This document shows positions 1 to 64,000 of a stretch of 64,000 bases of DNA, piece by piece (within the stretch, counting starts at the first letter, position 1; every line of letters starts with the position of its first letter). The notes under the pieces were generated by a model that ran no database searches, was not told the DNA's origin, and was given only the letters and a program-made list of their open reading frames with translations. This DNA is from Rhizomicrobium sp. GTDB lineage: Bacteria; Pseudomonadota; Alphaproteobacteria; Micropepsales; Micropepsaceae. The position numbers were made by a program, and so were the translations under genes. The stretch spans positions 2,170,001 to 2,234,000 of the forward strand of contig JBBCGL010000001.1 in NCBI GenBank assembly GCA_037200385.1. The letters are read 5' to 3'.

Positions 1-142
1 GCGGATTGTGGGCCGGGTCCGGCAGGCCGGATTTCGAGGCGACCGTGATCTCGCGCCCGAGCTTGGAGAAGAGCTTGGAGCGCTCCTTGTCCTGCTTGCC
101 CTTGCGAAACATGATGTTCTTGAACTGACTATGGCCGGCCAT
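1..142 (-). CDS. yebC: YebC/PmpR family regulator (3' part cut by window edge)
   Basis: The first 47 codons of a YebC/PmpR protein are visible; the rest lies beyond the left edge. The N-terminus [11 protein letters not shown] and the following [15 protein letters not shown] and GLPDP motifs are the highly conserved start of this family, which fixes the ATG at 142. Family members were described as DNA-binding regulators and more recently as factors that relieve ribosome stalling; which applies here cannot be told. It points leftwards, away from the YCII gene, so the roughly 158 bases between them should hold divergent promoters. Confidence 0.9.
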
Positions 143-300
143 GGGACATCCTTGGAAAGACTGCGCGGAGCGGCGTGAGATAGCCGGGCGGGCGCCGGGT
201 TTTCAAGTGTAGGTTTTTTTCCGGCAAAAATCGCTTTATCGCGTTGTCGGGTCCGCACGGCACCACGCGTCCTTGGACCGGGTGCGACCAGGAGGGAGCC

Positions 301-666
301 ATGCGCTTCATGATGCTGATGATTCCGGACGTCTATAAGCGGCCGGTGCCCGAAGATTTCGTGCCGCCAGCCGATGCGGTCGCGGAAATGGGCAAGTTCA
401 ACGCGGCGATGGAGCAGGCCGGCATCCTGCGGACGGCCGAAGGGCTGACTCCACCGATCTTCGCCACGCGCGTCTCGTTCCAGGGCGGCACGCCGCTGGT
501 GACCGACGGCCCGTTCGCCGAGACCAAGGAAGTGCTTGGAGGCTACTGGATCATCGAGGTCGAGAGCCAGGATGTGGCGGTACGCTGGGCGGTCCAATGC
601 CCGGCCGCGCAGGGTGATGTGATCGAGGTGCGTCGGATCTTCGGCCCGGAGGATTTTTCGTCGTAG
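301..666 (+). CDS. YCII-related (DGPF domain) protein
   Basis: A 121-residue cytosolic protein of the YCII/DGPF family. It opens with the typical MRFMMLMI strand and carries the TDGPFAETKE motif near residue 80 and the GGYWIIEV strand that follow in this family. YCII proteins are ferredoxin-like dimers; a few act as dehalogenase- or isomerase-like enzymes, but most, including this one, have no known substrate. The ATG at 301 is preceded by an AGGAGG-like ribosome site at about 291-297, so the longer reading frame from 244 is not used. It stands alone, upstream of the ahpC promoter region. Confidence 0.75.
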   Translation: MRFMMLMIPDVYKRPVPEDFVPPADAVAEMGKFNAAMEQAGILRTAEGLTPPIFATRVSFQGGTPLVTDGPFAETKEVLGGYWIIEVESQDVAVRWAVQCPAAQGDVIEVRRIFGPEDFSS

Positions 667-900
667 ATTTCGGCCGATGGAGAGTGTTGTTCGGGATACG
701 CAGCGCGATGGCGTTGATCCCGGGCTGGATCGGCTTGGCTGTGAACGTCGCGGGCCTGGTCGCAGGTGGCGCTTCGGGGATCCGATATCCAGCCCTGCTC
801 GCGGCCACCGCTTTTCGCCTGGATCGGCGGCCGGCAGCGATAGACACCGCATTGAGGTCCTGCGACGGGCTGTCGCCGGCCAAGCCACCGCACGCCGCTT
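667..900. other. Non-coding stretch before ahpC
   Basis: No gene could be supported here. Reading frames on both strands are short, lack ribosome sites and encode low-complexity Arg/Pro/Ala-rich peptides as expected of antisense or random GC-rich DNA. Base composition falls sharply after 900, where the ahpC promoter begins. Confidence 0.5.
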
Positions 901-926
901 GACTTAGTTTATAATAGTTCTAAGTA
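899..926 (+). promoter_or_regulatory. ahpC promoter with Fur-family-like operator
   Basis: An AT-rich island in GC-rich DNA. TTGACT (899-904) and TAAGTA (921-926) form a -35/-10 pair 16 bases apart. Between and over them lies TTATAATAGTTCTAA (909-923), which differs by two bases from the PerR 7-1-7 box and by one base from the alphaproteobacterial Irr-box core TTAGAA-N3-TTCTAA. A perfect 6-base inverted repeat ACTTAG (902-907) / CTAAGT (920-925) brackets it. The position, overlapping the promoter and about 40 bases before ahpC, suits a repressor of the Fur superfamily. OxyR control cannot be excluded. Confidence 0.5.
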
Positions 927-962
927 TCACTCGCATCAATTCCCCAACGCGAGGACCCCTTC

Positions 963-1502
963 ATGCTCCGTATCGGCGACAAATTCCCCGACTTCGCCCT
1001 CACCGGCGTCGTCTCCACCGACCCCAAGACGGCCTTCCAGGACTTCACCCAGGCGAGCGACGCCGGCAAGTGGAAGATCGTGTTCTTCTGGCCCAAGGAC
1101 TTCACCTTCGTCTGCCCGACGGAGATCGCCGCCTTCGGCAAGCTCAACGGCGATTTCAACGATCGCGATGCCGTCGTCTATGGCATTTCCATCGACAGCG
1201 AATTCGTCCACCTGGCCTGGCGGCAGAACCATGCCGACCTCAAGACCCTGCCCTTCCCCATGCTGGCCGACATCAAGCGCGAGCTGACCGGCGCGCTCGG
1301 CATCATCGACCCCAAGGCGGGTGTGGCGCAGCGCGCGACTTACATCGTCGATCCCGAGGGCGTGATCCGCTTCGTCTACGTCACCGACCTCGATGTCGGG
1401 CGCAATCCGCAGGAAGTGCTGCGCGTGCTCGACGCGCTGCAGACCGACGAGCTCTGCCCCTGCAATTGGCAGAAGGGCGACGAGGTCCTCAAGGCGGCCT
1501 GA
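963..1502 (+). CDS. ahpC: Alkyl hydroperoxide reductase subunit C (peroxiredoxin)
   Basis: A 179-residue 2-Cys peroxiredoxin that reduces H2O2, organic peroxides and peroxynitrite in the cytosol. The peroxidatic cysteine is Cys51 in FTFVCPTEI. The C-terminus has two further cysteines, Cys165 and Cys167, in ELCPCNW. This three-cysteine layout matches the AhpC type that takes electrons from AhpD rather than from AhpF. The next gene is indeed ahpD, 142 bases downstream on the same strand, so the pair is functionally self-consistent. The likely control site is the Fur-family-like box at 909-923. Confidence 0.95.
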   Translation: MLRIGDKFPDFALTGVVSTDPKTAFQDFTQASDAGKWKIVFFWPKDFTFVCPTEIAAFGKLNGDFNDRDAVVYGISIDSEFVHLAWRQNHADLKTLPFPMLADIKRELTGALGIIDPKAGVAQRATYIVDPEGVIRFVYVTDLDVGRNPQEVLRVLDALQTDELCPCNWQKGDEVLKAA

Positions 1503-1513
1503 TTGAACCCGAT

Positions 1514-1618
1514 GTCATCCCGGACGGACGCGTCGCGTCCGATCCGGGACCCATCGCGACACTTGCTCCATGGGTCCCGGCTCGACGCGATGCTGACGCA
1601 TCGCTTGGCCGGGATGAC
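1514..1618. repeat. Palindromic intergenic repeat (GTCATCCCGG type), copy 1
   Basis: Nested inverted repeat between ahpC and ahpD. The outer arms are GTCATCCCGG (from 1514) and CCGGGATGAC (to 1618); an inner pair is GGGACCCAT / ATGGGTCCC. The same arms recur at 35613-35742 and in shortened form at 27359-27397, so this is a dispersed genomic element. As RNA it would fold into a long hairpin and could affect ahpC/ahpD transcript stability. Confidence 0.75.
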
Positions 1619-1644
1619 AAGCAGAGCAGAAGAAGGAAAAACCC

Positions 1645-2196
1645 ATGTCTCTCGAACATCTGAAATCGCGCCTTCCCGACTATGCGAAGGATTTGAAGCT
1701 CAACCTGTCGTCGCTGGCCGCCGAGCCGGTGCTCTCCGGGCAGCAGCGCGCCGGCACGTTCGTCGCGACCGCCCTGGCGTCGCGCAACGCGGAGGTCACG
1801 GGCGCGGTCCTCGCCGAGTTCGGGCCGCAGCTCACGCCCGAGGCGCTCGACGCGGCACGCGCCGCGGCGTCCATCATGGCGATGAACAACATCTATTACC
1901 GCTTCACGCATCTGGCATCCGCGCCCGACTACCGGACGCTGCCGGCCAAGCTGCGGATGAACGTCATCGGCAAGCCCGGCGTCGACAAGGCGGATTTCGA
2001 GCTGTGGTCGCTCGCGGTCTCGGCGATCAATGGCTGCGGCATGTGCATCGACAGCCATGAGAAGGTGCTGCGCGGCGCCGGCATCACGGTCGAGCAGATC
2101 CAGGCCGCGGTGCGCATCGCGAGCGTGGTGCACGCGGTCGCGGCGACGCTGGACGGCGTGGACGCAGAGGCCGCGGCACTCGCCACGGCGGCCTAA
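1645..2196 (+). CDS. ahpD: Alkylhydroperoxidase AhpD
   Basis: A 183-residue all-helical protein of the carboxymuconolactone decarboxylase/AhpD family. It carries the redox motif CGMCIDSH: Cys131 and Cys134 form the reactive disulfide pair and His138 belongs to the proton relay. In characterised systems AhpD has weak peroxidase activity of its own and passes electrons from a lipoylated carrier to AhpC. Length and motif agree with full-length AhpD. An AGAAGGAAAA ribosome site precedes the ATG. It follows ahpC with a palindromic repeat between them. Confidence 0.95.
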
Positions 2197-2224
2197 GGCT
2201 CAGGGTGAAGCACACCCGGCGCCG

Positions 2225-3253
2225 TCACACCCGCGTCGGGAACGGGTTGCGTTCCTTGAACTGCTTCTGGTGCCAATACGGATAAGGCGGCGTCACGGCG
2301 CTCGCCTTGTCCAACACCTTCACCTGCTCCGGCGTGAGATTCCAGCCGACCGCGCCGAGATTGTCGACGAGCTGTTTCTCGTCGCGCGCGCCGATCACCA
2401 CGGTGGCCACGGTCGGGCGCTGCAGCAGCCAGTTGAGCGCCACCTGCGGCACCGTCTTGTCCACTTCCTTCGCGACCTCGTCGAGTGCGTCGACCACGGT
2501 GTAGACGTGCTCGTCCGGAACCGGCGGACCGAAATCGGCGGTGGTGTGCAGGCGGCTGACCTCGGGCAGCGGCGCGCCGCGGCGGATCTTGCCGGTGAGA
2601 CGGCCCCAGCCGAGCGGCGACCACACCACCGCGCCGACGCCCTGGTCGAGGCCCAGCGGCATCAGCTCCCACTCATAGTCGCGGCCGATCAGCGAGTAAT
2701 AAGTCTGGTTGGCGACGAAGCGCGGCAGGCCGTAGCGGTCGGCCACCGCCAGCGCCTTCATCAGGTGCCAGCCGGAGAAATTGGAAACGCCGATATAGCC
2801 GATCTTGCCGGCGCGGATCAGCGTGTCGAGCGTCGACAGCACCTCTTCCGGCGGCGTCTTGGCATCGAAGCCGTGAAGCTGGAACAGATCGATGTGGTCG
2901 GTGCCGAGCCGCTTCAGCGCCGCCTCGACCGCGCGGGTCAGATGGAAGCGCGAACTGCCGACCTCGTTCGGGCCCTGGCCGGAGCGGAAGGTGGCCTTGG
3001 TCGAGATCAGCAGCTTGTCGCGGCGCCCCTTGATCGCGGCGCCCAGCACCTCCTCCGCAGCGCCGCCCGAATAGATATCGGCGCTGTCGAACAGGGTCAG
3101 GCCATGCTCAAGGCAGACATCGACCAGGCGCGTGGCCTCCGCCGCATCGGTGGCGCCCCAGCCGGCGAGGCCGCCCTTGCCGCCGAAGGTGCCGGTGCCG
3201 AAACTGAGGACGGGGACGTTGAAGCCCGAACGGCCGAGCTGGCGATATTCCAT
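2225..3253 (-). CDS. Aldo/keto reductase
   Basis: A 342-residue NADPH-dependent oxidoreductase with the TIM-barrel aldo/keto reductase fold. The catalytic tetrad is readable: Asp and Tyr in LFDSADIYSGG, Lys in ISTKATFR and His in FQLHGFD. The C-terminal VVIGARDEKQL is the usual cofactor-binding end. The start MEYRQLGRSG is typical of the family and has an AGGAG ribosome site eight bases upstream, so the longer open frame is not used. The substrate is unknown. It is convergent with ahpD, 28 bases between the stops, and does not look operonic with the next gene. Confidence 0.9.
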   Translation of the reverse strand: MEYRQLGRSGFNVPVLSFGTGTFGGKGGLAGWGATDAAEATRLVDVCLEHGLTLFDSADIYSGGAAEEVLGAAIKGRRDKLLISTKATFRSGQGPNEVGSSRFHLTRAVEAALKRLGTDHIDLFQLHGFDAKTPPEEVLSTLDTLIRAGKIGYIGVSNFSGWHLMKALAVADRYGLPRFVANQTYYSLIGRDYEWELMPLGLDQGVGAVVWSPLGWGRLTGKIRRGAPLPEVSRLHTTADFGPPVPDEHVYTVVDALDEVAKEVDKTVPQVALNWLLQRPTVATVVIGARDEKQLVDNLGAVGWNLTPEQVKVLDKASAVTPPYPYWHQKQFKERNPFPTRV

Positions 3254-3334
3254 GACGTGCTCCTGTGATGGCGGTGGCGCGAGCGTGCTGCGGAAGCGCC
3301 CGCCATTCAACCGCGACGGCGACGCGGATAATGC

Positions 3335-4147
3335 CTAAAGCGACGGCACGGCCTGCTTCAGCCGGCCGCCGACCCGGACCGGCTCGATCCGCGTCGCGAG
3401 GCCGCGCGCGCCGGTCTCCACGAACACGCCGCACAGCGTCGCCGGACCCGTCGCGGGCGTGAAGCGGCCGCTCGCCATCTTGGTCACGAAGCGCTGTACG
3501 GGCTGGAATTTCTCCATCCCGATCACGCTGTCGTAATCGGCGCAGGCGCCGGCGTCGGTCTGATAGGCCGTGCCGCCGGGAAAGATCTGCGCGTCGGCGC
3601 TCGGGATGTGCTGATGGGTGCCGACGACGAAGCTGGCGCGGCCGTCGCAGAAATGGCCCATCGCCATCTTCTCCGAGGTGGCTTCGGCGTGCATGTCGAC
3701 GACGATCGCATCGGCCGCCTCGCCCAGCGGGCAGGCATCGAGTTCGGCATTCACCGCCGCGAAGGGATCGTCGAGCGCGTCCATGAAGACCCGGCCCATC
3801 GCGTTGATCACCAGCACGCGTTCGCCCTTGCGCGTCTGGTAGAGATTGGCACCGCGGCCCGGCGTGCCCTTGGGGTAGTTCACCGGGCGCAGCACCCGGT
3901 CCTCGTCGCCGATGAAGCCGAGGATCTCCTTCTGGTCGGCCCAGTGGTTGCCGGTGGTGATCACATCGACGCCGATGGCGAAGAACTCGCGTGCAATGGC
4001 CTGGGTGAGACCGAAACCGCCGGCCGCGTTCTCGCCGTTGGCGATCACGAGATCGACCGCGAGCGAATCTTTGAGGCGCGGCAGTTCGGCGGCGACCACG
4101 TCGCGGCCCGGCTTGCCGATGATGTCGCCGAGGAAGAGAATGCGCAT
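3335..4147 (-). CDS. YmdB-like metallophosphoesterase (TIGR00282 family)
   Basis: A 270-residue binuclear metallophosphoesterase of the YmdB family, which hydrolyses 2',3'-cyclic nucleotides and in Bacillus affects biofilm formation and sporulation. Metal ligands known for the family are all visible: Asp8 (LGDIIGKPG), Glu39 and Asn40 (NGEN), Asn67 (GNH), His153 (DMHAEATSEK), His178 and His180 (GTHQH). It is full length. It is transcribed in the same direction as fau, which lies 65 bases upstream, so the two may share a transcript. Confidence 0.9.
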   Translation of the reverse strand: MRILFLGDIIGKPGRDVVAAELPRLKDSLAVDLVIANGENAAGGFGLTQAIAREFFAIGVDVITTGNHWADQKEILGFIGDEDRVLRPVNYPKGTPGRGANLYQTRKGERVLVINAMGRVFMDALDDPFAAVNAELDACPLGEAADAIVVDMHAEATSEKMAMGHFCDGRASFVVGTHQHIPSADAQIFPGGTAYQTDAGACADYDSVIGMEKFQPVQRFVTKMASGRFTPATGPATLCGVFVETGARGLATRIEPVRVGGRLKQAVPSL

Positions 4148-4212
4148 GGCCCGTCATAGCACAGAACGATAAGGCATCATCGCCGTTTGAGACGGCGGAA
4201 CCCAAGGTATTT

Positions 4213-4767
4213 CTACCCGTGCGCGAAGACCCGCACGCCCGTCTCGGTGATCACCGCATCGAGCGGGTGATCGTGCGCCTCGCGCGGCAGGGCCGGCACT
4301 TCCTGGCCGGCATAGGCGACGCCAATGGCGCGGACGTCCTTCAGCACCGCAAAGGTACGGTCGTAATAGCCGCCGCCATAGCCGAGGCGATGACCGGTCG
4401 CGTCGAAGGCGAGCAGCGGCACCAGCACGACAGCAGGCGTGACGGCCGGCGCCGCGGCAGCCGGCTCGGGAATGCCGTAGGCGTTCGCATTGGCGTGCAT
4501 CGCATCGCCCATCTTCCAGGCGCGGAAGCTCAGCGGCCGTCCGGGCTCGACCGACGGGAGCGCCAAGGCGTGGCCCCGGGCCGAGAGCGCCGCCATCAAG
4601 CCCCGCGGATCGGCCTCGTCCCGGAACGGGAAATAGCCGGCGACGATCGCACCGGGCGCCAGCGCCAGATCGCCGGCATAGCGCGCGACGGCGTCGGCAT
4701 AGCCGGCGCGAGTAAGCGTGGCGCGATGCGCCCGGGCCCGGGCGCGGAGATCGGCCTTGTTCGACAT
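4213..4767 (-). CDS. fau: 5-formyltetrahydrofolate cyclo-ligase
   Basis: A 184-residue cytosolic enzyme that converts 5-formyl-THF to 5,10-methenyl-THF with ATP. Visible motifs are GYFPFRDEADP for substrate and nucleotide binding, LVPLLAFD, and GYGGGYYDR, the signature loop. The start MSNKADLRARARAHR resembles other family N-termini; the open frame continues upstream but only into the palindromic repeat. It is the downstream neighbour of 6S RNA and zapA, the standard arrangement in proteobacteria, where ssrS and fau (ygfA) are often co-transcribed. Confidence 0.92.
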   Translation of the reverse strand: MSNKADLRARARAHRATLTRAGYADAVARYAGDLALAPGAIVAGYFPFRDEADPRGLMAALSARGHALALPSVEPGRPLSFRAWKMGDAMHANANAYGIPEPAAAAPAVTPAVVLVPLLAFDATGHRLGYGGGYYDRTFAVLKDVRAIGVAYAGQEVPALPREAHDHPLDAVITETGVRVFAHG

Positions 4768-4783
4768 CGACTGCCCGCTCAAA

Positions 4784-4914
4784 GGGTCATGGCCCGCGAA
4801 TGCGGCCACCCAGGTGATCGCAGGGCGCCGGCATCTCCAAGGCGCGATACGATCTCGCGAACCTTTATTCTCAGTGCAGATCCAACTGGGTGGCCCGCAT
4901 TCGCGGGCCATGAC
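4784..4914. repeat. Large inverted repeat between 6S RNA and fau
   Basis: Two arms of about 27 bases, TCATGGCCCGCGAATGCGG (from about 4787) and CCGCATTCGCGGGCCATGA (to 4913), are almost perfect reverse complements and continue into CCACCCA / TGGGTGG. They are separated by about 74 bases. The motif differs from the GTCATCCCGG family at 1514 and 35613. It lies just 3' of the 6S RNA on the transcribed strand and may act as terminator, processing site or mobile palindromic element. Confidence 0.7.
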
Positions 4915-4942
4915 ATCGTTATCGTTTCATGCACCACGCAAA

Positions 4943-5112
4943 CAAGCGGACGGAACCGCCATCGCCGTTGGTGTTTGGATCCTCACGGGCCTGCATGTGC
5001 AGGTGGGCGCCATATGATCAGGACCACGATCCTGGCCAGGGACAGCTCCCGGTGAGTACCATTAAGGCCCCTGGGCATCGCTAACCTGACGCGCGGGGCA
5101 GTATCCGTCCGC
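4943..5112 (-). ncRNA. ssrS: 6S RNA
   Basis: A non-coding gene between zapA and fau, the conserved location of 6S RNA, which binds the housekeeping RNA polymerase holoenzyme by imitating an open promoter. The terminal stem is perfect: GCGGACGGA at the 5' end (5112-5104) pairs with TCCGTCCGC (4954-4946). A TATATT -10 element (5122-5117) stands at the right distance for a start near 5111. Inside, the complementary arms of a long hairpin with a central unpaired region can be traced. About 167 nucleotides between the stem ends is normal for alphaproteobacterial 6S. The exact ends are inferred. Confidence 0.8.
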
Positions 5113-5158
5113 CCTTAATATAGGACGTGGGAGGGCCGATTGAAATGGCGGGAGCGGA

Positions 5159-5518
5159 TCAGGCGTGGCCGATCTGCGCCGAGAGCTCTTCCAGCCGTGC
5201 CGTCGCGGCCTCGAAGGCGTCGGCGGCGGCGCCTTCGGATTGCGCCAGCTTGCCGCTCACATCCTCATGCGTGCCGCTCAGCGCGCCGAGTTCCTTCTCG
5301 CGCAGGTGGAGTTGAGCCGCGACTTCATGATGCTCGTCGGCGATCAGAAGCGCCGCCATCAGCAGCAGGCGCTGGTCGCCGACCTGGCCGACCGAACCCA
5401 GCAGCTCCTTCACCTTGTGGTCGACATGCGCCGCGAGGTCGCGCAGATGCGCTTCCTCGCCATCGTCGCAGGCGATGGTGTAGGCACGGCTGTTGACCAT
5501 GACGTTGACGAGCGGCAT
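5159..5518 (-). CDS. zapA: Cell division protein ZapA
   Basis: A 119-residue cytosolic protein that cross-links FtsZ filaments at the division site. The N-terminal globular part has the family strand VNVMVNSRAYTIAC and the segment DLAAHVDHKVKELL; RLLLMAALLIADE follows, and the C-terminal third is an Ala/Glu-rich coiled coil, as expected of the ZapA dimer. It follows a DUF4164 gene by nine bases, so the two are probably one operon leading into the 6S RNA region. Confidence 0.9.
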   Translation of the reverse strand: MPLVNVMVNSRAYTIACDDGEEAHLRDLAAHVDHKVKELLGSVGQVGDQRLLLMAALLIADEHHEVAAQLHLREKELGALSGTHEDVSGKLAQSEGAAADAFEAATARLEELSAQIGHA

Positions 5519-5527
5519 GCGTGCCTC

Positions 5528-5791
5528 CTAGCGGCCGAGGGCGGAGCGGATCTCGGAGATCGCGCCGTCGAGACGGCCTTCGACTTCCTCTGTCGCGCCG
5601 GCCAGGGCGCGGTTCTCTTCCTCCAGCTCGGCGATGCGCGCCAGCAGGCGCTCGCGCTCCTCCGTCAGCTCGGCGACCTTGGCACGGGCATCGGCGGCGG
5701 CGGCCCGCAGGCCGGGAAGCGCGGCCGCCTGGGTTTCGAGCGCCGTGAGCACGGCATCGAAGCGCTGTACGGCGATATCCAGCCTGCTCAT
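5528..5791 (-). CDS. DUF4164 small coiled-coil protein
   Basis: An 87-residue protein that is almost entirely a heptad-rich helix (for example ELTEERERLLARIAELEEEN). This is the profile of DUF4164, a family found next to zapA in alphaproteobacteria. No enzymatic motif or membrane segment is present. Its position directly before zapA suggests a role as a partner in Z-ring assembly, but that is inference from gene order only. Confidence 0.75.
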   Translation of the reverse strand: MSRLDIAVQRFDAVLTALETQAAALPGLRAAAADARAKVAELTEERERLLARIAELEEENRALAGATEEVEGRLDGAISEIRSALGR

Positions 5792-5993
5792 GCGCGCCTC
5801 ATTTCTCGCGATTCCGTCGGACCCTAGGCCCCTTAGCTGGTGCGGGCAACGCGGAAAAGACGGAAGTTCCGCGGGAGCTGTTTGGACCGTGGAAAATTAT
5901 CCCCTCGGATGCGGCCGGACGGCGTCATCGCGCGCCCTTGACGGGGTGCGCGCCCGGTCGCTAAGGGCAGTTCCCCGCGCGGAGATAACATCG

Positions 5994-7997
5994 ATGGATT
6001 CCAAGATCGCTCCGCCGGAGCAAGCCGAGATCCGCCGCCTCGCCAACGCGATCCGCGGACTTGCGATGGACGCGGTCGAGCAGGCGAAGTCGGGCCATCC
6101 CGGCCTGCCGATGGGCATGGCCGACGTGGCCACCGTTCTCTTCGGGCATTTCCTCAAATTCGATCCGGCCGATCCGCACTGGCCGGATCGCGACCGCTTC
6201 GTGCTGTCGGCCGGACACGGCTCGATGCTGCTCTACTCGCTGCTCTGGCTGACGGGCTATCCGGGGATCACGCTCGACAACATCAAGCGCTTCCGCCAGA
6301 TCGACAGTCCCTGCGCCGGACATCCGGAATACGGCCACATCCCCGGCATCGAGACGACCACGGGCCCGCTCGGCCAGGGCATCGCGAATTCGGTGGGCAT
6401 GGCGCTGGCGGAGCGCATCCTGAACGCGCGGTTCGGCGACGACATGGTCAACCACAAGACCTATGTCATCGCCTCGGACGGCGACCTGATGGAGGGCATC
6501 AGCCATGAGGCGATCCATCTTGCGGGGCATCTGAAGCTCAAGAACCTCGTCGTGCTGTGGGACAACAACAACATCACGATCGACGGCGCGCTGTCCCTGT
6601 CGGAGACGGGCAACATGATCGAGCGCTTCGAGGCCGCCGGCTGGCAGACCACGGTGTGCGACGGCCATTCCGCGCAGGAGGTCTACCGCGCGCTGCACGA
6701 CGCGCAGGAATCCGAGAAGCCGGTGCTGATCGCCTGCAAGACGGTCATCGGCTTCGGCTTCCCGACGCGCGCCGGCACCCAGAAGGCGCACAGCGACGCG
6801 CCGGGCGCCGAAGAGATCGCGGGCGCGAAGAAGGCGCTCGGCCTGCCGGGCGAAGCCTTCGCGCTGGAAGACGGCGTGCTCGACGACTGGCGCAAGCTTG
6901 GCGGCCAGGGCGCCGAAGCACGCGCGGCCTGGCTCAAGCGGGCCGAAGCGAATGCGAAGAAGGAAGATTTCCACGCCGCGATGTCCGGCGCGATCCCGGT
7001 GTCGCTGCCGGCGGCGCTGCAGCAACTGAAGCAGACGCTGTCGGAGGAAAAGCCGAACGCCGGCACGCGGCGCACCTCGGAGAAGGTGCTGGAAGTCGTC
7101 AACGGTATCCTGCCGACGACGGTCGGCGGCTCGGCGGATCTGACGCCGTCCAACAACACCAAGACCAAGAACATCACCGAGATCAAGCCGGATCATTTCG
7201 ACGGGCGCTATGTCCATTACGGCATCCGCGAGCACGGCATGGCGGCGGCGATGAACGGCATGGCGCTGCATGGCGGGATCATCCCCTATGGCGGAACGTT
7301 CCTTGTGTTCTCCGATTACTGCCGTCCGTCGATCCGACTGGCGTCGCTGATGGGCATCCGTGTGGTGTTCGTGATGACCCACGATTCCATCGGCGTCGGC
7401 GAAGACGGCCCGACGCACCAGCCGGTCGAGCACCTGGCGGCGTTGCGCGCCATCCCGCATCTCAACGTCATCCGCCCCGCCGACGCGGTCGAGACGGTGG
7501 AGGCCTGGGAGCTGGCGCTGGCGCGGCCGAACGGACCGACCCTGCTCGCCTTCTCGCGCCAGGACGTGCCGACGCTGCGCACCGAACACATCGAGACCAA
7601 CATGACCGCCAAGGGCGCGTATGAGATCGCCGGTGCGGCCGACGCGAAGGTGACCTTCATCGCGACGGGCTCGGAGGTGAGCCTCGCCATGCAGGCGCGC
7701 GAATTGCTGAAGGCGGAGGGCATCGCGGCACGCGTCGTCTCGATGCCGTGCTGGAGCCTGTTCGACGAACAGCCTGCGGCGTACCGTACGCAGGTGCTGG
7801 GGCCGGGCACGGTGCAGGTCGCGATCGAGGCCGGCGTCCGCCAGGGCTGGGGCCGCTTTACCGGGGTGCATGGCCGTTTTGTCGGAATGCATGGCTTCGG
7901 CGCCAGCGGACCCTATAAAGATGTGTACAAGCATTTCGGCATCACGCCCGAGGCCGCCGCGGATGCGGCCAAAGAGGCGTTGAAGGCGAAGGGTTGA
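5994..7997 (+). CDS. tkt: Transketolase
   Basis: A 667-residue thiamine-diphosphate enzyme of the pentose phosphate and Calvin pathways that moves two-carbon units between sugar phosphates. Clear motifs are [12 protein letters not shown] near residue 33, the TPP-binding GDGDLMEG-type segment [14 protein letters not shown] with the NNITIDG tail, the central-domain [16 protein letters not shown], and [20 protein letters not shown]. Length is normal. The start [10 protein letters not shown] is chosen over a long upstream open frame without coding character. It heads the run tkt-gap-pgk-fba-thiE. Confidence 0.96.
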
Positions 7998-8006
7998 TTT
8001 CAGGTT

Positions 8007-8142
8007 TCACCTCCCCGCCGCGCGGGGAGGTCGAAACGCCGAAGGCGTTTCGGGTGGGGCCGTCGCGCATGGCTGCCCCACCCGAAAAACCTTCGCGCTC
8101 GCGCGCGAAGCTTTTTCGACCTCCCCCGGTGGGGGAGGTGAA
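8007..8142. repeat. Palindromic element in the tkt-gap interval
   Basis: Outer arms TTCACCTCCCC (from 8007) and GGGGAGGTGAA (to 8142) enclose a second complementary pair, GGGTGGGGC / GCCCCACCC. The block fills almost all of the 163-base tkt-gap gap and could fold as a cruciform or mRNA hairpin. Its sequence is unrelated to the GTCATCCCGG repeats elsewhere in the window. It may set the relative level of tkt and the downstream glycolytic genes. Confidence 0.7.
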
Positions 8143-8160
8143 TTCTTGGAGGTAATGCAA

Positions 8161-9168
8161 ATGGCAGTTCGCGTCGCAATCAACGGTTTCGGCCGCATCG
8201 GGCGGCTGGTGCTGCGCGCCATCGTGGAGAGCGGGCGGCGCGACATCGAAGTCGTGGCGGTCAACGATCTGGGGCCGGTCGAGACCAATGCGCATCTGCT
8301 GCGCTACGACTCGGTGCACGGCCGCTTCCCGGCGAGCGTGACGGTCGACGGCGATCACATCATCGCCGCGGGCCACAAGATCAAGGTGACCGCGATCCGC
8401 AGCCCGGCCGAGCTGCCGCACAAGGCGCTGGATGTCGACATCGCGCTGGAATGCACCGGCCTGTTCACCGCCAGGGACAAGGCAGCGGCGCATCTGGAGG
8501 CCGGCGCCAAGCGCGTGCTGATCTCCGCCCCGGGCGACGGCGTGGATCTCACGGTGGTCTATGGCGTGAACCACGACAAGCTGACCAAGGAACACCTGAT
8601 CGTCTCCAACGCATCGTGCACGACGAACTGCCTGGTGCCGGTGGCCAAGGTGCTGCATGACGCGGTCGGCATCGAGAAAGGCATGATGACGACGGTGCAT
8701 TCCTACACCGGCGACCAGCCGACGCTCGACACGATGCACAAGGACCTCTATCGCGGCCGCGCCGCGGCGCTGTCGATGATCCCGACCTCCACCGGCGCGG
8801 CGAAGGCCGTCGGACTGGTGCTGCCGGAGCTCAAGGGACGGCTCGACGGCGTGTCGGTGCGCGTGCCCACGCCGAACGTCTCGCTGGTCGACCTGAAATT
8901 CATCGCCAAGCGCGCGACCACGGTCGAGGAGATCAACAGCGCGATCAAGGCCGCCGCGGCCGGGCCGCTCAAGGGCATCCTCGACATCGTCGAGGCGCCG
9001 CTGGTCTCGAGCGACTTCAACCACAACCCGGCCTCGTCGTCCTTCGCGCTGGACCAGACCAAGGTGATGGACGGCGACTTCGTCAGCGTGATGAGCTGGT
9101 ACGACAACGAATGGGGCTTCTCCAACCGCATGGCGGACACGGCCGTCGCGATGGGCAAGCTGATTTAA
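8161..9168 (+). CDS. gap: Glyceraldehyde-3-phosphate dehydrogenase
   Basis: A 335-residue glycolytic dehydrogenase. The N-terminus [15 protein letters not shown] is the NAD-binding signature, and [15 protein letters not shown] contains the catalytic Cys153. The C-terminal [13 protein letters not shown] is the conserved end. The start is fixed by TTGGAGG eight bases upstream. The stop overlaps the pgk start as TAATG, so gap and pgk are translationally coupled. The protein acts in the cytosol in either glycolysis or gluconeogenesis. Confidence 0.97.
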
Positions 9169-10367
9169 TGGCCTTTCGGACGCTCGACGATCTCGCGGTT
9201 CGCGGCAAGCGCGTGCTGGTGCGCGCCGATCTCAACGTGCCGATGAAGGATGGCGCCGTCACCGATGCAGTCCGCATCGCGCGCCAGGCGCCGACGATCC
9301 GCGAGCTGGCGTCCAAGGGCGCGCGCGTGGTCGTGCTGTCGCATTTCGACCGGCCCAAGGGCAAGGTCGTACCGTCGATGTCGCTGCGTCCCGTCGCGGC
9401 GGCGCTGGCGAAGGCCTTGGGCAAGCCGGTCGCCTTCTCGGACGACTGCGTCGGCACCGTGGCGCAGGCCGCCGTGGAAAAGCTCGCGGACGGCGACGTC
9501 CTGCTGCTCGAGAACACGCGCTTCCATGCGGGCGAGGAGGCCAACGATCCCGCCTTCGCCAGACAGGTCGCGGCGCTGGGCGAGATCTACGTCAACGACG
9601 CGTTTTCGGCGGCGCATCGCGCGCATGCCACGACGGAAGGCCTCGCGCATCTGCTGCCCAATGCGGCGGGACGCTCGATGGAAGCGGAGCTCAGGCATCT
9701 CGACAAGGCGCTGGGCGATCCCGAGCGGCCGGTGATGGCGGTGATCGGCGGCGCCAAGGTCTCGACCAAGATCGCGCTGCTGGAGAACCTGGTGAAGCGG
9801 GTCGAGACTTTGGTGATCGGCGGCGCCATGGCGAACACCTTCCTCGCCGCCGAGGGCATCGAGGTCGGCAAGTCGCTGGTCGAGCGCGACCATCTGGAGA
9901 CCGCCCGCCGGGTCGTGCATCTGGCGACGGAGAGCGGCGCGGCGATCCTGCTGCCCGTCGACGCCGTGGTGGCGAAAGAGTTCAAGAGCCATGCGGCGCA
10001 CCGCACGGTCGATGTCGGTGCCGTCGGGGCGGACGAGATGATCCTCGACGTCGGCGCCAAGAGCATTGAGGCGTTCGGGCGGCGGCTGCTAAATACCCGG
10101 ACGCTGGTGTGGAACGGACCGTTCGGCGCCTTCGAGACCGAGCCGTTCGACGCGGGAACCGTGGCGGCGGCGAAGCTGGTCGCCGCGGCGACGCAGGCGG
10201 GGCGGCTGCTCTCGGTGGCGGGCGGCGGCGACACGGTGGCGGCGCTCAATCATGCGGGCGTGGCGGACGCGTTCACTTATGTCTCGACGGCGGGGGGCGC
10301 GTTCCTGGAGTGGCTCGAGGGACAGGAATTGCCGGGCGTCGCGGCGCTGACGGCTCGTGGGGAGTGA
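9168..10367 (+). CDS. pgk: Phosphoglycerate kinase
   Basis: A 399-residue two-domain kinase that makes ATP from 1,3-bisphosphoglycerate. The N-terminal [15 protein letters not shown] is the family signature; [24 protein letters not shown] and the C-terminal nucleotide site with [10 protein letters not shown] and [13 protein letters not shown] are all present. The ATG overlaps the gap stop by one base, and only one base separates its stop from the fba start, so these genes are read from one message. Confidence 0.97.
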
Positions 10368-10368
10368 C

Positions 10369-11394
10369 ATGACAATCGATATCGCAGAATTGAACGCCAT
10401 CGCGCACAAGATGACCGGCAACGGCAAGGGCATCCTGGCGGCGGATGAGAGCACATCCACGATCAAGAAGCGCTTCGACAAAATCGGCGTCGAGAACGTC
10501 GAGACGAACCGCCGCGACTATCGCGAACTTCTGTTCCGCACCGACGCGGCGATGAAGAACTATATCGGCGGCGTGATCCTGTTCGACGAGACGATCCGGC
10601 AGAAGGCGGCCGACGGCACCTCGCTAGTGTCTCTGATCGCGGCGTCGGGCGCGGTGCCGGGCATCAAGGTCGATGCCGGCGCCAAGCCGATGGCGCTCGA
10701 TCCCGGCCAGACGGTGACCGAAGGGCTGGACGGCCTGCGCGAGCGGTTCGTGGAGTATCACAAGCTCGGTGCCCGCTTCGCCAAATGGCGCGCGACCTAC
10801 GACCCGACCAAGGTCTCCTACAACAGCATCAACGCGAACGCCCAGGCGCTGGCCCGCTATGCGGCGCTGGCGCAGGAGAACGGCATCGTGCCGATCGTCG
10901 AGCCCGAAGTGCTGATGGACTACGACAACGACATCGACACCTGCGCCGCGGTGACGGAGTGGGTGCTGAAGGACGTGTTCCAGCAGCTCTACTACGCCAA
11001 CGTCGCGCTCGAAGGCATCGTGCTGAAGCCGAACATGGTCGTGCCGGGCATGAAATCGCCCAAGCAGGTCAGCGTCGAGGAAGTCGCGGACCGCACGGTG
11101 CAGGTCCTCAAGCGCTGCGTGCCGACCGCGGTGCCGGGCGTCGCGTTCCTCTCGGGCGGCCAGTCCGACGAGGATGCCACCGCGCATCTGTCGGCGATGA
11201 ACGCGCGCCACGACCTGCCCTGGTCGCTGACCTTCTCCTACGGCCGCGCCCTGCAGGCGGCGCCGCAGAAGGCCTGGAGCGGCAAGACGGAGAATGTCGC
11301 CGCGGCCCAGGCGGCCTTCCTGCACCGCGCGCACATGAACTCCCTCGCCGCGCTCGGCAAGTGGAGCAAGGACGCAGAGAAGAAGGCGGCGTGA
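10369..11394 (+). CDS. Fructose-bisphosphate aldolase, class I
   Basis: A 341-residue Schiff-base aldolase. The family features [17 protein letters not shown], the [20 protein letters not shown] segment and the active lysine Lys220 in [10 protein letters not shown] are all seen, with the C-terminal [13 protein letters not shown]. Class I aldolase needs no metal, unlike the class II enzyme of many bacteria. It follows pgk after one base, and its stop overlaps the thiE start as GTGA, which makes it part of the same operon. Confidence 0.95.
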
Positions 11395-12008
11395 GCGACT
11401 GCCGCCTCTATCTGATCACGCCGCCCGCGCTTGAGGCGACGCGCTTTGCGGAGACGCTCAGGCGGACGCTCGGTGCCGGCGATGTCGCGTCGCTGCAGCT
11501 GCGGCTGAAAGACGTTTCCGACGACGCGATCCGGCGCGCCGTCGAGATCCTGATGCCGATCGTGCAGCGCGCCGACGTCGCGTTCATCCTCAACGACCGG
11601 CCCGACCTCGCGCGCGAGATGCGCTGCGACGGGGTGCATGTAGGGCAGGAGGATGCGTCCTATGGCGAGGCGCGGCTGATCGTCGGCAAGGATGCCGTCG
11701 TCGGCGTCACCTGCCACGACTCGCGGCATCTCGCGATGGAAGCGGCCGAGGCCGGGGCGGACTATGTCGCGTTCGGCGCCTTCTTCCCGACTACGACCAA
11801 GGAACCCAAGGCGCGGGCTGAGATCGAAACACTGCGCTGGTGGGCGGATTTGATGGTGGTGCCGCAGGTCGCGATCGGCGGGATCACCGTGCAGAACGCG
11901 CCGCCGCTGGTCGCGGCGGGGGCGGATTTCCTTGCCGTGTCCTCCGGCGTGTGGGATTACCCGGACGGCCCGGCCGCGGCGGTCGCGGCGTTCAACGCGC
12001 TGTTCTAG
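11391..12008 (+). CDS. thiE: Thiamine-phosphate synthase family protein
   Basis: A 205-residue TIM-barrel protein of the ThiE/TenI family, which couples the thiazole and pyrimidine moieties to thiamine phosphate. Visible are the start [26 protein letters not shown], the phosphate and pyrophosphate loops DGVHVGQED and GVTCHDS, and the C-terminal AIGGITVQN. The start is a GTG that overlaps the fba stop (GTGA). No TPP riboswitch was seen, so it is probably expressed with the sugar enzymes; the link may be supply of the transketolase cofactor. A TenI-like variant function cannot be excluded. Confidence 0.8.
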
Positions 12009-12033
12009 GCGCCGCGATCTTGGAAGAGGCTTC

Positions 12034-12372
12034 ATGAAGGCGCGCAAGCGCTCCGCCGGGGCGACGGTGGAGATCGACGGGCACCTGCTGTGCTGGACGC
12101 TGCTGCGCGAGGCGCAATACACCTCGAGCGACGGCTACAAGGGCATGGCGTTCTCGGTGCGGGCCGAGGGCCGCAAGGTGTTCCGCGAGCTGGTGCTGGA
12201 GTTTCCCTTTCCCAAGCGCAAGTACCGTTTCGCGCACCAGGAAAAGGAGCGGATTTCGCCGCAGATCGTCGAGGCCGGCATCCGCCAGGCCATGGCGGCG
12301 GGCTGGGACCCGGTGTCGCGCGGCCGGGTGTTCGCCTACCAGGTCGAGGCGGAGGACGGCGCCGCCTCGTGA
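12034..12372 (+). CDS. Conserved hypothetical protein
   Basis: A 112-residue soluble protein with no domain that I recognise. It is rich in charged and aromatic residues (for example [17 protein letters not shown]) and has no signal peptide or membrane segment. A GGAAGAGG ribosome site lies before the ATG, and codon composition matches the neighbours, so it looks real. It sits 25 bases after thiE and 94 before efp, in the same direction as both. Confidence 0.6.
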
Positions 12373-12466
12373 GGAGGGTGGAAGTGGCGCCGCCGCTCTG
12401 CTATCACCCGCGCGCTCTTTCTCAGTTCGAACCGACAAACCGCGCCTAAGGAGGCGTTCCGCGCTC

Positions 12467-13033
12467 ATGGCCAAGATCACCGGCAACGAAATCTCTCCCG
12501 GCACGCTGATCGAGTTCGACGGCGGGCTGTGGGTCGCGGTCAAGACGCAGAAGGTCAAGCCCGGCAAGGGCGGCGCCTACAACCAGGTCGAGCTGAAGCA
12601 CATCATCCAGGGCACCAAGCTCAACCAGCGCTTCCGCTCCGACGAGACGGTCGACGAGATCTATCTCGACAAGAAGGACTTCAACTTCCTCTACGCCACC
12701 GGCGACATGCTGACCTTCATGGACATCGAGACCTACGACCAGATCGAGCTGCAGGCCGACTGGGTCGGCGACCAGGCGCAATTCCTCGCGGACGGGATGA
12801 AGGTGATGCTGCAGCTCTACGAGGGCAAGCCGATCTCCATCAAGCTGCCGCAGCAGGTGACGCTCGAAGTCGTCGAGGCCGATCCGGTGCTGCGCGGCGG
12901 CACGGCGGCACCGTCCTACAAGGGCGCCAAGCTCGAGAACGGGATGGCGATCCAGGTGCCGCCCTTCGTCGAGGCGGGCACGAAGATCGTGGTCTCGACC
13001 GAAGACGGCTCCTACGTCCGGCGGGCGGAGTAA
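12467..13033 (+). CDS. efp: Elongation factor P
   Basis: A 188-residue translation factor that helps the ribosome through consecutive prolines. It has the three-barrel arrangement; Lys34 in [10 protein letters not shown] is the residue that is modified in many bacteria. The C-terminal domain has [25 protein letters not shown]. Several Pro-rich proteins in this window (the OmpA-like protein, TonB) are of the kind whose synthesis needs EF-P. Its stop overlaps the next start by one base (TAATG), so the two genes are coupled. Confidence 0.96.
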
Positions 13034-13842
13034 TGCCCTATCTCTCCCCGGCCCTGAATGTGATGATCGCCGCGGCCCGCAAGGCGGGACGGCGGCTGAT
13101 CCGCGATTTCGGCGAGATCGAGAACCTCCAGGTCTCGATGAAGGGCCCGGCGGATTTCGTCTCGACCGCCGACAAACGGACCGAGAACCAGCTCGTCGAG
13201 GAATTGCAGAAAGCGCGGCAGGGCTATTGCTTCCTCACCGAGGAGGCGGGCGCGATCGACGGGCCGGACAAGAGCCATCGCTTCATCATCGATCCGATCG
13301 ACGGCACGACGAACTTCCTGCACGGCATCCCGCATTTCGCGATCTCCATCGGATTGGAGCGCGACGGGCAATTGGTGTCGGGGGTGATCTACAACCCGGT
13401 GACCGACGAGATGTATGTCGCGGAGAAGGGCGGCGGCGCCTATCTCAACGACAAGCGCTTGCGCGTTGCGGCGCGCAAGAAGCTCAACGAGGTGGTGCTG
13501 GCGACCGGCATCCCGTTCCTCGGGCGTCCGGGACACGAGCTGTTCAGCGCCGAGCTGGGCGCGGCGATGGGCGCGGTGGCCGGCGTGCGGCGCTTCGGCG
13601 CGGCGAGCCTGGACCTCGCCTATGTCGCGGCCGGTCGATTCGACGGCTATTGGGAGCGCGGGCTGAATTCCTGGGACGTGGCGGCGGGGATCCTGCTGGT
13701 GCGCGAGGCCGGCGGCGTGGTCACCGACCTTGGCGGCGGCGCGGACGCGCTGCATGGCGGCACCATCCTGGCGACCAACGAGCACCTGCATCAGCCGGTC
13801 CTGAAGCTTTTGAAAGACGCGGGCAAGGCGGCCAAGAGTTGA
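13033..13842 (+). CDS. suhB: Inositol monophosphatase family protein
   Basis: A 269-residue Mg-dependent phosphatase of the IMPase/SuhB family. The metal-binding motifs are complete: TEEAG near residue 74, the signature IDPIDGTTNFLHG, and the C-terminal GLNSWDVAAGILLVREAGG. Family members hydrolyse inositol phosphates, and E. coli SuhB also takes part in rRNA transcription complexes. The efp-suhB pairing is common in alphaproteobacteria, and the start overlaps the efp stop. Confidence 0.92.
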   Translation: MPYLSPALNVMIAAARKAGRRLIRDFGEIENLQVSMKGPADFVSTADKRTENQLVEELQKARQGYCFLTEEAGAIDGPDKSHRFIIDPIDGTTNFLHGIPHFAISIGLERDGQLVSGVIYNPVTDEMYVAEKGGGAYLNDKRLRVAARKKLNEVVLATGIPFLGRPGHELFSAELGAAMGAVAGVRRFGAASLDLAYVAAGRFDGYWERGLNSWDVAAGILLVREAGGVVTDLGGGADALHGGTILATNEHLHQPVLKLLKDAGKAAKS

Positions 13843-13847
13843 GACGC

Positions 13848-14843
13848 ATGGGCTGGCCCAGTATGGTCGCCCGCATGATCGGGCTGAAGCGGCACATGAA
13901 GCAGATTTGCGCGGCGGCGACGTTCCTCCTGCTGCTCGGCGCCACGCCGGCGCTGGCGCAGGTGTATCCGGGCGAAGAGGTGACCGTGAACCCCGGCGCG
14001 ATCGGCGGCAGCGGCTACCTGCTCTATCCCGGCGGCAAGTATGGCCGGCATGTGCCGCATCTGCTGCAACCCGGCGAGCGCGCGGGCGGCGTCATCCACC
14101 TGCACCTGCCGGTGAAGCATCGCCGGGTCGCGCGGCGCGTGAAGGCGCCGGCGGCGATCGCCGCGACAACGGCCCCTGCAACGCCGGACACGCTCGAAAT
14201 GTCGCCGGACATGACGCCCGCGACGCCGACGGCGCCGCCTCCCAGGCGGGTTGCCGCTACGGCGCCTCCCAAGCCCGCCAGGCGCGCCGCGCCGCCTGCC
14301 CCCGAACCGGCGGCGACGCCCGCGCCGACGGCGGGTCCCGAAGCGCTGCCGGAAGACAGCGCCGCCCGGCTGTTCTCGCCCAACGATCCGACGGTCACCG
14401 CGCCGAAGCCGGCGCCCATCCGCCGCGCCAGCGCGCCGCCGCCGGCTCCCACGCCCCGGCGCATCGCCAGCGCGGCGCCGGCGCCGGCCAACACCTCGCC
14501 GCCGGCGGGCGTCCAGGCGGGCCTGCGCAGGCAGAGCGTCATCCCCTTCGCGGCCGGCGCCAGCAGCCCGGCGATGGCGGACGTGAACGCGATCCACGCG
14601 CTTGCGACGACGCTGAACCAGGCACTGGCGGGCGGCGCCTCGAAGGTGCAGCTCGAAGCCTATGCCGGGCCGCGGGGCGACAAGTCGCCCGATTCGCGCC
14701 GCCTCTCGATCAAGCGGGCGCTGGTGATCCGCGAATTGCTGATCGAGGACGGCGTGCCGTCGGAGAAGATCGACGTGCGTGCCATGGCCGGCGCCGACGA
14801 CGGTGGACCGGCCGACCGCGTCGACGTGTTCGTCCGGGCCTAA
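13848..14843 (+). CDS. Secreted OmpA-like protein with Pro/Ala-rich linker
   Basis: A 331-residue exported protein. After a short basic start comes a signal peptide (AAATFLLLLGATPALAQ, cleavage expected after ALA). Residues 80-220 are a Pro/Ala/Arg-rich linker of low complexity. The C-terminal 110 residues resemble an OmpA/MotB peptidoglycan-binding fold, with SRRLSIKRALVIRELLIEDGV and the closing VDVFVRA. The start is uncertain: ATGs at 13848, 13863 and further in would all keep the signal peptide. Its end overlaps the convergent transporter gene by four bases. Confidence 0.7.
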   Translation: MGWPSMVARMIGLKRHMKQICAAATFLLLLGATPALAQVYPGEEVTVNPGAIGGSGYLLYPGGKYGRHVPHLLQPGERAGGVIHLHLPVKHRRVARRVKAPAAIAATTAPATPDTLEMSPDMTPATPTAPPPRRVAATAPPKPARRAAPPAPEPAATPAPTAGPEALPEDSAARLFSPNDPTVTAPKPAPIRRASAPPPAPTPRRIASAAPAPANTSPPAGVQAGLRRQSVIPFAAGASSPAMADVNAIHALATTLNQALAGGASKVQLEAYAGPRGDKSPDSRRLSIKRALVIRELLIEDGVPSEKIDVRAMAGADDGGPADRVDVFVRA

Positions 14844-16069
14844 GGCGCCGGCGGGTTCGCCTCCGGCGTCATCTGCACCTCGCGCGCCTCGGGACCGAAG
14901 GCGGTCAGCGCCGCGATCACCACCGCTGCACAGACCGCGACGCCGAACAGCGCCAGCGAGTAATTCTCGCCCCGCGCGGTCGCGATCTTGGTCTGCAGCA
15001 CCAGATTGTACGAAGCGATGAAATTGCCGAGCTGATAGACCGTGCCGGGGAAGGTGCCGCGGGCCGCGGCGGGCGACAATTCGTTGAGATGCGCCGGGAT
15101 CACGCCCCAGGCGCCCTGCACGAAGAACTGCATCAGGAAGGCGCCGAAGGCCAGCATCGCCGCGGTCTGCGCGTAAGCCCAGAGCCAGGCGACCGGAATG
15201 GCGAGCAGAGCCGCGACCACGATGGTGCCGCGGCGCCCGAAGGACTGACTCCAGATGCCGAAGGTCCAGCCGCCGAGGATCGCGCCGATATTGTAGAGGA
15301 TCGCGATATTGCCGGTCGTGTGGGTGTCGAATTTGTGCTGCACCTGCAGGAAGGTCGGATAGGCGTCCTGGGTGCCGTGGCTGAAGAAGTTGAACGCCGT
15401 CATCAGCACGATGGCGTAGAGCGCCAGCTGCCAATGGGTCTTGAGGACGCCGAGGACCGTGCCGGTCCGCGCCTGCTCACGCGACCAGCCGGGCGATTCG
15501 GGCACGTTGCGGCGGATGTAGAGGATCAGCAGCGCCGGGACGATCCCGACCATGAACATGCCGCGCCAATGCAGGACGTCGTAGAAATTGCGGTAGACGA
15601 TGGCGGCCAGCAGATAGCCGGTGGGATAGCCCGACTGCAGCAGGCCCGAGACGAAGCCGCGGGCCTGCGGATTGACCGTCTCCATGGTGAGCGAGGCGCC
15701 GGTGCCCCATTCGCCGCCCATCGCGATGCCGAACAGGGCGCGGATGACGAGGAAGACGACCAGGTTCGGCGAGAACGCGGTCGCGAATCCCAGCACCGAG
15801 TAGATCGCGACGTCGGCCATCAGCACGGGGCGCCGGCCGAAGCGGTCGGCGAGCCGGCCGAACAGGAAGGCGCCCAGCGGCCGCAGCGCCAGGGTGAGCG
15901 CCGTCGCCCAGGCGATGTCTTCCTTGCCGGCGCCGAACTCATGCGCCACGTCCTTGATGACGAAGACCATCAGGAAGAAGTCGAAGGCATCCAGCGTCCA
16001 GCCCAGATAGCTCGCCGCCACGACGTGCTTCTGCGTCGAGGTCCAGCCTTTGAATGCACCGGATAGCAT
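14840..16069 (-). CDS. MFS transporter (metabolite:H+ symporter type)
   Basis: A 409-residue inner-membrane transporter with 12 predicted helices. The loop-2/3 signature GRLADRFGRRPVLM and the later GIWSQSFGRRGT are typical of the major facilitator superfamily. The N-terminal SYLGWTLDAFDFFLMVFVIKD and FGIAMGGEWGTGASL match the group of carboxylate and sialate/shikimate-like proton symporters. The substrate is not determinable from sequence; an organic acid is most likely. The start has AGGAAA upstream. A 92-base gap separates it from another MFS gene in the same direction. Confidence 0.88.
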   Translation of the reverse strand: MLSGAFKGWTSTQKHVVAASYLGWTLDAFDFFLMVFVIKDVAHEFGAGKEDIAWATALTLALRPLGAFLFGRLADRFGRRPVLMADVAIYSVLGFATAFSPNLVVFLVIRALFGIAMGGEWGTGASLTMETVNPQARGFVSGLLQSGYPTGYLLAAIVYRNFYDVLHWRGMFMVGIVPALLILYIRRNVPESPGWSREQARTGTVLGVLKTHWQLALYAIVLMTAFNFFSHGTQDAYPTFLQVQHKFDTHTTGNIAILYNIGAILGGWTFGIWSQSFGRRGTIVVAALLAIPVAWLWAYAQTAAMLAFGAFLMQFFVQGAWGVIPAHLNELSPAAARGTFPGTVYQLGNFIASYNLVLQTKIATARGENYSLALFGVAVCAAVVIAALTAFGPEAREVQMTPEANPPAP

Positions 16070-16161
16070 GGGTGTTTCCTGGTCGTTGCCGAGGCGCGAC
16101 GTGCACGGGATCGGATGGCTTGAGGCACAGTGTCGCCAACCGCGGGGCGCGCCGCAACCCG

Positions 16162-17406
16162 TCAGTTCGTCGGCGCGCCGGCCGCATCGGCGAGGCGGTC
16201 GATCTTCCGCAGGGGCGGGAAGAAACCCATCCAGGCGGCGACGACAGCCAGCGTGCCCAGGCCGCCGATCACCACCGCGGGAACGGTGCCGAACCAGCCG
16301 GCGGTGATGCCGGATTCGAACTCGCCAAGCTCGTTGGAGGCGCCGATGAACAGCATGTTCACCGCACTGACCCGGCCGCGCATCTCGTCCGGCGTCGCAT
16401 ACTGGACGAGCGCCGAGCGGATGAAGACGCTGATCATGTCGGAGGCGCCGAGGACGAACAGCGCGGCCAGCGAAACATAGAAGCTGTGCGACAAGCCGAA
16501 CACGATGGTGGCGAGGCCGAACACCGCCACCGCACCGAACATGATGATGCCGGTGCGCCGCTGGATCGGCCAGCGCGCGAGGCTGAACGCCATCGCCGCC
16601 GCGCCGACCGCCGGACCGCTGCGCAGCACGCCGAGCCCGATGGGCCCGGTCCGCAGGATGTCGCTCGCGAAGACCGGCAGGAGCGCCGTCGCCCCGCCGA
16701 GCAGCACGGCGAAAAGATCCAGCGAGATGGCGCCGAGCACGACCGGGCGATGCCGCACGAAGCGCACCCCCTCGGCGACACGCTCCAGGCGCGACGCGCC
16801 GGTGTCGACATGCGCGGGCCGCCGTCGGCCGCCGAGCGACGCGGTGAGCGCCGAGGCGCAGAACATCAGCGCGACGCACAGGCCATAGGTCACGTGCGGC
16901 CCGAGCGCATAGAGAAACCCGCCCAAGGCCGGACCGGCGATCACCGCCGTGGTGAATACGGAGGAGCTGAGCGCGATGGATCGCGGCAGCTTGTCGGGCG
17001 GCACGAGGAAGGGCAGCAGCGACTGCGACGAAGGCCCGTAGAAGCCCCGCGCCGCGCCGAACAGCACGAGGACGCCGTAATAGGGCCACGCCGTATGCGG
17101 CGCGAGGAAGGAGAGCAGAAGAAAGAGGCCGCTGCACAGCGCCTGGACGGCCTGGGTGATGCTCAGGATGCGGCGCTGGTCGAGGCGGTCGGAGATGTCG
17201 CCTGCCGGCAGGGTGAGCAGAAACATCGGCGCGAACTGGCAGAGTCCGACGAGGCCCAGCGCGAAGGTCGATTTGGTGATGCTGTAGATCTGCCAGCCGA
17301 TCGCCACCGACTGCACCTGCATCGCGACGGTCGCGACGAAGCGGGAGGAGGCGAAGGCGTAGAAATCGCGGTCGCGATAGACCGGCGGCGGGGCGGCGTC
17401 CGTCAT
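16162..17406 (-). CDS. MFS transporter (EntS/MFS_3 efflux type)
   Basis: A 414-residue 12-helix transporter. The N-terminal FASSRFVATVAMQVQSVAIG and LTLPAGDISDRLDQRRIL resemble the MFS_3/EntS group, whose known members export siderophores or drugs. ATPDEMRGRVSAVNMLFIGASNELG near residue 340 is a further conserved signature of this group. The start MTDAAPP is preferred to a longer frame that would antisense the neighbouring gene. Since an iron-uptake block lies about 35 kb away, siderophore export is possible but unproven. Confidence 0.85.
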   Translation of the reverse strand: MTDAAPPPVYRDRDFYAFASSRFVATVAMQVQSVAIGWQIYSITKSTFALGLVGLCQFAPMFLLTLPAGDISDRLDQRRILSITQAVQALCSGLFLLLSFLAPHTAWPYYGVLVLFGAARGFYGPSSQSLLPFLVPPDKLPRSIALSSSVFTTAVIAGPALGGFLYALGPHVTYGLCVALMFCASALTASLGGRRRPAHVDTGASRLERVAEGVRFVRHRPVVLGAISLDLFAVLLGGATALLPVFASDILRTGPIGLGVLRSGPAVGAAAMAFSLARWPIQRRTGIIMFGAVAVFGLATIVFGLSHSFYVSLAALFVLGASDMISVFIRSALVQYATPDEMRGRVSAVNMLFIGASNELGEFESGITAGWFGTVPAVVIGGLGTLAVVAAWMGFFPPLRKIDRLADAAGAPTN

Positions 17407-17440
17407 GAGTGTCTCAAGGAGCGCGATTGGCCGCAGCGCG

Positions 17441-17980
17441 TCAAGCGCCGGCAGCCCGCCGCTGCCATTCGTCGCGCGTGATGCTCCAGATGTCGACCGG
17501 ATGGTCCTTGCCGGAGATGCGCAGCTGCCGGAATTCCCCCTTGCTCTCGCCGATGCGGCGGGCGACGGCCTGGGATGCGACATTGTCGGGATCAATGCAG
17601 GAGATCATGCGCGCGACCGGCTGGGTCAGGAATGCATAGGAGAGCGCCGCGGCCGCCGCCTCGCTGGCATAGCCCTGCCCCCAATAGGGCCGCCCGAGCG
17701 TCCAGCCGACTTCGAGACCCGGCCAGCCTTCGGGATTGATCAGGCCAACCCGGCCGACCAGCACGCCGTCCGCCTTGCGCGTCACCGCCCAGCTGCCATA
17801 GCCGCGCAGGTGCCAATGCCCGATGGCGCCGGCGAGGCTGCGCCAGGCATCGCCGCGTTCCATCGCGCCGCCGAGGAATTTCATCGTTTCCGGATCGGCG
17901 TGGAACCGCGCCAGCGCCTCGAAATCGTCCCGACGCCATTCGCGCAGGATCAGCCGTCCGGTCTCGAGGCAAGGGATCAT
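17441..17980 (-). CDS. GNAT family N-acetyltransferase (RimJ/RimL-like)
   Basis: A 179-residue acetyltransferase. It begins LETGRLILREWRRDDFEAL, the hallmark of the RimJ/RimL subgroup, and has the acetyl-CoA site EVGWTLGRPYWGQGYASEAA near residue 97. The family acetylates ribosomal protein N-termini, small amines or antibiotics; the substrate here is unknown. The start at 17980 is preferred to 17995 because GGAGG lies eight bases before it. It is followed by the MFS gene 34 bases downstream and may be co-transcribed. Confidence 0.88.
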   Translation of the reverse strand: MIPCLETGRLILREWRRDDFEALARFHADPETMKFLGGAMERGDAWRSLAGAIGHWHLRGYGSWAVTRKADGVLVGRVGLINPEGWPGLEVGWTLGRPYWGQGYASEAAAAALSYAFLTQPVARMISCIDPDNVASQAVARRIGESKGEFRQLRISGKDHPVDIWSITRDEWQRRAAGA

Positions 17981-18159
17981 CGGTTCATCCTCCATTCATC
18001 GCAGTCGCATTCTTCGCGGGCGCAGGGGACTGCGACAGTTCGGGACAAAGATCGCGAAAACGAAACGATGTTGCCAGCGTTTCATGCTTGAGAAAACCGC
18101 GGGACAGCCCCGATATCTCGTTTGGGCCTGGACTGGGCTCTGATTTCAAGGAGACGACC

Positions 18160-18438
18160 ATGACGATCAGATCGACGAAATTGGCGGGCGCGCTGTTCGC
18201 GGCGCTCACCCTCGCGGCGCCGCTGGCGCTGCCCGTGCCGGCAGCGGCCGCACCGCATGGCGGCGGCATGATGATGGGGGGACATCAGGATGCCTTCCAC
18301 GACCACAATCGCCGCCCGCCGCAGCGCAGCGAACGCCGGCCGCCCCAGCCGCATGGCCATTACAAGTGGCGCACCGGCTCGTGGAAGTGGAACCACGACC
18401 ACTGGGACTGGGCGCCGGGCATCTGGATCCGCTTCTGA
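18160..18438 (+). CDS. Small secreted His/Trp-rich protein
   Basis: A 92-residue protein with a good signal peptide (ALFAALTLAAPLALPVPAAAA). The mature part is short, basic and rich in His, Pro and Trp, with a HGGGMMMGGH segment and a repeated aromatic tail KWRTGSWKWNHDHWDW. His- and Met-rich periplasmic peptides of this style often bind metals; no specific family was recognised. AAGGAG precedes the ATG, and a strong terminator follows, so it is a monocistronic gene. Confidence 0.7.
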   Translation: MTIRSTKLAGALFAALTLAAPLALPVPAAAAPHGGGMMMGGHQDAFHDHNRRPPQRSERRPPQPHGHYKWRTGSWKWNHDHWDWAPGIWIRF

Positions 18439-18460
18439 AGCGCACGCCGTTCAACAAGAA

Positions 18461-18495
18461 CTCCGCGGTGGCGACACCGCGGAGTTTTTCTTTGC
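18461..18495 (+). terminator. Rho-independent terminator
   Basis: A perfect ten-base stem, CTCCGCGGTG / CACCGCGGAG, with a GCGA loop is followed directly by TTTTTCTTT. It lies 23 bases after the stop of the small secreted protein and closes that gene. Confidence 0.92.
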
Positions 18496-18497
18496 CG

Positions 18498-18989
18498 CTA
18501 TTGCAGATGGATGGCGATCGCGTTCGTACCGGGGCGCAATTCGAACCTGGTGGCCTCGAACGGCGGCTCGCTGAAGGTCGGACGCGCGTCGTTGGAGAAG
18601 CCGTATTTCTCGAGCGGCAGGCCGATCCAGCTCATGTCGAACTGGCCGTTGCGGTTGAAATCCTGGAACAGCTTCACGGCATAGATCCCCGGCTTGACGC
18701 CGGCGAGCGTCACGACGGTCTCGCCAGGATGGGCCGGGACGACGGCATCGGCGACGGGGTCGGCATTGTCGAGCGCATAGGTCTGGCTGTTGTAGAGCGC
18801 CACACGGACATCGCCGCCGCGCGGCGAGACCTTGAGGACATGGATCGTCAACATGGCGAGCGGCGATACGCTCTTCGGCCCGGTCGCGTTGCCGCCGGCA
18901 GCGGAGCCGGGATGGGGCAGCAGGATGAGCGCGAACAGGCCGGCGCAAAGCGTGCGGCGAGTCCAGCTGACCTTGTCCGACGGAAACAT
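18498..18989 (-). CDS. DUF2141 domain secreted protein
   Basis: A 163-residue exported protein. After the signal sequence (LCAGLFALILLPHPGSAAG) comes a DUF2141 domain with the family patterns DVRVALYNSQ, PGIYAVKLFQDFNRNGQFD and GLPLEKYGFSNDA. DUF2141 proteins are periplasmic beta-sandwich proteins of unknown function. The start is uncertain: ATGs at 18989, 19025 and 19046 are in frame; the first gives the most compact signal peptide. It lies downstream of mdh in the same direction. Confidence 0.75.
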   Translation of the reverse strand: MFPSDKVSWTRRTLCAGLFALILLPHPGSAAGGNATGPKSVSPLAMLTIHVLKVSPRGGDVRVALYNSQTYALDNADPVADAVVPAHPGETVVTLAGVKPGIYAVKLFQDFNRNGQFDMSWIGLPLEKYGFSNDARPTFSEPPFEATRFELRPGTNAIAIHLQ

Positions 18990-19102
18990 CCGCTTTGCCA
19001 CTTCGAAGAGGACACAAAACGTCATGGCCGGCTTGCGGCCGGCCATGAGGATACGGCACGGATCGGCCCAGGCGTAGACCGATCGCCACGATGCTTAACG
19101 CG

Positions 19103-20152
<1,050 letters not shown>

Positions 20153-20161
20153 TCACGGAAT

Positions 20162-21322
20162 TTAAGCGGGTATTTCGGGCCTTTTCGCGCCACCCCAGCC
20201 CTTGAACAGCGCCTGGCCGGGACGTTCGATCACGCGCCAGGTGAAGGCCGCGAGCGCCACCACCGCCGCCAGATAGGCGAGCATCGCCAGATTGTTCGCC
20301 GCTTCGCTGCCCATGTCGATGACGAGCCCGCCGCCGTGATGCACGACCCAATCCCGGTGCAGGCGCGCGTCCAAAACGCTGAGGCCGGAGAACAGCAGCG
20401 CCAGCACCAGTGTGTGGACCATGTAGATCGAATAGGACCAGCGGCCCAGCGCGGCGGCCGGCCGAGTGGTCAGCGCGGCCGACAGCACGCCGCCCTCCGC
20501 CGCGAAGACCAGGACGGCCAGCGCGAAGAGCGGCGGGGCGAGGTAGACGACGGCGCCGTTGCGGCCCTCGAAGGTGATGAAGGCGACCACGAGGGCGACG
20601 ACCGCGAATTCCGCCAGACTGCCGCGAAGACGGCCAAGCCAGCCGCGCCGCCACACTTCATAGGCGAGCACGCCAGTGAAGAAGCCGAACAGGCAGCGCC
20701 ACTCGCCCCAGCGCACCGTCTCTTCCATGCCGAGCGGCGAATAGCGCGCCAGCACGCCCGCGCCCAGGAGCGCCGCCGCGGCGGCCAGGACGACGCGCAG
20801 GCCGCGCGACGGCGCGACGGCGCAGATCAAGGCGAACACCAGATAGGTGTAGAATTCGGTGCTGATCGACCAGGACGGGCCGTTCCAGGTCAGGGCGTCG
20901 TGCAGACCCAGCGCCTGCACCAGCGCGAGGTTGGTGAAGATCGCGAACACCGAATTGGGGCCGGTGAAGGCCGGCCGCGCCGCGACGCCGTGGAGATGGT
21001 GCATCATCGCCAAACGCACGCATTCGAGCCCGATCAGGGCCAGCAGCACGGCGGCGTGCAGCGGCCACAGGCGCCCGAAGCGGCGAAGCACGAACGATCT
21101 TATGCCGGCAGCGTCGCGGAGCTTGTCGCCATAAGTATGGGCCAGCACGAAGCCCGAGAGCACGAAGAAGAAGTCGACGAACAGCCATGCTTCGCGAACC
21201 AGCGGCTGCCAGAACAGAAAGCACCACAATTCCAGATGATGCAGCGCGACGACAAGAGCGCAGATCCCGCGCCAACCGTCCAAGGCGCGGAACCGCGCCG
21301 TCGCATGTGCTGCCCCCGACAT
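20162..21322 (-). CDS. Acyltransferase family 3 membrane protein
   Basis: A 386-residue inner-membrane O-acyltransferase of the OafA/YrhL family with about ten helices. Family landmarks are FRALDGWRGICALVVALHH (with the active His), FFVLSGFVLAHTYG, SFVLRRFGRLWPLH, and NGPSWSISTEFYTYLVF. These enzymes transfer acyl groups to surface polysaccharides or other exported molecules. It starts ten bases after the stop of the Met-rich protein gene, so the two are likely co-transcribed, which would tie it loosely to copper stress. Confidence 0.88.
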   Translation of the reverse strand: MSGAAHATARFRALDGWRGICALVVALHHLELWCFLFWQPLVREAWLFVDFFFVLSGFVLAHTYGDKLRDAAGIRSFVLRRFGRLWPLHAAVLLALIGLECVRLAMMHHLHGVAARPAFTGPNSVFAIFTNLALVQALGLHDALTWNGPSWSISTEFYTYLVFALICAVAPSRGLRVVLAAAAALLGAGVLARYSPLGMEETVRWGEWRCLFGFFTGVLAYEVWRRGWLGRLRGSLAEFAVVALVVAFITFEGRNGAVVYLAPPLFALAVLVFAAEGGVLSAALTTRPAAALGRWSYSIYMVHTLVLALLFSGLSVLDARLHRDWVVHHGGGLVIDMGSEAANNLAMLAYLAAVVALAAFTWRVIERPGQALFKGWGGAKRPEIPA

Positions 21323-21332
21323 GGCGGCAACG

Positions 21333-22610
21333 CTACTCCACAATCACCCGCACGAAAACCGCGGCACCATGCGGCGCTCCGCCATAGCTGGGAAGGTCCG
21401 ACGGCACGATGTCGAAACTGTAGAGGCCGCCGAGACCCAGCTTCCAATGCTCGGCGATCCGCCAATCATGGATCGCCCCCAGCGTCACCTCGCCCGCGGT
21501 CTTCAGGCCAGGGCTGGCGAACAGTTCCTCGCTGTCGATCGATTCGGCGCGGGCGAAGACCGTCCAGGCGTCCGCCGGCTTGTATTCGGCTTCGGCGAGG
21601 AAACCGTTCTCGCCGATACCGCCCGTGAGCTGCTTGCGGCCGAACGCCAATGTGGCGGCGACCGAGCCGTCCCCGCCCAGCGGCAGGAAATAGGAGGCGC
21701 TGGCGGTATAGCGGGTCTCGTTGACGGTGGGTTCGAGCTGTTCGGGACTCTTCAGGAAGCCCCAGGACGCTTGCAGCGACCAGTTGGGATCGGGATTCCA
21801 GCTGAGCCGCACCGAGGTGCTGTCGAACCGGGCGGAATCGAAGTCGAAGCGGAACTGGTCCGGCTCGCGGCCGGTGAATTGCGACACTTCGAGCTTCCAG
21901 GCATCGCGCACCAAACCGGCAGTCACGACGCCGAAGGTGATGTGGGTGGAGTCAAGCCAATGATGCGCGATCGGCGCCAGCGGGATGTCTTCGCCCGACG
22001 CGCGATGCATGAAGGCGGTCGGGCCCAGCGCCGGCTCGCCCGGATAGCCGACATAGAGGAAGGCGCTGCTGTCGTCGGCGAGCCGGTGGCTATAGGAGGC
22101 CGAGAGCTCCATCAGCAGATCGTGCGGATGCTGGCGGTCGACCAGCGGCGTCGTACCGTCGGCGGTCTCGCCGCTGGCGAGCAGGAGCGGATAGCCGCTG
22201 CGCCCCATCAGCGGATCCGGGCTCAGCATGGCGCGCAGGTCGAGCGTGTCGCCATTGGCAAAATCGCGCCGCGCCATGCCCATCACCATGCCGGCGAAGA
22301 AGGTCTTGTCGTCGCCCCGCGGGCCGCTCTGGCTGTCATAGACGGCGGCAAGGCTGGCATGCAGCATGAACATCCAGTTGCCGTCCATGACATGGATGCC
22401 GCCATGCGGCGCGGCATCGGGCTGCCAGCTCGTGCCGGAGGCGTCGCGCGACATCGGATAGGGGCCCAGCAGGCCCGTGGTCGCCATCGCCGGCATGTCC
22501 ATGCCCGGCATCCCGCTCATGCCCGGCATGTCGCCCATGCCCGATTGATCCTGCGCAATCGCCGCAGCCGGTATCAGGGTGAACATCAGGCCGAGGACAA
22601 CGCGACGCAT
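21333..22610 (-). CDS. Met-rich exported protein, probable outer-membrane, copper-linked
   Basis: A 425-residue exported protein. It has a signal peptide, then a methionine-rich stretch (GMGDMPGMSGMPGMDMPAM) of the sort that binds Cu(I), followed by a long region of alternating short strands ending in Val-Glu, as in beta-barrel proteins. I do not recognise a named family. The start ATG at 22610 has AAGGAG six bases upstream. It is divergent from csoR-copA across a palindromic operator, so it is probably part of the same copper response. Confidence 0.65.
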   Translation of the reverse strand: MRRVVLGLMFTLIPAAAIAQDQSGMGDMPGMSGMPGMDMPAMATTGLLGPYPMSRDASGTSWQPDAAPHGGIHVMDGNWMFMLHASLAAVYDSQSGPRGDDKTFFAGMVMGMARRDFANGDTLDLRAMLSPDPLMGRSGYPLLLASGETADGTTPLVDRQHPHDLLMELSASYSHRLADDSSAFLYVGYPGEPALGPTAFMHRASGEDIPLAPIAHHWLDSTHITFGVVTAGLVRDAWKLEVSQFTGREPDQFRFDFDSARFDSTSVRLSWNPDPNWSLQASWGFLKSPEQLEPTVNETRYTASASYFLPLGGDGSVAATLAFGRKQLTGGIGENGFLAEAEYKPADAWTVFARAESIDSEELFASPGLKTAGEVTLGAIHDWRIAEHWKLGLGGLYSFDIVPSDLPSYGGAPHGAAVFVRVIVE

Positions 22611-22658
22611 CGAACGCTCCTTCACGCTTTAGCCGGCTTGCGCCGGAACGGGCGCACC

Positions 22659-22681
22659 TATAATATACCCCTATGGGGTAT
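22659..22681. promoter_or_regulatory. csoR-copA promoter and CsoR operator
   Basis: A perfect TATAAT -10 box (22659-22664) touches a perfect palindrome ATACCCC-TAT-GGGGTAT (22665-22681). G-tract palindromes of this kind are the known binding sites of CsoR/RcnR-family repressors. The predicted start point falls inside the palindrome, five bases before the csoR ATG, so bound CsoR would block initiation. The divergent Met-rich gene begins 54 bases away and may share the site. Confidence 0.8.
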
Positions 22682-22686
22682 GCAAG

Positions 22687-22986
22687 ATGACGAAGAAGAA
22701 GACGGCGAAACACGATCCGCACTTGGCGCCGCAGCTGGCCGCGCGCCTCGCCCGGATCGAAGGACAGGTGCGCGGAATCGCGCGCATGGTGGAAGAGGAC
22801 CGCTATTGCATCGATATCCTCACGCAGATGCAGGCGATCAAGGCCGCGCTGAAGCGGGTCGAGGAGGAGATCCTGAAAAACCATGCGTCGCATTGCGTCG
22901 CGGCGGCGATCGCCAGCGGCGACGCCGAGGACCAGACCGAGAAATTCAACGAATTGGTGGAGCTGTTCAGCCGCTATGGAAGATGA
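22687..22986 (+). CDS. csoR: Copper-sensing repressor CsoR
   Basis: A 99-residue all-helical repressor (DUF156 family). Cys41, His66 and Cys70 have exactly the spacing of the Cu(I) ligands of Mycobacterium CsoR (C-x24-H-x3-C), which separates it from the formaldehyde- and nickel-sensing relatives. [13 protein letters not shown] is the DNA-contact helix. Cu(I) binding releases it from the operator and opens copA expression. The last 11 bases overlap copA, so the two are coupled. Confidence 0.92.
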
Positions 22987-25285
22987 CACCCCGGTCGTGC
23001 GCGACCCGGTCTGCGGCATGACCGTCGATCCGGCGACCGCCAAGCATAGCGTCGTATGGAACGGCGAGACCCACTACTTCTGCAGCGCCGCCTGTCGCGC
23101 CAAGTTCGAGGCGGCGCCCGACGTCTATGTCCGTAAGACGCCGGCGGCGGCGCACGCATCTTCGCCCGCCGCGTCGGAGGCGATCTATACCTGCCCGATG
23201 CATCCGCAGATCCGCCACAAGGGACCGGGGCATTGCCCGATCTGCGGCATGGCGCTGGAGCCGCTGGTCGTGACGGCGCAAAGCGGACCCGATCCCGAGT
23301 TGCGCGACATGACGCGGCGTTTCTGGATCGCGCTGGCATTGGCGTTGCCGGTGTTCCTGCTCGAAATGGGCGGTCATCTGTTCGGCATGCCCGATGCCCG
23401 GGCCGCGCGCCTCTCCACCTGGATCCAGTTCGCGCTGAGCACGCCCGTGGTGTTGTGGGCGGGATGGCCGTTCTTCCTGCGCGGCTGGCAATCGTTGGCG
23501 AACCGTTCGCTCAACATGTTCACCCTGATCGCGCTGGGGATCGGGGCGGCATACGGCTATAGCGTGGTCGCGACGCTGGCACCGCAGATCTTCCCGCCCG
23601 CGCTCAAGATGGACGGCATGGTGCCGGCCTATTTCGAGGCGGCTGCGGTCATCACCGTGCTGGTGCTGCTCGGCCAGGTGCTGGAGCTGCGAGCCCGCGC
23701 AGGGACCAGCGGTGCGATCCGCGCCCTGCTCCACCTCGCACCGCCGCGTGCCCGGCGTCTCGCGGCGGATGGCAGCGAGCAGGATGTTGCGCTCGAAGAG
23801 GTACAGGTCGGCGACCGGTTGCGCGTGCGGCCGGGCGAGCGCGTGCCGGTGGACGGCGCGGTGCTGGAAGGCGCCAGCGCGGTCGATGAGTCCATGGTGA
23901 CCGGCGAGTCCCTGCCGGTGGAGAAGACCGCCGGGGCCAAGTTGATCGGCGGCACGGTCAATGGCGGTGGAGCCCTCGTGATGCGGGCCGAGAAGATCGG
24001 CGCCGACACGGTGCTGGCACGCATCGTGGCGATGGTCTCGGAGGCGCAACGCAGCCGCGCGCCGATCCAGCGCCTCGCGGACCAGGTCTCGGCGTGGTTC
24101 GTGCCGGCGGTGATCGCCGTGGCGGTCGTCGCGTTCTCGGCCTGGTTTTTCGCAGGCCCCGCGCCCGCGCTGTCGAACGCCATCGTGGCCGCGGTGTCGG
24201 TGGTCATCATCGCCTGCCCCTGCGCGCTGGGCCTCGCGACGCCGATGTCGATCATGGTCGGCGTCGGCAAGGGCGCGGGCGCCGGCGTGCTGATCAAGGA
24301 CGCGCAGGCGCTGGAGCGTTTCGAGAAGGTCGACACGCTGGTGGTCGACAAGACCGGGACGCTGACCGAAGGACGGCCGCGCGTCATCGCCGTCGTGGCG
24401 GCGGAAGGCTTCGACGACGGCGAGGTGCTGGCGCTGGCCGCGGCGCTGGAGCGATCGAGCGAGCATCCGCTGGGCACCGCGATCGTGGCGGCGGCGGACG
24501 CGCGCGGCGCGGCGCGGTTCGATGCGGAGGATTTCCAATCGGTCGCCGGCAAGGGGATCGGCGGAGTCGTCGGCGGACGCCGCGTGCTGGTCGGGACGGC
24601 ACAGCTCTTGACGGATGCGGGCGTCGACAGCGGGCCGCTCGCGGCACGCGCGGAGGCTCTTCGGCAGGACGGCGCGACCGCGATGTTCGTGGGTGTCGAC
24701 GGCAAGGCCGCGGCGGTGCTCGCCATCGCCGATCCGATCAAGGCGACGACGCCGGCGGCGCTGGCGCAGCTTCGCGCGGACGGCATCCGCATCGTGATGC
24801 TCACCGGCGACAATCCGACGACGGCGCAGGCGGTGGCGGCGAAACTCGGCATCGCGGAGGTGGAGGCCGGCATATTGCCGGACGGCAAGAATGCCGTGGT
24901 GCGGCGGTTGCGGGCCGAAGGCCGTGTGGTGGCGATGGCCGGCGACGGGGTAAACGATGCGCCGGCTTTGGCGGCGGCCGATATCGGCGTCGCGATGGGC
25001 ACCGGTACCGATGTGGCGATGGAAAGCGCCGGCGTCACGCTGGTGAAGGGCGACCTCGCGGGCATCGCGCGGGCCCGCAAGCTGAGCCGCGCGACGATGC
25101 GCAACATCCGGCAGAACCTGGTCCTGGCGTTCATCTATAATGTGATCGGGATTCCGATCGCGGCGGGCGCCCTGTATCCGGTGTTCGGGCTGCTGCTCAG
25201 CCCGGTGATCGCGGCGGCGGCGATGAGCCTGAGTTCGGTCTCGGTGATCGGCAATGCGCTGCGCCTGCGCTGGCAGACGCTTTGA
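22976..25285 (+). CDS. copA: Copper-translocating P-type ATPase
   Basis: A 769-residue P1B-ATPase that pumps Cu(I) from the cytosol. In place of classic CxxC metal domains it has an N-terminal YHS domain (RDPVCGMTV with CSAACRAKF, residues 9-44) and a heavy-metal-binding domain ([21 protein letters not shown], 71-96). The transmembrane CPC is Cys414-Pro-Cys416, the phosphorylated Asp458 lies in DKTGTLT, and [10 protein letters not shown] is the hinge. The start overlaps csoR. YHS-containing CopA pumps often belong to bacteria that also handle periplasmic copper. Confidence 0.95.
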
Positions 25286-25290
25286 GGACA

Positions 25291-25330
25291 AAGAAAAAGC
25301 CGGGCGGATGCTTTGGCACCGGCCCGGCTT
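25291..25330 (-). terminator. Terminator of the HU gene
   Basis: On the - strand the stem AAGCCGGGC (25330-25322) / GCCCGGCTT (25305-25297) is followed by TTTCTTTG. It lies between the convergent copA and HU stops and may partly terminate both. Confidence 0.8.
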
Positions 25331-25354
25331 CGACTTCAAGACGCAGAAAGCGGA

Positions 25355-25678
25355 TTAGATCGCTTCCTTCAGCTCCTTGGCGGCGCGGAAGGCGACCTTC
25401 TTGGACGCCTTGATCTTGATCGCCTCGCCCGTCGCCGGGTTGCGGCCCATGCGGGCGGCGCGCTTGCGCACCACGAGGATGCCCAGACCGTTGAGACGGA
25501 TGCGGGCGCCCTTCTTCAGGTGCTTGGTGATCAGACCGATCGTGTCCTCGAGGATCGCGTGCGCGGCCTTGTTGGTCAGCTCATGCTTCTCGGCCAGCGC
25601 GGCGCCAAGCTGGCGGGTGCTCACCGTGTCGACCTTGGCCTTGGCGGCCTTCGGGGCGCCAGATCCAGCTACTGCCAT
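25355..25678 (-). CDS. hup: HU family DNA-binding protein
   Basis: A 107-residue nucleoid protein. The HU/IHF fold is recognisable from TRQLGAALAEKHELTNKAAHAILED, the arm region with RIRLNGLGILVVRKRAARMGRNPATGE and the final KASKKVAFRAAKELKEAI. About 18 extra residues at the N-terminus (GSGAPKAAKAKVD) are Ala/Lys-rich and are not part of the core. AAGGAG stands before the ATG. It binds and bends DNA without strict sequence need. Confidence 0.92.
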   Translation of the reverse strand: MAVAGSGAPKAAKAKVDTVSTRQLGAALAEKHELTNKAAHAILEDTIGLITKHLKKGARIRLNGLGILVVRKRAARMGRNPATGEAIKIKASKKVAFRAAKELKEAI

Positions 25679-25832
25679 TTGTTTTTGCTCCTTGTTGCGA
25701 ATCAAACGAATGCCCGATTTTACTGCACTTTCGAGACGCAACGCACGCAGTGTCTATGGAAAAGAGCGATAAATCGGGCCTTTTCGGCGATTTGCCGTCC
25801 GGCGGATTCGGAGGTTGCGGTAAAGGCCCGGT

Positions 25833-26387
25833 TTACGGGCGTTTCTTGCGCGCCGCCGGCTTGGCCTTTGCGCGCGCGATACCGTCGGCGATCAGCTTTT
25901 CGGCCGCCTTGCGGCCGACCCAATTGCCGATGCGGGTCCATTTGTCGGGCTCGAGGTCCTTGTAGTGCTGGAAGAAGTGCACGATCTGCTTGAGCAGAAT
26001 CTCCGGCAAGTCCCTGTAGGACCGCACGCCGGTATGGAAGGGGTGCAGGTCGTCGGTCGGCACGGCGATGATCTTCTCATCGGGACCGGCCTGGTCGGTC
26101 ATGATCAGCGCGCCGACCGGGCGGCAGCGGATCACCGCGCCCGACGCCACCGGCACCGCCGTGATCACCAGCACGTCGAGCGGATCGCCGTCCTCCGACA
26201 GGGTCTGCGGCACGAAGCCGTAATTGCCCGGATAGAACATCGCGGTGTGCAGGAAGCGGTCGACGAACAGCGCGCCCGAGGCCTTGTCGATCTCGTATTT
26301 CACCGGCGCGCCGCCGGCCGGGATCTCGATCAGGACATTGATGTCGCGCGGGGGGTTGCGGCCGGCGGGAATCTTGCTGAGGTCCAT
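25833..26387 (-). CDS. ppa: Inorganic pyrophosphatase
   Basis: A 184-residue soluble family I pyrophosphatase. INVLIEIPAGGAPVKYEIDK, the Mg-binding signature EDGDPLDVLV, and the KAWxD-type region near DLEPDKWTRIGNWVG are all present. It pulls biosynthetic reactions forward by removing PPi. The C-terminus ends in an unusual basic tail (ARAKAKPAARKKRP), which is not needed for activity in homologues. The gene stands alone between HU and the SMP-30 gene. Confidence 0.95.
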   Translation of the reverse strand: MDLSKIPAGRNPPRDINVLIEIPAGGAPVKYEIDKASGALFVDRFLHTAMFYPGNYGFVPQTLSEDGDPLDVLVITAVPVASGAVIRCRPVGALIMTDQAGPDEKIIAVPTDDLHPFHTGVRSYRDLPEILLKQIVHFFQHYKDLEPDKWTRIGNWVGRKAAEKLIADGIARAKAKPAARKKRP

Positions 26388-26483
26388 GGGAAGCCCCGTA
26401 TTTGCCGGCGCGTCGTAACACAATCCGCGCACGTTGACTCGGGCCCCCGCGCGGGTCAGCGTCCCGAAAAACGGGAGGCAGAC

Positions 26484-27344
26484 ATGACCAGGGCGGAACC
26501 GTTCGTTTCCGGGCTGAAATTCGGCGAAGGCCTGCGTTGGCATCAGGGGCGCTTCTGGTATTCCGACTTCTTCAACCACCGCATATCGAGCGCCGCGCCG
26601 GATGGCACGGTGCGGGCGGAGGTGGAATTCGACGACCAGCCCTCGGGGCTCGGCTGGCTGCCGGACGGCCGGCTGCTGTTCGTCGCCATGACCAGCCAGC
26701 GCGTGATGCGGCGCGAAGCCGACGGCAGGATCGTGGAGCACGCCGATCTCAAGGGGTTCGCCAAGTTCCACGCCAACGACATGGTGGTGGATGTTCGCGG
26801 CAATGCGCTCGTCGGCTGCTTCGGGTTCGATCTCGACGCGTTCGCCGCGGAGCATGGACCGGCGGCGCTGTGGACGCCGCCCGGCCCCCCGACCGCGCCG
26901 ATCCTGCGCGTGACGCCGGACGGCAAGGCCACCATCGCCTCGCCCGACCAGAAATTCCCCAACGGCATGGCGATCGTCGACGGCGGCAAGACGCTGATCG
27001 CGGCGGAGACCTTTCTGCCGGGGCTCACCGCGTTCGACCTGGCGGAAGATGGCACGCTGTCGAACCGGCGGGTCTGGGCTTCGCTGGTGCCGCCTTTCGC
27101 GCCGGATGGGATCTGCGCCGACAGCGAAGGCGCGATCTGGTGCGCCAATGCGCTGGCGCCGGAATGCGTGCGGGTCGGCAAGGGGGGCGAGATCCTCGAA
27201 CGGGTCGAGACCTCGATGAACGCGTTCGCCTGCACGCTGGGTGGCGTGGACGGCCGCAGCCTCGTCATCGCGACGTCGCAGTCGCACGGCGCGGGGAATG
27301 TGAGCGGCATGCTGGAGATCGCGCGGGTGAGCATCGCTGCTTAG
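26484..27344 (+). CDS. SMP-30/gluconolactonase family protein
   Basis: A 286-residue six-bladed beta-propeller of the SMP-30/gluconolaconase/LRE family, which hydrolyses sugar or other lactones with a divalent metal. Typical elements are GLKFGEGLRWHQGRFWYSDF (Glu metal ligand), PSGLGWLPDGRLLF, FHANDMVVD (Asn), FPNGMAI (Asn) and FAPDGICADSEGAIWCAN (Asp). The start is fixed by GGGAGG upstream. Its natural lactone is unknown. The IS element lies just downstream. Confidence 0.85.
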   Translation: MTRAEPFVSGLKFGEGLRWHQGRFWYSDFFNHRISSAAPDGTVRAEVEFDDQPSGLGWLPDGRLLFVAMTSQRVMRREADGRIVEHADLKGFAKFHANDMVVDVRGNALVGCFGFDLDAFAAEHGPAALWTPPGPPTAPILRVTPDGKATIASPDQKFPNGMAIVDGGKTLIAAETFLPGLTAFDLAEDGTLSNRRVWASLVPPFAPDGICADSEGAIWCANALAPECVRVGKGGEILERVETSMNAFACTLGGVDGRSLVIATSQSHGAGNVSGMLEIARVSIAA

Positions 27345-27358
27345 CCGCGGGCGCCACT

Positions 27359-27397
27359 GTCATCCCCGCGCGAGCATTGCGAGAGAAAGGGGATGAC
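27359..27397. repeat. Short palindromic intergenic repeat, related to copy 1
   Basis: GTCATCCCC (27359-27367) and GGGGATGAC (27389-27397) flank a 21-base centre. The ends match the outer arms of the elements at 1514 and 35613, so it looks like a reduced member of the same dispersed repeat. It lies 14 bases from the IS left end. Confidence 0.6.
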
Positions 27398-27406
27398 AAG
27401 GGACGC

Positions 27407-27721
27407 CTAGCAGGCTGTTGAAGAAGTCTTTTGCCGACGGGCGATGAAGGGGATGTCGTCGCCGTTTTGGAGGGAGATTTCGCCTTCGAGGGAGTCGTCG
27501 GTTTTGATCTCGGCCCATCCCTCGCCGGAAGCTTCGTCCATTTCGTCGTTTCCTGACCATTCGAACTCGATGGCATCGCTTGCGCAGGCGCCCTGGAAGG
27601 AACCGGTGAGGCAATCCAGGGCGAACTCGCCCCCATCCTTATCGAACAGGATGTAGGAGCCCGGCCCGGCCATGTCATATCCCGGCGTCTCGACGACGCG
27701 CCATTTGCCCTTCAGCGTCAT
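27407..27721 (-). CDS. Small passenger protein of the IS (unknown function)
   Basis: A 104-residue acidic soluble protein, beginning MTLKGKWRVVE. Its middle (EWSGNDEMDEASGEGWAEI) resembles a widespread family of small bacterial proteins of unknown function. The ATG overlaps the transposase stop (ATGA), so it is translated from the transposase message. The natural domain ends near FIARR; the last codons are read through the terminal repeat and the stop is a TAG supplied by the host DNA at the junction. It is therefore a passenger or captured gene, and the C-terminus would change with each insertion site. Confidence 0.65.
   Translation of the reverse strand: MTLKGKWRVVETPGYDMAGPGSYILFDKDGGEFALDCLTGSFQGACASDAIEFEWSGNDEMDEASGEGWAEIKTDDSLEGEISLQNGDDIPFIARRQKTSSTAC
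27411..27429. repeat. IS left terminal inverted repeat
   Basis: CAGGCTGTTGAAGAAGTCT, the exact reverse complement of the right repeat at 28885-28903. It also encodes the last residues of the passenger gene. Confidence 0.9.
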
Positions 27722-28827
27722 GCCGGCACCGCCAGGAGTTTGGGCAGGCGGATGAGGTTGTAGGCGGACAAGGCCATGACGAAGGTGGCATTGACACGCG
27801 CCAGCCCACGGACCTTGACCTTGGCCAAGCCGGCCGATGCCTTGATCCAACCGAACACCTCTTCGATGCGCTTGCGGCAGACTTGGCTCACGGCATAACC
27901 GCAATGGCGCAGCGTCCGGTTGTCGATGGCCGTCTTGCGCGGCTTGCCGGTCTTGCTCAAATGCCCATCGATGGCGACGTGCGGCGTGATCGCGCGCGCC
28001 CTAAGCGCCTCGACGAAGGCCTCCACGTCATAGGCCTTGTCGGCGCCTAGCGTGATCCGCCGTCGTCGCCGGGGACGATGGCGATCCACCAGCGTCAGCG
28101 CTTGGTCCCGTTCGGCCATGCCGTTGGCTTGGCTCGCCTGGCCTAAGACCGCCAGGCCGTGGCGGTTCTCCATCAGCGCATGCCCCATGTAGCAGAGCTT
28201 GGCCGGCTGGCCATCGCCCTTCTTGTAGAGCTTGGCCTCAGGATCGGTCGTGCTCTCATGGGTCTCGTTGGAGCGTTTCTCCTTGTGGAAGCTGCGCTCG
28301 GCGTTGCGGCCCGGACCATCCTGGTCGTTGTCGGCGCCGTCCTTCCTGCGGAAGCTCTTGAGCGAAGCCCACGCCTCGATCAGCGTCCCATCCACCGAGA
28401 AGTGCTCGCTCGACAGAAGCCGCTTCACTCGAGGCTGAGCCAGGATCGCGTTCAGGAACTTGGCCGCGATGTCACCTTGAAGCAGCCGATCCCGGTTCTT
28501 CGAGAACACCGAGTGGTCCCATGCCGGATCATCCACCCCAAGCCCGACGAACCAGCGGAACAGAAGGTCAAACTCTATCCGTTCCATCAGCAGCCGCTCC
28601 GAGCGCACACCGTAGAACGCCTGCAACAGCGTCGCCCGCAACAGCTTCTCCGGCGCGATCGAGGGACGGCCAAAGTCCGTGTAGAGCTCGTCGAAGTCCT
28701 TCGACAGATCCATCAACGCCGCGTTCGCAATTTCCCGGATCACCCGCAGAGGATGGTCATGGCGAACCCGGGACTCCAAATCCACGTAACTGAACAGCGC
28801 CCCGGACCGCTCGTCGCTTCCACGCAT
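27718..28827 (-). CDS. IS5 family transposase
   Basis: A 369-residue DDE transposase. The N-terminal DUF772-type domain covers about 20-110 (LYTDFGRPSIAPEKLLRATL, GVRSERLLMERIEFDLLFRW). The catalytic residues are seen in HFSVDGTLIEAW (D), TLGADKAYD (D) and CRKRIEEVFGWIK (E). The start at 28827 has GAGGG seven bases upstream, which is better than the longer frame. The frame is intact. It catalyses movement of the surrounding element. Confidence 0.92.
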   Translation of the reverse strand: MRGSDERSGALFSYVDLESRVRHDHPLRVIREIANAALMDLSKDFDELYTDFGRPSIAPEKLLRATLLQAFYGVRSERLLMERIEFDLLFRWFVGLGVDDPAWDHSVFSKNRDRLLQGDIAAKFLNAILAQPRVKRLLSSEHFSVDGTLIEAWASLKSFRRKDGADNDQDGPGRNAERSFHKEKRSNETHESTTDPEAKLYKKGDGQPAKLCYMGHALMENRHGLAVLGQASQANGMAERDQALTLVDRHRPRRRRRITLGADKAYDVEAFVEALRARAITPHVAIDGHLSKTGKPRKTAIDNRTLRHCGYAVSQVCRKRIEEVFGWIKASAGLAKVKVRGLARVNATFVMALSAYNLIRLPKLLAVPA

Positions 28828-28884
28828 CGTCCATCCCTCGGCCGACCCGCCCAAAGGGAATCACGATCCCAAACGCGCCGCCAG

Positions 28885-28903
28885 AGACTTCTTCAACAGC
28901 CTG
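28885..28903. repeat. IS right terminal inverted repeat
   Basis: AGACTTCTTCAACAGCCTG, the exact reverse complement of 27411-27429; the flanking TTAG begins at 28904. Confidence 0.9.
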
Positions 28904-29105
28904 TTAGGGCTTACGCGTCCGCGGCAAAGTGTATTGCGTTCTCGAGTGGCTGGCCGAACACCGCCAAGTTGCGAGGCGGCTGCGTTGAGGACGGCACGCA
29001 CCCGTCCTGTTCGAATGGCACTTCGATGCCACGATAAGGGACCGCATGAAATAGTCGGATGGTGGCATCCAGAGGCCGCTCTCGCGGGGAATCAACGCGG
29101 CACGG

Positions 29106-29516
29106 TCAGGCGGAACCGATCCCGACACGAATCCCCCTATCGGCAAGCGAAGCCATGATGGCGGCCGCACAGCGCTGAACTTCGGTCTCGCGAGATTCGC
29201 GTCGGAACCACTGTGCGAAAGTCCGATAGGGTTTGACGAAGATACTCCAACCAATCGCTTGTCCAGAAAATCCTTCACCTGCACCGCACGTGCTTCTGCA
29301 TCCGACCATGACTTCCGCATTGTTCAGTGACGAGTCGACGAACCAACCCCAGTCCTCTTCTTGCGGATAGCAGGTCGAAAATCCAGCATCTGCGAGGCGC
29401 TGAGATAGCCAAAACGCGAGCTCAAAGCCGTAGACTCCAGGATTGACCTGGCTGTCCTCAGGCAGCGTTGGAAGAAACGCATCCGACTTGAACCTTATCT
29501 CCCACAAAATTTTCAT
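29106..29516 (-). CDS. Small orphan protein beside the IS
   Basis: A 136-residue soluble protein starting MKILWEIRFKSDAFLP. It has no membrane segment and four cysteines in the middle (around VGCRSTCGAG and STCYPQEEDWGWF). Similar small proteins occur in many bacteria as scattered orphan genes with unknown function, often in variable regions. The 200 bases between it and the IS right end contain nothing recognisable. Composition is less GC-rich than the surroundings, which fits acquired DNA. Confidence 0.6.
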   Translation of the reverse strand: MKILWEIRFKSDAFLPTLPEDSQVNPGVYGFELAFWLSQRLADAGFSTCYPQEEDWGWFVDSSLNNAEVMVGCRSTCGAGEGFSGQAIGWSIFVKPYRTFAQWFRRESRETEVQRCAAAIMASLADRGIRVGIGSA

Positions 29517-29538
29517 CGACGTCTCAGCACGATGGCGC

Positions 29539-30318
29539 CTATGCCTTCACTTCCATCTTGATCGGGCCTTCCGCCCGGCCGTGGATGAACTGGTCGACAT
29601 AGGGATTGCCGCTGTTGTCGATGTCCTTCACCGGGCCGTGCCAGATGATCTTGCCCTTGTAGAGCATCGCGATGCGGTCGGCGATCTTGCGGGCGCTGAC
29701 CATGTCGTGGGTGATCGACAGCGTCGTGGCGCCGACGTCGCGCACCGTGTCGACGATCAGCTCGTTGATCACGTCGGCCATGATCGGGTCGAGGCCGGTG
29801 GTCGGCTCGTCGAAGAAGATGATCTCCGGATCCGCCGCGATGGCGCGGGCGAGGCCGACGCGCTTCTGCATGCCGCCGGACAGCTCCGACGGCGAGAGCG
29901 CCGCGACCTCGGCGCCGAGACCCACCTTGGCGAGCTTGGCGATCGCGATGTCCTTAGCCTTGGCGCGGCCCATGCCGCGGCCCTGGATCAGGCCGAACGC
30001 CACGTTCTCCCAGACCGTCAGCGAGTCGAACAGCGCCGCGCCCTGGAACAGCATGCCGAACTTGAGCAGCACCTTGTCGCGCGCCCGGCCGCGCATATGG
30101 GTGATCTCCTGGCCGTCGACGAAGATCTGTCCGGCGTCGGGATGCAGGATGCCGAGCACGCTCTTGATCGTGACGGACTTGCCGGTGCCCGAGCCGCCGA
30201 TGATCACCAGCGACTCGCCCGGATCGACCACGAGATCGATGCCGTCGAGCACGACCTTGGAGCCGAACCTCTTCTTGACGCCGCGCAGCTCGATCTTGGG
30301 TGTCGTCATCGCCGTCAC
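29539..30318 (-). CDS. mlaF: ABC transporter ATP-binding protein MlaF
   Basis: A 259-residue ATPase of the Mla (phospholipid transport) type. Walker A is GGSGTGKS, the signature LSGGMQKRVGLARAIA, Walker B IIFFDEPTTGLDP, and the H-loop SITHD. MlaF drives lipid movement between the membranes to keep the outer membrane asymmetric. Translation starts either at the GTG overlapping the mlaE stop (GTGA) or at the ATG nine bases on (30309). It is the last gene of an alr-mlaE-mlaF run. Confidence 0.9.
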   Translation of the reverse strand: MTAMTTPKIELRGVKKRFGSKVVLDGIDLVVDPGESLVIIGGSGTGKSVTIKSVLGILHPDAGQIFVDGQEITHMRGRARDKVLLKFGMLFQGAALFDSLTVWENVAFGLIQGRGMGRAKAKDIAIAKLAKVGLGAEVAALSPSELSGGMQKRVGLARAIAADPEIIFFDEPTTGLDPIMADVINELIVDTVRDVGATTLSITHDMVSARKIADRIAMLYKGKIIWHGPVKDIDNSGNPYVDQFIHGRAEGPIKMEVKA

Positions 30319-31085
30319 TTCGCGAACAGGATGGAGGTGAGGAGATAGTTCGCCGCCAGGATCAGGATCGAGGACGACACTACCGCATTGGTGGTCGCGG
30401 CGCCCACGCCCTGCGCGCCGCCCTTGGAGTGGAAGCCGTTGTAGCAGCCCATCAGCGCGATGATGAAGCCGAAGGCCGCCGCCTTGTAGAGGCCCGACAC
30501 CACGTCCTGGTGGGTCATGAAGTCGACGGTGTTCTTGAGATAGATGCCGCTCGAGAAGCCCAGGCTCTGCGTCGCCACGACATAGCCGCCGAACACGCCG
30601 ATGGAGTCGCCGACCGCCACCAGGATCGGCATGGAGACCACCGCCGCGATCAGCCGCGGCACGACGAGATAGCGGATCGGATTGGTCGCCAGCGTGGTCA
30701 GCGCATCGATCTGCTCGGTCACGCGCATCGTGCCGATCTCGGCCGCGATGGCGGCGGCGACGCGGCCCGCGACCATCAGGCCGGCGATCACCGGCCCCAG
30801 CTCGCGGGTGATGCCGAGCACCACGATCTGCGGCACGATCGCCTCGGCGCCGTAGCGGTTGCCGCCCAGGTAGATCTGCAGCGCCAGCGCGCCGCCGGTG
30901 AAGAAGGCGGTGAGGCCGACGACCGGCAGCGAGAAATAACCGATGCGCAGGAACTGGTGGACCAGCTGGTAGCCGTAGATCGGCCGGAAGCAGCTCATCA
31001 CGGAGGTGAACAGGAACAGCGTCAGCCGGCCGATTTCCGCCAGCAGGGCGAGGACGGCGCGGCCGATGGGCGCGAAGATGTTCAT
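30315..31085 (-). CDS. mlaE: ABC transporter permease MlaE
   Basis: A 256-residue inner-membrane permease of the MlaE family with five to six helices. LPVVGLTAFFTGGALALQIYLG, the conserved GITRELGPVIAGLMVAGRVAAAIAAEIGTM (in parts) and EQIDALTTLATNPIRYLVVPR are characteristic. It forms the membrane part of the MlaFEDB complex with MlaF. Its ATG overlaps the alr stop (ATGA). The substrate-binding MlaD gene that usually follows mlaF is not present here. Confidence 0.92.
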   Translation of the reverse strand: MNIFAPIGRAVLALLAEIGRLTLFLFTSVMSCFRPIYGYQLVHQFLRIGYFSLPVVGLTAFFTGGALALQIYLGGNRYGAEAIVPQIVVLGITRELGPVIAGLMVAGRVAAAIAAEIGTMRVTEQIDALTTLATNPIRYLVVPRLIAAVVSMPILVAVGDSIGVFGGYVVATQSLGFSSGIYLKNTVDFMTHQDVVSGLYKAAAFGFIIALMGCYNGFHSKGGAQGVGAATTNAVVSSSILILAANYLLTSILFAK

Positions 31086-32188
31086 GCGGCGGCGCCCTGG
31101 TAGTGCCGCGGCACGCGCGGCGTCAGCGAGGTGAGGATTTCATACGCCACGGTGTCCGACGCCTTCGCGACCTCTTCGAGGCTGACCGTGTCGCCGAAGA
31201 ATTCGGCTTCGAGGGCTTGCGGCACGCTCGGCAGCGCGTCGGTGACGTCGAGCGTCATCAAGTCCATCGACACCCGCCCGACCACAGGCACGCGCTTGCC
31301 GGCGAGCGCGGCCGTCCCACGATTGCCGATGGCACGCATCACACCGTCCGCATAGCCCAAGGCCACGGTGGCGATCACCGTGGGCCGCTTCGCCCTGAAG
31401 GTGGCTCCGTATCCAACGCTGTCCCCCCTGTCAATTCGGCGCAGCTGGAGCACGCGGGCGGTCAGCACGGCGGCGACGGCAAAGGGATTCTGCGCCGCGT
31501 TCTGGACATTGCCGCCATAGAGCCCGATCCCCGGACGCACGAGATCGAAGGCGTAGTCCTTGCCCAGCAGCACGCCGCCCGACGACGCGAAGCTGGCCGG
31601 CGCGGGCGGCAGCATGGCAAGCGCGGTGCGGAAGCGGTCGAGCTGCACCGCGTTCATCTTGGCGGCCGGATCGTCGGCGCAGGCCAGATGGCTCATCCAG
31701 AGGACGACGCGGATGCCGTCCAGCCGCTTCTTCGCCTCGGCCGCGAGCTGCGACAGGCCGTCGCCGGGAAGGCCCAGCCGGCTCATGCCGGTGTCGATAT
31801 GGATCGCGGCTTCGAGTTCGCTCCGGGTCTCGCGGGCGGCCGCCTGCCAGCCCGCGATCTCCGCCAGGGAATTGAGCACGGGCGTGAGGCGGTGGCTCAG
31901 GAGCGCCGGCACCGTGTCCGGCGCGCCGCCGTCCAGCACATAGATGCGCGCCTCCGGCACGGCGGGGCGCAGGCGGATGCCCTCTTCCAGCCGCGCCACG
32001 AAGAAGGTGTCACAGCCGGCGGCGGCGAGCGCCTGGGACACCGGCGCCGCACCGCAGCCATAGCCGTCCGCCTTGACCACGCCGGCGACGGCGGCCGGGC
32101 CGACCAGCCGCTGGCACAGGCGGTAATTGGCCGCGATCGCGTCCAACCGCACGGTCAGGCGCGCTGCCTCGAAATCCGGATCGCTCAT
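31082..32188 (-). CDS. alr: Alanine racemase
   Basis: A 368-residue PLP enzyme that makes D-alanine for peptidoglycan. The PLP lysine is in VAGVVKADGYGCGA, HIDTGMSRLG is the phosphate-side motif, and the catalytic tyrosine lies in RGDSVGYGATFRA. VPVVGRVSMDLMTLDVT is the C-terminal signature. Length is normal. It heads an operon with mlaE and mlaF through overlapping stops and starts; dnaB, another common alr neighbour, lies 3.5 kb away. Confidence 0.95.
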   Translation of the reverse strand: MSDPDFEAARLTVRLDAIAANYRLCQRLVGPAAVAGVVKADGYGCGAAPVSQALAAAGCDTFFVARLEEGIRLRPAVPEARIYVLDGGAPDTVPALLSHRLTPVLNSLAEIAGWQAAARETRSELEAAIHIDTGMSRLGLPGDGLSQLAAEAKKRLDGIRVVLWMSHLACADDPAAKMNAVQLDRFRTALAMLPPAPASFASSGGVLLGKDYAFDLVRPGIGLYGGNVQNAAQNPFAVAAVLTARVLQLRRIDRGDSVGYGATFRAKRPTVIATVALGYADGVMRAIGNRGTAALAGKRVPVVGRVSMDLMTLDVTDALPSVPQALEAEFFGDTVSLEEVAKASDTVAYEILTSLTPRVPRHYQGAAA

Positions 32189-32232
32189 GGGGCGGACAAT
32201 GCCGGGCGCCCTCCGCCGCGTCAAAGCCAGTC

Positions 32233-32889
32233 TCAGAAGGGCTGCGGACCGCCGCCCAGCGGATCGCCATGCATGACCCTGCCCAGGCACGGGACGTTCT
32301 GCAGGACGGGACAGGGCGGTGCGGTCTGCTGCTCGTGCCGCATGATGTCCGGGATGGTGGGGGCGGCTTCGACCGGCTTGGGCGGCGCCTGCAGCACGAT
32401 CGTGCCGTCGGGGCGCTTCACGAAAGCCCAAGGGTGGCGCAGGCAGTGCTCGCGCTGCGCCACGGTCAGATTCTCGTAGCTCGACGCGCCGCAGGCGAGC
32501 GAACGGCCGACACCCTCCAGCCCCTCGCTCTGCGGTGCCTCCAATTCCTTGTGCCGGGTGATCGGCGGCAGGGTGATGGGCGCCGTGTTGTCGGGAATGA
32601 AGACGTCGGCGGGAGGCGCCAACGGCTCCTTCTTGAGCGAATGCGGGGGCCGGGTCGGCGCAAACCACAGGATCGCTTCGGGGATCGTCTCATGGACGAT
32701 GTGCTTCACCACCGGAACCTTGTTGCTGTAGGCGATCACGACCAGCGCCAGGATGTGGACCAGCAGCACCGCGACGCCGGCGGCGGTGCGGATGAGCGCG
32801 CGGCGGCGATCCTCCGGCTCTGGAACCATCAAAGGATGTGCGGCCAGGATTCCGGTGAAGTCGTCCGAATCGGCCGTACGGTCGGTCAC
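32233..32889 (-). CDS. Single-pass membrane protein of unknown function
   Basis: A 218-residue protein with a short cytosolic N-terminus, one transmembrane helix near residues 35-55 (GVAVLLVHILALVVIAYSN), and a Pro-rich periplasmic part. The C-terminal part has four cysteines (SLACGASS, REHCLRHPWAF, PPCPVLQNVPCLG), suggestive of disulfides. The layout is TonB-like but no TonB C-terminal domain is present. The GTG at 32889 is chosen because AGGA stands six bases upstream. It precedes alr by 44 bases in the same direction. Confidence 0.6.
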   Translation of the reverse strand: MTDRTADSDDFTGILAAHPLMVPEPEDRRRALIRTAAGVAVLLVHILALVVIAYSNKVPVVKHIVHETIPEAILWFAPTRPPHSLKKEPLAPPADVFIPDNTAPITLPPITRHKELEAPQSEGLEGVGRSLACGASSYENLTVAQREHCLRHPWAFVKRPDGTIVLQAPPKPVEAAPTIPDIMRHEQQTAPPCPVLQNVPCLGRVMHGDPLGGGPQPF

Positions 32890-32917
32890 AAACAATCCTG
32901 CTCAATGCGGCGCGCGC

Positions 32918-33910
32918 TCAACCGGTGTGCAAATCCTCGACATCCAGCCGGTCGCGCACCTCTCTTACCCTAGCAGAATTCCACAGCGCCATCGTCTCGT
33001 CGAAGCGCCTTTCCCAGCCCGGGCGATCGGGCCGCGCACCCTGGCGCAGGGGCGTGCCGTCTTGTGAATCTTCCTTCATGGTCGACAGGACCGCGGCAGC
33101 GGAAATGTCGCGTCCGAGAAAGCCGGACAGCGCCGCCGCGGCGGCAAGCGGATCGGCCTGAAGGTCTTCGTAACGCATCGGGTGGCACATGCTGTTGTGC
33201 TTCAGCCAAGAATAGCAGCGCAGCGCGCGCAGATATTTGCCGACGGATTTGTGCGCCCCGTTGCGGAAGGCGCGCTCGTTCGAGCGGGTCCACGCCTCGA
33301 AGCCGCGGGTGAGGAAAAGCGTGCGGCGCTCGCGTGGATCGACCAGCAGGTCCGGGGCGCGGCACGACTCCGCGCGCAATTTCACCACCGGCGACTGCGC
33401 GGGGTCGAGCGCGGCGGCAAGGTCGCCGCCCATCGCCGCGATCACCGACCGGATCCGCTCGCGCCAAGGATTGAATCGGGTGGACAGCATCACCGAGGTC
33501 GCCTGGGTATAGAAGTCCGGTTCCGAAACGTTCGCGACCGCCGCCGCCGAGAGCATGCGGCTGACCAGGGTCGAGCCGCAGCGGCCGGGCGAGAACAGGA
33601 AGATCGGCGCACGACCCGCCGTCTTCCGCAAACCGCCGGCCGCCCAGGGGACGAAGGCGATGCGCTGTGCGTGGCGGCGCAGGTAGAGATAATAGAAGGG
33701 CGCGTCCTGGGCGCCCGCGACGTCGGCGCCCGCGACATAGACGGCCCGGCGCCGCGGCAGATCGATGCAATAGGGCAACCAAGGCTTTTGCGATGCGCCG
33801 GCCAGGTCGAGCGCGCCGGCGGGGCCGATCACGAAGTCGGCAGGCGATGCGATGCTGATGCGATCGACATGACGTATGCGACGCACATCCGCCGCCATCG
33901 CGCCGTTCAT
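32918..33910 (-). CDS. Sulfotransferase-like P-loop protein
   Basis: A 330-residue protein with the PAPS-binding P-loop of sulfotransferases, IFLFSPGRCGSTLVSRML, near residue 105, and the downstream RYEDLQADPLAAAAAL-type helix common to carbohydrate and peptide sulfotransferases. The family adds sulfate to sugars, steroids or peptides; the acceptor is unknown. The central TRGFEAWTRSNERAF and YLRALRCYSWL are as in bacterial homologues. The start is tentative: 33910 or 33898. It is divergent from a glycosyltransferase gene, so a shared role in surface glycan decoration is possible. Confidence 0.65.
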   Translation of the reverse strand: MNGAMAADVRRIRHVDRISIASPADFVIGPAGALDLAGASQKPWLPYCIDLPRRRAVYVAGADVAGAQDAPFYYLYLRRHAQRIAFVPWAAGGLRKTAGRAPIFLFSPGRCGSTLVSRMLSAAAVANVSEPDFYTQATSVMLSTRFNPWRERIRSVIAAMGGDLAAALDPAQSPVVKLRAESCRAPDLLVDPRERRTLFLTRGFEAWTRSNERAFRNGAHKSVGKYLRALRCYSWLKHNSMCHPMRYEDLQADPLAAAAALSGFLGRDISAAAVLSTMKEDSQDGTPLRQGARPDRPGWERRFDETMALWNSARVREVRDRLDVEDLHTG

Positions 33911-34133
33911 GGCGCGGGAATGGGCACGACAACGTTGCGGCAACCCGGAGTCCTCATCTTGCGCTTCGAGCCGCGGCGAATTCCTGTCCGAAGGATTACA
34001 GGCGTGGCGCCGTCAACATAGAAGCATGTCACGGCAAGCGTACGGATCGGGCCATTTTTCTGTCTTTTTTTGTCGTCGACCTGACTGGAAACAAACAATG
34101 TCGCAATCCATACGAAGGAAAGAGGAAACGGAA

Positions 34134-34214
34134 ATGTTCAAGTCGCGTTGGCGGACAGGGAACCGCAGACACAGCGCGAAGGGCACGACATCAGTATGCA
34201 GGCTTTCCTCATAA
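34134..34214 (+). CDS. Possible 26-residue upstream peptide
   Basis: A very short basic frame (MFKSRWRTGNRRHSAKG and nine more residues) with an excellent AGAGGAAA ribosome site. Its stop lies 19 bases inside the next gene, as in coupled leader peptides. There is no homology evidence, so it may be only a translated leader of the glycosyltransferase. Confidence 0.3.
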   Translation: MFKSRWRTGNRRHSAKGTTSVCRLSS

Positions 34215-34990
34215 ATCTCGCGCGGCGACCCGACCGCCTGCAGAAGATGACCGAACAATTATCCGAGCTTGGGCTGCCGCTTCAACTCGTTGCCGCGATC
34301 GACGCCCGGAACATGCCGGACACGGTCACCGACCAGCGTTTCGAGAGCGACGGCCCGCTGGGCCCAATCCCCAAAGGCGACAAGTGCTGCACCATGAGCC
34401 ATATGCGGGCCTGGAGCATGTTCCTCTCCACCGGCGACGCGCACGGCCTGATCCTGGAGGACGATGTCGCGCTCGACCCGACCGCGGGGCCGCTGTTGCA
34501 GGATGTGTCGTGGATTCCGCCGGCGATCGGCCTTTTGAAGATCGAGCACTACGGTCCCGACAGCCAGCGCGTCCTGCTGGATGAATTGATCGACGCGGGC
34601 AATGGCCGTCAGATCGGACGGCTGCGCTCCCGCCACACCGGCGCTGGCGCCTATATCCTTTCGCGCGAGACCGCCGAGACGCTGCTGACTTGGCCCGAGC
34701 GCTGGACGCTGCCGGTCGACCACATGCTGTTCAATCCCAACAACTCGCCGCTGGCCGAAATGCTGCAGCCCTATCAGCTCACGCCGGCGCTGGCGCGGCA
34801 GACCGAGGACATCGGCGGGCGCACCGATATCGACGAATGGCGCGAGTCGGCGCGCGAGCTGAGCTGGCGCTTCGTCAAACGCGAATTCGTCCGCGCCTAT
34901 TACGAGACCAGGCTGCTGCCGAGCCAGGTCGCAAGCCTGGTCCGGCGCAAGGCGGATCTCGTCCGCGTCGGCGCCACCGTCGGGCGTTAA
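34196..34990 (+). CDS. Glycosyltransferase family 25 (LPS type)
   Basis: A 264-residue GT25 enzyme, a family that adds galactose or other sugars to lipo-oligosaccharide. AFLINLARRPDRLQKM is the diagnostic start; AAIDARN, MSHMRAWSMFL, GLILEDDVALDP (the DxD-like metal motif) and GAGAYILSRETAE follow in order. It is soluble and likely acts at the inner face of the membrane. It is divergent from the sulfotransferase-like gene, with 285 bases of intergenic DNA that holds the promoters and a possible leader frame. Confidence 0.85.
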   Translation: MQAFLINLARRPDRLQKMTEQLSELGLPLQLVAAIDARNMPDTVTDQRFESDGPLGPIPKGDKCCTMSHMRAWSMFLSTGDAHGLILEDDVALDPTAGPLLQDVSWIPPAIGLLKIEHYGPDSQRVLLDELIDAGNGRQIGRLRSRHTGAGAYILSRETAETLLTWPERWTLPVDHMLFNPNNSPLAEMLQPYQLTPALARQTEDIGGRTDIDEWRESARELSWRFVKREFVRAYYETRLLPSQVASLVRRKADLVRVGATVGR

Positions 34991-35087
34991 CCGAACCGCG
35001 CAAAATCCCGCCCCAAGAGCCGCGCTTCGCGCGATAATCCGTGCGCGGAGAGGTTTTGGCGCGGGCGCGCCGTTAAGGATACGCAAG

Positions 35088-35582
35088 ATGCGGGTCATTC
35101 TGGCAGCGGCGGCAGCACTGGCCGTGCTCACGGTCTCGGGCTGCGACATCAACACCGGCACGCCGCGGACCGAGAAGGTCACGTGCAACTGCGCCACCCC
35201 GGCACCTGCGGTACCGCCCGCCGGGGCGCGCAGCGGCGAAGCGCCTCGTCCGCAGGCGCGCGTGCATCATCACCGCGACTGGCGCGCCGCGCCGGGCCAC
35301 GGCTACGCCTATCGCTGGCATCGGGAATACGCCGAGGTCTCGGTGCAGACTTACGACTATCACAGCGACAGCCATTCCTATTACCAGGGCGGCGAGCGCG
35401 GCGGCGCCTATGGCGCGACGGATGGTTATGCCGGCGGCGCGCATCGCGGCGACCACGATCGCGGAGACGAAGACGGCGCGCCGGTGCATGACCGGCGCGC
35501 GGCCGACGAGCGTGAGAGGCTGCATCCCTGGCACGGCTACGACGCCGATTGCCCCGACCAGGATCGCCACGGAGGGCACTGA
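35088..35582 (+). CDS. Putative lipoprotein, Tyr/His/Gly-rich
   Basis: A 164-residue exported protein. The signal peptide ends in the lipobox VSGC (Cys19), followed by Asp, which in proteobacteria argues for retention at the inner membrane. A second cysteine pair (TCNCATP) follows. The rest is hydrophilic, rich in His, Tyr, Gly and Asp with segments such as YDYHSDSHSYYQGGERGG. No domain was recognised. The gene is isolated, with a long palindromic repeat after it. Confidence 0.65.
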   Translation: MRVILAAAAALAVLTVSGCDINTGTPRTEKVTCNCATPAPAVPPAGARSGEAPRPQARVHHHRDWRAAPGHGYAYRWHREYAEVSVQTYDYHSDSHSYYQGGERGGAYGATDGYAGGAHRGDHDRGDEDGAPVHDRRAADERERLHPWHGYDADCPDQDRHGGH

Positions 35583-35612
35583 TTGGGCCTAGACTCCGTT
35601 GTGATCCGTTTG

Positions 35613-35742
35613 AATTGCGACCGTCATCGCGGCCAAGCGATGCGTCGCGCCAAGCCGGGCCCCATTGCGCAAACGTCTCGATGGGTCCCGGCTCTCGCTC
35701 CGCTCGGCCGGGATGACATTTTGCGTAAGACCGGTCGCAATT
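35613..35742. repeat. Palindromic intergenic repeat, copy 2, in nested palindrome
   Basis: Outer arms AATTGCGACCG (35613-35623) and CGGTCGCAATT (35732-35742) are perfect complements. Inside are GCGCAAACG... and the GGGTCCCGGCTC / GGCCGGGATGAC sequences shared with the element at 1514-1618. It fills the gap between the lipoprotein and the dnaB stop, and could fold into a long hairpin at the end of both messages. Confidence 0.72.
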
Positions 35743-35746
35743 TTCT

Positions 35747-37189
35747 CTAGCCGTAGCGCTGCTCGTCCAGCACGAGATTCGAGAAGCGGGTGTAGCGGGC
35801 GTCGAATTGCAGGTCGATCTTGTTGGTCGCGCCGTGACGGTGCTTCTCCACCAGCACTTCGGCCTTGCCGGTCGCGCGGTCGAGCTTCTCCGTCCACTTG
35901 ACGTGCTCGGGCGAGCCCGGATCGGGCTCGCGGGTCTTGAGGTAGTATTCTTCGCGATAGACGAACATCACGACGTCGGCATCCTGCTCGATCGAGCCGG
36001 ATTCGCGCAGGTCGGACAGCACGGGGCGCTTGTCGTCGCGGCTGTCGACCGCGCGCGAGAGCTGCGACAGCGCGATCACCGGCACGTTGAGGTCCTTGGC
36101 GAGGACCTTGAGGCTCTTGGAGATTTCCGTCAGCTCCTGCACGCGGTTTTCGGTGCGGCCGGCGGGCGCCACGAGCTGGATGTGGTCGATCATGATGCAG
36201 CCGATCTTCTTCTCCCGCTGCATGCGGCGCGACCGGGCCGCGATCTGCGCGATGGAGATGCCGCCGGTATCGTCGATGTAGAGCGGCAGGGTGGAGAGAT
36301 CCTGCATGGCGAGCACGAATTTCTCCCACTCGCCTTCCGTGAACTTGCCGTTGCGGATCTTCCACATCTCGATCTCGGTCTGCTCCGACAGGATACGGCC
36401 CGAGAGCTGCTGCGCCGCCATTTCGAGCGAGAAGAACAGCACCGGCGCGCCGCGCGGGATCTCTTCGCCGGCTTCCATGTCCTGCACATAGGCGCGGGCG
36501 GTGTGGAACGCCATGTTGGTGGCGAGCGAGGTCTTTCCCATGCCGGGGCGGCCGGCCAGGATGATAAGGTCCGAGGGCTGCAGGCCGCCGAGCAGCGAGT
36601 CGATGTCGGAGAAGCCGGTGATCAGGCCGGAGATGCGGCCGCCGCGGGCCTGCGCCTTCTCCGCCAGCTCCACCGTGCGGCGCAGGCTTTCGCCGAAATC
36701 GATCGGGCCGGAGCCGTATTTGGAATCCTCGCTGATGCGATAGAGCGCCTTTTCGGCTTCTTCGATCTGCGCCTTGGGCGGCTTGTCGTGGGGCGCTTCA
36801 TAGGCCGTGTTCACGATGTCCTCGCCGATGCCGATCAGGGTGCGGCGCACGGCGAGGTCGTGGAGGATGCGCGCGAGGTCGCGGACGTTCGGGATCGCGG
36901 GCGCCGCCTGGGCGAGGCCGGCGAGATAGGCGTGGCCGCCGACCTCCACGAGGCCGGGATCGGCCTTCATCGCGGCATGCAGCGTCAGCGGCGTGAGCAC
37001 CATGCCGCCGCGCTCCGCCGAGGACTGCATCACCTCGAACAGGCGCTGATGCAGCGGATCGTAGAAATCCTCCCCCTTGAGGATCGAGGTGACGCGCTCG
37101 ATCGCCTGGTTGTCCACCAGGATCGCGCCGAGCAGCGCCTGCTCGACCTCGATGTCGTAGGGGACGTGGCGATAGATTTCCTGTTCCAT
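35747..37189 (-). CDS. dnaB: Replicative DNA helicase DnaB
   Basis: A 480-residue hexameric 5'-3' helicase at the replication fork. The N-terminal primase-interacting domain starts PYDIEVEQALLGAILVDNQ; after a linker the RecA-like domain has Walker A in LAGRPGMGKTSLA, Walker B in IGCIMIDHIQL, the sensor ALSQLSRAVDSRDDKRPVLSD (in parts) and the arginine-finger region near KHRHGATNKIDLQFD. No intein interrupts the Walker A site. The start MEQEIYRHVPYD is standard. Confidence 0.96.
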   Translation of the reverse strand: MEQEIYRHVPYDIEVEQALLGAILVDNQAIERVTSILKGEDFYDPLHQRLFEVMQSSAERGGMVLTPLTLHAAMKADPGLVEVGGHAYLAGLAQAAPAIPNVRDLARILHDLAVRRTLIGIGEDIVNTAYEAPHDKPPKAQIEEAEKALYRISEDSKYGSGPIDFGESLRRTVELAEKAQARGGRISGLITGFSDIDSLLGGLQPSDLIILAGRPGMGKTSLATNMAFHTARAYVQDMEAGEEIPRGAPVLFFSLEMAAQQLSGRILSEQTEIEMWKIRNGKFTEGEWEKFVLAMQDLSTLPLYIDDTGGISIAQIAARSRRMQREKKIGCIMIDHIQLVAPAGRTENRVQELTEISKSLKVLAKDLNVPVIALSQLSRAVDSRDDKRPVLSDLRESGSIEQDADVVMFVYREEYYLKTREPDPGSPEHVKWTEKLDRATGKAEVLVEKHRHGATNKIDLQFDARYTRFSNLVLDEQRYG

Positions 37190-37328
37190 TTTTCTTTTTC
37201 TGATCCCCGGACGCCCGCGCGCCCGGCGCGCAGAACTTCGAATCAAACGAGATAGGACTGGACCGGCAAGCGGCGTTTCGTATTGCTAACAGCTAAGTTT
37301 CCTGTGCATGGACGGAACGAACCGCGCG

Positions 37329-37685
37329 TCAGCGCTTTGGGCCGAACATGTTTTCGTACTGCTCAGGCTTGAAGCCCGCAGCGAGACGGCCTTCCTTGTC
37401 GAGGATCGGCCGCTTGATCATCGACGGCTGTGCCAGCATCAGCGCGATCGCCTTCTTTTCGTCCAAGCCTTCTCTTTCGGCATCGGGCAGCTTGCGAAAG
37501 GTCGTGCCGGCGCGGTTCAGGACGGTTTCCCATCCCAGTTCTTTCGTCCAGCGCGCCAGCGACGCACGATCGATGCCCGCCGCCTTGTAGTCGTGAAAGC
37601 GATAGGCGACGCCATGCGCATCCAGCCAGGCGCGCGCCTTCTTCATCGTATCGCAGGCCTTGATGCCGTAGAGCGTGATCGTCAT
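37329..37685 (-). CDS. ArsC/Spx-like thioredoxin-fold protein
   Basis: A 118-residue protein of the ArsC/Spx/YffB group. The start MTITLYGIKACDTMKKARAWL contains the single N-terminal cysteine (Cys11) of the family; SMIKRPILDKEGRLAAGFKPEQY is the conserved C-terminal half. With one Cys in CDTM rather than the CxxC of Spx, it most resembles the YffB type, which binds glutathione. Arsenate reductase activity is unlikely without other arsenic genes. It lies eight bases before a 2'-5' RNA ligase gene and may share its transcript. Confidence 0.8.
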   Translation of the reverse strand: MTITLYGIKACDTMKKARAWLDAHGVAYRFHDYKAAGIDRASLARWTKELGWETVLNRAGTTFRKLPDAEREGLDEKKAIALMLAQPSMIKRPILDKEGRLAAGFKPEQYENMFGPKR

Positions 37686-37692
37686 GGCGCCT

Positions 37693-38259
37693 CTAATGTG
37701 CGCCGAGCGCGAAACGCGCAAGATGTTCGTGCCGCGTCTGTCCGTAATGGCTGTGCACAAGTACGATCTCGCGCGCGGTCCACGCCACCGGCGACAGTGG
37801 TGCCTCGTCCGCGAAACGCGCGTCGTAGAGCAAGGTCATGTGCGGCGTGAACGGCGCGCGCGTCACATGGCCCAGCTTGCGCGCCATCAGCGCCGCACCG
37901 AGCGCGGCGCGCAGCGCCAGCAGCGCGGCGTCGCCGCCCAGCAGCACGAAGGGATGCTTGTCGGCATCGCGGCCGAAGCTCGCGGAACGGTCGAAGGCGA
38001 TCGTGAAAGGCGGCGCCCGGACAGCCGCCGCGGCCTCGCAGGCGCGCGCCAGGATGCGCTCCGGCAGGCCGTCGAAAGCGCCGAGGAAGAACAGCGAGAC
38101 ATGCAGATGCTCCGGCCGGATCAGCCGGCCGGTGAAGCGGCGCGCCTGCTTGAGCGCCTCGGCCAGCCGGGCGATACGCGCCGCCGTCTCCGCATCGGGC
38201 AGCAGCGCGAAGAACAGCCGGTCCGCCTTGCTGCGGGTGATGGGTTGCGCGTCGAGCAT
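37693..38259 (-). CDS. thpR: RNA 2',3'-cyclic phosphodiesterase / 2'-5' RNA ligase, paralogue 1
   Basis: A 188-residue 2H phosphoesterase. The two catalytic HxT/S motifs are EHLHVSLFFLG and FTPHMTLLYD. The family start RLFFALLPDAETAARI is present. In vitro members open cyclic phosphates or ligate tRNA halves; the cellular role is uncertain. The start is placed at MLDAQPI (38259); 38271 is possible. A second copy lies 700 bases to the right on the same strand. Confidence 0.88.
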   Translation of the reverse strand: MLDAQPITRSKADRLFFALLPDAETAARIARLAEALKQARRFTGRLIRPEHLHVSLFFLGAFDGLPERILARACEAAAAVRAPPFTIAFDRSASFGRDADKHPFVLLGGDAALLALRAALGAALMARKLGHVTRAPFTPHMTLLYDARFADEAPLSPVAWTAREIVLVHSHYGQTRHEHLARFALGAH

Positions 38260-38347
38260 GGATGAGAACATATCATGAACATACGTCTCTGGCAACCGGT
38301 TGACGCGGCCACCGCGAAGTCTTTGCCTAGGCGGCGGGAGACCGGCG

Positions 38348-38911
38348 ATGCGCAGGCTGACGGCGTTCAACAATATTTCGCTCGACGGCTATTTCACCGA
38401 TGCGGGCGGCGACATGGGCTGGGCGCATGCGGGCGGCGACGATCCGGAATTCGCGGCCTTCACCGCCGGCAATGCGCGGGGCAGCGGTGCGCTGCTGTTC
38501 GGGCGCGTCACCTACGACATGATGGCCGGTTATTGGCCTTCGGCATTGGCGCGGGAGCGCAGCCCAGCGGTGGCCGAGCGGATGAACGCGATGCGGAAAT
38601 ATGTCGTCTCGCGCTCGCTGACGCTCGCGTCCTGGGCGAACACGGCCGTGATCGGCGATCTCGCCGGCGAAGTGGCCGCGCTGAAACGCGAAGACGGGCC
38701 CGACATCGCGATCCTGGGCAGCGGCAGCATCGTGGCGCAGCTCGCGGCAGCCGGCCTGATCGACGCGTTCCAGGCGGTGGTCAACCCGGTCGTCCTGGGC
38801 GCGGGCCGCACGATGTTCGAGGGCGTCGGGCGCCGCCTGGGCCTGACGCTCACCGGATCGCGCGCCTTCGCGAACGGCAAGGTGCTCCTGAGCTATTCGC
38901 CGGCGGGCTGA
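38348..38911 (+). CDS. Dihydrofolate reductase family (RibD C-terminal-like) protein
   Basis: A 187-residue protein of the DHFR/RibD-C superfamily. MRRLTAFNNISLDGYF is the usual beginning, ALLFGRVTYDMMAGYW the NADPH segment and IAILGSGSIVAQL the second nucleotide loop. These enzymes reduce pterin- or flavin-like rings; most single-domain members are uncharacterised. The start at 38348 has GGGAGA upstream. It sits between two 2'-5' RNA ligase genes and points opposite to both. Confidence 0.85.
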   Translation: MRRLTAFNNISLDGYFTDAGGDMGWAHAGGDDPEFAAFTAGNARGSGALLFGRVTYDMMAGYWPSALARERSPAVAERMNAMRKYVVSRSLTLASWANTAVIGDLAGEVAALKREDGPDIAILGSGSIVAQLAAAGLIDAFQAVVNPVVLGAGRTMFEGVGRRLGLTLTGSRAFANGKVLLSYSPAG

Positions 38912-38965
38912 ACATCTTGCGGGCCATGACAAACCAAGACGTGGCTTCGAAATCGAGTCCGGTCC

Positions 38966-39538
38966 CTAAAGCGGCCAGCGTCCCAGATGGATGTGCGTGG
39001 TCTTGCCCAGCAGGCTGTGCACCAGCACGAAATCACGGGCCGTCCAGGCGAGCGGTTCGATGGCGGACGGCTTGGCCCGCTTCGTGTCGCGCAGCAGCGT
39101 GACATGCGGCTTGAACTCGCCCTGGGTCGCGCCGCCCAGTCCGTTGCGCTTGAGCGCGGCGCCCAGCAGCCCATGGAAGGCGTGCAGCGGCGTCGCGCCC
39201 GGCGCCGCCAGCAGGACGAAAGGGCAGACGCCGGTGCGATTGCGGAAGCTCTCGGCGCGCACCAGCGTGACGTCGAAGGGCGGCGCGACGATTTCGGCGG
39301 CGGCCCTGCCGGCGATGGCGACGATCTCCTCGGGCAAGGCATGCCAGTCGCCGAGATGGAACAGCGTGACGTGCAGATGCTCCGGCAGGATCAGCGTGCC
39401 CTCGAAGCCGTTCGCGTGCTTCAGCGCCGTTGCCAGGGCGTGGATGCGGGCGGCGGTGGCGGCATCCGGCAGGAGGGCGAAGAAGACGCGGCTCTTCTGC
39501 GAAGCCCCGAATTTCCTGCGTGGCGAGCGGGCGGCCAT
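38966..39538 (-). CDS. RNA 2',3'-cyclic phosphodiesterase / 2'-5' RNA ligase, paralogue 2
   Basis: A 190-residue 2H phosphoesterase homologous to the gene at 37693. Both catalytic motifs are intact: EHLHVTLFHLG and FKPHVTLLRD. It shares ALLPDAATAARI and the closing TARDFVLVHSLLGKTTHIHLGRW with paralogue 1, yet differs at many positions, so the duplication is old. No clear ribosome site is seen for the ATG at 39538. Confidence 0.86.
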   Translation of the reverse strand: MAARSPRRKFGASQKSRVFFALLPDAATAARIHALATALKHANGFEGTLILPEHLHVTLFHLGDWHALPEEIVAIAGRAAAEIVAPPFDVTLVRAESFRNRTGVCPFVLLAAPGATPLHAFHGLLGAALKRNGLGGATQGEFKPHVTLLRDTKRAKPSAIEPLAWTARDFVLVHSLLGKTTHIHLGRWPL

Positions 39539-39657
39539 GGGCGAACATAGCGCGAAACGGTTGCAGCCGCCCAGCGCTGCAATGCGACGGTGGGACGCCG
39601 AATCCGCCCTTGCGCAGCCGCGCGCTTGCCCGGCACAAAGGGCCTGAGGGGGACCCG

Positions 39658-39933
39658 ATGATCGCGAGCAAGCAGGGCGACTGGATGACCGCCAAGATCG
39701 GCGAGGAGCTGGTCATGATGAGCGTGAACAAAGGCAATTATCTCGGTCTCAGCGAGGTGGGCGCGCGCATCTGGGAGATGCTCGAGACCCCGATGGATGT
39801 CGCGGCGCTCTGCCAGCGGCTGCAGGCCGAATACGATGTCCCGCCGGAGATCTGCCGTGCCGAGGTCGAAGCCTTCCTGAACAAGCTGGAATCGCATGGC
39901 GCGGTCGTGCTCGCCTCTTCCCCGGCCGCCTAG
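39658..39933 (+). CDS. PqqD-like RiPP recognition protein
   Basis: A 91-residue PqqD-family protein. It has the three-strand, three-helix order of the RiPP precursor recognition element: strands at KIGEELVMMSVNKGNYLGLSEVG and helices ARIWEMLETPM, ALCQRLQAEY and CRAEVEAFLNKLESHG. Such proteins bind the leader peptide of a RiPP precursor and present it to modifying enzymes. GAGGGGG precedes the ATG. The asparagine-synthetase-like cyclase starts 18 bases downstream, as in lasso-peptide loci (B1-C order). Confidence 0.85.
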   Translation: MIASKQGDWMTAKIGEELVMMSVNKGNYLGLSEVGARIWEMLETPMDVAALCQRLQAEYDVPPEICRAEVEAFLNKLESHGAVVLASSPAA

Positions 39934-39951
39934 CGGTCGCGCCGCGCGGGC

Positions 39952-41838
39952 ATGAGCGCGATCTTCGGAGTCCTGCGGTTCGACGGCGCGCCGGTCTCGC
40001 CCCGCGCGCTGGAGCGCATGGCGAACACGCTGGCGCATTGCGCGCCGGACGGACGGGCGTCGCTGAGCGACGGACCCGCCGGGCTCGGCCATGGCCTATT
40101 GCGCATCACCCGGGAGGACCGGTTCGAGACGCAACCCCTGCGCGTGGCCGACATCGCGCTCGTCGCCGACCTGCGGCTCGACAACCGCGAAGACCTCGGC
40201 GCCGCGTTCGGGCTTGGCGCCGCCGCGCTGCGCGAGATGCCCGACAGCGCGCTGCTGTTGCGGGCCTATCGCAAATGGGGCGAGGACTGCGCCGCGCACC
40301 TGCTCGGCGATTTCGTCTTCGCGATCTGGGATGGGCGCGCCCGCAAACTCGTCCTGGGCCGCGACCATATGGGCCAGCGCCAGCTCCATTATCATCGCGG
40401 CAAGGACTTCCTGGCCTTCGCCAGCGAGATCAAGGCGCTGTGGGCGCTGGACGGCGTGCCGCGCAAGCTGGACGAAACGCAGCTCGGAAAATACCTGCTG
40501 TTCGACAGCACGCCGGGCGACGGCGAGACCCATTACGAGGCGATCCGCAATGTCCTGGCAGGCGAGACGCTGTCGGCGGATGTCGCGGGCAACGTCGCGC
40601 GGCGGCGCTATTGGGAGCCGCAAGCCGCGCGGGAGCATGAAGGCCGCGACGAGCGCTATTATGTCGAGAACTACCGCGCGATCTTCGCGGAAGCCGTGGC
40701 GTGCCGCGTACGCCGCCTGCTCGCGCCGCCGGCCTTGTGCCTGAGCGGCGGCTTCGACAGCGCCGCCATCGCGGGGCTGGCCGGCCCGGCGCTCACCACC
40801 GGCGGCAAGCTCGTCGCCGTCTCGTCCGTGCTGCCCGCCGGTTATGACGGACCGCTGCCGAGCGCGCGCCGCTGGGTCGAGCTTTGCCGCCGCGACATGC
40901 CGCATCTCGACATCCGTTATGTCGCACGCGGCGAAGCGACCGTGTTGTCGAACCTGGAGCAGACCTTCCTGGCCGGCGACAGCCTGCCGAACAACATGCA
41001 CTACGTGGTCGACGCGCTGTTCCGCGAGGCGCGGGCAGCCGGCGCAAGGCTGGTGATGGACGGCACCGGCGGCGACGAGGGGCTCAATCCACGCGGCGGC
41101 GGCTTCCTGGCCCATCTGCTCCGGACCGGACAGCTCCGGCGCCTGGCCGCCGAATTGCGTCCTTATGCGCGGGCCGCCGGCGTGCCGCTGGCGACGGTGC
41201 TGCGCGACGCGGTCGCGGCGCCCTTCGTCCCGTCCTGGGTGAGACGCGTCCGGCGACGCGGTTCGGCGACATCCTGGGCGACGATACCGCTGGCCGCGGC
41301 GTTCGTGACGAGACTGCTGAAGGACGGAGGGGTGGCGGAAGCGAATCTGTATGGCGCGGCCGCACCGCGTGCGGCCACGCCCACGGTGCCGCCGGAATAT
41401 CTGCGCCGCACCGCGCTGGCGCCGCGCCGGCTGCATGTGACCGCGGCGGCGGCGCGCGGCCTCGTCCTCACCAAGCCGCTGCTCGACAAGCGCGTCGTCG
41501 AATTCGCCCTCGCCGTGCCACGCGAACTCCATGTCCGGGACGGGCAGCTCCGCTATCTCGCCTGCCGCGCGCTGGCCGATGTCTTGCCGCGGGAATTCCA
41601 GCGGCGCGCGCCGCGCCAGGATTCCTTCGAGCCGGATTTCGCCGGGATGATGCAGGACGGCCGCGCCGGTATCGAAGCCGGCATCGCCGGCATGGCACAA
41701 AACCCGACGCTGCGCGGCTATTTCGACTTCGACAAGATGCACGCTGCGCTGTCGAAGGGCGGTGAGGCACAGAAGCTCGCCCTGCGCAGCTTCTGCGTCG
41801 CCCGCTATGTCGCCTGGTTCAACGGAGAAAACGCTTGA
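39952..41838 (+). CDS. Asparagine-synthetase-like RiPP cyclase (lasso C type)
   Basis: A 628-residue protein of the AsnB family. The N-terminal glutaminase-like domain (to about 210) starts MSAIFGVLRF, without the Cys2 needed for glutamine hydrolysis. The synthetase domain has the pyrophosphate loop SGGFDS (265-270), the GTGGDEGLNPRGG loop and the C-terminal KPLLDKRVVEFAL. Lasso-peptide cyclases are exactly this: AsnB relatives that have lost the glutaminase cysteine and form an isopeptide by adenylating an Asp/Glu side chain. It follows the PqqD gene and is convergent with the peptide gene. Confidence 0.75.
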   Translation: MSAIFGVLRFDGAPVSPRALERMANTLAHCAPDGRASLSDGPAGLGHGLLRITREDRFETQPLRVADIALVADLRLDNREDLGAAFGLGAAALREMPDSALLLRAYRKWGEDCAAHLLGDFVFAIWDGRARKLVLGRDHMGQRQLHYHRGKDFLAFASEIKALWALDGVPRKLDETQLGKYLLFDSTPGDGETHYEAIRNVLAGETLSADVAGNVARRRYWEPQAAREHEGRDERYYVENYRAIFAEAVACRVRRLLAPPALCLSGGFDSAAIAGLAGPALTTGGKLVAVSSVLPAGYDGPLPSARRWVELCRRDMPHLDIRYVARGEATVLSNLEQTFLAGDSLPNNMHYVVDALFREARAAGARLVMDGTGGDEGLNPRGGGFLAHLLRTGQLRRLAAELRPYARAAGVPLATVLRDAVAAPFVPSWVRRVRRRGSATSWATIPLAAAFVTRLLKDGGVAEANLYGAAAPRAATPTVPPEYLRRTALAPRRLHVTAAAARGLVLTKPLLDKRVVEFALAVPRELHVRDGQLRYLACRALADVLPREFQRRAPRQDSFEPDFAGMMQDGRAGIEAGIAGMAQNPTLRGYFDFDKMHAALSKGGEAQKLALRSFCVARYVAWFNGENA

Positions 41839-41851
41839 GCGCCGCCCCGCC

Positions 41852-42016
41852 TCAGGAGAACTGCGTGCCCGTGGGCGTCGAGCTCTCGAGATAATGCGCG
41901 AATTTGCTGGCCGTTCTGGTCGCGACCTTCGCCATGATGATCTCCGGCGTCGACCAGGCCTTGCGCGCAACCGGAGGCGTTCCGGTGGTGTCGTTCTCAA
42001 GGTCTGGGGTGGTCAT
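41852..42016 (-). CDS. Candidate RiPP precursor peptide
   Basis: A 54-residue peptide gene between the cyclase (stop 13 bases away, convergent) and the radical SAM gene. The leader has W21-x2-P24-x-I26, resembling the YxxPxL motif that binds PqqD-type recognition proteins, and a Thr (Thr35) of the type found two residues before lasso cores. The proposed core is SKFAHYLESSTPTGTQFS: Ser37 to Glu44 would give an eight-residue ring, Ala36 to Glu44 a nine-residue ring. A GAGGA ribosome site precedes the ATG. Function is inferred from size, motif and context. Confidence 0.6.
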   Translation of the reverse strand: MTTPDLENDTTGTPPVARKAWSTPEIIMAKVATRTASKFAHYLESSTPTGTQFS

Positions 42017-42034
42017 CTCGCAACAATCCTCTTC

Positions 42035-42054
42035 ATCGCACGCGATCGCACGCG
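42035..42054. repeat. Tandem 10-base repeat before the precursor gene
   Basis: Two perfect adjacent copies of ATCGCACGCG (42035-42044, 42045-42054) lie 18-38 bases upstream of the precursor ATG, next to its ribosome site. They may be a regulator site or a slippage product. Confidence 0.5.
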
Positions 42055-42134
42055 TGATTTGCGTATGAAAAGATACAAAGAAATTTTCGCGGTGGGAACC
42101 TCGAAACGACGACAAGGCGCTGACAACTTGCCGC

Positions 42135-43694
42135 TCAATCGACATTGTCCGACACATCGTCTCCCATCGGGACGTTTTGCGCGACGCCGGCCAGCGCGAA
42201 CCAGAATGGATAATACGCCTGCTTGTCGAACAGCGCGGCCTGCAACTCCTCCTTGCGCGTGAGCCTACCCAGAGCGTGCTGACAAAGATGGCAAGTGCCC
42301 GAATATCCGGCAGCGCTCTTCGGCACGCGCACATGATCGAAGATCGCGCGCATCGGATTGGCGGCGAGGAATTGCAGGATCGGATCGTTCTGCATGCGCT
42401 TGACCAGCGTGCCGAGCGTATCGCGATCCAGGCGGCCGACGACGACACCCCGGTTCTCGTTGTTCATGCCGCAGCAGGGCCGCGCGCTGCCGTCCGGATC
42501 GAACACGATCTGGTCGATCGCCCGGCACGGGACGTCGATCGGCGACAGCGCGATTCCGTCCAGCGCCGCACCGCGTCCCAGAGGGGCGACCTTGCGAAAC
42601 ATCAGGGCGACGCCATCCTGCAGGGCGGCGGCCGCCACCTGCTGCCGGACGCGACCTTCCGCCTCCGGCGCGTCCGGCGCCAGTTCGCAGTCGACGCGCA
42701 GCGGCCGTCCGAACATCGCGCGATAGGCCGCCGCCAGGGTCAGGACACGATCGAAGGCGACGAATTCCTGATGGTAGACACCGGTGCTCACCTTGATGAA
42801 ATCGGACGCGCCGCGCATGAAGCCTGCCGCAACCAGGCGCTGCAGCATCGCGTCGGTCCGCGCGCGCGTCGCCGCCCAATAGGCGTTGGTGAAGATGCTG
42901 ATGCCGCGCAGTCCCGCAGCGCGGCCGGCCGCGATGAGGGCAATGAGATGATCGGGATAGAGGAACGGCTCGCCGCCCGTCAGGTTGAGATGGCCGATGC
43001 CCGCCGCCGGCATCTGGGCGACGATGTCCAGCATGGGCTCCAGCGCAATGCGCTGCGCCTTCAATTCCGGACCGGAACCGTTGTAGCAATGGCGGCAGCG
43101 GATGTTGCAGTGGTAGGTGAAGCGGAAATTCACCCGCCCGACCGCGAAGGCGAAATTCGACAGGCGCCGCAGGAGACCCTGGGCCGCCGCCTGCGGCTCG
43201 CCGAGCTCCAGCCATTGCGCCAGCCACAGCCAGTCATGCGCGGACACGATGGCCGCGGCCTGCGCGCGCGTCGCCGCGAACGCGGCGATCTTTTCGTCGT
43301 GGCGCGCGCCGGGCGCGGGCGGATGGGCGCGCAGATGGCCGCGATAGAGATCCTGCAAGCGGCGGTCGACCTTGCCGAGAAAAATGTTGCGCAATGCCGC
43401 GACCCCGCGCGCGCTGGGGACGGACGGGCCGCCCGGTATGGCGGCGTAGAGCTCGGACAGGTTGCGGAAACGTCCCGCCGGTGCGCCGGCGAGGCATTGC
43501 ATCACCGGCACCAGCTCCGCGCCGAGGGCGGTCGAGTGTCCGACATGGCGCGGCAGCGCGACGATGTCGTCGCGGTCGAAGCGAAACGCGCCGAAGCCGG
43601 CACCGCCGTCGCAGCAGTCGATGGCGAGCGGCATAGGCAGCGCGGAAGCGGCGCCCGCGCCATCGTCCTCCATGCAAGCGTCGGGCTCGAACAT
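42135..43694 (-). CDS. Radical SAM peptide-modifying enzyme
   Basis: A 519-residue radical SAM protein. After a 180-residue N-terminal extension the SAM cluster motif is Cys196-x3-Cys200-x2-Cys203 (TYHCNIRCRHCYNG), followed by LNLTGGEPFLYPDH. The C-terminal third has Cys390, Cys407-Cys408 and Cys468-x2-Cys471, a partial SPASM/twitch-like auxiliary cluster set. Such enzymes make thioether, C-C or epimerised residues in RiPPs. GGGAAGG fixes the start at 43694, ten bases after the upstream gene. It is followed by the precursor peptide gene. Confidence 0.8.
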   Translation of the reverse strand: MFEPDACMEDDGAGAASALPMPLAIDCCDGGAGFGAFRFDRDDIVALPRHVGHSTALGAELVPVMQCLAGAPAGRFRNLSELYAAIPGGPSVPSARGVAALRNIFLGKVDRRLQDLYRGHLRAHPPAPGARHDEKIAAFAATRAQAAAIVSAHDWLWLAQWLELGEPQAAAQGLLRRLSNFAFAVGRVNFRFTYHCNIRCRHCYNGSGPELKAQRIALEPMLDIVAQMPAAGIGHLNLTGGEPFLYPDHLIALIAAGRAAGLRGISIFTNAYWAATRARTDAMLQRLVAAGFMRGASDFIKVSTGVYHQEFVAFDRVLTLAAAYRAMFGRPLRVDCELAPDAPEAEGRVRQQVAAAALQDGVALMFRKVAPLGRGAALDGIALSPIDVPCRAIDQIVFDPDGSARPCCGMNNENRGVVVGRLDRDTLGTLVKRMQNDPILQFLAANPMRAIFDHVRVPKSAAGYSGTCHLCQHALGRLTRKEELQAALFDKQAYYPFWFALAGVAQNVPMGDDVSDNVD

Positions 43695-43704
43695 TCCGCC
43701 TTCC

Positions 43705-44241
43705 CTATGACGACGCGGATGCCTCCGCAGCCGCGTCTTGCGTGACCACCGTCCATTCCTCATAGACGAACGCCGCCGTCAAGGCCGCCCATGTGCGAAG
43801 CGGCAATGCGCGGTCCGAAAGCACGCGGCGGCCCGCTTTCAACTTTTGCGTCATGCGGCGCAGGAGGGAGCGGCGCGGCGCCGCGGCCCATTGCGCCTGC
43901 TCCGGCGTCCAGAGCTGGCGGTTCTCCCGCCATCGCGCGAGCTTGGCCTGCAGGATCACCTCGTCGAGCTGGCTTTCCGACAACGACCACCACTCCGCCG
44001 CCGACCGGGGCGTCGGCGCGATCGCGAGACAGAGCGCGACCTTGCGGTCTTTCGCGTCGAGCGAGTCGAACTCATGGACAACAGCCCGAATGGACGCGGC
44101 ATAGGCTTCCTCGGAGAAACGATCCTGATCGTCGGCCGGTACCGGGAGAGGCCCTGCCTGCTCGGCGATCCCGGGATTGGCGGCGAGGCGGTCGACCGCT
44201 TTGCGGTAGACCATCGCCTTCTTTATCGCCACTTCGATCAT
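43705..44241 (-). CDS. Unrecognised 178-residue protein of the RiPP locus
   Basis: A soluble, largely helical protein beginning MIEVAIKKAMVYRKAVDRL. Notable segments are FSEEAYAASIRAVVHEFDSLDAKDRKV and EWWSLSESQLDEVILQAKLARW. There is no signal peptide, cysteine motif or membrane helix, and I do not recognise a family. It lies ten bases before the radical SAM gene on the same strand, so it is translationally linked to it and probably works in the same pathway, for example as an accessory or substrate-handling factor. The start at 44241 is a best guess. Confidence 0.65.
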   Translation of the reverse strand: MIEVAIKKAMVYRKAVDRLAANPGIAEQAGPLPVPADDQDRFSEEAYAASIRAVVHEFDSLDAKDRKVALCLAIAPTPRSAAEWWSLSESQLDEVILQAKLARWRENRQLWTPEQAQWAAAPRRSLLRRMTQKLKAGRRVLSDRALPLRTWAALTAAFVYEEWTVVTQDAAAEASASS

Positions 44242-44394
44242 GAGGACTTCGGAAAACAATATTTTGAGTCTTCGAGGCGCGCGCCGATCGCCCTCTCCGG
44301 ATCGGCTGCGCGCTGCGGGGCGAAAGAGGAAGCGGCCATGGCTTGGATCTCCGATGCAGGATATCGCTTGCAGAGAGATTTTCATGACGCCGGC

Positions 44395-44427
44395 GGGCCG
44401 TGCCGGGACGGTGTCCCGGCACGGCCC
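44395..44427 (-). terminator. Perfect 15-bp hairpin after the hydrolase gene
   Basis: GGGCCGTGCCGGGAC (44395-44409) and GTCCCGGCACGGCCC (44413-44427) pair without mismatch around a three-base loop, four bases after the stop of the hydrolase. There is no U-run, so it is a probable Rho-assisted or stabilising 3' hairpin rather than a classic terminator. Confidence 0.55.
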
Positions 44428-44431
44428 CGAT

Positions 44432-45256
44432 CTAGCCCGTGATGAAGGCCAGAAGGTCGGCGTTGATGGTCGCCGCCTCGGTCGTCGGCATGCCGTGCGG
44501 GAAGCCCTTATAGGTTTTCAGCGTGCCGTTCTTCAGCAGCTTTGCCGACAGCGGACCGGAATCGGCATAGGGCACGATCTGGTCGTCGTCGCCATGCATC
44601 ACCAGCACCGGCACCGTGATCTTCTTCAGGTCTTCGGTGAAGTCGGTCTGGGAGAAGGCGACGATGCCGTCGTAGTGCGCCTTGGCGCCGCCCATCATGC
44701 CCTGGCGCCACCAGTTCCAGATCACGGCCTCGGACGGCTTCGCGCCCGGCCGGTTGTAGCCGTAGAACGGCCCGGCCGGCAGGTCGTAATAGAACTGCGA
44801 TCGGCCGGCGGCGAGCTGCGCCTGGAGCCCGTCGAAAACCTCCTTGGGCAGGCCGCCGGGATTGGCGTCCGTCTTCACCATCAGGGGCGGGACGGCGCTG
44901 AGGATCGCGGCTTTCGCCACCCGGCTCTCGCCGTGGCGCGCGATGTAGTGCACGACCTCGCCGCCGCCGGTGGAGTGGCCGACATGCACGGCGTTCTTCA
45001 GGTCCAGATGCGCGGTCAGGGCCGCGAGATCGTCGGCATAGTGATCCATGTCATGACCGCCATCGGTCTGGGTCGAGCGGCCATGGCCGCGCCGGTCATG
45101 GGCGATCACGCGGAATCCCTTGCTGCGGAAGAAGAGCATCTGCGCGTCCCAGTCGTCCGCCGAGAGCGGCCAGCCGTGACTGAACACGATGGGCTGCCCC
45201 GTGCCCCAGTCCTTGTAGAAAATCTCGGTACCGTCCTTGGTCGTGATCGTGGGCAT
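44432..45256 (-). CDS. Alpha/beta hydrolase (non-haem chloroperoxidase type)
   Basis: A 274-residue cytosolic alpha/beta hydrolase. The nucleophile elbow is GHSTGGGEV, the oxyanion region [12 protein letters not shown], the acid lies in [10 protein letters not shown] and the His near [27 protein letters not shown] is typical of the group named non-haem chloroperoxidases, which are esterases or perhydrolases in practice. AGGACC precedes the ATG. It lies downstream of a TetR-family gene, which may regulate it. Confidence 0.92.
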
Positions 45257-45348
45257 GGTCTGGTCCTTTCGCTGCTGGGAAAATCGAACGCGTCTGACGA
45301 GGCGAGAATATACCGTTCGCAAGCCTGCCACGATCGGCCATAGCCGAT

Positions 45349-45993
45349 CTATCGCGTCGGCGGATGGATGTCCTCCGCAAAGAGCCCGGCGGCGGCGGCC
45401 AGCACCGCCGGCAACAAAACCTTCACTGCATGATCGAGCGCCGCCCGATCGCGGCCGAACGCGCCGTCGAGCATGCCGCGGGCAAAGCCGTGCATCAGGC
45501 ACCAGACCGCGACCGGCGAAGCGAGCGCCGGATCGGATGGTATCTCCACCACCACCTCCGATCCGGTCACGCCCTCGTTGAGGATGGCAAAGGCGCGATC
45601 GGCGGCGTCACGGTATTCGCGATCGTCGGGATCGAGGATCGCGGACCGCCACATCAGATCGAACCGTGCCGGCTGATGCACAGCGAAGTCCACATAGGCG
45701 ACGGCCATGCGTTTCAGCCGGTCCGGCCGGTCTGGCGTATCGGCCACCGCTTCGAGGCGCGCGATCAGATCCGCGAAGGCGTGTGCCGCGACGGCGGTCA
45801 GCAATCCGCGCACATCGCCGAAATGATGGGCCGGAGCGCCGTGCGATACCCCCGCCCGGCGCGCGACGTCCCGCAAGCTGAAGCCTTCCAGGCCGTGTTC
45901 GGCCAGCGCCGCCTCGGCCGCCGCGATCAGCGCCTGGCGCAAGGCGCCATGGTGATAGGGCTTCATCTTGACATCGTCTAAATCATTGGCCAT
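45349..45993 (-). CDS. TetR family regulator
   Basis: A 214-residue repressor. The N-terminal helix-turn-helix lies at about 30-60 ([27 protein letters not shown]); the rest is the ligand-binding domain, with [18 protein letters not shown] typical of the WHG-type C-terminal group. It is divergent from the decayed hydrolase gene across a 15-base palindrome (46001-46015), its likely operator, and upstream of the alpha/beta hydrolase, which starts 92 bases after its stop. Confidence 0.9.
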
Positions 45994-46000
45994 ATGCAAT

Positions 46001-46015
46001 CTATACACTGTCTAG
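46001..46015. promoter_or_regulatory. Putative TetR operator
   Basis: CTATACACTGTCTAG is an inverted repeat (CTAnACA-n-TGTnTAG, two mismatched positions) located 8 bases before the TetR ATG and 13 before the divergent gene. Its size and position fit autoregulation. Confidence 0.6.
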
Positions 46016-46027
46016 AAAGGCATTGCC

Positions 46028-46892
46028 ATGCTCCAGCTCAGCCCCGATCCGACCTTCCACTACGAATTGCTCAGGCTTCTCGAAACATCGCGCGATCTGG
46101 GGGCCGATGTCGGCGAGGTCCTCGCCGCCGCCGCCCGCATTGGGCCCCGGGCATCGTCCGTCCTCGCCCGACCATCCTGATGTGCAATGGCTATGATGGC
46201 AGCCAGGAGGAGATGCTGCATGTCAGCGGACTGGCCGCACTCGCCCGCGGTTTCAACGTCGTCGCCTTCGAAGGACCGGGCCAGCCGACCGTGATCCGCG
46301 ACCAGGGCCTCGCCTTCATCGACGATTGGGACAAGGTCGTGAGCCCCGTCGTCGACTGGTGCGAGACCCAGCCCGGCATGGACGCCTCGCGGATCGGGCT
46401 CCTGGGCTATTCGTTCGGCGGATGGCTGGTCGCGCGCGCCGCGACACGCGAGCGGCGCATCGCTGCCGTCGCTTGTATCGACGGAATCCTCGACGCCGGC
46501 CAGGCGTTCACGGACGTGCTGCCGCCGCCGCTGCGGCAGCGATGCGCATGCAAACCAATCTCAGATGGGCGGTCGAGCACGGTTGCTGGGTCTTCGGCTG
46601 CCGGACGCCTTTCGACTTCCTGCAGCGCGTGCAGACCATGACGCTCAGCGACCGGGCCGGCGAGATCGCCTGCCCGGTGCTGGTCTGCGATGCCGACGAC
46701 GACGCATTCTTCAAAGGCCAGCCAGAGGCCCTGGCGAGAGCGCTGGGTCGCCGTGCCACCCATAAGGTGTTCCGGCAGGAAGATTCGGCGTCGGCGCATT
46801 GCCATGTCGGCGCCAGCGACCTGATGAACAGCACGGTGCTGGGCTGGTTCGAAGACACGCTGGCCGACGCGCGCGTCATGGCGGCGGCCTGA
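46028..46892 (+). pseudogene. Decayed alpha/beta hydrolase
   Basis: Three stretches of one alpha/beta hydrolase lie in three different frames. The N-terminus (MLQLSPDPTFHYELLRLLET..., 46028 to about 46139) has the usual start of a DUF1100/esterase-like family; the middle (TILMCNGYDGSQEEM and the nucleophile elbow GLLGYSFGGWL, about 46160-46515) is in another frame; the end (MQTNLRWAVEHGCW and LSDRAGEIACPVLVC, about 46545-46892) is in the third. About 100 residues between the first two pieces appear to be missing. It is therefore not functional as one protein, although the TetR operator upstream is intact. Confidence 0.75.
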
Positions 46893-46962
46893 GGCGCAAT
46901 GGAGGAACGTACTTCGCTTCGGTGGCGGAACGGCACGCCAATCAAGAATCCAGAGCACGACG

Positions 46963-47835
46963 TCAGGCAGCGGCGGGCGCGAGCCGCTCCAATGCGTCCA
47001 TATCCGCCGGCGACAGTGCGATGTCGCCGGCGGCCACGTTCTCTTCGAGATGCGCGAGTGAGGATGTGCCGGGAATCAGGATCGTCGCCGACGAGCGCTG
47101 CAACAGCCAGGCGAGCGCGACCTGGGCCGGCGTGGCGCCGGTCCGCGCGGCGATCCGCAGCAGCGGCTCCGCTCCGGCGACGGCATCGATATGCAGCGGC
47201 CAGAACGGGATGAAGCCGATGGCATCCCGCGCGCAATAAGCCAGGACGTCGTCATGCTTGCGATAGGCGAGATTGAAGACGTTCTGGACCGTGGCGATCT
47301 CGACCACAGCCCGCGCCCGTTCGATCTCGGCGATGCCGACTTCCGACAGGCCGATATGGCGGATCTTGCCTTCGTCGCGCAGGGCGCGAAACACGCGCAT
47401 CGTCTCCTCGATCGGCGTCGCGGGATCTACGCGGTGGAGCTGGTAGAGATCGATGCACGATACGCCGAGGTCGCGCAGGCTGCCCTCGACCGCCCGGCGG
47501 ATATGGGCTTCCGTGCCGTTCATCGACAGGCCGGGGTTTTCGCGCGTCGCCGGTCCGCTGCGGACAAGGCCGGCCTTGGTGGCGATGACGAGGCCCCTGG
47601 GATAGGGCTGCAGCGCCTGGCGGATCAGCCGTTCATTGTCGCCGGGACCGTAGACGTCGGCAGTGTCGATGAAGTCGACGCCAAGCTCCACAGCCCGGCG
47701 CAGGACCGCCCGTGCGTTCTCGGGATCGTTCGGCGGCCCCCACACGCCGGGCCCCGTAAGCTGCATCGCCCCGAACCCCATGCGCCGAACCGGCATGTCG
47801 CCGCCGATGTTGAAGGTGCCACTCGTCGCCGCCAT
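46963..47835 (-). CDS. Aldo/keto reductase
   Basis: A 290-residue aldo/keto reductase of the YdbC/PdxI-like group. Catalytic residues are in DFIDTADVYGPGDNE (Asp, Tyr), VIATKAGL (Lys) and LYQLHRVDP (His). PVRRMGFGAMQLTGPGVWG at the start is typical of that group. AAGGAAA lies before the ATG. It is divergent from a MerR-family regulator gene with only 71 bases between the starts, so regulation by that protein is likely. Confidence 0.92.
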   Translation of the reverse strand: MAATSGTFNIGGDMPVRRMGFGAMQLTGPGVWGPPNDPENARAVLRRAVELGVDFIDTADVYGPGDNERLIRQALQPYPRGLVIATKAGLVRSGPATRENPGLSMNGTEAHIRRAVEGSLRDLGVSCIDLYQLHRVDPATPIEETMRVFRALRDEGKIRHIGLSEVGIAEIERARAVVEIATVQNVFNLAYRKHDDVLAYCARDAIGFIPFWPLHIDAVAGAEPLLRIAARTGATPAQVALAWLLQRSSATILIPGTSSLAHLEENVAAGDIALSPADMDALERLAPAAA

Positions 47836-47876
47836 CGTGTTTCCTTTCGCGAACCAGACGGACGGGCTATAACCCT

Positions 47877-47888
47877 GGACCTTGGTCC
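47877..47888. promoter_or_regulatory. Putative MerR-family operator
   Basis: GGACC-TT-GGTCC, a short palindrome in the aldo/keto reductase - MerR divergent interval, 19 bases before the MerR start at 47907. Short dyads of this kind lie between stretched -35 and -10 boxes in MerR-type promoters. Confidence 0.5.
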
Positions 47889-47906
47889 ATGCTCAAGGGC
47901 GGCAGG

Positions 47907-48311
47907 ATGCTGATTTCCGAATTCGCGCGGCGGACCGGCCTGACCACGGATACGGTGCGCTTTTATGTGCGCCGCGGCCTGCTGACGCCGGAGACCAATG
48001 GCAAAGGCGGCCGCAATCCCTATCAGCTCTTCACCGCGGACCATGTCCGCGCCGCGAAGATCATCCGCACCGCGCAATCGCTCGGCATGTCGCTGAAGGA
48101 GATCGCGGCGATCAGCCAGGCGCGGCGCGCCGGACGCATGTCGCGCGACCGCAGCATCGCGGTGCTCACGGCGCAGCTTCACGAAGTCGAGGCCAAGGCC
48201 AGGCAGGTCGCCGCCCTGCGCCGCTATCTGTCCGCAAAACTGGAATGGCTGGCCGGTGGAGAACAAGGCTCTCCACCGGATGTGGAGCGCTACCTGGACC
48301 CGGCCGCGTGA
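47907..48311 (+). CDS. MerR family regulator
   Basis: A 134-residue MerR-type activator. The winged helix is MLISEFARRTGLTTDTVRFYVRRGLL, followed by the long dimerisation helix (ARRAGRMSRDRSIAVLTAQLHEVEAKARQVAALRRYL). The C-terminal effector part is short and has no cysteine, so it is not a metal sensor of the MerR/CueR kind. The start at 47907 is preferred to 47889 because the latter lies against the putative operator. Probable target: the divergent aldo/keto reductase. Confidence 0.9.
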   Translation: MLISEFARRTGLTTDTVRFYVRRGLLTPETNGKGGRNPYQLFTADHVRAAKIIRTAQSLGMSLKEIAAISQARRAGRMSRDRSIAVLTAQLHEVEAKARQVAALRRYLSAKLEWLAGGEQGSPPDVERYLDPAA

Positions 48312-48468
48312 TCCGCGTGTCTTCTGCGTAATCCGCGCGCTTAACGCGACGGGCCGTGGAACGGTCGCGCGCGCCGGTTGTTGTATGCCATCGGGCTATA
48401 TGTCTCTTGCACGCAATGATCGCCTGCCGCGGATCGGTGCCGACCGCGCGACGCCTTTTGGAGTCCCC

Positions 48469-48831
48469 ATGAAACATCCCCTGTATCCCCTGAAAAGACT
48501 CGGCGTCGCCTGCGCGATACTCGCTGCGGCGGCGCTGTCCGCGACACCGGCGGCCGCGAGCTCCGACGATGCGCCCTGTCCCTATGGCTATTACTATTCC
48601 TACGGCTATGGCTGCGTTCCGGATGCGCCGGCCTATGGCGATCTATATGGCGATCCCGACTACGATGTCGGGCCACCGGTCTATGACACCTTCGGCTTCG
48701 GCTTTGGGTTGGGCGGACGCTCGCACGGTGGCGGACATCGCGGCGGCGGTCATGGCGGCGGCGGTCATGGCGGCGGTGGTCGCAGCGGAGGCGGCCATGG
48801 CGGCGGCGGCCGCGGCGGCGCGCATCACTGA
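48469..48831 (+). CDS. Secreted Gly/His-rich protein
   Basis: A 120-residue exported protein: signal peptide (GVACAILAAAALSATPAAAS), a Tyr-rich segment (CPYGYYYSYGYGC, with two cysteines) and a C-terminal run of HGGG and GGGGH units from about residue 80. Such tails bind metals or stay disordered in the envelope. GGAG precedes the ATG. It is 25 bases before the next gene on the same strand, so the two are probably co-transcribed. Confidence 0.65.
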   Translation: MKHPLYPLKRLGVACAILAAAALSATPAAASSDDAPCPYGYYYSYGYGCVPDAPAYGDLYGDPDYDVGPPVYDTFGFGFGLGGRSHGGGHRGGGHGGGGHGGGGRSGGGHGGGGRGGAHH

Positions 48832-48856
48832 AATCCAACGAAAAACGAGGTATCTC

Positions 48857-49357
48857 ATGACCATCCTTTTATCGGCCAAAACACGCCTGATACTCCTGTC
48901 GTCCGCCGCGATCTGCGCCCTTGCGATCGGCAATCCGGCGGCAGCAGCCGGTCGCGGACAAGCCGCGCCGCTCCCGGCCATGTCCGCCTGCGACACGCAC
49001 GATGCCGGCGATCATGGGCGGCATATGTCGGTGGCCGTCCGCATCAAGCATCTGCACGATCAATTGAAGATCGCGCCGGAACAGGAAGCCCAGTGGAGCG
49101 GCGTCGCGCAGGTGATGCTCGACAATGCTTCGGCGGTCGACGATGCGGTAGAGGCACGTGCCGCAAAGGCCGGACATATGAGCGCCGTGGACGATCTGCT
49201 GTCCTATCAGGCCATCGTCGTCGCACATGCCGAAGGTCTCAAGAAATTGGCCGCCGCCTTCGCGCCGCTCTATGCCGCCATGCCCGAGCCGCAACAGAGA
49301 ATCGCCGATGCCGTATTCGGCCATCGGACGGCGTCGAGATTGCGCGCGCGTCGCTAG
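48857..49357 (+). CDS. Spy/CpxP-like (LTXXQ) periplasmic protein
   Basis: A 166-residue exported protein. After the signal peptide (ILLSSAAICALAIGNPAAAA) it has a helical domain with LHDQLKIAPEQEAQWSGVAQVM, a match to the LTxxQ pattern of the Spy/CpxP chaperone group, and DLLSYQAIVVAHAEGLKKLAAAFAPLYAAM. Such proteins protect against envelope stress or metal. ACGAGG precedes the ATG. It follows the Gly/His-rich gene and may share its function. Confidence 0.7.
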   Translation: MTILLSAKTRLILLSSAAICALAIGNPAAAAGRGQAAPLPAMSACDTHDAGDHGRHMSVAVRIKHLHDQLKIAPEQEAQWSGVAQVMLDNASAVDDAVEARAAKAGHMSAVDDLLSYQAIVVAHAEGLKKLAAAFAPLYAAMPEPQQRIADAVFGHRTASRLRARR

Positions 49358-49442
49358 GCGCCGGTCGTCGAGTCCCGGACCTCTCGCCAGCCGCGCGGCG
49401 AGAAAAGATGGCCGCGCGTAAAGGCGCGCCGCTTCCGCATCG

Positions 49443-50093
49443 TCATGCCGGTTTTTCGGCTTGCAAGAGCATCAAGGGATTGGGCTGCGGCTCTCCGATC
49501 CGCACCAGCGTGTTCACGTCGCGGTGCCGGAACGGCTCCGTCTGACCGCGCACCGCCAATGTCGTATCGGACACGTAGCTCCAGCTGCCGTCGGGACTGA
49601 AGGTGATCTCGAGCCGGTAGGCGTCGGTACGGAAGGCATATTCGAGGAAGTCGGTGGAGCAGATGCCGTAATCGGTCCGGCCGCGCGTGGCGGTCACCAC
49701 CAGTCCCATATCGTCCGGCTTCGCAAAGCCCGACGCGAGCGCGGTCTGGCCCCGGGGGATGGTGAGAGACTGCAGCACCAGGCCCGTCGACTTCTCCCAC
49801 AGCCAGTATCCGACCTGGTCGTGGAAGGTGATGGCCTCTTCGGGCGTGTTGATGTGGACGTGATAGCGCAGGCCGTAGAACAGCTGCGGCCCATTGGCCT
49901 GCGGATCGATCGGCTGCATCTCGATGCGCTCGATGAATTGGCGCCGCTCCGGCCCGTCGGCCTTCGGATTGAGATCGACGCCCTTGCTGCTCTGCCACAC
50001 GCCGGCTAGCCGGCGCAGCGGCCCGAGATTGGCCAGCGTGTCCGGATCGACATCCGCCGGTTCGGTGAAAATATCCTCAGGAAAGGGATTCAT
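49443..50093 (-). CDS. Haem-binding beta-barrel (nitrobindin-like) protein
   Basis: A 216-residue soluble protein that resembles the nitrobindin/DUF1794 haem-binding barrels: LRRLAGVWQSSKGVDLNPK near residue 25, then QLFYGLRYHVHINTPEEAITFHDQVGYWLWE and LTIPRGQTALASGF. The last stretches hold FSPDGSWSYVSDTTL. The proximal His of nitrobindins cannot be assigned with certainty. The family may sense or detoxify NO. The start at 50093 (MNPFPEDIF) is chosen over a longer frame. It is transcribed leftwards, with 190 empty bases separating it from the next gene. Confidence 0.6.
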   Translation of the reverse strand: MNPFPEDIFTEPADVDPDTLANLGPLRRLAGVWQSSKGVDLNPKADGPERRQFIERIEMQPIDPQANGPQLFYGLRYHVHINTPEEAITFHDQVGYWLWEKSTGLVLQSLTIPRGQTALASGFAKPDDMGLVVTATRGRTDYGICSTDFLEYAFRTDAYRLEITFSPDGSWSYVSDTTLAVRGQTEPFRHRDVNTLVRIGEPQPNPLMLLQAEKPA

Positions 50094-50283
50094 GCGATCA
50101 CACCCCAATGTTCGGCGCCCGCGCGAGTCTCCTCTTAACGGCCAGCCCGTCGCAACCGCCACGGAAAAATATTCCGGCTGCGGCGCATCGCGTTCGCGAC
50201 GCAAAAAGGACGCCGATATGGAAAGGGCGTGGCCGTCATTCGCGCCCCAGACAAGACTTTCGGTCGTCGCCGGGTGAGTCGCC

Positions 50284-51330
50284 TCAGGCCGCGCTCTGCG
50301 CCGGCGCGTCGAATTGCGCGAGCTTGCCGCCCGTGAAGCCCTGCCGCGTCCCCGGATCGTCGAGCACCGTGTGGGGGAAAATCGCCGGGATCGCGCTCAC
50401 CTCATCAAGGCGCGCGACCTGCCCGGGCGACAGCGTAAACTTTGTCGCGCCGAGATTGCTTTCGAGCTGGGCCAGCGTGCGCGGCCCGATGATCGGGAGC
50501 GAGCCCTTGGCCGCGACCCAGGCGATGGCGATCTCGCCCGGCGTGACGCCGGTGTCCTTCGCGACCGCGATCAGCACGTCGAGGATGGCGGTGCGCTGCG
50601 CCGAATTCTCGGGCTGGAACACCCGCCCGCCGAAGCCCTCGGCGCGGCCCTTCTCGCCCTGGCGGTATTTGCCGGTCAGCATGCCGCCGCCGAGCGGCGA
50701 CCACGCCACGATGCCGAGGCCGAGCGCATGGCCGGCCGGGAGAAGCTCGTGCTCGGTGGTGCGCTCGACGAGGCTGTGCTCGACCTGAAGAGCCGCGATG
50801 GGGACGGCGCCGCGCAATTCGGCAATGGTCGCGGCCCGCGCCACCCGCCAGGCGGGAAAGTCGGAAAGGCCCGCATAGAGGATCTTGCCGGCCCGCACGA
50901 GATCGTCGAAGCCCCGCACGATCTCCTCGGCCGGCGTGACGCCATCGGACATGTGGACCCAGTAGAGGTCGATGCGATCGGTCTTGAGCCGCTTCAGGCT
51001 CGCCTCGACCGACGCGGCCATCGCCTTGCGGCTGTTGCCGGTGACGAGGATGCCGGCCTTCGGGTCGGTCCCCATGGTGAACTTCGTGGCCAGCACGAAG
51101 TCGTCGCGCCGCCCGGTCAGCAGGTCGCCCAGGATCTCCTCGGACTGGCCGAACTGGTAGCCATTGGCGGTGTCGATGAAATTGCCGCCGGCGGCCGCAT
51201 AGGCGTCGAAGATGCGGCGCGCCTCGTCGGGTTCGGCGCCATGGCCCCAGCGCGTGCCGAAATTGCCCGCCCCCAGCACCAGTTCGGAGACCCGCAGGCC
51301 CGTATGCTTGCCGAAGAGCTTGTAACGCAT
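50284..51330 (-). CDS. Aldo/keto reductase
   Basis: A 348-residue aldo/keto reductase, a different subgroup from the two others in the window. Tetrad motifs are NFIDTANGYQFG (Asp, Tyr), LATKFTMG (Lys) and LYWVHMSDG (His). LVLGAGNFGTRWGHG and LSPLGGGMLTGKYR-like SPLGGGMLTGKYRQG mark the NADP-binding barrel. GGAG precedes the ATG. It is divergent from a TetR regulator gene across a 93-base interval with direct repeats, a common arrangement for stress-induced reductases. Confidence 0.92.
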   Translation of the reverse strand: MRYKLFGKHTGLRVSELVLGAGNFGTRWGHGAEPDEARRIFDAYAAAGGNFIDTANGYQFGQSEEILGDLLTGRRDDFVLATKFTMGTDPKAGILVTGNSRKAMAASVEASLKRLKTDRIDLYWVHMSDGVTPAEEIVRGFDDLVRAGKILYAGLSDFPAWRVARAATIAELRGAVPIAALQVEHSLVERTTEHELLPAGHALGLGIVAWSPLGGGMLTGKYRQGEKGRAEGFGGRVFQPENSAQRTAILDVLIAVAKDTGVTPGEIAIAWVAAKGSLPIIGPRTLAQLESNLGATKFTLSPGQVARLDEVSAIPAIFPHTVLDDPGTRQGFTGGKLAQFDAPAQSAA

Positions 51331-51355
51331 GGCCCGTCTCCATCGCATATTGATT

Positions 51356-51395
51356 GCGAGCACAACTAATTGATTTTGGCGGCGACCGCAACTAA
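51356..51395. promoter_or_regulatory. Direct repeats in the reductase-TetR divergent promoter
   Basis: GCGAGCACAACTAA (51356-51369) and GCGACCGCAACTAA (51382-51395) agree at 12 of 14 positions and start 26 bases apart, about two and a half helical turns. They cover the middle of the divergent promoter and are candidates for TetR half-site pairs. Confidence 0.5.
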
Positions 51396-51423
51396 AAGGA
51401 TTCTCGGTTCGGGAGTTTCCGGA

Positions 51424-52056
51424 ATGCGTGTTTCCAGGGAAAGAGCGGCGGAAAACCGCGATGCCCTCCTGCGGGCGGCCAGCCGGCTGTTCCGCAAGCG
51501 GGGCATCGACGGCGTCGGCGTGGCGGAGATCGCCAAGGCGGCGGGACTGACCCATGGCGCCCTCTATGCGCATTTTCCATCGAAGGACGCGCTGGCGGCC
51601 GAAGCTTTCTCCCATGGCTTCGAAGGCAACATGGCGCAGGTCCGGGCGCGGGCGGGCGGGCGGCGCATAGCGTTCGAAGACCACCTCGCCGCGCTTTTCT
51701 CGACAGGCATGCGCGACGGGTTGGAGACGGGATGCCCGATGACCGCGTCCGCCAGCGAAATCGCGCGGCAGGGCGCGGCCGTCAGCGTCAGCTTCACGCG
51801 CGCCTTCGACGAGATGGTGGCGATGGTCGAGGGTTCTCTCGAGAAGACGATTCCCGCCGCGCGAAGGCGCCGCCTCGCCATTGCGTCCGTGGCCGCGCAA
51901 ATCGGTGCCGTCGCCGTGTCGCGCGCGGTCGCGAAGACGGACGCCGCGCTCGCGGATGAGGTGCTGCAAGCCGTTCGAAAGACCGTCCTCGGCGGCGCTG
52001 GCCGGGCCGGATCAAGGAAGGCGCGGCCGCCGACTGCGCTTAGCGGCCGTGCCTGA
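51424..52056 (+). CDS. TetR family regulator
   Basis: A 210-residue repressor of the AcrR/NemR-like kind. The helix-turn-helix is GIDGVGVAEIAKAAGLTHGALYAHFPSK (about 27-54). The effector domain has a cysteine in LETGCPMTASASEIARQG, which in related regulators reacts with electrophiles, matching a neighbouring aldo/keto reductase. It is convergent with tonB, overlapping it by 17 bases. The start ATG at 51424 was chosen by the usual length before the helix-turn-helix. Confidence 0.88.
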   Translation: MRVSRERAAENRDALLRAASRLFRKRGIDGVGVAEIAKAAGLTHGALYAHFPSKDALAAEAFSHGFEGNMAQVRARAGGRRIAFEDHLAALFSTGMRDGLETGCPMTASASEIARQGAAVSVSFTRAFDEMVAMVEGSLEKTIPAARRRRLAIASVAAQIGAVAVSRAVAKTDAALADEVLQAVRKTVLGGAGRAGSRKARPPTALSGRA

Positions 52057-52918
52057 TGAAGAACTCCACCGGCACCACGAGCTCGATGCTGTCGCCCTTG
52101 ACCTGGACCGGAGGCGGCGGCAGGGGCTGCACGCGCCGGATGAGGGAAAGCACTTCGTCGTCGAGGAGCGCGAAGCCGCGGCTGCGATCGATGCTCGCCG
52201 TGAGCACCTGACCGCTCCGATCGACGGTGAAGCGCAGATAAACGACGTCTTCCTCCGCCCGCATCTGGGCGAGGCCCGGATAGCGCTTGGCGCGCTCGAG
52301 CTTGGCGAGGATCGCGCCTTCCCAGCTTTCCTCCGCCGTGCGCGCCGGGTCCGATGCGGCGCCCGAAGCGGGCGCCGCGGCGACGTCGTTCTTGGGCGCG
52401 ACCGAGGTCGGCGCGTCGGTGCTGCGCGGCGCGGGCGGCCGGTCGGGCGGCGCCGGCGGCGTCTTGCGTGCGTCCTCATGCAGGACGACCTCGCCATGCA
52501 TCACGGGCGGCTGCTTGATCCTGGGCTGCGGTTTTTGCTGCGGCTGGGGCTTCGGCTGGGCCTGGACCTGGTGCGGACCGGGGGGCGTCTCCTTGAAGAC
52601 CGCGGTCGGCGAGGACGGCGTGGGCGCCAGATCCACCATCAGCGCCGCAGACTGTGAGGGCATCGCGGGCGTACTCATCCATTCCAGCAGGCAGACGAGT
52701 GCGATCGCGATATGCAGGCAGAACGCGACAAGGGCGCTCATGCCGTAACGGGCGAAATCGGCCCGCACGCGGCTGCCGAAGATGCTGTGCGCGACTCCGC
52801 CATTCGCCGGCGGCAACGGGTCGGGCCCGGCCCCGCCGCCGATCGTCAGCCGCGGCTGGACGAGCGCGCCGCCCGAGGGACGGAGGGCCATCTGCATCGG
52901 TTTGGAATGTGCGCTCAT
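52040..52918 (-). CDS. tonB: TonB energy transducer
   Basis: A 292-residue TonB protein. One transmembrane helix (SALVAFCLHIAIALVCLLEW, about 60-80) is followed by a long Pro/Lys/Gln linker (QAQPKPQPQQKPQPRIKQPP) and a C-terminal domain with AILAKLERAKRYPGLAQMRAEEDVVYLRFTVDRSG (in parts). The family YP motif is KRYPGLA. It transmits the proton-motive force to outer-membrane receptors. The ATG overlaps the exbD stop (ATGA). About 60 extra residues precede the helix. Confidence 0.93.
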   Translation of the reverse strand: MSAHSKPMQMALRPSGGALVQPRLTIGGGAGPDPLPPANGGVAHSIFGSRVRADFARYGMSALVAFCLHIAIALVCLLEWMSTPAMPSQSAALMVDLAPTPSSPTAVFKETPPGPHQVQAQPKPQPQQKPQPRIKQPPVMHGEVVLHEDARKTPPAPPDRPPAPRSTDAPTSVAPKNDVAAAPASGAASDPARTAEESWEGAILAKLERAKRYPGLAQMRAEEDVVYLRFTVDRSGQVLTASIDRSRGFALLDDEVLSLIRRVQPLPPPPVQVKGDSIELVVPVEFFIRHGR

Positions 52919-53343
52919 GGCGCGGCCGCGTCGGCTGCGTCCAGGCCGACCAGGGCGACCTTCAGATATCCCGCCTTGCGCAGCTGGTCCATCAATCCCA
53001 TCACGTCGCCGTAGTCGACGCGCTTGTCGGCGCGAAGGAAGATGCGCGTGTCCTTCTTGCCCTTGGTCGCCGCATCCAGCGCCGCGCCGACATCGGCGTT
53101 CTTCAGCAGCGTGTCGCCGATGGAGACGCCGTGATCGGCCTGGAGCGTGACGAAGACCGGCTCGACGTCGGGCGCCGGCCCGGCCGAGGACACCGGCAAA
53201 TCGACCGGTACGTCGACCGTCGCCAAGGGCGCCACCACCATGAAGATGATCAGCAGCACCAGCATCACGTCGATGAACGGCGTGACGTTGATCTCGTGGT
53301 TGACCGGCAGATCTTCGGATTCGGGATGAAACTTGACGGCCAT
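52915..53343 (-). CDS. exbD: ExbD
   Basis: A 142-residue inner-membrane protein of the TonB motor. The N-terminal helix contains the essential Asp in INVTPFIDVMLVLLIIFMV, and the periplasmic part ends LMDQLRKAGYLKVALVGL. The start MAVKFHPESED is preceded by the exbB stop five bases away. It forms a channel with ExbB that energises TonB. Confidence 0.95.
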   Translation of the reverse strand: MAVKFHPESEDLPVNHEINVTPFIDVMLVLLIIFMVVAPLATVDVPVDLPVSSAGPAPDVEPVFVTLQADHGVSIGDTLLKNADVGAALDAATKGKKDTRIFLRADKRVDYGDVMGLMDQLRKAGYLKVALVGLDAADAAAP

Positions 53344-53348
53344 CGCGC

Positions 53349-54170
53349 TCAGGCCCGCCGATCGAGGTCGCGCCCGGCAAGGCACAGGACGAGCGTTGCC
53401 GCGTCGCCCACCAGACCGCGATAGCCGGCGATCGCGCGGGCAAAGCCGTTGTAGATCACGACCGCCGGCACCGCGGCGACGAGGCCGAAGGCGGTTGCGA
53501 GCAACGCCTCGGCGATACCCGGCGCCACGACCATCAGATTGGTGGTGTGCGCCTGGCTGATGCCGATGAAGCTGTACATGATGCCCCACACCGTGCCGAA
53601 GAGACCGACGAAGGGCGAGACCGAACCGACCGAGGCGAGCAGATTGGTGCCCGATTGGATGCGGCGCGTCGAAGCAGCCTCGACGCGTTCCAGCCGGACC
53701 TCGATACGGTCGTTGACGCTGCCGCCCTTCAGCCCTTCGGACAGCTTCAATTCGGTGCGCGCCTCCTGCAGCAAGGCATCGACGACGCGGTCGCCGGTCT
53801 TGGCGATGTCGTTCAACGACCTGGCGCCCGCCAGCAATTCGACGGCGCGCCGAAGACTCCGCGAGGCGCCGAGCAGTTCCACGTTCTTGGCGATCCACAC
53901 CGTCCAGGTCAGCAGCGAGGCGAGCAGGAGGATCAGGATCACGCCCTTCACGATGGGACCGGCGTTCATGAACATCCCCATGATGGACAGGTTCTGGGGC
54001 AACGAGCCGACGACAAGCGTCCGGTTCGCGATATGGGCGAGGACACCGTCGGCCGAGGCCGCGCCGGGCGCCAGCATCGCCGCCGCGAAGGCCGCCCCGC
54101 CCGCGATGAAGCCCGTGCTCACCCGGCGCCGCAACCTTTTGACCAACCGGACCGGGCTGACGAGACGCAT
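53349..54170 (-). CDS. exbB: ExbB
   Basis: A 273-residue inner-membrane protein with three transmembrane helices. After an N-terminal signal-like segment (STGFIAGGAAFAAAMLAPGA) comes MGMFMNAGPIVKGVILILLLASLLTW (in parts); the motif GLFGTVWGIMYSF and PGIAEALLATAFGLVAAVPAV are the ExbB/TolQ hallmarks. It makes the pentameric part of the TonB motor. The longer N-terminus groups it with the alphaproteobacterial ExbB type. It is first of the exbB-exbD-tonB operon. Confidence 0.95.
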   Translation of the reverse strand: MRLVSPVRLVKRLRRRVSTGFIAGGAAFAAAMLAPGAASADGVLAHIANRTLVVGSLPQNLSIMGMFMNAGPIVKGVILILLLASLLTWTVWIAKNVELLGASRSLRRAVELLAGARSLNDIAKTGDRVVDALLQEARTELKLSEGLKGGSVNDRIEVRLERVEAASTRRIQSGTNLLASVGSVSPFVGLFGTVWGIMYSFIGISQAHTTNLMVVAPGIAEALLATAFGLVAAVPAVVIYNGFARAIAGYRGLVGDAATLVLCLAGRDLDRRA

Positions 54171-54392
54171 GATACACTCCAAACCTGCCGGACCGGCCGG
54201 AAAACCGCGGTCCGAAAATGACGACGAGATAGCAACCACCCGATCGGACTTTGAAACGGAAACGAGTGGTCGGCCCAGACTCCGCAAGCCCCTGCCCCGG
54301 AGACCAATTGCCGCGACAGATCAAGTCTGCGATGGAGAGCGCCGGGGCTTCCATCCGCCGGAAGACGGGAACGGCCGCGACGAAGGGACAAA

Positions 54393-54424
54393 CGAAAACC
54401 CCTCCGCTGCAGGCAGCGAAGGGG
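54393..54424 (-). terminator. Terminator after the AAA ATPase gene
   Basis: On the - strand CCCCTTCGCTG / CAGCGGAGGGG (one G-U pair) with a four-base loop is followed by TTTTCGTTTG. It lies between the AAA ATPase stop and the exbB start, so the two are separate transcription units. The rest of the 54171-54490 interval shows nothing else. Confidence 0.8.
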
Positions 54425-54490
54425 TCATAAGGTAAACGTCGGCATCGCTCCTAGGCGCGAGCACCGCGCGTCGGGAACCCGCGGCCGGCG

Positions 54491-56098
54491 TCAATAGCCG
54501 CAGGCTTCTCCGCAGCTCGTCGCCGCCGCCTTGTTGAAGTATTTGCTCTTGCCGCCGGTGAGACGGAGCTTTTCGTCCCCCAGGCTGTCGGCCATGCGGC
54601 CGCGCACCTCGATCACCGCGTCCACCGCATTGAGCACGTAGTCCACCGCGGTGACGGGCACGCGGCCCTTCACCAGGTCGGAGGCGTAGAGCGATTTCGC
54701 ATCGCCGGCCACACGGCGCAGATCGGCCTGGGTGAAGCCTTCGGTCGCCGACGCCAGGCGATCGAAATCGATGATGTTGACGTCCGGCAGGTGCTTGTCC
54801 TCGTTGAGATAGCGCTTGAGGATGCGCGCACGGATGTCGGCGTCTGGCAGCTTGGTCTGCAGCCAGACCTCGACACGGCCGGACCGCAGCACCGCGTCGG
54901 GAATATGGCGCACGTCCATCGCGGTCATCATGACACAGACATTGTTGGCCGTTTCGCTCTCCAGTCCGTCGAGCAGGGAGAGCAGGAAGCGCACCACGCC
55001 CTGGATATGCTCGATCTTGAACAGCACGTCGGCGTCGTCGATGAACAGAACGGAAGGCGAGTTCGCCTTGGCTTCCGCCACCACCGCCTGGAGCTTGTCG
55101 AAGAAGGTGCCCGGCGGCTCGCTGATGAAGGAGCCGTCGACCAGGAAGAACTTGCCTTTCATGCGGTGCGCCAGGGCGCGGCCCATCACCGTCTTGCCGG
55201 TGCCGGGCGGGCCATAGAGCAGCACCCCGCGCTTGGCCTTCAGGCCCATCTCCTGCGCCAGCTTGCGGTTCTCGAGCGGCAGGACGATCGCGGTTTCGAG
55301 CGCCTCGGCGATGTGCTCGGCGCCGGGCAGACGGTCGAAGGTGATGTCCTCGACTTCATTGGTGCGCACATTGCTGGCGACGATGTGATGGTTGAGGACG
55401 TCGATGAACTGCTCGGTCGTCGGCGCGGGCACGTCCTGCAGGAGAGCGCTGGCGAGGCGCAATTGATGGCCGGTCAGCCGCGCGGCATGGCGGAAGAGCT
55501 GCTGAAAATCGATGCCGCTCGCCCGCGCTCCGAGGATGTTGCCGACGATGGCCGCATAGTCCTCGACGCGGAAGGAATTGAGCGTCGCCACGGCACCGCG
55601 ATCCATCAAGGTGTCGAGGAAGAACTGGCCATACTGGTTGGCCGGCGGGCCGGCGATGAGCAGCCGCTTGTGCGGCTCCTGCGCCATCCGTTCGAGGAGC
55701 CGCTTGGCGACCATCGCGGTGTAGCCGCCGCGGGGGGCGGTGGGGCTCTGACCGATGCGGGTGATGAAATTGAAGTCGTCGACGGCAACGAAATCGTTTT
55801 CGGTGAGCGCCGTGTCGATGAGCTTGCCCACCGCGTCGGCGAAGGCGAGCGGATCGGTTGCCGCCGACGCATCGGCCATCTCGGCGAGCGTGATCAGATG
55901 TCCGCCGCGCTTGGCGATCTGGGCCGTCAGCATCAGCGTCCGGCCCATGCCCACCGTGCTCACCAGGCCGACGACCGGCGCGACCTTGAGCAGGACGTCG
56001 AGCTCGGCATCCGCCGCCGCCTGCGTCGGCGAGAGAGACGGATCGTTCGCACGATCGCGCGTTGCGGGCGGAAAGCCAATTTTGGGACTGACGTTCAT
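54491..56098 (-). CDS. AAA ATPase with degenerate N-terminal AAA module
   Basis: A 535-residue AAA+ protein. Residues about 290-480 form an FtsH/Cdc48-like AAA domain: LLYGPPGTGKTVMGRALA (Walker A), SPSVLFIDDADVLF (Walker B), the sensor MMTAMDVRHIPDAVLRSGR, and FTQADLRRVAGDAKSL. The first 260 residues look like a second, degenerate AAA module with LVSTVGMGRTLML in place of Walker A (no Lys) and FVAVDDFNF in place of Walker B. The protein ends in an odd TSCGEACGY tail. No protease domain is fused. It stands between the FecR module and exbB; its target is unknown. Confidence 0.75.
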   Translation of the reverse strand: MNVSPKIGFPPATRDRANDPSLSPTQAAADAELDVLLKVAPVVGLVSTVGMGRTLMLTAQIAKRGGHLITLAEMADASAATDPLAFADAVGKLIDTALTENDFVAVDDFNFITRIGQSPTAPRGGYTAMVAKRLLERMAQEPHKRLLIAGPPANQYGQFFLDTLMDRGAVATLNSFRVEDYAAIVGNILGARASGIDFQQLFRHAARLTGHQLRLASALLQDVPAPTTEQFIDVLNHHIVASNVRTNEVEDITFDRLPGAEHIAEALETAIVLPLENRKLAQEMGLKAKRGVLLYGPPGTGKTVMGRALAHRMKGKFFLVDGSFISEPPGTFFDKLQAVVAEAKANSPSVLFIDDADVLFKIEHIQGVVRFLLSLLDGLESETANNVCVMMTAMDVRHIPDAVLRSGRVEVWLQTKLPDADIRARILKRYLNEDKHLPDVNIIDFDRLASATEGFTQADLRRVAGDAKSLYASDLVKGRVPVTAVDYVLNAVDAVIEVRGRMADSLGDEKLRLTGGKSKYFNKAAATSCGEACGY

Positions 56099-56290
56099 CT
56101 TGCGGGATTTCATCCATCGTTGCGGCGACCGGAAAGCCGCCATGGTTTCGACGCCGAGGCTAGGAGCGGAAACCGCGGCGGCATACCCGCCAACGGGCGT
56201 GAAATGTGCGCCACGGCTGGGTTTTCCGATGCCTTCGCCCTCACTTCGCCATAACGATCCGGCCGGCCGAACACCGCAATGGGCGTGACA

Positions 56291-56647
56291 TCAGTTCGCG
56301 CCGGCCGACGCGGCGCCCTTGTCGCGGTGCCGGCTCTCGAAATCCCTGACCTTGGCGATATACGCGTTTGCCTCGGTCGCGGCGGCGTTGCCGGCATCGA
56401 TTTCGGCCCGGGCGCGACCGGCATAGTCCTGGCCCGCGGACTGGCGCGCAGACACATATTTCGCGATGCACTCGCCATAGGCATTCACCTGCTTGTGCAG
56501 GTAGGCGATGTCTTCGGGCGGAAGCGAAAAACGCTGCGGCAGGGCGGGCTGCACGCAGGGATTGGCAAGCGGCACGGCACTGGGCGCGGTTTGCGCGAAG
56601 GCGGGTGCGACGGCCAAAAAGCCCGCGACGGCGAGGGCGTATCTCAT
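56291..56647 (-). CDS. Small secreted helical protein
   Basis: A 118-residue exported protein: signal peptide (ALAVAGFLAVAPAFAQ), then a region with two cysteines (ANPCVQPALP and YGECIAKYV) about 30 apart, which may form a disulfide, and a charged C-terminal helix (ARAEIDAGNAAATEANAYIAKVRDFESRH). I recognise no family. It begins 34 bases after the fecR stop on the same strand and is probably in the same operon. Confidence 0.65.
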   Translation of the reverse strand: MRYALAVAGFLAVAPAFAQTAPSAVPLANPCVQPALPQRFSLPPEDIAYLHKQVNAYGECIAKYVSARQSAGQDYAGRARAEIDAGNAAATEANAYIAKVRDFESRHRDKGAASAGAN

Positions 56648-56681
56648 CTCATATCTCCGGTTGGAATGGACGAACGGCCCG

Positions 56682-57629
56682 TCAGTAGACGACGACGAGG
56701 CCCGGCAGCCGGACGACGCGCAGATTCTGCGAGCTGCGCAACGCATCCAGCCAGTCGGCCGTATGGTCGAGATCGATCGCGGCGCTCACATGGCGAAGGC
56801 CCGACTTGGGGCTGCCGAGGAAGACGATCCGCTGGTCGGTATGGCGGTCGAGCTCGGCGAGCACGGTGGTGAGCGGCAGATCTTCGAGCATCAGGCGCCC
56901 GCGCGTCCAGGCCAGCGCCTCGTCCGCCTTTATCCGTTCGACGGCACCGAGCCCTTCGGGTCCATACGCAAGGCGCCGGTCGGGCACCAGCCTCGCGCCG
57001 GCCACGCCGTCGTTCACCTCGACGCTGCCCCGCGCCACCGTGACGGTGACACGCTCCTGATCCTCGAGCCGCACGCCGAAAGCGGTCCCGACATCGCGGA
57101 TGACGCCCGCTCCGGCGATCACGGTGAAGGGACGACGCGGATCGTGCACGACGTCGAAAAACGCCTCGCCCCGCGCCAGCACGACCTTGCGCGCGCCGTC
57201 GGCGAAGCGCACGTCGAGCGCGCTTCCGCCATCCAGTTCGACACGGCTGCCATCGGCGAGCGTGAAGCTTTCGCGCTGGCCGGCGGCCGTGACATAGTCG
57301 TGCCGCCAGTCCTGGCGATATTGGAATATCAAGGCCACGGCGAGGACGAGGCAAGCCGCAGTCGCGAAATAGGCGTGCATGGCCGTCCGCCGGAGCGGCG
57401 GCGCCTGGACCGGCTCCACCCAGGCATTGCCGAGGCCCACCCACAATTGCCGCGCCCGCGCGAGGGCCGCTTCGTGGTCGCGGCTGAGCGCGCGCCAGCG
57501 CGCAAAGGCGGCGTGATCTTCGGCGACGGTTTCGCCAGAGGTGAGCCGGACAAGCCAGGCGATCGCCTGCTCGTCTATATCGGAGGGCACGTCCAAGCCC
57601 CCCGCCGGATCGGATAACTGTATTTCCAT
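56682..57629 (-). CDS. fecR: FecR family anti-sigma/signalling protein, module 1
   Basis: A 315-residue inner-membrane protein. The cytosolic DUF4880-type N-terminus (AIAWLVRLTSGETVAEDHAAFARW) binds the sigma factor; one helix follows near residue 90 (YFATAACLVLAVALIFQY), then the periplasmic FecR domain with LADGSRVELDGGSALDVRF and VLARGEAFFDVVHDPRRPF and the C-terminal STN-like segment. It transmits a receptor signal to its ECF sigma factor, encoded 48 bases upstream. No receptor gene follows it directly. Confidence 0.9.
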   Translation of the reverse strand: MEIQLSDPAGGLDVPSDIDEQAIAWLVRLTSGETVAEDHAAFARWRALSRDHEAALARARQLWVGLGNAWVEPVQAPPLRRTAMHAYFATAACLVLAVALIFQYRQDWRHDYVTAAGQRESFTLADGSRVELDGGSALDVRFADGARKVVLARGEAFFDVVHDPRRPFTVIAGAGVIRDVGTAFGVRLEDQERVTVTVARGSVEVNDGVAGARLVPDRRLAYGPEGLGAVERIKADEALAWTRGRLMLEDLPLTTVLAELDRHTDQRIVFLGSPKSGLRHVSAAIDLDHTADWLDALRSSQNLRVVRLPGLVVVY

Positions 57630-57677
57630 GGTGAAAGAACGAACCGGCGTGGCAAGAACCACAAGACAATATCCGGT

Positions 57678-58187
57678 TTATGACCCGGCCAAACGCTCGC
57701 GGCAATGCAATAACGCGCGCATGACATATTTTTCCACCGAACTGCGCGAAACGCCGAGTTCGGCGGCGATCTCCGAATGGGTCATGCCCAGCATCCGGCT
57801 CATATAAAGGACGTCCTTGCAGCGCGGCGGAAGCTCCGCCAGCGCCGCTTCCACCAGCCGCATCTGGCCGCGTGTGAGCGCGTCATCCTCGGGGCCTGCC
57901 CCGATCCCGGAAAACAGCGAGACGTTGCCCGCCAGAAGCTCCATGCGCCGTCCTTCGACGCGCCTGTGATCGGTCGCCAGATTGGCGGCCATGCGGAAGA
58001 GATAGGCCCGCGCTTCGTGCCGGTTCGGCAGCGGCGCCGCGATGCGGCGGAGCTTGAGATAGAGTTCTTGTGCGAGATCGGCGGCCAGAGGCGATGAACC
58101 GGTCCGGCGGCGCAGCATCCGCTCCAGGTCGGGGCGCGCTTCCAGGAAGACCGATTCAAGATCCGAAAATGTCAGAACTTCAGCCAT
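57678..58187 (-). CDS. ECF sigma factor (FecI-like), module 1
   Basis: A 169-residue sigma-70 relative with regions 2 and 4 only. Region 2 is LAADLAQELYLKLRRI and ARAYLFRMAANLATDHRR; region 4 is LPPRCKDVLYMSRMLGMTHSEIAAELGVSRSSVEKYVMRAL (in parts). These are traits of the FecI iron group. It lies before fecR at 56682, its probable anti-sigma partner. The start MAEVLTFSD is assumed; the open frame runs further upstream without coding character. Confidence 0.9.
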   Translation of the reverse strand: MAEVLTFSDLESVFLEARPDLERMLRRRTGSSPLAADLAQELYLKLRRIAAPLPNRHEARAYLFRMAANLATDHRRVEGRRMELLAGNVSLFSGIGAGPEDDALTRGQMRLVEAALAELPPRCKDVLYMSRMLGMTHSEIAAELGVSRSSVEKYVMRALLHCRERLAGS

Positions 58188-58618
58188 CCCCAACGCCCAC
58201 CATATGACAAGATGGCGACAAGTGTGGGGCCATACGCGGCGGACTGCAATGCAACGCCCGTCTCGTCTCCGGCCTCTGCGCAAACCGATATGCCGACGGG
58301 GCGGCCGCAGCCGAGAGTTTTGGCGATTGGAGTCGACCGCGCGGGTCCGACGGAAAAACGCCGGATTCCAAGTCTTGCGGCGAAGGCAACGCGGCCCGCC
58401 GGCGGGCACTGCGCGAAATCGAGGCAACCGCGCTAGGCAATCCGCCCGCCTCCTGGGCAGGAACGGCAGAGCGGCGGCCGATGCGATCGCCCGTCTCACC
58501 ATCCCCTCCATGTGGCGGATTCATGCGCGACATAGCGCCCAAGGTATTGTCTCCATAGTCTATCAGTCAAGTAGACTTATGCGACACGGGCTCGCGCGCC
58601 GCCTTGCGTTCGCCAGGG
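58188..58618. other. Intergenic region between LuxR and sigma genes
   Basis: About 430 bases without a supportable gene. Open frames on both strands are Arg/Pro-rich and lack ribosome sites. The part next to the sigma gene should hold its promoter; no terminator or repeat was found. Confidence 0.5.
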
Positions 58619-59815
58619 TCAGCGGGACAGGAGGCTGGTGAGCTGGGTGCGGTTTCGCACGCCGAGCTTGCCGTAGATATGGCTGAGATGGTCCTTCACC
58701 GTGCACCGCTCGCGATGGAGCCTTTCGGCGATCTCGCGATTGGAAAGGCCGCGGACGAGAAGGATCGCGACCTTGCGCTCCGCGGGGGTGAGCTGGGACA
58801 GGATCTTGAGCTGCTCGTCGCTCGGCTGGAACGCGTCATGGGCGCGCGAGCCGAGTCCGCCGAAGCGGATCAGGAAGCTGGGCCGGTGCGCCGAGACGCC
58901 GTGCACCTGCTGGGCGCGCACCACGGCGTATAAATCGGAATGTTTGGATGGCACGGTATGCTCGGCAGGCATGTCGCCATGCTCGTCCATTTCCAGCCAG
59001 CGCCGGCGCAAAACTTCGCACGCCGCCGCCAGGTCGGGAGGCACCTGCAGCATCTTGCGCGGCAGCACGGTGTAAGGCCGCTCGGTGCCGTGGACCCAGA
59101 AGAAGGCCTGCTTGTAACCCTCGTCGTTGACGAACACCGGCTGCAGGTTCCAGTTGACCAGCATCACGCCGATCGGCAATCCGGCGACGAAATTGGACAG
59201 GCTGGCGTGGAGCGCGCGCTGCTGCTGCTCGTGGATGAGACGGAACAGCACCGACCGGATCAAGGGATGAAGGGCGCGCAGCCAGGCCTCTTCTTCGGCC
59301 GAGAAATCGCCCTGGGCCGCGGTGCGGTAGATCACGATATTGGCGCGCACCTCCTGGCGCTGCCAGAAACTCAAGGTAATGCCGAATTCCCAGCCCTCCG
59401 GCTGCATGAAGCGGCGGTAGAAGGCGCTGTGCGGCAGCGCCTCGGCCGACAAGGCGTCGCTCACCCGGTGCAGCGGCGCGCCGGGATGATCCTTCAGGAA
59501 TTGCGGCGTGGGGTGATGTGCCCGCCTGGCGTGCCAGTAGTCCGGATCGCGCTCCCGCCACGGCGCTTCCAGCACCAGCGAGCTCTGGCTCGAATTGGCG
59601 AAGTCGTAATAGTCGTACCACAGGAAGGCGGTGTCGAACGGCACCGCGGCGCGGATCAGTGCCAGCGCCGCGTCCCAGAATTCCGAGACATCGCGGGCGC
59701 AGGCGAGCGGCGCCAGGGCGGCGATGGCGTCGGCGGAGATCGTGCCGTGCGGCATGGGAATGGGATGCGATTTGACGGCGGACCGGCCGGTGCGACGGAG
59801 GGCGGAGACAACCAT
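58619..59815 (-). CDS. LuxR family regulator
   Basis: A 398-residue regulator. The C-terminal 60 residues are a LuxR/GerE helix-turn-helix (LTPAERKVAILLVRGLSNREIAERL, with VKDHLSHIYGKLGVRNRTQL). The N-terminal 300 residues resemble the PAS/GAF-like sensory region of LuxR regulators near TonB receptors, with LWYDYYDFANSSQSSLVLEAP and FGITLSFWQRQEVRANIVIYR. It has no receiver domain, so it senses a small ligand or partner directly. The start may be 59815 or 59755. It lies 87 bases after the receptor gene. Confidence 0.85.
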   Translation of the reverse strand: MVVSALRRTGRSAVKSHPIPMPHGTISADAIAALAPLACARDVSEFWDAALALIRAAVPFDTAFLWYDYYDFANSSQSSLVLEAPWRERDPDYWHARRAHHPTPQFLKDHPGAPLHRVSDALSAEALPHSAFYRRFMQPEGWEFGITLSFWQRQEVRANIVIYRTAAQGDFSAEEEAWLRALHPLIRSVLFRLIHEQQQRALHASLSNFVAGLPIGVMLVNWNLQPVFVNDEGYKQAFFWVHGTERPYTVLPRKMLQVPPDLAAACEVLRRRWLEMDEHGDMPAEHTVPSKHSDLYAVVRAQQVHGVSAHRPSFLIRFGGLGSRAHDAFQPSDEQLKILSQLTPAERKVAILLVRGLSNREIAERLHRERCTVKDHLSHIYGKLGVRNRTQLTSLLSR

Positions 59816-59902
59816 GCCAGGAGAACGAGCGGAACGATCAAACTCCGCAAGCTCGGCTGCGGCGAACGCCCTCCCCGCCGCGTGGCAGGGAGGGCGCCGT
59901 GT

Positions 59903-62485
59903 TCAGTTCTGGTAGCGGACGGTGAACATGAAATTGCGCGGATTGCCGTACCAGTTGCCCCCGGCGGCCGTCCCGATGCTCTGATAGTAAGTCTTGTCGA
60001 GTATGTTGTCGACGTTGAGCATGGCGTGCCAGTGATCGTCGATATCGTAGGAGACGCTCGCCCCGAACACGCCATAGCCAGGCTGGTCGACCACATAGGG
60101 CACCTGGGTCAGGCATCTCGTGCTGGGCGCAGGACGATAGACCACGCAGACAGACCCCTTGCCGAAAGCCGCCGACTGCGCGTTGGCCCCGAAGCCCACC
60201 TGCCAGCGCTTGAAGTCATCCGGCAAGCGGTAGGTCGTCCACAGCTTGAAGAGATATTTCGGCGTCTGGTTGGAGAACACCTCTCCGGTGTCGGTAGCGG
60301 TGCCGTCATAGACGGTCACATTGTAATTGTAGCTGAAGCTGGTCGATATCTGCCAACCGGGCAGGATTTGCCCCGCCACCGCCGCTTCGACGCCTTCGCT
60401 CTTCAAGTCGCCGTTGTCGAGAAGGCAGCAGAGGCTGAGGCCGTTCTGGATCGGCGGATAGGTCGGGTCCAGAATCGTCGGATAACTCGTCTCGTTGGTG
60501 CGGTAGACCGAGAGCGTGGTGTTGAGCGCCCCGCCGAGAAGTTCGCCCTTGATGCCGGCTTCGTAACTGGCGCCCAGGATCGGCGGCAGCGGGTGGCCCG
60601 GCGGCGGTCCGCCAAAATAGTTGGCCACGGATTGGAAGATTTTTGTGTAGCTGAAATAAGCCGACCAGGCATCGTCGATGTCATACGTCACCGCGCCATA
60701 GGGTATGACCACGGAGTGATCGCCGTAGCTGAGTGGGGCGCTTGGCGGGCCGTCGGGATGGCCCGTTGCGTCGAGCGGCTGATCGATTTCCTTGAAATCG
60801 AACGTGTTGATGGAGAAGCCCCCGGTCGCATGCAGATCATGCAAAAGCTCCAGGCGCAGGGTCATGTAGGCCCGCCATTGGGACTGATTTTCGGCGGCAA
60901 ACCCTTGATACGGTACCAGGGAAGCCGGCTCGGGCCATGCGCCGGGATCGAAATGGAAGATATCCACCGGCGGATAGGGCGCGGGATAGAGCGTCGAATA
61001 ATCCAGCGAACCCACGCCGTCGACATAGCCATAGCTGGCGCCCGCCGTCAGTTGGTGGTGGCGATCGAAAAGATCGAAGGATCCCGTGACGGTCGCGTCC
61101 GCCAGATATTGGCGGTTGACGCTCTTGGCTTGATAGCCCTCCATCTTCGTTCCGGTAATGGGATTGTCGGTGACGCCGCCGGTGAGAAAGCCATATTTGG
61201 AATTCGTGTCTTGCGCCGTATCCGTGAGATTGACATGGACCGTCCAGTCGCCGGCGAGCTTCTGGTTCAGCTGGACAAAGATCTCCGGCGTCGAGGTTTG
61301 ATATCGGCTCCAAGGCAGCGCAAACGAGGTATCGACCGGCAGGTGCAGGTCGTCGCCGTTCGCATAGCGCGGCAGGCCGGCAAACCACGGCAACGAGTCC
61401 TGCTTGGTGAAGCTGGCGCCGACGGTCAGCAATGTCTCCGGCGTAAGATCGGCCTCGACGACGCCGTAGAGAAGAAGGTGATTGGTGGTCGCCGTCTTGT
61501 AGAAATAGTCCTGCGACTGATAACTTGCCACCAAACGGCCGCGGATTTTGTCGCCGAGGCCCGCGATATCGAGCGGTCCGGTGACATCCACCGCGGCGCG
61601 ATAATTGTCCCATGACCCGACAGCCCCTTCGAGGCCGACCTGGTCGTGATCCAGCGGACGCTTGCGTACGAGATTGACGGTGCCGCTCGGGTTGCCCACG
61701 CCCGAAAACAGACCGTCCGGCCCCTGCAGCAATTCGGCGTGATCGTATTCCGCCATGTCGAAACCGGCGGTAAAGCCGAGGATGTTGACCGCAGTGGTGA
61801 TCGTGTTGCTGATGTTGAGCGGCGCACCGCCGTCGATCTGGAAATTGGTGATCTCGAATCCGCGCGAATAGAATGACGGGTTCACATTGCCGTCATTGTT
61901 GAGGACCGTGACGCCGGGCATCTGGTTGAGGACATCCGCCATGCTTTCCAGATGCTGGTCCTGCATCTGCTGCTGCGTCATCACGCTGACGTTCTGCGGC
62001 GTCTCGCGGATCGAAAGCGGCGCCTTGGAGCCGATGGTCGTCGCGGTGGTGGTGTAGCTGCCGGTGCCTTCGGTGGCGGTCGGATCGGTCGAACCGTTGG
62101 CGGCGACGCCTTCGGCGCCCTGCACTTCCACCGGCCCCAAGGCGCGCGCGCCATGCGTATCGGGCCGCTCGATCACGATGGTCGTGGCGTTGGCGAAATG
62201 AAAGGTCAGGCCGCTGCCGGCGAGCAGCAGGCGGAGCGCCTCGCTCGCCGCATAGCTGCCGGTGAGACCGCGGCTCTTGATGCCGGTGGCCAATTCCGCC
62301 GGATAGGCGAGCTGCAATCCCGTCTTCTCGGCGAAGGCGTCGAGCGCCTGGCTCAGCGGCTCGGCCGGAATGGCGAAGCTTTCGACGCCTTCGCCCTGCG
62401 CATATGCGCCGTGCGACGCCAACACGATCGCGGCGGCACAGGCCACGCCGCACAACCACGCACTCTTCAAGCCCCCGATACGCAT
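59903..62485 (-). CDS. TonB-dependent siderophore receptor with STN signalling domain
   Basis: About an 860-residue outer-membrane receptor. After the signal peptide (SAWLCGVACAAAIVLASHGAYA) comes a short STN domain (about 37-105, FAIPAEPLSQALDAFAEKTGLQLAYPAE in parts), then the plug with ETPQNVSVMTQQQMQDQ, FYSRGFEITNFQIDGG and GTVNLVRKRP, and the 22-strand barrel ending NFMFTVRYQN. ETPQNVSV is characteristic of the FpvA/FhuE type of siderophore receptor. The STN domain contacts FecR, so ligand binding can switch on sigma. Start 62485 gives the best spacing from GAGGG. Confidence 0.94.
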   Translation of the reverse strand: MRIGGLKSAWLCGVACAAAIVLASHGAYAQGEGVESFAIPAEPLSQALDAFAEKTGLQLAYPAELATGIKSRGLTGSYAASEALRLLLAGSGLTFHFANATTIVIERPDTHGARALGPVEVQGAEGVAANGSTDPTATEGTGSYTTTATTIGSKAPLSIRETPQNVSVMTQQQMQDQHLESMADVLNQMPGVTVLNNDGNVNPSFYSRGFEITNFQIDGGAPLNISNTITTAVNILGFTAGFDMAEYDHAELLQGPDGLFSGVGNPSGTVNLVRKRPLDHDQVGLEGAVGSWDNYRAAVDVTGPLDIAGLGDKIRGRLVASYQSQDYFYKTATTNHLLLYGVVEADLTPETLLTVGASFTKQDSLPWFAGLPRYANGDDLHLPVDTSFALPWSRYQTSTPEIFVQLNQKLAGDWTVHVNLTDTAQDTNSKYGFLTGGVTDNPITGTKMEGYQAKSVNRQYLADATVTGSFDLFDRHHQLTAGASYGYVDGVGSLDYSTLYPAPYPPVDIFHFDPGAWPEPASLVPYQGFAAENQSQWRAYMTLRLELLHDLHATGGFSINTFDFKEIDQPLDATGHPDGPPSAPLSYGDHSVVIPYGAVTYDIDDAWSAYFSYTKIFQSVANYFGGPPPGHPLPPILGASYEAGIKGELLGGALNTTLSVYRTNETSYPTILDPTYPPIQNGLSLCCLLDNGDLKSEGVEAAVAGQILPGWQISTSFSYNYNVTVYDGTATDTGEVFSNQTPKYLFKLWTTYRLPDDFKRWQVGFGANAQSAAFGKGSVCVVYRPAPSTRCLTQVPYVVDQPGYGVFGASVSYDIDDHWHAMLNVDNILDKTYYQSIGTAAGGNWYGNPRNFMFTVRYQN

Positions 62486-62567
62486 CATCATCCCTCGCTC
62501 AGAGCGACGGGAAGTCCGGCGCTCGATTCTAGGACGACTGGCGCGTGCGATGTGTAAACGCAGCGGC

Positions 62568-63500
62568 TCAACGCAGGACGACCACGAAAGGCGTGAAATA
62601 CGTCACGGTCAGTCCGCGCGCCGCGGCAAGACCTTCGAGACCCTGATCGATGGCGGAGATGCGGAAATTGCCGCTCACCTTCTGGCTCGCCTTGCTGCTC
62701 AGGAGAAATACCACACCGGGACGATAGCGTGCCAATTCGTCGACGGCATCGCCCAAGGAACGGCCGTCGATCACCACGCGGCCGCTTCGCCAGCTTGAAA
62801 GGGCCGCGATATTGCCGGACCCGGCGTGCGGCGCCGTGCCTGCACCGTATCGCAGTATCTCGCCCGCATGCGCATGCGCGCGGATTCCGGCATTGCCGAC
62901 TGCAACTTCGCCGGCGGTGACTGCAACCGTGACGCGACCGCCTGCATCGCGGCGTATGTCGAAAGCGGTTCCGACATCGCGGATTTCGCCGCCTGCGGCC
63001 GTGACGCGGAAAGGATGCGCTGCATTGTGACGCACCGAGAACCACGCCTCGCCGCGCAGCAGCGCGACATCGCGCCGCCCGGAACGGAAATCGATCGCCA
63101 GCGCGGAGTTGGTGTTCAGCATCGCCAGCGAGCCGTCGGGCAGGGTCACGGGCGCGATCTCGCCCGGCCCGGTGATGCGGTCGGCTTCGAGCCACAGCAG
63201 CGGCTGCCCGAGCGTCAGCACGCAGAGCATAAGGGTCACGGCCATGGCGCCTATCGGCAGCCAAAGCCGCCGCCGGCGCGGCAGGACGGCCGGCAGGCCC
63301 GCCGCAAAAGCGGCGCGATGGGCCGCGAGGCTGCGCCACAGCCGCCTTTCTTCCTCGAAAGCGGCCGCGTGCGCCGGATCGGCGCGCCACGCCTCGAACG
63401 CCGCGAGGTCCGCCGCCTTGCCCGTGGTCAGGCGCGCCAGCCAAGCGCGCGCCTGGCGTCGAAGCTGCGTGTCGGCAGCATTGCTGGGGTCTGCGGTCAT
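62568..63500 (-). CDS. fecR: FecR family anti-sigma/signalling protein, module 2
   Basis: A 310-residue inner-membrane signalling protein. The N-terminal DUF4880-like part is RRQARAWLARLTTGKAADLAAFEAWRAD; the helix is near residue 80 (LWLPIGAMAVTLMLCVLTLG); the periplasmic FecR domain has LPDGSLAMLNTNSALAIDF and VALLRGEAWFSVRHNAAHPF, and the C-terminus the STN-like VSGNFRISAIDQGLEGLAAARG. It lies between the sigma gene and the STN receptor, the standard order of a surface-signalling set. Confidence 0.92.
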   Translation of the reverse strand: MTADPSNAADTQLRRQARAWLARLTTGKAADLAAFEAWRADPAHAAAFEEERRLWRSLAAHRAAFAAGLPAVLPRRRRLWLPIGAMAVTLMLCVLTLGQPLLWLEADRITGPGEIAPVTLPDGSLAMLNTNSALAIDFRSGRRDVALLRGEAWFSVRHNAAHPFRVTAAGGEIRDVGTAFDIRRDAGGRVTVAVTAGEVAVGNAGIRAHAHAGEILRYGAGTAPHAGSGNIAALSSWRSGRVVIDGRSLGDAVDELARYRPGVVFLLSSKASQKVSGNFRISAIDQGLEGLAAARGLTVTYFTPFVVVLR

Positions 63501-63526
63501 TGTTACGAACCGTCCACGGACAAGAC

Positions 63527-64000
63527 TTAGACGATCCGGCACCGCATGCTGTTAAGCATCCGGTGCGGTTCGTCCGCCAAGCCGGCGCGGACCTCCGCCA
63601 GCCGGTCCAGCACCCGTCGCACATGGTGGTTGACCGTCACCCGCGAAAACCCAAGCCGCTTGGCGGCCTCACCCTGCGTCAATCCGTCGAAGTAGACCAG
63701 AACGAAGATCTGGCGACTGAGCGGCGGCAGCGCCGCGATCGCCTTGTCCATGCTGGCGAGCGCGTCGGCGGCCACCAAATGATGTTCGGGCGTGACGACG
63801 TCTTCCTCGCGCCACAGGATATCCATCGCCTGGTTGAGAAGTTCGGCGCGGCGCCGCTCGACCTTGGCGTGATCGCGCACCAGATTGGCGGCGATCTGGA
63901 AGAGAAACGCGCTGGGATCGCGGACCGGGCCGCGCACCCGCGCGAGCTTGAACCAGATGTCCTGCGCCAGGTCCTCGGCGGTGGCGCGGCATCCGAGCCG
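63527..64000 (-). CDS. ECF sigma factor (FecI-like), module 2, N-terminus cut
   Basis: At least 157 residues of an ECF sigma factor; the start lies beyond the right edge. Region 2 is AEDLAQDIWFKLARV and PSAFLFQIAANLVRDHAK; region 4 is LPPLSRQIFVLVYFDGLTQGEAAKRLGFSRVTVNHHVRRVL (in parts). It belongs to the iron-starvation FecI group and should drive the receptor gene downstream. Its stop is 26 bases before the fecR start, so the two are one transcript. Confidence 0.92.
   Translation of the reverse strand, partial: RLGCRATAEDLAQDIWFKLARVRGPVRDPSAFLFQIAANLVRDHAKVERRRAELLNQAMDILWREEDVVTPEHHLVAADALASMDKAIAALPPLSRQIFVLVYFDGLTQGEAAKRLGFSRVTVNHHVRRVLDRLAEVRAGLADEPHRMLNSMRCRIV

Follow-up and report, generated by a model that had tools for sequence, protein, structure and literature searches.

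A compact set of five genes in a Rhizomicrobium genome (5.0 Mb, single contig) very probably constitutes a lasso-peptide locus of the known, split-B kind, since its short peptide is recognized by a precursor-family profile and its cyclase, with Ser at position 2, scores best with a lasso model and falls into a lasso-type clade. Sequence comparison establishes the precursor family, the gene order, and the lack of a local B2 leader peptidase gene, and it points to a lasso-type cyclase and a B1 protein, both of which score below the curated lasso cut-offs. Taken as a whole, our preferred reading is that the locus makes a lasso peptide whose linear precursor is tailored by a radical SAM enzyme, and we give this reading a probability of about one-half. 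Throughout, the window denotes the whole stretch of 64,000 nucleotides that was analyzed (G000:C1:2170001-2234000), and positions are counted from its first letter.

Results

All five ORFs (Table 1) are present between 39658 and 44241, where the preliminary description had placed them, and their third-position GC amounts to 0.82 to 0.87, with lower values (0.67 and 0.72) for two long ORFs on the opposite strand. The PqqD-like and AsnB-like genes form a plus-strand pair, and the genes for the 178-aa protein, the radical SAM enzyme, and the peptide form a minus-strand trio. These two arms, previously taken to be divergent, converge on the peptide gene, with 13 bases between the stop of the cyclase gene and the opposing stop of the peptide gene. 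On the minus strand, 10 bases separate the 178-aa gene from the radical SAM gene, both of which read toward the peptide gene. The radical SAM gene lies upstream of the peptide gene across a 118-base gap, in which no terminator-like site was found and which may hold a promoter of the peptide gene's own. From its first ATG, the radical SAM ORF spans 42135-43763 (542 aa); the start likely lies at 43694, 10 bases past the upstream stop and behind a GGGAAGG stretch.

Table 1. Features of the putative lasso-peptide locus (window positions)
Feature	Position	Strand	Basis
PqqD-like B1 protein (leader-binding RRE), 91 aa	39658..39933	+	PF05402, lasso_PqqD_Bac, identity to sibling proteins
AsnB-like lasso-type macrolactam cyclase, 628 aa, Ser2 replacing Cys2	39952..41838	+	NCBIfam scores, clade
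Precursor peptide, 54 aa	41852..42016	-	Profile from 23 sibling precursors
Predicted core SKFAHYLESSTPTGTQFS of the precursor peptide	41855-41908	-	Predicted limits; predicted leader ends ...ATRTA
Radical SAM enzyme, 519 aa, extra C-terminal cysteines	42135..43694	-	PF04055, cysteine pattern
178-aa protein, without recognized relatives, immediately 5' of the radical SAM gene	43705..44241	-	

The first gene product is PqqD-like, as described earlier: it matches Pfam PqqD (PF05402) above the cut-off (E 2.4e-21), and its top NCBIfam model is lasso_PqqD_Bac (71.8 bits; cut-off, 80). It is 44 to 65% identical to nine PqqD proteins of sibling loci. The AsnB-like protein matches Pfam Asn_synthase (E 1.4e-24) and contains a GATase domain as well, which would suit an ordinary asparagine synthetase beside a chance small ORF. 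But among NCBIfam models it scores highest with NF033535, the lasso cyclase (339 bits; cut-off, 525), against 177 bits (cut-off, 267) for the asparagine synthase model; it begins MSAIFG, with Ser2 at the position of the glutaminase Cys, whose loss had already been noted; and a conserved precursor is encoded next to it. These features speak against an asparagine synthetase, a reading that we rejected as very improbable. Ser2 is invariant in the window protein and 10 aligned siblings, so that the Cys2 characteristic of asparagine synthetases is absent. That the cyclase and the B1 protein score below the curated lasso cut-offs counts against our preferred reading. For the cyclase, such a score appears common to the sibling group, since three sibling cyclases, two of which adjoin B2 genes (L046 and L057), reach 291 to 318 bits with the same model.

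A tree of 38 AsnB-like rows puts the window protein inside a clade of 30 (support, 100/100), the eight rows outside it being further AsnB-like proteins other than true asparagine synthetases. This clade includes cyclases of Rhizomicrobium, Sphingomonas, Novosphingobium, and Erythrobacter, and the position of the window cyclase within it is not firmly settled. A search of 100 genomes, 60 from the genus (the window genome included) and 40 from the class, gave AsnB-like matches at E 1e-30 or better in 19. Near-full-length relatives with 43 to 51% identity were found in the window genome itself (three more), in G022 and G029 (two each), and in G002, G024, G039, and G070. A contig scan for the cyclase, which gave at least 80 loci, extended the set to Sphingomonas, Novosphingobium, Erythrobacter, and others. 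A grouping of the AsnB protein with true asparagine synthetases, combined with an unconserved peptide, was not seen in the model scores, the lost Cys2, or the precursor profile.

The 54-aa peptide has no Pfam or NCBIfam match. With a profile built from the peptides of 23 relatives, the window peptide excluded, it ranks first of 563 window ORFs (E 9.3e-7; runner-up, 1.4), the match falling inside a longer ORF at 41852-42448. Left out of this profile were the candidates of L024 (four), L027 (two), L033 (two), L034, L035, L053, and L108 and a third one of L056. The profile match places the peptide, proposed earlier as a 54-residue leader-type peptide, in a precursor family. Of the initial reading, the RiPP locus with a lasso-type cyclase, the genuine leader-type precursor, and the B1-type PqqD protein are thus supported.

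In known lasso leaders, Thr/Ser-x stands directly before the core. The window peptide has a W-x-x-P leader, Thr at -2, Glu at core position 8, and a terminal Ser, and by analogy the cut site would be Thr-Ala/Ser, leaving a predicted core of 18 residues, SKFAHYLESSTPTGTQFS, with Lys at core position 2. Under the same rule, sibling precursors mostly carry Asp/Glu at core positions 7-9 (AHVTQYTD in L031, AGVALATD in L030, and SGSSPSTPE in L049); in a few siblings (L032, L055, and L056-type) the fit is only loose. A terminal Ser is common to 23 of 23 profile peptides and the window peptide. Downstream of the cyclase gene, on the opposite strand and within 120 bases or less, a short ORF with W/Y-x-x-P is found in 20 of the 31 clade loci, the window's included and one contig counted twice, and elsewhere among them the precursor lies upstream of the cyclase or there are several precursors. 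The motif search found no precursor in L040, L044, L047, or L054, and the sole motif precursor of L053 is far upstream of the cyclase. Separately, L024:10215-12030 holds four different precursor-like peptides after one cyclase, two of them without a terminal Ser.

The sibling loci (L023-L033 and L040-L062) come from Sphingomonadaceae, Erythrobacter, and Rhizomicrobium. Together they sketch a lasso group, widespread among Alphaproteobacteria, whose loci combine opposite-strand precursors with kinases and sulfotransferases. Marker counts over the 31 loci were obtained by tblastn with hand-picked representatives, with one contig entered twice (L027 and L041) and flanks of varying length. On this basis, an HPr-kinase-like gene is present in 26 of the 31 loci, as is a sulfotransferase gene (26/31). 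The window locus has neither, and both are likewise missing from L025, L031, and two short entries. Two or three phage-tail-collar (PF07484-like) genes and a GNAT gene, often with DUF6916, stand beside the cyclase in 18 of 31 sibling loci (for instance, L057:12300-15660 and L030:10554-13086); the window locus is without tail-collar, GNAT, and DUF6916 genes. A literature search for lasso loci with tail-collar or microcystin-dependent protein genes found no paper.

The window genome (G000) contains nine AsnB-like matches (E 1e-30 or better) and ten PqqD matches but only two B2 genes in 5 Mb; unusually many lasso-type loci would thus share a small number of peptidases. At L031:6849-8525, in the same genome, a tryptophan-halogenase-family gene (PF04820, 428 bits) immediately precedes the cyclase of a locus that has no PqqD, B2, kinase, or sulfotransferase gene. 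L138 (G000:C1:4664000-4682000) has three PqqD matches within 5 kb (4670456, 4672131, and 4675222) and no AsnB-like kin among its called genes, and it is possibly another RiPP-type locus. L028 (G029) and L033 (window genome) are near-identical double lasso-type loci with cyclase branch lengths of ~0.02, in which two cyclase sets with B2, kinase, and sulfotransferase genes lie close together.

No match to B2 (Transglut_core3) was found in the 64-kb window. Two such genes lie elsewhere in the genome, ~2 Mb off, where they neighbor the AsnB-like genes of L033 and L035. Of the 31 loci, 17 have a B2 gene in the vicinity and 12, the window's among them, have none; two entries, both from one short contig, allow no call. 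One sibling B2 gene scores above the lasso B2 cut-off. Two genomes whose loci are without B2 (G022 and G039, with L023, L029, and L026) each carry a single B2 gene, located on another contig, and a search of G024 found none. The preliminary description had placed radical SAM chemistry in the role of B2. Such a pathway, in which this chemistry or a Lys side chain replaces the B2-made N terminus to give a new peptide class, would fit a window without B2 and a core with Lys at position 2 and Glu at position 8. But the 11 sibling loci without a nearby B2 gene carry no radical SAM gene either, the window genome, G022, and G039 have B2 genes that could act in trans, and several sibling cores contain no Lys. 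The first two observations led us to reject replacement of B2 by the radical SAM enzyme, the third bears on a Lys-Glu side-chain lactam, which was also weighed, and a pathway that dispenses with the peptidase seems to us highly improbable. The plain reading is that B2 would act in trans for the window locus, leaving no need for the radical SAM enzyme to take its place.

The radical SAM protein matches PF04055 (E 5.7e-11; 43.3 bits; cut-off, 29.5), and its cysteines agree with the extra motifs reported initially: the CxxxCxxC motif (C219xxxC223xxC226) is followed by C413-x12-G-x3-C430-C431 and C491xxC494. Some 180 N-terminal residues have no match. SPASM (PF13186) reaches 14.3 bits, under the cut-off of 21.5, with only part of the SPASM cysteines present, and the YydG model TIGR04078 reaches 33.7 bits (cut-off, 300) over residues 216 to 434. 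We rejected a defense role (viperin), for which NF038283 gives 46.7 bits (cut-off, 180) and the PADLOC matches also cover the core only. The 178-aa protein is as unrecognized as first described: searches against Pfam, NCBIfam, PADLOC, and PDB gave nothing significant, and plasmids gave no match. We likewise rejected a hidden RRE, either in the radical SAM N-terminal region or in the 178-aa protein (hhalign probabilities, 0.14 and 0.46 percent, respectively), though only weakly, since single sequences were compared. Alignment-free structure models were too poor for interpretation, their mean pLDDT being 50.5 (178-aa protein) and 43.0 (radical SAM protein).

We searched genus, class, phylum, and family genome samples that overlap. 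The radical SAM protein found nothing but itself in 100 relatives searched at E 1e-20, 385 genomes of the class at E 1e-15, and 69 of the genus at E 1e-10. Distant kin at E 1e-10 appeared in 11 others among 398 phylum genomes (25 to 36% identity) and in 4 of 397 genomes of the family of G070 (25 to 34%), and a plasmid search returned three records at 24 to 26%. An exact 8-residue pattern scan of genome contigs, which reaches close kin only, confirmed none of 13 radical SAM pattern matches. The 178-aa protein found itself only among the 385 class genomes and, among the 100 relatives, one further match (E 0.003) that runs through two stops. Genes were called by a simple ORF plus GC3 rule, and around nine distant radical SAM matches, some on short contigs, no PqqD or AsnB kin was seen among the called genes; the surroundings in L136 include one weak kinase-like match (35% over 57 aa). 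A radical SAM profile of ten sequences, the window's included, recovers held-out radical SAM genes in L141-L147 (four genomes). Among 115 AsnB-type loci scanned with it, some short and some overlapping, it detected a radical SAM gene in one, the window's own.

Some distant radical SAM relatives retain CC and CxxC. Over the length of the enzyme, the closest relative (28% over 325 aa) lies in L148 directly behind an ORF of 87 aa, and its top model is the YydG epimerase (63 of 300 bits, core only); another, in L149, follows a 102-aa ORF. These small ORFs and the YydG-model score of L148 suggest that the radical SAM protein is a peptide-modifying enzyme. In their own right, L148:8190-9608 and L149:8199-9524, from genomes of the G070 family, may represent precursor/maturase pairs, in which the small ORFs have no NCBIfam name.

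Discussion

In the pathway that we favor, the B1 protein would bind the W-x-x-P leader, and the radical SAM enzyme would alter the linear precursor before it is cut, most likely by epimerization or a crosslink. The enzyme, assisted by the 178-aa protein, would thereby hold the tailoring place that sibling loci give to a kinase and a sulfotransferase. Cutting after Thr-Ala would fall to a B2 leader peptidase from another part of the genome, and the AsnB-like cyclase would adenylate Glu8 and join it to the new N terminus, so that a ring of eight residues and a tail of ten result. Here we infer the core limits, the ring, the threading, and the trans action of B2.

As a lasso tailoring candidate, the radical SAM enzyme has about even odds. 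It is encoded a short way upstream of the peptide, on the same strand and with no terminator-like site between, the kinase and sulfotransferase genes are missing, and small ORFs precede the genes of its closest full-length relative and of another relative. Against such a role, 114 of the 115 AsnB-type loci have no radical SAM gene, L025 and L031 lack kinase and sulfotransferase genes, yet they have no radical SAM gene, and the peptide gene may have a promoter of its own. Co-occurrence of the five genes in other genomes had been named as a test of the initial reading, but it was not seen in the genomes sampled, so that a conserved five-gene set is not supported. Apart from distant radical SAM kin, no sampled genome other than the window's had the radical SAM gene or the 178-aa gene; co-conservation with the peptide was thus not seen, and their link to it is positional.

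Since both proteins matched only themselves and a single locus of 115 has a radical SAM gene, a chance neighborhood is almost as likely as a tailoring role. The locus would then be a plain lasso locus where the 178-aa/radical SAM pair, serving some other job, has landed, with B2, and perhaps a kinase and a sulfotransferase, supplied in trans. Sibling precursors do function beside varied neighbors, L032 and L033 of the window genome hold kinase and sulfotransferase genes, and the retained C-terminal Ser fits such enzymes acting in trans. This sits less well with a pair that reads into the peptide gene across 118 bases and with radical SAM relatives behind small ORFs. The tailoring reading can be taken further, although only tentatively, to a first lasso peptide with radical SAM chemistry, in which an enzyme somewhat similar to YydG, fed by the cyclase's B1 protein and assisted by the 178-aa accessory, would add D-residues or a carbon crosslink before knotting. 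Action of the radical SAM enzyme on this precursor, if true, would mean that a single B1 protein serves two kinds of chemistry, and it would make radical reactions available for engineering lasso peptides.

A-B1-B2-C-K lasso clusters are already known in proteobacteria, as is phosphorylation by SyanK in the SyanA/SyanK system of Sphingobium yanoikuyae (PMC5067487, PMC9266682), and the C-terminal Ser is the residue phosphorylated by lasso kinases such as SyanK (PMC9266682). Most known lasso tailoring enzymes act on the linear precursor, two of them aided by B1 (PMC9266682, PMC8498205). The tailoring reactions named in the review passages include phosphorylation, methylation, acetylation, hydroxylation, MslH epimerization, citrullination, and succinimidation; radical SAM epimerases come up in them only in connection with other classes of peptide (PMC9266682). 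A sulfotransferase gene occurs in some Firmicute lasso clusters (PMC8498205), and the neighboring gene clusters tabulated for Pontixanthobacter relatives contain B2, nucleotidyltransferase, sulfotransferases, PqqD, and asparagine synthase (PMC10040529). The lasso RRE model of RRE-Finder retrieves about 300 proteins beside radical SAM enzymes, counted as false positives for lasso peptides (PMC7470986). Our literature search, which covered mostly journals open without subscription and in part only, found no description of a lasso locus with a radical SAM enzyme.

Among epimerases, MslH acts on the linear lasso precursor of MS-271, aided by B1 (PMC9266682). It belongs to the metallophosphatase superfamily, whereas the window enzyme is a radical SAM protein. 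With YydG-type epimerases of epipeptides, the window enzyme shares the radical SAM core, but it falls far below their model cut-off and has an extra N-terminal part, and its locus has no YydF-like precursor.

The sibling loci have cyclases 39 to 51% identical to that of the window, and they share its precursor family and, mostly, its opposite-strand layout. They differ in that most have a kinase and a sulfotransferase, often with tail-collar, GNAT, and DUF6916 genes, and none has a radical SAM gene. Like the split-B A-B1-B2-C-K clusters (paeninodin and SyanA/SyanK; PMC5067487, PMC9266682), the window locus combines a discrete PqqD-like B1 protein, an AsnB-like cyclase, a leader with an aromatic-x-x-P motif, and a terminal Ser. 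Unlike clusters of the paeninodin/SyanA type, it has no kinase and no B2 gene, it carries radical SAM and 178-aa genes, and its precursor gene follows that of the cyclase but is read from the other strand. The lasso portion thus represents a familiar type of locus; tailoring by a radical SAM enzyme, if true, would be new among the lasso loci in the literature covered.
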